Of a stretch of 11,115 nucleotides of DNA, positions 1-11,115 are shown piece by piece. Both the position numbers and the translations under genes were made by a program. The notes under the pieces are model-generated. The model saw only the letters and a list, made by a program, of their open reading frames with translations. It was not told where the DNA came from and searched no databases. Within the stretch, counting starts at the first letter, position 1, and every line of letters begins with the position of its first letter. Where the stretch lies: NCBI GenBank assembly GCA_041623475.1, contig JBFJWU010000083.1, forward strand, positions 1 to 11,115, read 5' to 3'. Source of the stretch: JBFJWU01 sp041623475 [NCBI: bacterium]. GTDB lineage: Bacteria > J088.

Positions 1-144
1 CTTCCACAGCCAGTGGGCGAACCGATGGGCCAGGACGGCGTGGACGCCAGGATATGTCAGCAGGACCTCGACCCAGGATCGGGCAGCCGGATCGCGTTCA
101 AATGCGATCTCGACATCTTCGCGCAACAGCGCCAGCCTGCTCAT
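1..144 (-). CDS. cysE: Serine O-acetyltransferase, N-terminal part (runs off the left edge)
   Basis: This is the first 48 codons of a serine acetyltransferase, the cytoplasmic enzyme that makes O-acetylserine from serine and acetyl-CoA as the first step of cysteine synthesis. The start is ATG at 144 on the minus strand. The visible residues contain the family's N-terminal helical signature: [10 protein letters not shown] (about 14-23), then [16 protein letters not shown] (about 26-41) and FAHWLW. This matches the short EpsC/SrpH-type enzymes. The catalytic left-handed beta-helix would lie outside the window. The start codon is only 4 nt beyond the response regulator stop codon and has no clear Shine-Dalgarno sequence, so translation is probably coupled to that gene. 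The identity is recognised from the N-terminal motif alone. Confidence 0.85.
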
Positions 145-148
145 TCGG

Positions 149-553
149 TCAGGGTGTCTGGTGAGTCGTCAGTCCCCGTTTGGACAACTCGGCACGAACG
201 ATCTCCAGCAACTGGTCGTGCCGGATCGGTTTGGTCAGGAAATAGTCACAGCCTGCCGTACGGCAGCGTTCCTCGGTCGCCTCGTCGCTCAGCGACGTAA
301 CAACGATAACCGCACAATGGCGCGTTTCCTCGGCCTGCTTGGCAAACCGGGTCACCACATCGCCGTTCATTTCCGGCATGATCAGGTCCAACAGGACAAC
401 GTCCGGGCGCTCATTGCGAATCTGGGCCAGCGCTTCCTTGCCATCCTTGGCCTTGATAACCTCGCTGCCGGTACGCTTCAGCAGGATTTCTTCCAGTTTC
501 AGGACGACCTCGACGTCATCAACGATCAATATTTTGCCGGCACGTTCGGCCAC
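149..553 (-). CDS. Single-domain response regulator (CheY-like receiver)
   Basis: This 134-residue protein is a stand-alone receiver domain with no output domain. The family takes a phosphoryl group from a histidine kinase onto an aspartate and then acts by protein contact or in a phosphorelay. Visible key residues are the acidic pair D12-D13, phosphoacceptor D56 in [12 protein letters not shown]86 in IVVTS, and K108 in the LTKP motif, so the active site is complete. The start is GTG at 553, supported by a strong GGAGG at 561-565 with a 7-nt spacer. A short charged tail follows the domain. It lies between a trhA-like gene and cysE on the same strand, with 55 bp before it and 4 nt after it. 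Its cognate kinase is unknown. The hybrid kinase at 2832-4640 is the only kinase in the window, and a link between them is speculative. Confidence 0.9.
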
Positions 554-579
554 GGGTTTGCCTCCGGTATCTAACGGTT

Positions 580-585
580 ATTGTA
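580..585 (-). promoter_or_regulatory. Candidate -10 element for the response regulator gene
   Basis: On the minus strand the hexamer TACAAT (5 of 6 to the sigma-70 consensus) lies about 26 nt before the GTG start at 553, inside the 55-bp gap after the trhA-like gene. It would give a leader of about 20 nt that still includes the GGAGG ribosome binding site. No convincing -35 hexamer sits at standard spacing, so this is a weak call. Confidence 0.25.
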
Positions 586-608
586 AGAATATCAAACCCC
601 CTGCGCTG

Positions 609-1274
609 TCACAAGATTTCCGGCCGGGACAAACGGTGGATAAATCGCCAGTGCCATGCCAGCGCCGCGATCACCGCCAGATGGAACAGTTCGTGTGCAC
701 CGACAATGCCCCAAACCACGACTGGCCAGCGCGCATATTCCATGACCGCACCAATTGAATACGCCACACCTCCGTACAGCAGACCTGCCGAAAAACGGTA
801 TCCACGCTGCCGGATCAGCATGATGACCGAGCCGATCCCCAGCCAGCCCAGCGACAGGTAAAACGTCAAACCCAGGCCTTCGGGAATTTCGTCAAAAAAG
901 ACGGACTTGAGCACAAGGGATGTCACGGCAGCAGTCCAGATCAACGCCAGCATGCCCCACCGTCGTATCCCGGTAAACAGATACACGTGAATGGGCGTAA
1001 ACGTGCCCGCAATCAGGACAAAAATTGCCGCGTGATCCAGGCGTTGCAGGACGACCCGGCCACCACCGCCCGGGTCCAGCAGGTGATAGACCCCGCTCAT
1101 CGACAACTGGAACACCGCACTGAACGCAAAGATGACCAGGGCGACCCGTCCGCCGGCACCGGGGGCAGCGTGTCGGATCAGGGGAACCGCAGCAACGGCG
1201 GCGACACCCGCTGCCGCCAGGTGCGTCAGTGAACTGACGGGTTCGGAAAATCCCGGGATGGGAATGATGTCCAA
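609..1274 (-). CDS. trhA: TrhA / hemolysin III family (PAQR) seven-helix membrane protein
   Basis: This 221-residue integral membrane protein belongs to the PAQR / hemolysin III family, whose bacterial members act in membrane-lipid homeostasis. About seven hydrophobic helices can be placed near residues 16-34, 43-64, 78-98, 106-124, 134-153, 163-179 and 185-207. The family's likely metal site is visible: SGVYHLL (H64), LDHAAIFVLIAGTFTP (D80) and HELFH (H194, H198). Length is normal for the family. The start codon is TTG at 1274, not ATG. It is supported by AGGAG at 1280-1284 with a 5-nt spacer and by the N-terminus expected for the family. The gene is divergent from nth across 45 bp and upstream of the response regulator. 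The old name hemolysin III does not imply a toxin role here. Confidence 0.9.
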   Translation of the reverse strand: MDIIPIPGFSEPVSSLTHLAAAGVAAVAAVPLIRHAAPGAGGRVALVIFAFSAVFQLSMSGVYHLLDPGGGGRVVLQRLDHAAIFVLIAGTFTPIHVYLFTGIRRWGMLALIWTAAVTSLVLKSVFFDEIPEGLGLTFYLSLGWLGIGSVIMLIRQRGYRFSAGLLYGGVAYSIGAVMEYARWPVVVWGIVGAHELFHLAVIAALAWHWRFIHRLSRPEIL

Positions 1275-1282
1275 AACGACTC

Positions 1283-1311
1283 CTGACCAGGCGTGGGCCT
1301 CGTGGTTAAAT
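1283..1311 (+). promoter_or_regulatory. Candidate nth promoter, near-leaderless
   Basis: A -35-like CTGACC (1283-1288, 4 of 6) and a -10-like TTAAAT (1306-1311, 4 of 6) are separated by exactly 17 bp. Only 8 nt lie between the -10 hexamer and the nth ATG at 1320, so transcription would begin at or just before the start codon. The absence of a Shine-Dalgarno sequence before nth agrees with this. The -35 overlaps the ribosome binding site of the divergent trhA-like gene. Confidence 0.35.
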
Positions 1312-1319
1312 GATCGGCT

Positions 1320-2042
1320 ATGGCACGGGAATCAAAGACCGCACGCAAACTACGGGCCCAGGCCATCGTCCAGGTCCTGGCCGACGCCTACCCCCGATCA
1401 CGGTGCGCCTTGAATTATGAGACCCCATTCCAGTTACTTTGTGCCACCGTCCTGTCAGCACAGACTACAGACGTCAAAGTCAACCAGGTCACGCCGCTGC
1501 TGTTTGACCAGTTTCCGTCGCCTGTAGAAATGGCCGCCGCCGACGTCGGCGCCATCGAATCCTGCATCCAGACCATCGGCCTGTGGCGCAACAAGGCGAA
1601 GTTCCTCAAAGGGCTCAGCCAGATGCTGCTGGACGATTTCGCCGGTGAATTACCAACGACCGTGGCCGAACTGACCCGCCTGCCCGGTGTCGCCCGCAAG
1701 ACAGCGACAGCCGTCCTGGGCACGGCGATGGGGCTGAACGCCGGGATCACAGTGGACACCCACATGCTGCGCATCAATGCCCTGCTGAAGCTGAGCACCG
1801 CCACCAGTGCCGACAAAATGTCAAAAGAGTTGGAAGACCTGGTTCCCCAAGACCACTGGAACGTCTACACCCATCGCATCATCGACCACGGCCGCCTGGT
1901 CTGCGTCGCCCGCCGGCCCCGATGCGGCGTCTGCCCGCTGGCCGACCTGTGCCCGTCCCACAAAAGCCCAAAGGCTGGCTACAAACCTGCTAACGACGAC
2001 AAAGAGCCAGCCAGCGCCGCCGGATTGAGTTGGCTGGGTTAG
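1320..2042 (+). CDS. nth: Endonuclease III (DNA glycosylase / AP lyase)
   Basis: This enzyme of base excision repair removes oxidised pyrimidines and cleaves the resulting abasic site. The 240-residue protein shows the helix-hairpin-helix LPGVARKTA with catalytic lysine K127, the catalytic aspartate D146 in VDTH, and the iron-sulfur cluster ligands C195-x6-C202-x2-C205-x5-C211. All key residues are intact. The LLCATVLSAQTTD block (about 39-51) is typical of the family. About 29 residues of polar tail follow the last cysteine, making it somewhat longer than the roughly 210-residue E. coli enzyme. The ATG at 1320 has no evident Shine-Dalgarno sequence but follows a -10-like hexamer closely. The gene is followed by yceH on the same strand after 34 bp, probably as one transcript. 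Confidence 0.96.
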   Translation: MARESKTARKLRAQAIVQVLADAYPRSRCALNYETPFQLLCATVLSAQTTDVKVNQVTPLLFDQFPSPVEMAAADVGAIESCIQTIGLWRNKAKFLKGLSQMLLDDFAGELPTTVAELTRLPGVARKTATAVLGTAMGLNAGITVDTHMLRINALLKLSTATSADKMSKELEDLVPQDHWNVYTHRIIDHGRLVCVARRPRCGVCPLADLCPSHKSPKAGYKPANDDKEPASAAGLSWLG

Positions 2043-2076
2043 CACAGAGATTTCCATCAGTGGGAGAATAGGTCGT

Positions 2077-2742
2077 ATGGACCCCATCCTGAACGACATC
2101 GAAGCGCGGATCATCGGTTGCCTGATCGAGAAAGACCGGACAACGCCGGACCATTATCCGCTCAGCCTGAACGCACTGACCAACGCCTGCAACCAGAAAT
2201 CCAACCGCGACCCCGTCATGGACCTGGACGAGCAGACCGTCCAGCGCGCACTGGACCAGTTGCGCCCCCGGGGGTTCGTTGTGACCAGCGTCGGCAGCGG
2301 CAGCCGCGTCGAAAAATACAGACACCTGCTGCCGGAGAAGCTGGACCTGCTGGCGGACCAGACGGCAATCCTGTGTGAACTGATGCTGCGTGGCCCCCAG
2401 ACGGTCGGCGAACTGCGAACGCGCTGCCAACGGCTGCACGAATTCCGGGACATCGATGACGTCGCAGACACGCTGGCGATGCTGGCGGGATTGTCCCAGC
2501 CAATGGTTCAGGAACTGCCCCGCCTGCCAGGACAGAAGGAACCACGCTGGGCGCAACTGCTGACGGGGCCGGTTGACCTGGAGTCACTGCAACAGGCTGC
2601 GGCCGCCGCCGGCCCGGCGCGCGCCGCGATTGTCAGCGAAAACCAGCGCATCGATGTGCTGGAAAGCCGCATCGACGAACTGACCGCCGAACTGGAGGAC
2701 CTGAAGTCCGAATTCACACGGTTCCGCGAACAATTCGAATAG
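2077..2742 (+). CDS. yceH: YceH family protein (DUF480, UPF0502)
   Basis: This 221-residue protein is recognised as the YceH / DUF480 family by its N-terminal run EARIIGCLIEKDRTTPDHYP (about 9-28), SLNALTNACNQKSNRDPV (about 29-46), and the region ending in SRVEKYRHLLPEKL. The family fold is two winged-helix domains, suggesting nucleic-acid binding or regulation, but its biochemical role is not firmly established. The C-terminal 35 or so residues are predicted coiled coil (heptad-like, from about 185 to the end), as in other members. ATG at 2077 follows GGAG at 2063-2066, a slightly long 10-nt spacer. It sits 34 bp after nth. A perfect hairpin overlaps its stop codon and may end the nth-yceH transcript. 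Confidence 0.92.
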   Translation: MDPILNDIEARIIGCLIEKDRTTPDHYPLSLNALTNACNQKSNRDPVMDLDEQTVQRALDQLRPRGFVVTSVGSGSRVEKYRHLLPEKLDLLADQTAILCELMLRGPQTVGELRTRCQRLHEFRDIDDVADTLAMLAGLSQPMVQELPRLPGQKEPRWAQLLTGPVDLESLQQAAAAAGPARAAIVSENQRIDVLESRIDELTAELEDLKSEFTRFREQFE

Positions 2743-2759
2743 CGGTCCATACCGCTATT
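2738..2759 (+). terminator. Perfect hairpin overlapping the yceH stop codon
   Basis: AATAGCGGT (2738-2746) and ACCGCTATT (2751-2759) form a perfect 9-bp stem with a 4-nt CCAT loop. The left arm includes the yceH stop codon TAG. What follows is ACTTGAAGG, not a T-run, so this is not a textbook intrinsic terminator. It may be a weak or Rho-assisted terminator, or an mRNA 3' stabiliser, separating nth-yceH from the kinase gene. Confidence 0.4.
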
Positions 2760-2831
2760 ACTTGAAGGCGATGCTCGAATCGCCCGACTATATTGATCCA
2801 TAGACACGATGCCCTGCTGTAAGGAAGATCA

Positions 2832-4640
2832 ATGCCCGCCCAGGAAATTCAACTACTCCTGATCATCTACGCTTGCAGCCTGGCCCTGAATATCTTCATC
2901 GGTGCGCTGTTGACATGGAAGCATCCCGACTCCCTGCACGGCCGCCTGCTGTTGTATTGGGTCTGCTTTGTTGTGACCTATGTCGCGCAGGGATTCAGTG
3001 CAGATCTGGGTCCCAGGATGATCGCCCTTAGCTCAATAAGTGTCGTATTGCCCTTTGCGGCCTCGGTCTGGCTGCTGGAAGGCGTTTACGACGTCAGAGT
3101 GCCGCGGCGATTCATTGCCGGCAGTTTCGTGTTGGGAGGATCGTTTTTTGTCGGGTTCTGGATACTTGAACTGGGATTCACGGCCACGACAATACCGGTC
3201 GCCCTGGGGACATCTGCGCCCGTCTTCTACGCGATTGGACTGGCCCTTACCCGGCGAGAAAGATTGTCTACGGCGGACTCATTGCTGCTGCTGGCGTTTG
3301 GCGCGATCGCGGTGCATGAACTCGACTACCCGTTCCTGCGACTCGATCCCGAATTCGCACTGACCGGGTTTACCATCGCATTCGTCCTGTTCCTGGCGAT
3401 CTCCTACCTGGCACCAGCGGTTCTGCACGAGCGGTTAACCAGCAGCCAACTGGAACGCGAACGTTCGCTGCGTTCCCAACTGGAAACGGCCCAGGACCGA
3501 CTGATTCAACAGCAAAAATATGAGGCGCTCGGCGTCCTGTCCAGCGGGATCGCCCACGATTTTAATAACATCCTGACGGTCGTCCTGGGGCACTGCGAGC
3601 GGCTGGCGAAACGAGCTGACAAGTCTCTGGTCCCGGAACTGGAAACCATTCAAAACGCAGCGCTGCGTGCGGCGGATATCGTGCGGCAGATAAAGACATT
3701 CACCGACCCCGGTGTCGCCGACGTCCAGCCACGAAATGCCGCGGATCTGTCCAGGCAGGCTATCGCATTTTTGAAAGAGTCGGTTCCCGCAAATATCAGT
3801 TTGGAACTTGAGATAGAGGACGGTATTGTTCTTGAATGCGGCGCCGGCCATATCCACCAACTGATCGTAAACCTGGTTACGAATTCGACCCAGGCACTGA
3901 ATCACAAACCGGGCAGCATCCGCGTGTCATTGGCCACGACCCGAATTGAACCGGGAACGGCGGAACAACTGGGTATTGATTCCGGCGACTGGGGTTGCCT
4001 GGCGGTCACTGATGACGGGCCCGGAATGGATGCCGACACCCGGTCCCGCGCCACCGATCCATTTTTTACAACCAAGGCACAAGGTGACGGCAGCGGGCTG
4101 GGCCTGGCCATCGTCCAGGGCATTGCCCGTGGACTGGGTGGTGCAGTCTGGCTGGAATCCAGCCCGGATCAGGGCACGACTGTATCTGTATACATGCCAT
4201 TGGCACAGGGTTCCACTGCAACATCACCGTCAATTGCCGTACGACGTGGCCACGAGCGAATCATCGTTATTGACGACGAACCAGACATCGCGGCGCTCTA
4301 CACGACCGTGCTGACCGGCGAGGGCTATACCGTCGAAAGTTTCAATTACGGCGAAGACGCGAGAGATTCGATTTTCGCGTCTCCTGACCAACCGGACCTG
4401 GTCCTGACGGACCTGAAAATGCCCGGACTGGATGGACTTCAGCTTGCTCGCGAGCTGCGCACACGGTTCCCAACGATCAAGCTGATGTTGATAACGGGCC
4501 AGGATGACCTGGGCCCGGATGCCGCCGCCGACGCGTCAGCGATTTTCGATCGAATGGTCGAAAAACCTGTTCCGTTGGATGATCTTCTGACAATCATTCG
4601 GTCTACGCTGGATGGCAACAACAAGAGAGTCCCGGCATGA
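2832..4640 (+). CDS. Hybrid sensor histidine kinase: 7-helix membrane sensor, HisKA, HATPase, receiver
   Basis: This 602-residue inner-membrane signalling protein has about seven hydrophobic helices in residues 5-197, resembling 7TM-type kinase sensor regions. A short coiled-coil linker (about 200-230) follows. The HisKA box has phosphoacceptor H242 in SSGIAHDFNNIL. The ATP-binding domain shows the N box NLVTNSTQAL (N351), DDGPGMD (394-400) and GDGSGLGLAIV (418-428). The C-terminal receiver has D481-D482, phosphoacceptor D527 in LTDLKMPGLDG, T555 and K578. Kinase and receiver active sites are all intact. There is no HPt or DNA-binding domain, so an outside partner is needed to pass the signal on. 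ATG at 2832 has AAGGA at 2821-2825 with about a 6-nt spacer. Its stop codon overlaps the start of the PhoD-like gene (ATGA). The ligand cannot be read from the sequence. Confidence 0.94.
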   Translation: MPAQEIQLLLIIYACSLALNIFIGALLTWKHPDSLHGRLLLYWVCFVVTYVAQGFSADLGPRMIALSSISVVLPFAASVWLLEGVYDVRVPRRFIAGSFVLGGSFFVGFWILELGFTATTIPVALGTSAPVFYAIGLALTRRERLSTADSLLLLAFGAIAVHELDYPFLRLDPEFALTGFTIAFVLFLAISYLAPAVLHERLTSSQLERERSLRSQLETAQDRLIQQQKYEALGVLSSGIAHDFNNILTVVLGHCERLAKRADKSLVPELETIQNAALRAADIVRQIKTFTDPGVADVQPRNAADLSRQAIAFLKESVPANISLELEIEDGIVLECGAGHIHQLIVNLVTNSTQALNHKPGSIRVSLATTRIEPGTAEQLGIDSGDWGCLAVTDDGPGMDADTRSRATDPFFTTKAQGDGSGLGLAIVQGIARGLGGAVWLESSPDQGTTVSVYMPLAQGSTATSPSIAVRRGHERIIVIDDEPDIAALYTTVLTGEGYTVESFNYGEDARDSIFASPDQPDLVLTDLKMPGLDGLQLARELRTRFPTIKLMLITGQDDLGPDAAADASAIFDRMVEKPVPLDDLLTIIRSTLDGNNKRVPA

Positions 4641-5653
4641 AACTTCGCGGACCGCTGTCTGTCTTGGTCGGTACGGTGACCATTGCCGGTTGCCTGGGAT
4701 CATCCACAGAAGACCGAACATTCTCGACCCTGCCGCAAAAGATCGTCTTTGGGTCCTGTATGCACCAGGACAGGCCAAAACCGGTCCTGGACCTTGCCGC
4801 GGCATCAGGTGCCGACCTTTTTGTATTCCTGGGTGACAACATTTACGGCGACACGGATGACATGACCGTCCTCCAGGGCAAATACGCCCAACTGGAAACC
4901 GCGCCCGAATTAGTACGGCTGCGTGAATCCATGGACGTCATTGCGACCTGGGACGACCACGATTACGGCCGCAACGACGCCGGTGCCGAGTATCCCTACA
5001 GGCAGACCTCGGCCGAGATCTTCCTGGATTTCTGGCAGGAACCGGCCGGAACCGACCGCCGAACCCGCGAAGGGATTTATACGAGCTATCTGTACGAGGA
5101 ACATGGCAAGCGCCTGCAGATTATCCTGCTGGACCTGCGCACCTTCCGAACGCGTGTCCTGCCGGTACCAAATCATGACGAAACGGTACAGATGCTGGGC
5201 AAGGCCCAGTGGACGTGGCTGGAGCAACAGTTGATGCTCGACGCCGACGTTCGCATCATCGGCTCCAGCACCCAGTTCAGCCATACGGCCAACGGCTACG
5301 AATCCTGGACCAACATGCCGTTCGAACAGCAACGACTGCTGGACCTGATCCGGACAACCGCAGCAGGCGGTGTACTGTTCATCAGTGGCGACGTTCATTG
5401 GGGTGAACTGTCCCGCCTGGACCCCGATGACGGCTATCCGATCTGGGACCTGACTTCCAGCGGCATTACAGAGACCTGGGATTCGATTTCAAAAAACAAG
5501 AACCGGGTCGGCGAGCCGGTCGCCGAAAACAACTACGGCAGCGTCACCATTGACTGGAACCGCAGAGACCCGACAATCCTGCTGGAACTGATCGACCAGG
5601 ACAACGTCGTCCGCGTCAGCCAGGAGATCCTGCTATCCGGAATCAGCTGGTAG
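4637..5653 (+). CDS. PhoD-like alkaline phosphatase D family phosphoesterase, lipoprotein
   Basis: This 338-residue metallophosphoesterase belongs to the PhoD-like family, which hydrolyses phosphomono- or diesters outside the cytoplasm. A short N-terminal hydrophobic signal ends in a lipobox, TIAGC, with C19 as the likely lipidated residue, so the protein is probably membrane-anchored in the periplasm. Catalytic metal-site motifs are present in order: IVFGSC (about 36-41), FLGDNIYGD (64-72), ATWDDHDYGRND (103-114) and ISGDVHWGEL (249-258, with D252 and H254). It is shorter than Bacillus PhoD and lacks that enzyme's N-terminal PhoD_N domain. The ATG overlaps the kinase stop codon as ATGA, with AGAG about 8 nt upstream, implying translational coupling. 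Its substrate is unknown. Only 8 bp separate its stop from the stop of the convergent atoE-like gene. Confidence 0.92.
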   Translation: MKLRGPLSVLVGTVTIAGCLGSSTEDRTFSTLPQKIVFGSCMHQDRPKPVLDLAAASGADLFVFLGDNIYGDTDDMTVLQGKYAQLETAPELVRLRESMDVIATWDDHDYGRNDAGAEYPYRQTSAEIFLDFWQEPAGTDRRTREGIYTSYLYEEHGKRLQIILLDLRTFRTRVLPVPNHDETVQMLGKAQWTWLEQQLMLDADVRIIGSSTQFSHTANGYESWTNMPFEQQRLLDLIRTTAAGGVLFISGDVHWGELSRLDPDDGYPIWDLTSSGITETWDSISKNKNRVGEPVAENNYGSVTIDWNRRDPTILLELIDQDNVVRVSQEILLSGISW

Positions 5654-5661
5654 ACAGCCCA

Positions 5662-6942
5662 TCAGAAAATCAAAAACACCGCCGAGATCACGACCCCGCT
5701 GACAACCAGGATCTTCCAGCTGACCTGCAGCAGGTCCTGGGCCCGGACACCGGTCAGCGCCAGCATCGGCAACGCCCAGAACGGCTGGATCAGGTTGGTC
5801 CAGGCATCGCCCCAGGCAAAATAGATAATCATCTTTTCAATCGGCACGCCGACGGCTGTGGCCGCCTGCGCCAGGATCGGTCCCTGGACCGCCCACTGTC
5901 CGCCACCGCTGGGGACCACCACATTCAGCAGTCCGGCAGACAGGAACGCCGCCAGCGGAAACAGTTGCGCGGACACACCATTGACGATTGATTCGGACAG
6001 GAAGACGGCGATTCCTGTTGACTTCATCACGCCCATAATCGCGCCATACAGCGGAAACTGGATCGCAATGCCCACTGTTCCCACCAGTCCCTCGCGGACC
6101 CCGGCCTGGAACCGGCCAATATTCTGCTGGACCATCAGCGCCAGCGCGAACAGCGCCAGGATCACAAAGTTCAGGTTAAAGCCCTGGATGCCGCGAATCC
6201 ACGCCAGGACCAGGACAATCAGCACCCCGCCACCAATCCAGACACCGTGGGCCGGACCGTCCTCGGGCGTCTCGACCAGCGTTGGCTCGTCGGCCAATGG
6301 ATTGGGACGTGCGACTTCGGGAACCTTGGCCACCGCTACGTAGATGGCGACCGCGAGCGTCGCAAAAACCAGTGTTGCCAGGTTCAACGGCGAAAAGATC
6401 GTGGCACTGACTGGAATCACGCCGGTAATATCAACCAGGAAATGGCTGGGCGTCGCCACAACCAGCGGCGCCGAACCGCTTAATCCACCGTGCCAGCTGA
6501 TAAACCCGGCGTACGCTGCCGCGGCATAGCGCACCGATGCGGTCCGGTCATCGTCGCGGCTGCTGCTGGCGGTGCGGGCAATTAACCCGCCGGCAACCAG
6601 TCCCAGTCCCCAATGGAGCCAGGCGAACCCTGATGTAAATACCGCGACCCAGAATGCCGGGTAGCGGCGGTCCGTGATCCAGCCGGCGATCCACTGCAGG
6701 ATCCGCAGGACCAGCGGCGATGTCGCAAACGCGTGCCCCAGGGCCAGCATCAGGATCATCTGCATGGCAAAACCAAACAACCCGGTAAAGCCGGTCACCC
6801 AGCCCTTGATGACCGCATCCGGCCCGCCCGATTCCGGGAACAGACCCAGAACCGCCACGATCACGTTCAGCAAAATGGCCAGATGAAAGGGATCAAACAG
6901 ATCCCGGATGCCGAACTTACGTGGCACCGTTTTCCAGTTCAC
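5662..6942 (-). CDS. atoE: AtoE-type short-chain fatty acid transporter
   Basis: This 426-residue polytopic inner-membrane protein belongs to the short-chain fatty acid transporter family (AtoE, PF02667), which in E. coli is linked to uptake of acetoacetate and butyrate-type acids. Family landmarks are GFAMQM and LALGHA (57-71), FAWLHWGLGLVAGG (106-119), FISWHGGLSGSAPL (147-160), VVPSGGGQWAVQGP (342-355) and QPFWALP (386-392), with about ten or more hydrophobic segments. Length is close to the E. coli protein. The longest start is GTG at 6942, lying 26 nt inside the 3' end of meaB. A second GTG five codons further in, preceded by GGAAAA, is an alternative. Overlap with meaB suggests one transcript with the B12-mutase genes and a role in importing the acid that enters that pathway, which is inference. 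Confidence 0.92.
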   Translation of the reverse strand: MNWKTVPRKFGIRDLFDPFHLAILLNVIVAVLGLFPESGGPDAVIKGWVTGFTGLFGFAMQMILMLALGHAFATSPLVLRILQWIAGWITDRRYPAFWVAVFTSGFAWLHWGLGLVAGGLIARTASSSRDDDRTASVRYAAAAYAGFISWHGGLSGSAPLVVATPSHFLVDITGVIPVSATIFSPLNLATLVFATLAVAIYVAVAKVPEVARPNPLADEPTLVETPEDGPAHGVWIGGGVLIVLVLAWIRGIQGFNLNFVILALFALALMVQQNIGRFQAGVREGLVGTVGIAIQFPLYGAIMGVMKSTGIAVFLSESIVNGVSAQLFPLAAFLSAGLLNVVVPSGGGQWAVQGPILAQAATAVGVPIEKMIIYFAWGDAWTNLIQPFWALPMLALTGVRAQDLLQVSWKILVVSGVVISAVFLIF

Positions 6943-7879
6943 CCATCAGTGACGCGACAACCTGTTCGGCCGCAGTATACGGATCCAGCGGCTCACCCGA
7001 TTCGGGAAACATTTGCTCGATCAGCCCAAGCTCGCGGGTTCGGCGTTCAGCCAGGCCCAGCAGTTCTGCCTTGACCGACTCCCAATAGGTTGCCTCGACA
7101 GCTCGTTTCTGGCGCTTGGCCAGTTCGCCGCGATCGGCCATCCAGGCCTGGTGACCATCGATGAATTCCAGGAGTTCGTCAATACCCTCGTTGCGCAAGG
7201 CAACCGTCCGGGCCACCGGCGGCTTCCACCCATCCGGATCGACACCGCCCAGTTCGATCATCATGCGGATTTCCCGTTCAGACCGGTCGACACCGTCGCG
7301 ATCGGCCTTGTTCAGGACAAACACATCAGCGATTTCAAGGATTCCCGCCTTGATCGCCTGGATGTCATCGCCCATTCCCGGCACCAGGACCACCAGCGAC
7401 GTATGTGCCGTGCCGACGATATCCACCTCGTCCTGGCCAACACCGACCGTTTCAATGATCACGATGTCCTTGCCCATGGCATCCATCACGTGGACAACGT
7501 TCCGGGTTGACCGGCTCAGGCCGCCCAAGTTGCCCCGCGTCGCCAGCGATCGGACGAACACCCCGGGGTCCGCCTCGTGATCCTGCATCCGGATCCGGTC
7601 ACCCAGGATCGCGCCGCCGCTGAACGGGCTGGTTGGATCAATGGCGACAACCCCGACCGACTGGCCGCGGGCGCGAAACCCGGCGATCAATCGATTGGTC
7701 AGTGTGCTCTTGCCGCTGCCGGGACTGCCGGTAATGCCGATAATGCGTGCCCGCCCCGTCTGGGGATACAGCAGTTTGAGTTCATCGAATGCCTGCGGGA
7801 TCTCATCGTCCAGCAACCGCATCAACCGTGCCGCCGCGCGCGTCTCGCCCTTGAGGACCTGGTCCGCCAGGTTTCCCAT
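6917..7879 (-). CDS. meaB: MeaB/ArgK-family G3E GTPase, chaperone of a B12-dependent acyl-CoA mutase
   Basis: This 320-residue cytoplasmic GTPase belongs to the MeaB/ArgK (MMAA) family, which gates cobalamin loading and protects adenosylcobalamin-dependent mutases from inactivation. Visible motifs are the P-loop GSPGSGKST (51-59, K57), VVAIDPTSPFSGGAILGDR (77-95), the Mg/switch region IIETVGVGQDEVD (141-153), and the guanine-specificity motif NKAD (190-193). The C-terminal helical arm (about 245-320) used for dimerisation is present. Length is typical. ATG at 7879 has only weak Shine-Dalgarno character. The gene lies 46 bp after the B12-binding subunit on the same strand, the classic pairing that supports mutase maintenance over an arginine-transport role. 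Its last 26 nt overlap the start of the atoE-like gene. Confidence 0.96.
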   Translation of the reverse strand: MGNLADQVLKGETRAAARLMRLLDDEIPQAFDELKLLYPQTGRARIIGITGSPGSGKSTLTNRLIAGFRARGQSVGVVAIDPTSPFSGGAILGDRIRMQDHEADPGVFVRSLATRGNLGGLSRSTRNVVHVMDAMGKDIVIIETVGVGQDEVDIVGTAHTSLVVLVPGMGDDIQAIKAGILEIADVFVLNKADRDGVDRSEREIRMMIELGGVDPDGWKPPVARTVALRNEGIDELLEFIDGHQAWMADRGELAKRQKRAVEATYWESVKAELLGLAERRTRELGLIEQMFPESGEPLDPYTAAEQVVASLMGELENGAT

Positions 7880-7925
7880 CAGGCTTGCTGCGCGTCAGGG
7901 GCGATTTGATTGCAATCGCAGGGGG

Positions 7926-8342
7926 TCAAATGTCCAGGCTGCGGGGCTGGACGTTTTCGCGGACCCAGGAAATAATGTCCTCGGTGCTGGTTCCCGGCGT
8001 AAAAATGCGGGCGACGCCCGAGCCTTCCAGCTCACCCTTGTCGTTTTCGGGGATGATACCGCCGCCGAACAGGGCCACGTCTTCAACGCCCTGGGCCTTG
8101 AGCTGCTCCATAATCTCGGGGAAATACGTCATATGGGCACCCGACAGGATCGACAGGCCAACAGCATCGACATCCTCTTCGATAGCCGAGTTAACAATCG
8201 ATTCAGCGGTCTGGTGCAGACCCGTGTAGATGACCTCGAAACCCGCATCGCGCAGTGCCCGGGCAACAATCTTTGCACCACGGTCATGGCCATCCAGGCC
8301 AGGTTTGGCCACAAGAATTCTAAGTTTACGTTCGTCGCTCAC
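7926..8342 (-). CDS. Stand-alone B12-binding (small) subunit of an acyl-CoA mutase
   Basis: This 138-residue protein is a lone cobalamin-binding domain, as found in split methylmalonyl-CoA, isobutyryl-CoA and 2-hydroxyisobutyryl-CoA mutases. It carries the base-off signature DGHDRG (D17-x-H19-xx-G22, where H19 binds cobalt), the S64-x-L66 element in SILSGAHMT, and the glycine motif FGGGIIP (92-98). The protein ends soon after the domain and there is no fused catalytic barrel, so a large subunit must be encoded elsewhere. The start is GTG at 8342 with a strong GGAGG (8349-8353) and a 6-nt spacer. MeaB follows directly. Which acyl-CoA is rearranged cannot be decided from this subunit; methylmalonyl-CoA (propionate route) is the default guess. 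Confidence 0.92.
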
Positions 8343-8401
8343 GCGCTACCTCCAACAGCAGAATGATGGGGATTTGCGGCTGCAATACAGCCTTGGAACA
8401 G

Positions 8402-8429
8402 GTTAAACGATTCGACGGCGATGTGGCAA
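8402..8429 (-). promoter_or_regulatory. Candidate promoter for the B12-subunit / meaB / atoE operon
   Basis: On the minus strand, TTGCCA (8424-8429, 5 of 6 to -35) and TTTAAC (8402-8407, 4 of 6 to -10) are 16 bp apart within the 121-bp gap between rmuC and the B12-binding subunit. The predicted leader of about 50 nt contains a small hairpin (8378-8392, 5-bp stem GGCTG/CAGCC) and the GGAGG site. The leader is too short for a cobalamin riboswitch and nothing resembling one was seen. Confidence 0.35.
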
Positions 8430-8463
8430 TCGTCAATTTCGGGCGATTCGGTGGGCAGGACGG

Positions 8464-9780
8464 TCAGGAATCGCCCAGGGCCAGTTGGGGATCATCATCG
8501 TCACTGGCCTGCTCAACCAGCTCGGCGGGCAGTTGCTTGTCGGTCTTGACGCCCAGTTCGCGCAGCATTTCTGCCTGGCGGATCACATTGCCCCGGCCGG
8601 TACTAAGTCGCTTCATGGCTTCGTCATAGCTGTCCCGGGCCCGATCCAGCTTGTCGCCGACGTCCGACAGGGACTCGACGAACAGGTTCAGTTTCTTGTA
8701 CAGTTCCGCTGCCCGTTCGGCGATCTTTTCGGCGTTCCGGCCCTGGTCATCCAGCCGCCAGAGGTTTTCGACGACGCGCAGGACCGTGTGCAGGGTTGTC
8801 GGACTGACAATGGCGATCTTTTTTGCCAGGGCATCGGCAAACAGGTCGGGCGCATTCTGTGCCGCAAGGATCATCGCCGGCTCGACCGGCACAAACATCA
8901 GGACCATGTCCAGGGACTTCAGGCCCTCCAGTTCGTCATACCGTTTGTCGGCCAGTGTCTTGACGTGGGCCCGCATCGAGCTGATGTGGGCCTTGAGCGC
9001 GTCGGCGCGCCCTGCGTCGTCTTCGTCCGGGTCGGTCGCGCGGACGTAGTCAACCAGCGACAGTTTGGCGTCGATAATGACATCCTTGCCGTCGGGAAGG
9101 TGGACAACGACATCCGGGCGATAGGCCTTGCCGTCACGGGTCTTCAGCTGGACTTCGGTGTCGAATTCACGGCCCTCGGTCAGGCCCGATGACTCCAGCA
9201 CGCGTTTCAACGTCGCCTCGCCCCAGTTGCCGCGCATCTTGCTGTCGCCCTTGAGCGCCTGGGTCAGGTGCTGGGCCTCGGCGGTCATATGTTCGTTCAG
9301 TTCCTTGAGCGACTTGACCTGCTCCAAGAGCGAGGTCCGTTCTTTGGCCTCGTTGACATAGACTTCCTCGACCTTTTGCTTGAAGTCCGTAATCTGCGTT
9401 TTCAACGGATTCAGCAGGTTGCCCAGTTGTTCTTCGTTCTGCTTTTTGAATTTGCCGGCCTTGTCATCAAAAATTCGATTCGCCAGGTTTTCGAACTCTG
9501 TGGCCAGGGCCTTGCGGGCCTCTTTCAGTTCTTCCAGTTTCTCAGCATTGGCCGCGGCTTCAGTGTCCCGTTGTGTCTCCAGCCGCGCGGCCGTCACACG
9601 CAGTTCTTCAATCTGCTGACGCAGTTCGACGGATTCGGCCTCAAGGTCCGGAATGCGGCTGGCCTGCTGGCGCAGGGCTGATTCGTGCCCGCGGCGGGCA
9701 AAGAACACCGCCGCGCCGCCCAGGATTGCACCGGCGATGACGGCAAAAATGATCATTAATTCGGACATTGCACCGTCCAT
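8464..9780 (-). CDS. rmuC: RmuC family DNA recombination protein
   Basis: RmuC proteins limit recombination at inverted repeats and carry a nuclease-like core, although the reaction is poorly known. This 438-residue protein has an N-terminal membrane anchor (about 8-27), a long coiled coil (about 35-175), and the RmuC core from NWGEATLKRVLESSGL (185-200) on. The PD-(D/E)XK-like strand region RPDVVVHLPDGKDVIIDAK (221-239) provides D223, D237 and K239, followed by MFVPVEPAMILAA. Length and order are typical. The longest start is ATG at 9780. An ATG four codons further in (9768) is equally likely, since it sits about 10 nt after a -10-like CATAAT and places the anchor closer to the N-terminus. 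The gene is divergent from the MDR gene and separated from the downstream mutase genes by 121 bp that contain a possible promoter. Confidence 0.95.
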   Translation of the reverse strand: MDGAMSELMIIFAVIAGAILGGAAVFFARRGHESALRQQASRIPDLEAESVELRQQIEELRVTAARLETQRDTEAAANAEKLEELKEARKALATEFENLANRIFDDKAGKFKKQNEEQLGNLLNPLKTQITDFKQKVEEVYVNEAKERTSLLEQVKSLKELNEHMTAEAQHLTQALKGDSKMRGNWGEATLKRVLESSGLTEGREFDTEVQLKTRDGKAYRPDVVVHLPDGKDVIIDAKLSLVDYVRATDPDEDDAGRADALKAHISSMRAHVKTLADKRYDELEGLKSLDMVLMFVPVEPAMILAAQNAPDLFADALAKKIAIVSPTTLHTVLRVVENLWRLDDQGRNAEKIAERAAELYKKLNLFVESLSDVGDKLDRARDSYDEAMKRLSTGRGNVIRQAEMLRELGVKTDKQLPAELVEQASDDDDPQLALGDS

Positions 9781-9826
9781 TATGGCATGTCACGACAGCT
9801 GCCCGGTCGGACCTGTGACATAATGG
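9777..9826. promoter_or_regulatory. Inverted repeat in the rmuC / quinone reductase divergent gap
   Basis: The right arm GTGACATAATGG (9815-9826) is matched on the left by CCATTATG (9777-9784) and TCAC (9790-9793), with five extra bases inserted between those two blocks. Each arm carries a CATAAT -10-like hexamer facing outward (9779-9784 minus, 9819-9824 plus). The gap is only 52 bp, so both genes probably share this control region. No -35 hexamer is convincing on either side, which would fit activator-dependent or overlapping promoters. Confidence 0.4.
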
Positions 9827-9832
9827 GCAGCC

Positions 9833-10855
9833 ATGAAAGCTGCACGGATACACAGGTACGGTGGTCCCGAAGAATTCCGCATTGACGAGGTGCCGGTTCC
9901 CCCTGTTGGGCCGCTGGACATCCGCGTCGCCAACCGCGCCGCCGCCGTCAATCCGGTTGATTTCAAGGTTCGCGGCGGCTACCAGAAGTTGTTTATGTGG
10001 TACCGCCTGCCCTGGATCCTGGGAATGGACTGCGCCGGTATCGTCGACGCAGTCGGTCCCGAGGTAACCCGGTTCCAGCCGGGGGATGCCGTTTACGCGT
10101 CGCCCCACCACCGGCGCCCGGGAACCTATGCCGAATATTCAGTGATGCACGAACGCGAGGCTGCGCTGATGCCGGAAGGCGTGACATTTGCCGAGGCCGC
10201 CGGCATTCCCCTGGCTGGCCTGACCGCGTGGCACGGCATTGTCGTCAAGGGACGTATCGGGCCGGGACAGCGGCTGTTTGTCCCCGCCGGGTCCGGCGGG
10301 GTCGGCACGCTGGCGATCCAGATCGCCAAAGCCCACGGTGCCTGGGTCGCCACCAGCTGTAGCAGCCGGAATATCGAACTGGTGCAGACACTGGGCGCTG
10401 ACCTGGTTGTGGATTATACGTGCGAGTCAATTCCGGACAGGATTAGCGAACCTGTTGACCTGGTTTTCGACACGATGGGGCAGTCCCATCGCGACGACCA
10501 GTTGGCGATATTGAAACGAGGCGGTCGCCTGGTCAGCATTGCGACCGAGATCCCCGACCTGGTCAAACGTTACGGCCACGTCGGCGGTACACTGGCCGGC
10601 GCGCTGGAAATGGTCAGTTGGCCGGTCCTGTCGCGGACCCGTCGCGGCGTCAAAGGGTCCAACATCGTCCGCCCACCGGACGGCAACATGCTGGCCCAGA
10701 TCACGGACCTGGTCGAGGCCGGCAAGGTCAAACCCGTTGTGGACAGGATCTTTCCGCTGGCCGAAATCGCCGACGCCCATCGCTACAGCGAAACCGGTCG
10801 CGCCCGCGGCAAGATCATCATCGACATCGACGGCCAGGCCCAGACAACCCCGTAG
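9833..10855 (+). CDS. Zinc-free medium-chain reductase (NADPH:quinone oxidoreductase-like)
   Basis: This 340-residue cytoplasmic oxidoreductase belongs to the quinone oxidoreductase branch of the medium-chain dehydrogenase/reductase (MDR) family, which uses NADPH to reduce quinones or enones. The N-terminal GroES-like domain includes AAVNPVDFKVRGGY (37-50) and LGMDCAGIVDAVG (63-75). The catalytic-zinc GHE signature is replaced by GMD and the structural-zinc cysteines are absent, so it should not bind zinc. The Rossmann domain has the nucleotide motif GSGGVG (153-158) and a LKRGGRLV strand-turn, and ends in AHRYSETGRARGKIII. Length is typical. ATG at 9833 lacks a Shine-Dalgarno sequence but has CATAAT ending 8 nt before it. 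It is divergent from rmuC, and the tandem repeat array begins 43 bp after its stop. The substrate is not predictable. Confidence 0.92.
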   Translation: MKAARIHRYGGPEEFRIDEVPVPPVGPLDIRVANRAAAVNPVDFKVRGGYQKLFMWYRLPWILGMDCAGIVDAVGPEVTRFQPGDAVYASPHHRRPGTYAEYSVMHEREAALMPEGVTFAEAAGIPLAGLTAWHGIVVKGRIGPGQRLFVPAGSGGVGTLAIQIAKAHGAWVATSCSSRNIELVQTLGADLVVDYTCESIPDRISEPVDLVFDTMGQSHRDDQLAILKRGGRLVSIATEIPDLVKRYGHVGGTLAGALEMVSWPVLSRTRRGVKGSNIVRPPDGNMLAQITDLVEAGKVKPVVDRIFPLAEIADAHRYSETGRARGKIIIDIDGQAQTTP

Positions 10856-10895
10856 CTCAACACCTGGTGCCGAAAAAGAAAGCGCGACCCGTCAT

Positions 10896-11115
10896 ATGCG
10901 ACAAGGCGGGCAGATTTGCGTGAGATGTGGTGATGACCGCAGCGAAGACGCCGCAGCAATAGCAGCGCTATTGCGAGGACGGCGGAGCGAGGACAGCGCC
11001 GCAGATTGCGTAAAGCTGCGGGCCGCTAGCCGACAAGGCGGGCAGATTTGCGTGAGATGTGGTGATGACCGCAGCGAAGACGCCGCAGCAATAGCAGCGC
11101 TATTGCGAGGACGGC
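10896..11115 (+). CDS. Possible repeat-protein ORF through the tandem array (open at right edge)
   Basis: An ATG at 10896, directly at the array border, opens a frame that stays free of stops to the window end (73 codons). Because 132 is a multiple of three, each DNA unit would give the same 44-residue peptide, with QICVRCGDD, RSEDAAAIAALLRG and RSEDSAADCVKLRAAS segments and three cysteines, two of them as CxxC. No Shine-Dalgarno sequence precedes the ATG and no known family is recognised. The opposite strand is also open through the repeat, so an open frame here is weak evidence for a gene. It may equally be untranslated repeat DNA. Confidence 0.2.
   Translation, partial: MRQGGQICVRCGDDRSEDAAAIAALLRGRRSEDSAADCVKLRAASRQGGQICVRCGDDRSEDAAAIAALLRGR
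10956..10974. repeat. Hairpin inside repeat unit 1
   Basis: GCAATAGC and GCTATTGC form a perfect 8-bp stem with a 3-nt AGC loop. An outer helix is possible between CGCCG (10949-10953) and CGGCG (10980-10984), across an internal loop of CA opposite GAGGA. The structure could form in DNA or RNA. Confidence 0.75.
11088..11106. repeat. Hairpin inside repeat unit 2
   Basis: This is the same 8-bp stem and 3-nt loop, exactly 132 bp after the first copy. The left outer CGCCG arm is also present. The right outer arm is cut by the window end. Confidence 0.75.

What the first reader, a model, noticed from the sequence alone, without database searches (positions are those of the whole stretch)
10899..11115. 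Exact 132-bp tandem repeat array beginning 43 bp after the quinone reductase gene
The second copy matches the first over all 85 visible bases, with no divergence. Such identity between long units implies recent expansion, ongoing homogenisation or strong constraint. No transposase or CRISPR feature explains it, and rmuC, a gene tied to recombination at repeats, lies just 1 kb away (probably chance). The array is cut by the window, so its size and right-hand neighbour are unknown.
Basis: seen in the sequence. Interest (0 to 1): 0.7.

Follow-up and report, generated by a model that had tools for sequence, protein, structure and literature searches.

The report
Tandem hairpin repeat of mobile type
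The repeated 132-base stretch is one long folded-back hairpin whose tip matches a family of short mobile DNA elements scattered through several bacteria, and at least the start of a second exact copy sits beside it.

Summary
In detail: window 10899-11030 is followed by an exact copy that runs 85 bases to the window end. Only 1.64 copies are visible, so 'array' is an extrapolation. Each unit is one long imperfect hairpin (+ strand RNA -61.2 kcal/mol, z -4.5) without an Rfam match. Its tip matches the core of a mostly intergenic hairpin family found here in Comamonas, Cupriavidus, Variovorax, Mitsuaria, Pseudoalteromonas, Catenovulum, Halomonas, Pseudomonas, Azotobacter and one Bacillota plasmid. 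A covariance model built without the window, and without the four loci picked directly by similarity to it, finds both units (25.1 bits, E 1.4e-5) and nothing else comparable in the window. The core covaries (93% of cells paired, 67% in shuffles). In Pseudoalteromonas it sits inside clear MITEs with terminal inverted repeats and 4-5 bp target duplications, one exactly duplicated in tandem. Best reading: a MITE-like hairpin duplicated in tandem. The window matches only the tip (33 nt); mobility and RNA function of this copy are inferred. Most novel: a covarying core shared by mobile shells with unrelated ends, perhaps including Neisseria Correia elements (suggestive only).

The parts
10899..11030 (+). 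first full 132-bp repeat unit; imperfect palindrome over nearly its whole length
   Evidence: lag-132 self match; unit positions 7-126 align with their own reverse complement, 61%; fold z -4.49 on + strand
11031..11115 (+). second copy, 85 bases, exact, cut by the window end
10905..11027 (+). hairpin: 45 pairs, outermost pair 10905-11027
10949..10981 (+). tip of the hairpin that matches positions 22-54 of the family core models
   Evidence: R1 31.1 bits E 2.3e-7; R2 25.1 bits E 1.4e-5; R3 27.3 bits
11081..11113 (+). the same tip in the second copy
9833..10855 (+). upstream gene: zinc-type NAD(P)H quinone oxidoreductase-like, same strand
   Evidence: Pfam ADH_N, ADH_zinc_N and ADH_zinc_N_2; TIGR02824 (PIG3 family) below its curated cut-off

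Best explanation
The 132-bp unit is a MITE-like, protein-less hairpin element. It is a diverged member of a hairpin family with the core AAGGC - stem - CGCAG - 8-bp tip stem - CGAGG or CAAG - stem - AACG..GC. It came to lie behind the quinone oxidoreductase gene and was then duplicated in tandem, most likely by replication slippage or unequal recombination, which a long hairpin promotes. Where transcription runs on from the gene, each unit would fold into a long stem that could stabilise, or be cut in, the 3' end of the message. Shown: the exact repeat, the predicted hairpin, the family match of the tip, the covariation of the family core, and, in Pseudoalteromonas, MITE ends with target duplications and one exact tandem duplication. 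Inferred: that the window copy itself was mobile, how it duplicated, and any RNA role.
For: Exact repeat. Whole-unit hairpin. At E up to 10, 31 plasmid records matched the unit; I opened 6 of these matches, all without an annotated feature under them: 4 of 6 proved to be one structural family with the tip in the middle of a long hairpin (L021, L022, L023, L026), 2 (L024, L025) looked like chance. Model R1 from 11 copies, window left out, finds both units at 31.1 bits, E 2.3e-7. R2 from 16 copies, also leaving out the 4 loci picked by window similarity, finds both at 25.1 bits, E 1.4e-5; the reverse strand (palindrome alone) scores 12.2 and the next other place in the window 6.4. Core covariation on A6: 93.1% of cells paired against 67.2% in shuffles, score 0.653 against 0.196, slid controls at most 0.139. 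16 and 18 matches in two Pseudoalteromonas chromids. Element ends AACCTGA/TCAGGTT with target duplications in 20 of 28 distinct readings: 17 of 4 bp, 3 of 5 bp. An exact 313-bp tandem duplication holding one element in a circular complete record.
Against: The window matches only model positions 22-54 of 76-79; its outer arms matched no other copy, and the AAGGC/AACGC boxes are not canonical there (GAAGAC and AGCGAGGAC). Terminal repeats and a target duplication cannot be tested without the right-hand end. The first four family members were chosen because they resemble the tip, so the R1 E-value is not independent, and R2's copies were reached through them; calibration was short. In plain identity the sense orientation beats antisense only modestly (higher in 16 of 19 rows, tied in 3). 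The count of pairs with changes on both sides is only somewhat above shuffles (17 of 22 against a mean of 13.7; 5 of 500 shuffles reach it). The core is not in every related record: none in 2.8 Mb of Cupriavidus campinensis, nor in the Allochromatium and Nitrosococcus plasmids. No close copy of the window unit was found in the plasmid, phage, viral or genome collections; one search asked for one exact long pattern only.
Confidence: 0.6

Rival explanations
1. An unrelated, lineage-private palindromic repeat (REP/BIME- or ERIC-like in kind) whose tip resembles the family by chance.
For: Only 33 nt match; arms differ; the tip is palindromic and the reverse strand alone reaches 12.2-14.5 bits.
Against: R2 E 1.4e-5 with the tip in register at the centre of a long hairpin, about 13 bits above the palindrome-only strand; top match among 36 sources, 310 kb.
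Confidence: 0.22
2. A tandem array of small structured RNA genes, kept identical by selection or conversion.
For: Strong + strand fold, z -4.49, against -1.97 on the - strand; in the family core G-U pairs outnumber A-C mispairs 22 to 4, or 15 to 3 without the outermost pair.
Against: No promoter-like or terminator-like site in 9600-11115 (a weak test, few expected by chance either); no Rfam match; elsewhere the core sits in mobile elements at many unrelated loci; over whole elements the strand lean is slight: 36 G-U to 31 A-C in 10 copies, 13 to 9 in 3 Pseudoalteromonas hairpins, 6 to 3 in the window.
Confidence: 0.1
3. Assembly effect: the contig walked once round a graph cycle and stopped, so the copy number is not real.
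For: The repeat runs to the very end of the window; the overlap of exactly 85 could be a k-mer length (inference, not tested; whether the window end is a contig end is not known).
Against: Even a cycle needs a real unit-to-unit junction, and that junction lies inside the window. Exact tandem duplication of such an element exists in a complete circular record.
Confidence: 0.1
4. A coding tandem repeat of 44 residues.
For: 132 is a multiple of 3; one + frame and one - frame are open through the unit.
Against: The listed ORF of that + frame starts at 10539, inside the quinone reductase gene in another frame; relatives of the tip lie mostly between ORFs and vary as paired stems.
Confidence: 0.03

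Closest known systems
Correia repeat enclosed elements (CREE/NEMIS), Neisseria MITEs
   Same: Short intergenic palindromic MITE that folds into a long hairpin; copies fetched here carry ACAAGGCG ... AACGC in the same order. Of 15 complete elements in 15 stretches, both of the two 105-106 bp forms are hit by R2 and R3 (18.2 and 11.9 bits; 18.1 and 11.4).
   Different: The Correia ends are absent from the repeat. The score is marginal (best E 0.0083-0.039), one of 12 long forms and neither the 69-bp form is hit, and two non-Correia places (L113 2190, L122 10584) score 10.9-11.6 bits as well.
Pseudoalteromonas 194-243-bp hairpin MITE (read here; no name known to me)
   Same: Tip and inner stem of the hairpin core; one exact tandem duplication.
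   Different: Outer arms and ends unrelated; the window matches the tip only.
ERIC / REP-BIME repeats
   Same: Intergenic imperfect palindromes; ERIC (RU-1) is of similar length, 127 bp (PMC2759123, abstract in the listing).
   Different: Not compared by sequence; that the core motifs differ is recalled.

Membership tests
Cross-lineage hairpin-core family (this work) | tip stem flanked by CGCAG and CGAGG/CAAG, within a long hairpin | tested here: met
   both units, model positions 22-54
Cross-lineage hairpin-core family (this work) | AAGGC and AACG..GC boxes below the inner stem | tested here: inconclusive
   window has GAAGAC / AGCGAGGAC; the local match stops before these boxes; AGAC variants occur in L079 and L128
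MITE | short, hairpin-forming, no convincing protein | tested here: met
MITE | terminal inverted repeats with target-site duplication | not testable with these tools
   right end of the repeat lies outside the window; no genome held
MITE | dispersed copies in the genome | not testable with these tools
   no genome held; no second locus in the window
Correia element (CREE) | Correia repeats TATAG[CT]GGATTAA... at the ends (PMC2649163, passages) | tested here: not met
   with up to 3 mismatches one match in the window, at 6480-6492, far from the repeat; 0.96 expected by chance
Integron attC site | core site GTTRRRY (recalled) | tested here: not met
   no GTT on either strand of the unit
Rfam RNA family | match to a curated model | tested here: not met
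   no match up to E 1 in the window; none in 8 other loci, all of them family loci
CRISPR array | short repeats with differing spacers | tested here: not met
   the 132-bp unit repeats head to tail as far as visible, without a spacer

The most novel reading that the evidence does not exclude
A single structured core, covarying as RNA, is carried by MITEs with unrelated ends in Gammaproteobacteria, Betaproteobacteria and at least one Bacillota, and may include the Correia elements. The core would then be the thing selected (a host- or transposase-recognised RNA or single-strand hairpin) that moves between transposon shells, and the window holds a diverged copy caught in tandem amplification.
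Probability: 0.3. Interest if true: 0.75.

Novelty: new variant of a known kind. Interest (0 to 1): 0.5.

Why it matters
MITEs are mostly thought of as relics of one insertion sequence (review PMC10969869, passages). A core whose base pairs are kept by compensatory change across genera, in elements with different ends, asks for a common partner. It would make the question of what Correia-type hairpins are for testable by comparison, and it gives a model that can look for such repeats in any genome. For the window alone the gain is modest: an exact repeat turns out to be a hairpin element.

Tried and rejected
Rfam: nothing. Direct DNA matches of the repeat in plasmids and phages at E 1e-5: nothing; phages at E 10: 18 records, none opened. 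Viral pattern scans: searches gave none; two searches gave 1 and 15 stretches, which I judged by eye to be chance, mostly coding-like matches. Genome-collection scans: one exact long pattern and RmuC (148 stretches matched a peptide pattern, none confirmed) gave nothing, so neither host taxon nor relatives could be fixed. The Comamonas copy in phages and in E. coli genomes: no match. Of the 6 opened plasmid hits, L024 and L025 were dropped as chance: no tip hairpin in register. In Azotobacter (L129) an IS630 and in Cupriavidus (L029) an IS481 transposase gene lies next to the hairpin; a scan for distant inverted repeats found none in L129 and in L029 one of 13 bases that brackets the IS481 gene, not the hairpin; no autonomous partner is named. 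Four copies lie beside acyl-CoA dehydrogenase genes (L022, L033, L128, L130); not tested against background. Integron attC, CRISPR and coding readings: see the tests. Literature (listings only unless said). 'Correia-like' and 'NEMIS-like' have no occurrence in the 20 papers shown of 34. PMC4853749 (passages) does call Thiomargarita MITEs most similar in structure to Correia elements. PMC2267715 (passages) finds a 46-bp core of the Neisseria element. I saw no paper that describes the cross-genus core; most subscription papers are not held, so absence in print is not shown.

Full report
Observation. The last 85 bases of the window repeat positions 10899-10983 exactly at a distance of 132. The unit starts 43 bases after the stop of the quinone oxidoreductase gene. 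Chance is excluded. Tandem Repeats Finder lists nothing, probably because fewer than two copies are visible. No whole genome is held for the window.

Anatomy of the unit. The unit is 64% G+C in a 60% window. It pairs with itself almost from end to end: positions 7-126 align with their own reverse complement at 61%, and the + strand folds as RNA into a single stem of 45 pairs, -61.2 kcal/mol, z -4.49 against shuffles. The - strand folds less well (z -1.97), and as DNA the z-scores are -2.20 and -1.47. A fold of the visible stretch, and of three units end to end, also allows pairing between neighbouring units, so single-unit hairpins need not be the only form. No Rfam family matches. No promoter- or terminator-like site was found in 9600-11115. 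One + frame and one - frame are open through the unit, without a plausible gene.

Relatives. Direct DNA searches gave nothing. A permissive search of plasmids listed 31 records. I opened 6 of the matches, all without an annotated feature under them: 4 of 6 (Comamonas L021, Cupriavidus L022 and L023, Subdoligranulum L026) hold the tip at the centre of a long hairpin; L024 and L025 do not. Searches with L021, L022 and L026 led on to Mitsuaria, Variovorax, further Cupriavidus, Pseudoalteromonas and Catenovulum. The model then found Halomonas, and the Halomonas copy led to Pseudomonas and Azotobacter.

Test of kinship. Model R1 came from 11 copies without the window; it hits both units at 31.1 bits, E 2.3e-7, next other place 8.9 bits. 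Since four seeds had been chosen by similarity to the window, R2 was built from 16 copies that leave these out: both units, 25.1 bits, E 1.4e-5, next other place 6.4 bits. R2's copies were still reached by way of those seeds. R3, 19 copies, window left out, three of the four seeds back (L021, L022, L026): 27.3 bits. Over 36 sources, 310 kb, the window is the top match. The match covers positions 22-54 only. I hold kinship of the tip likely, not certain.

The core is a covarying structure. On A6, 93.1% of 418 cells pair, against 67.2% in shuffles; score 0.653 against 0.196 in shuffles and at most 0.139 when slid; 17 of 22 pairs have a change on both sides, against a shuffled mean of 13.7, reached by 5 of 500. 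A6 was fitted to a model structure, which leans towards it; the MAFFT alignment A1, not so fitted, gave 12 of 22 such pairs under its own predicted structure. In A6, G-U cells outnumber A-C cells 22 to 4; without the outermost pair 15 to 3 (p 0.0075); in the two inner helices alone 9 to 2 (p 0.065). That leans towards RNA, but a structure predicted with G-U allowed is biased that way. Over whole elements the lean is slight (36 to 31 in 10 copies).

Mobility of the family. Two Pseudoalteromonas chromids hold 16 and 18 matches. Their element reads 194-197 or 242-243 bp, once 210, with ends AACCTGA/TCAGGTT. Of 34 loci examined for ends (L073-L104, L130, L131), 5 gave none by my pattern (L087, L088, L090, L096, L102), two repeated others, and the rest gave 28 distinct readings; two of these are neighbours in L077, 4 bases apart, and several are the same insertion in two strains. 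Target duplications are present in 20 of 28 (17 of 4 bp, 3 of 5 bp). One element with its flank is exactly duplicated in tandem, 313 bp, 2.0 copies. This is a precedent for what the window shows. Halomonas, Pseudomonas and Azotobacter copies start with another end, GGG(C/T)CTGTTGACG, and Cupriavidus with yet others. So the core is shared while the ends are not. In one search, 4 of 7 records matched (8 places, one of them the reverse strand of another); the 3 without a match are Allochromatium, Nitrosococcus and a 2.8-Mb Cupriavidus campinensis record. In one search, 9 of 9 matched (44 places), but each of these had supplied a copy. Of the 52 places, 38 came as loci; with a crude ORF caller 30 of 38 had no ORF of 100 aa or more over the core (one place is in twice).

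Correia elements. The published repeat pattern (PMC2649163, passages read) fetched 16 stretches from IMG/VR; 15 of the 16 were searched, and they hold 15 complete elements: 2 of 105-106 bp, 1 of 69 bp, 12 of 142-156 bp. R1 gave one weak match, on the 106-bp element of L116 (12.2 bits, E 0.76). R2 and R3 place that element next after the window (18.2 and 18.1 bits; E 0.039 and 0.0083), and hit the other short one, in L124, at 11.9 and 11.4. R3 also touches one of the 12 long ones (L115 2966-3002, 14.1 bits). Against this, two places that are not Correia elements score 10.9-11.6 bits (L113 2190, L122 10584) and L004 10.2-11.4. [quoted passage not shown] I call the link suggestive.

Mechanism. 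From the passages read, Correia transcripts can be cut by RNase III, and ERIC insertions at 3' ends of genes can change mRNA decay. A hairpin behind a gene on the same strand, as here, could act likewise; this is inference. Tandem copies by slippage or unequal exchange at a long hairpin is also inference, with the Pseudoalteromonas duplication as precedent.

Verdict. The repeat is real, and its unit is a hairpin of mobile-element type. The finding by itself is modest; the family behind it is the interesting part.

Noticed in passing
L083 320-945 (Pseudoalteromonas sp. NC201 plasmid pNC201, record 922600-923800): Exact 313-bp tandem duplication, two copies, that holds one hairpin element and flank, in a complete circular record.
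   Followed up: yes
L077 146-556: Two AACCTGA..TCAGGTT elements (210 and 196 bp readings) lie end to end, 4 bases apart.
   Followed up: no
L022, L033, L128, L130: Four hairpin copies in four genera lie next to acyl-CoA dehydrogenase genes; could be chance.
   Followed up: no
L109-L111 (Catenovulum) and Neisseria long Correia elements (L112, L115 and others): In both, the tip of the hairpin carries a long insert.
   Followed up: partly
L080, L083-L085, L098-L101, L103, L104 (Pseudoalteromonas): A longer form of the element (242-243 bp) carries an extra module just before the core.
   Followed up: no
window 2077-2742: DUF480 gene of unknown function directly after an endonuclease III gene.
   Followed up: no
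window 5662-8342, - strand: Short-chain fatty acid transporter, MeaB and a stand-alone methylmalonyl-CoA mutase C-terminal domain in a row.
   Followed up: no
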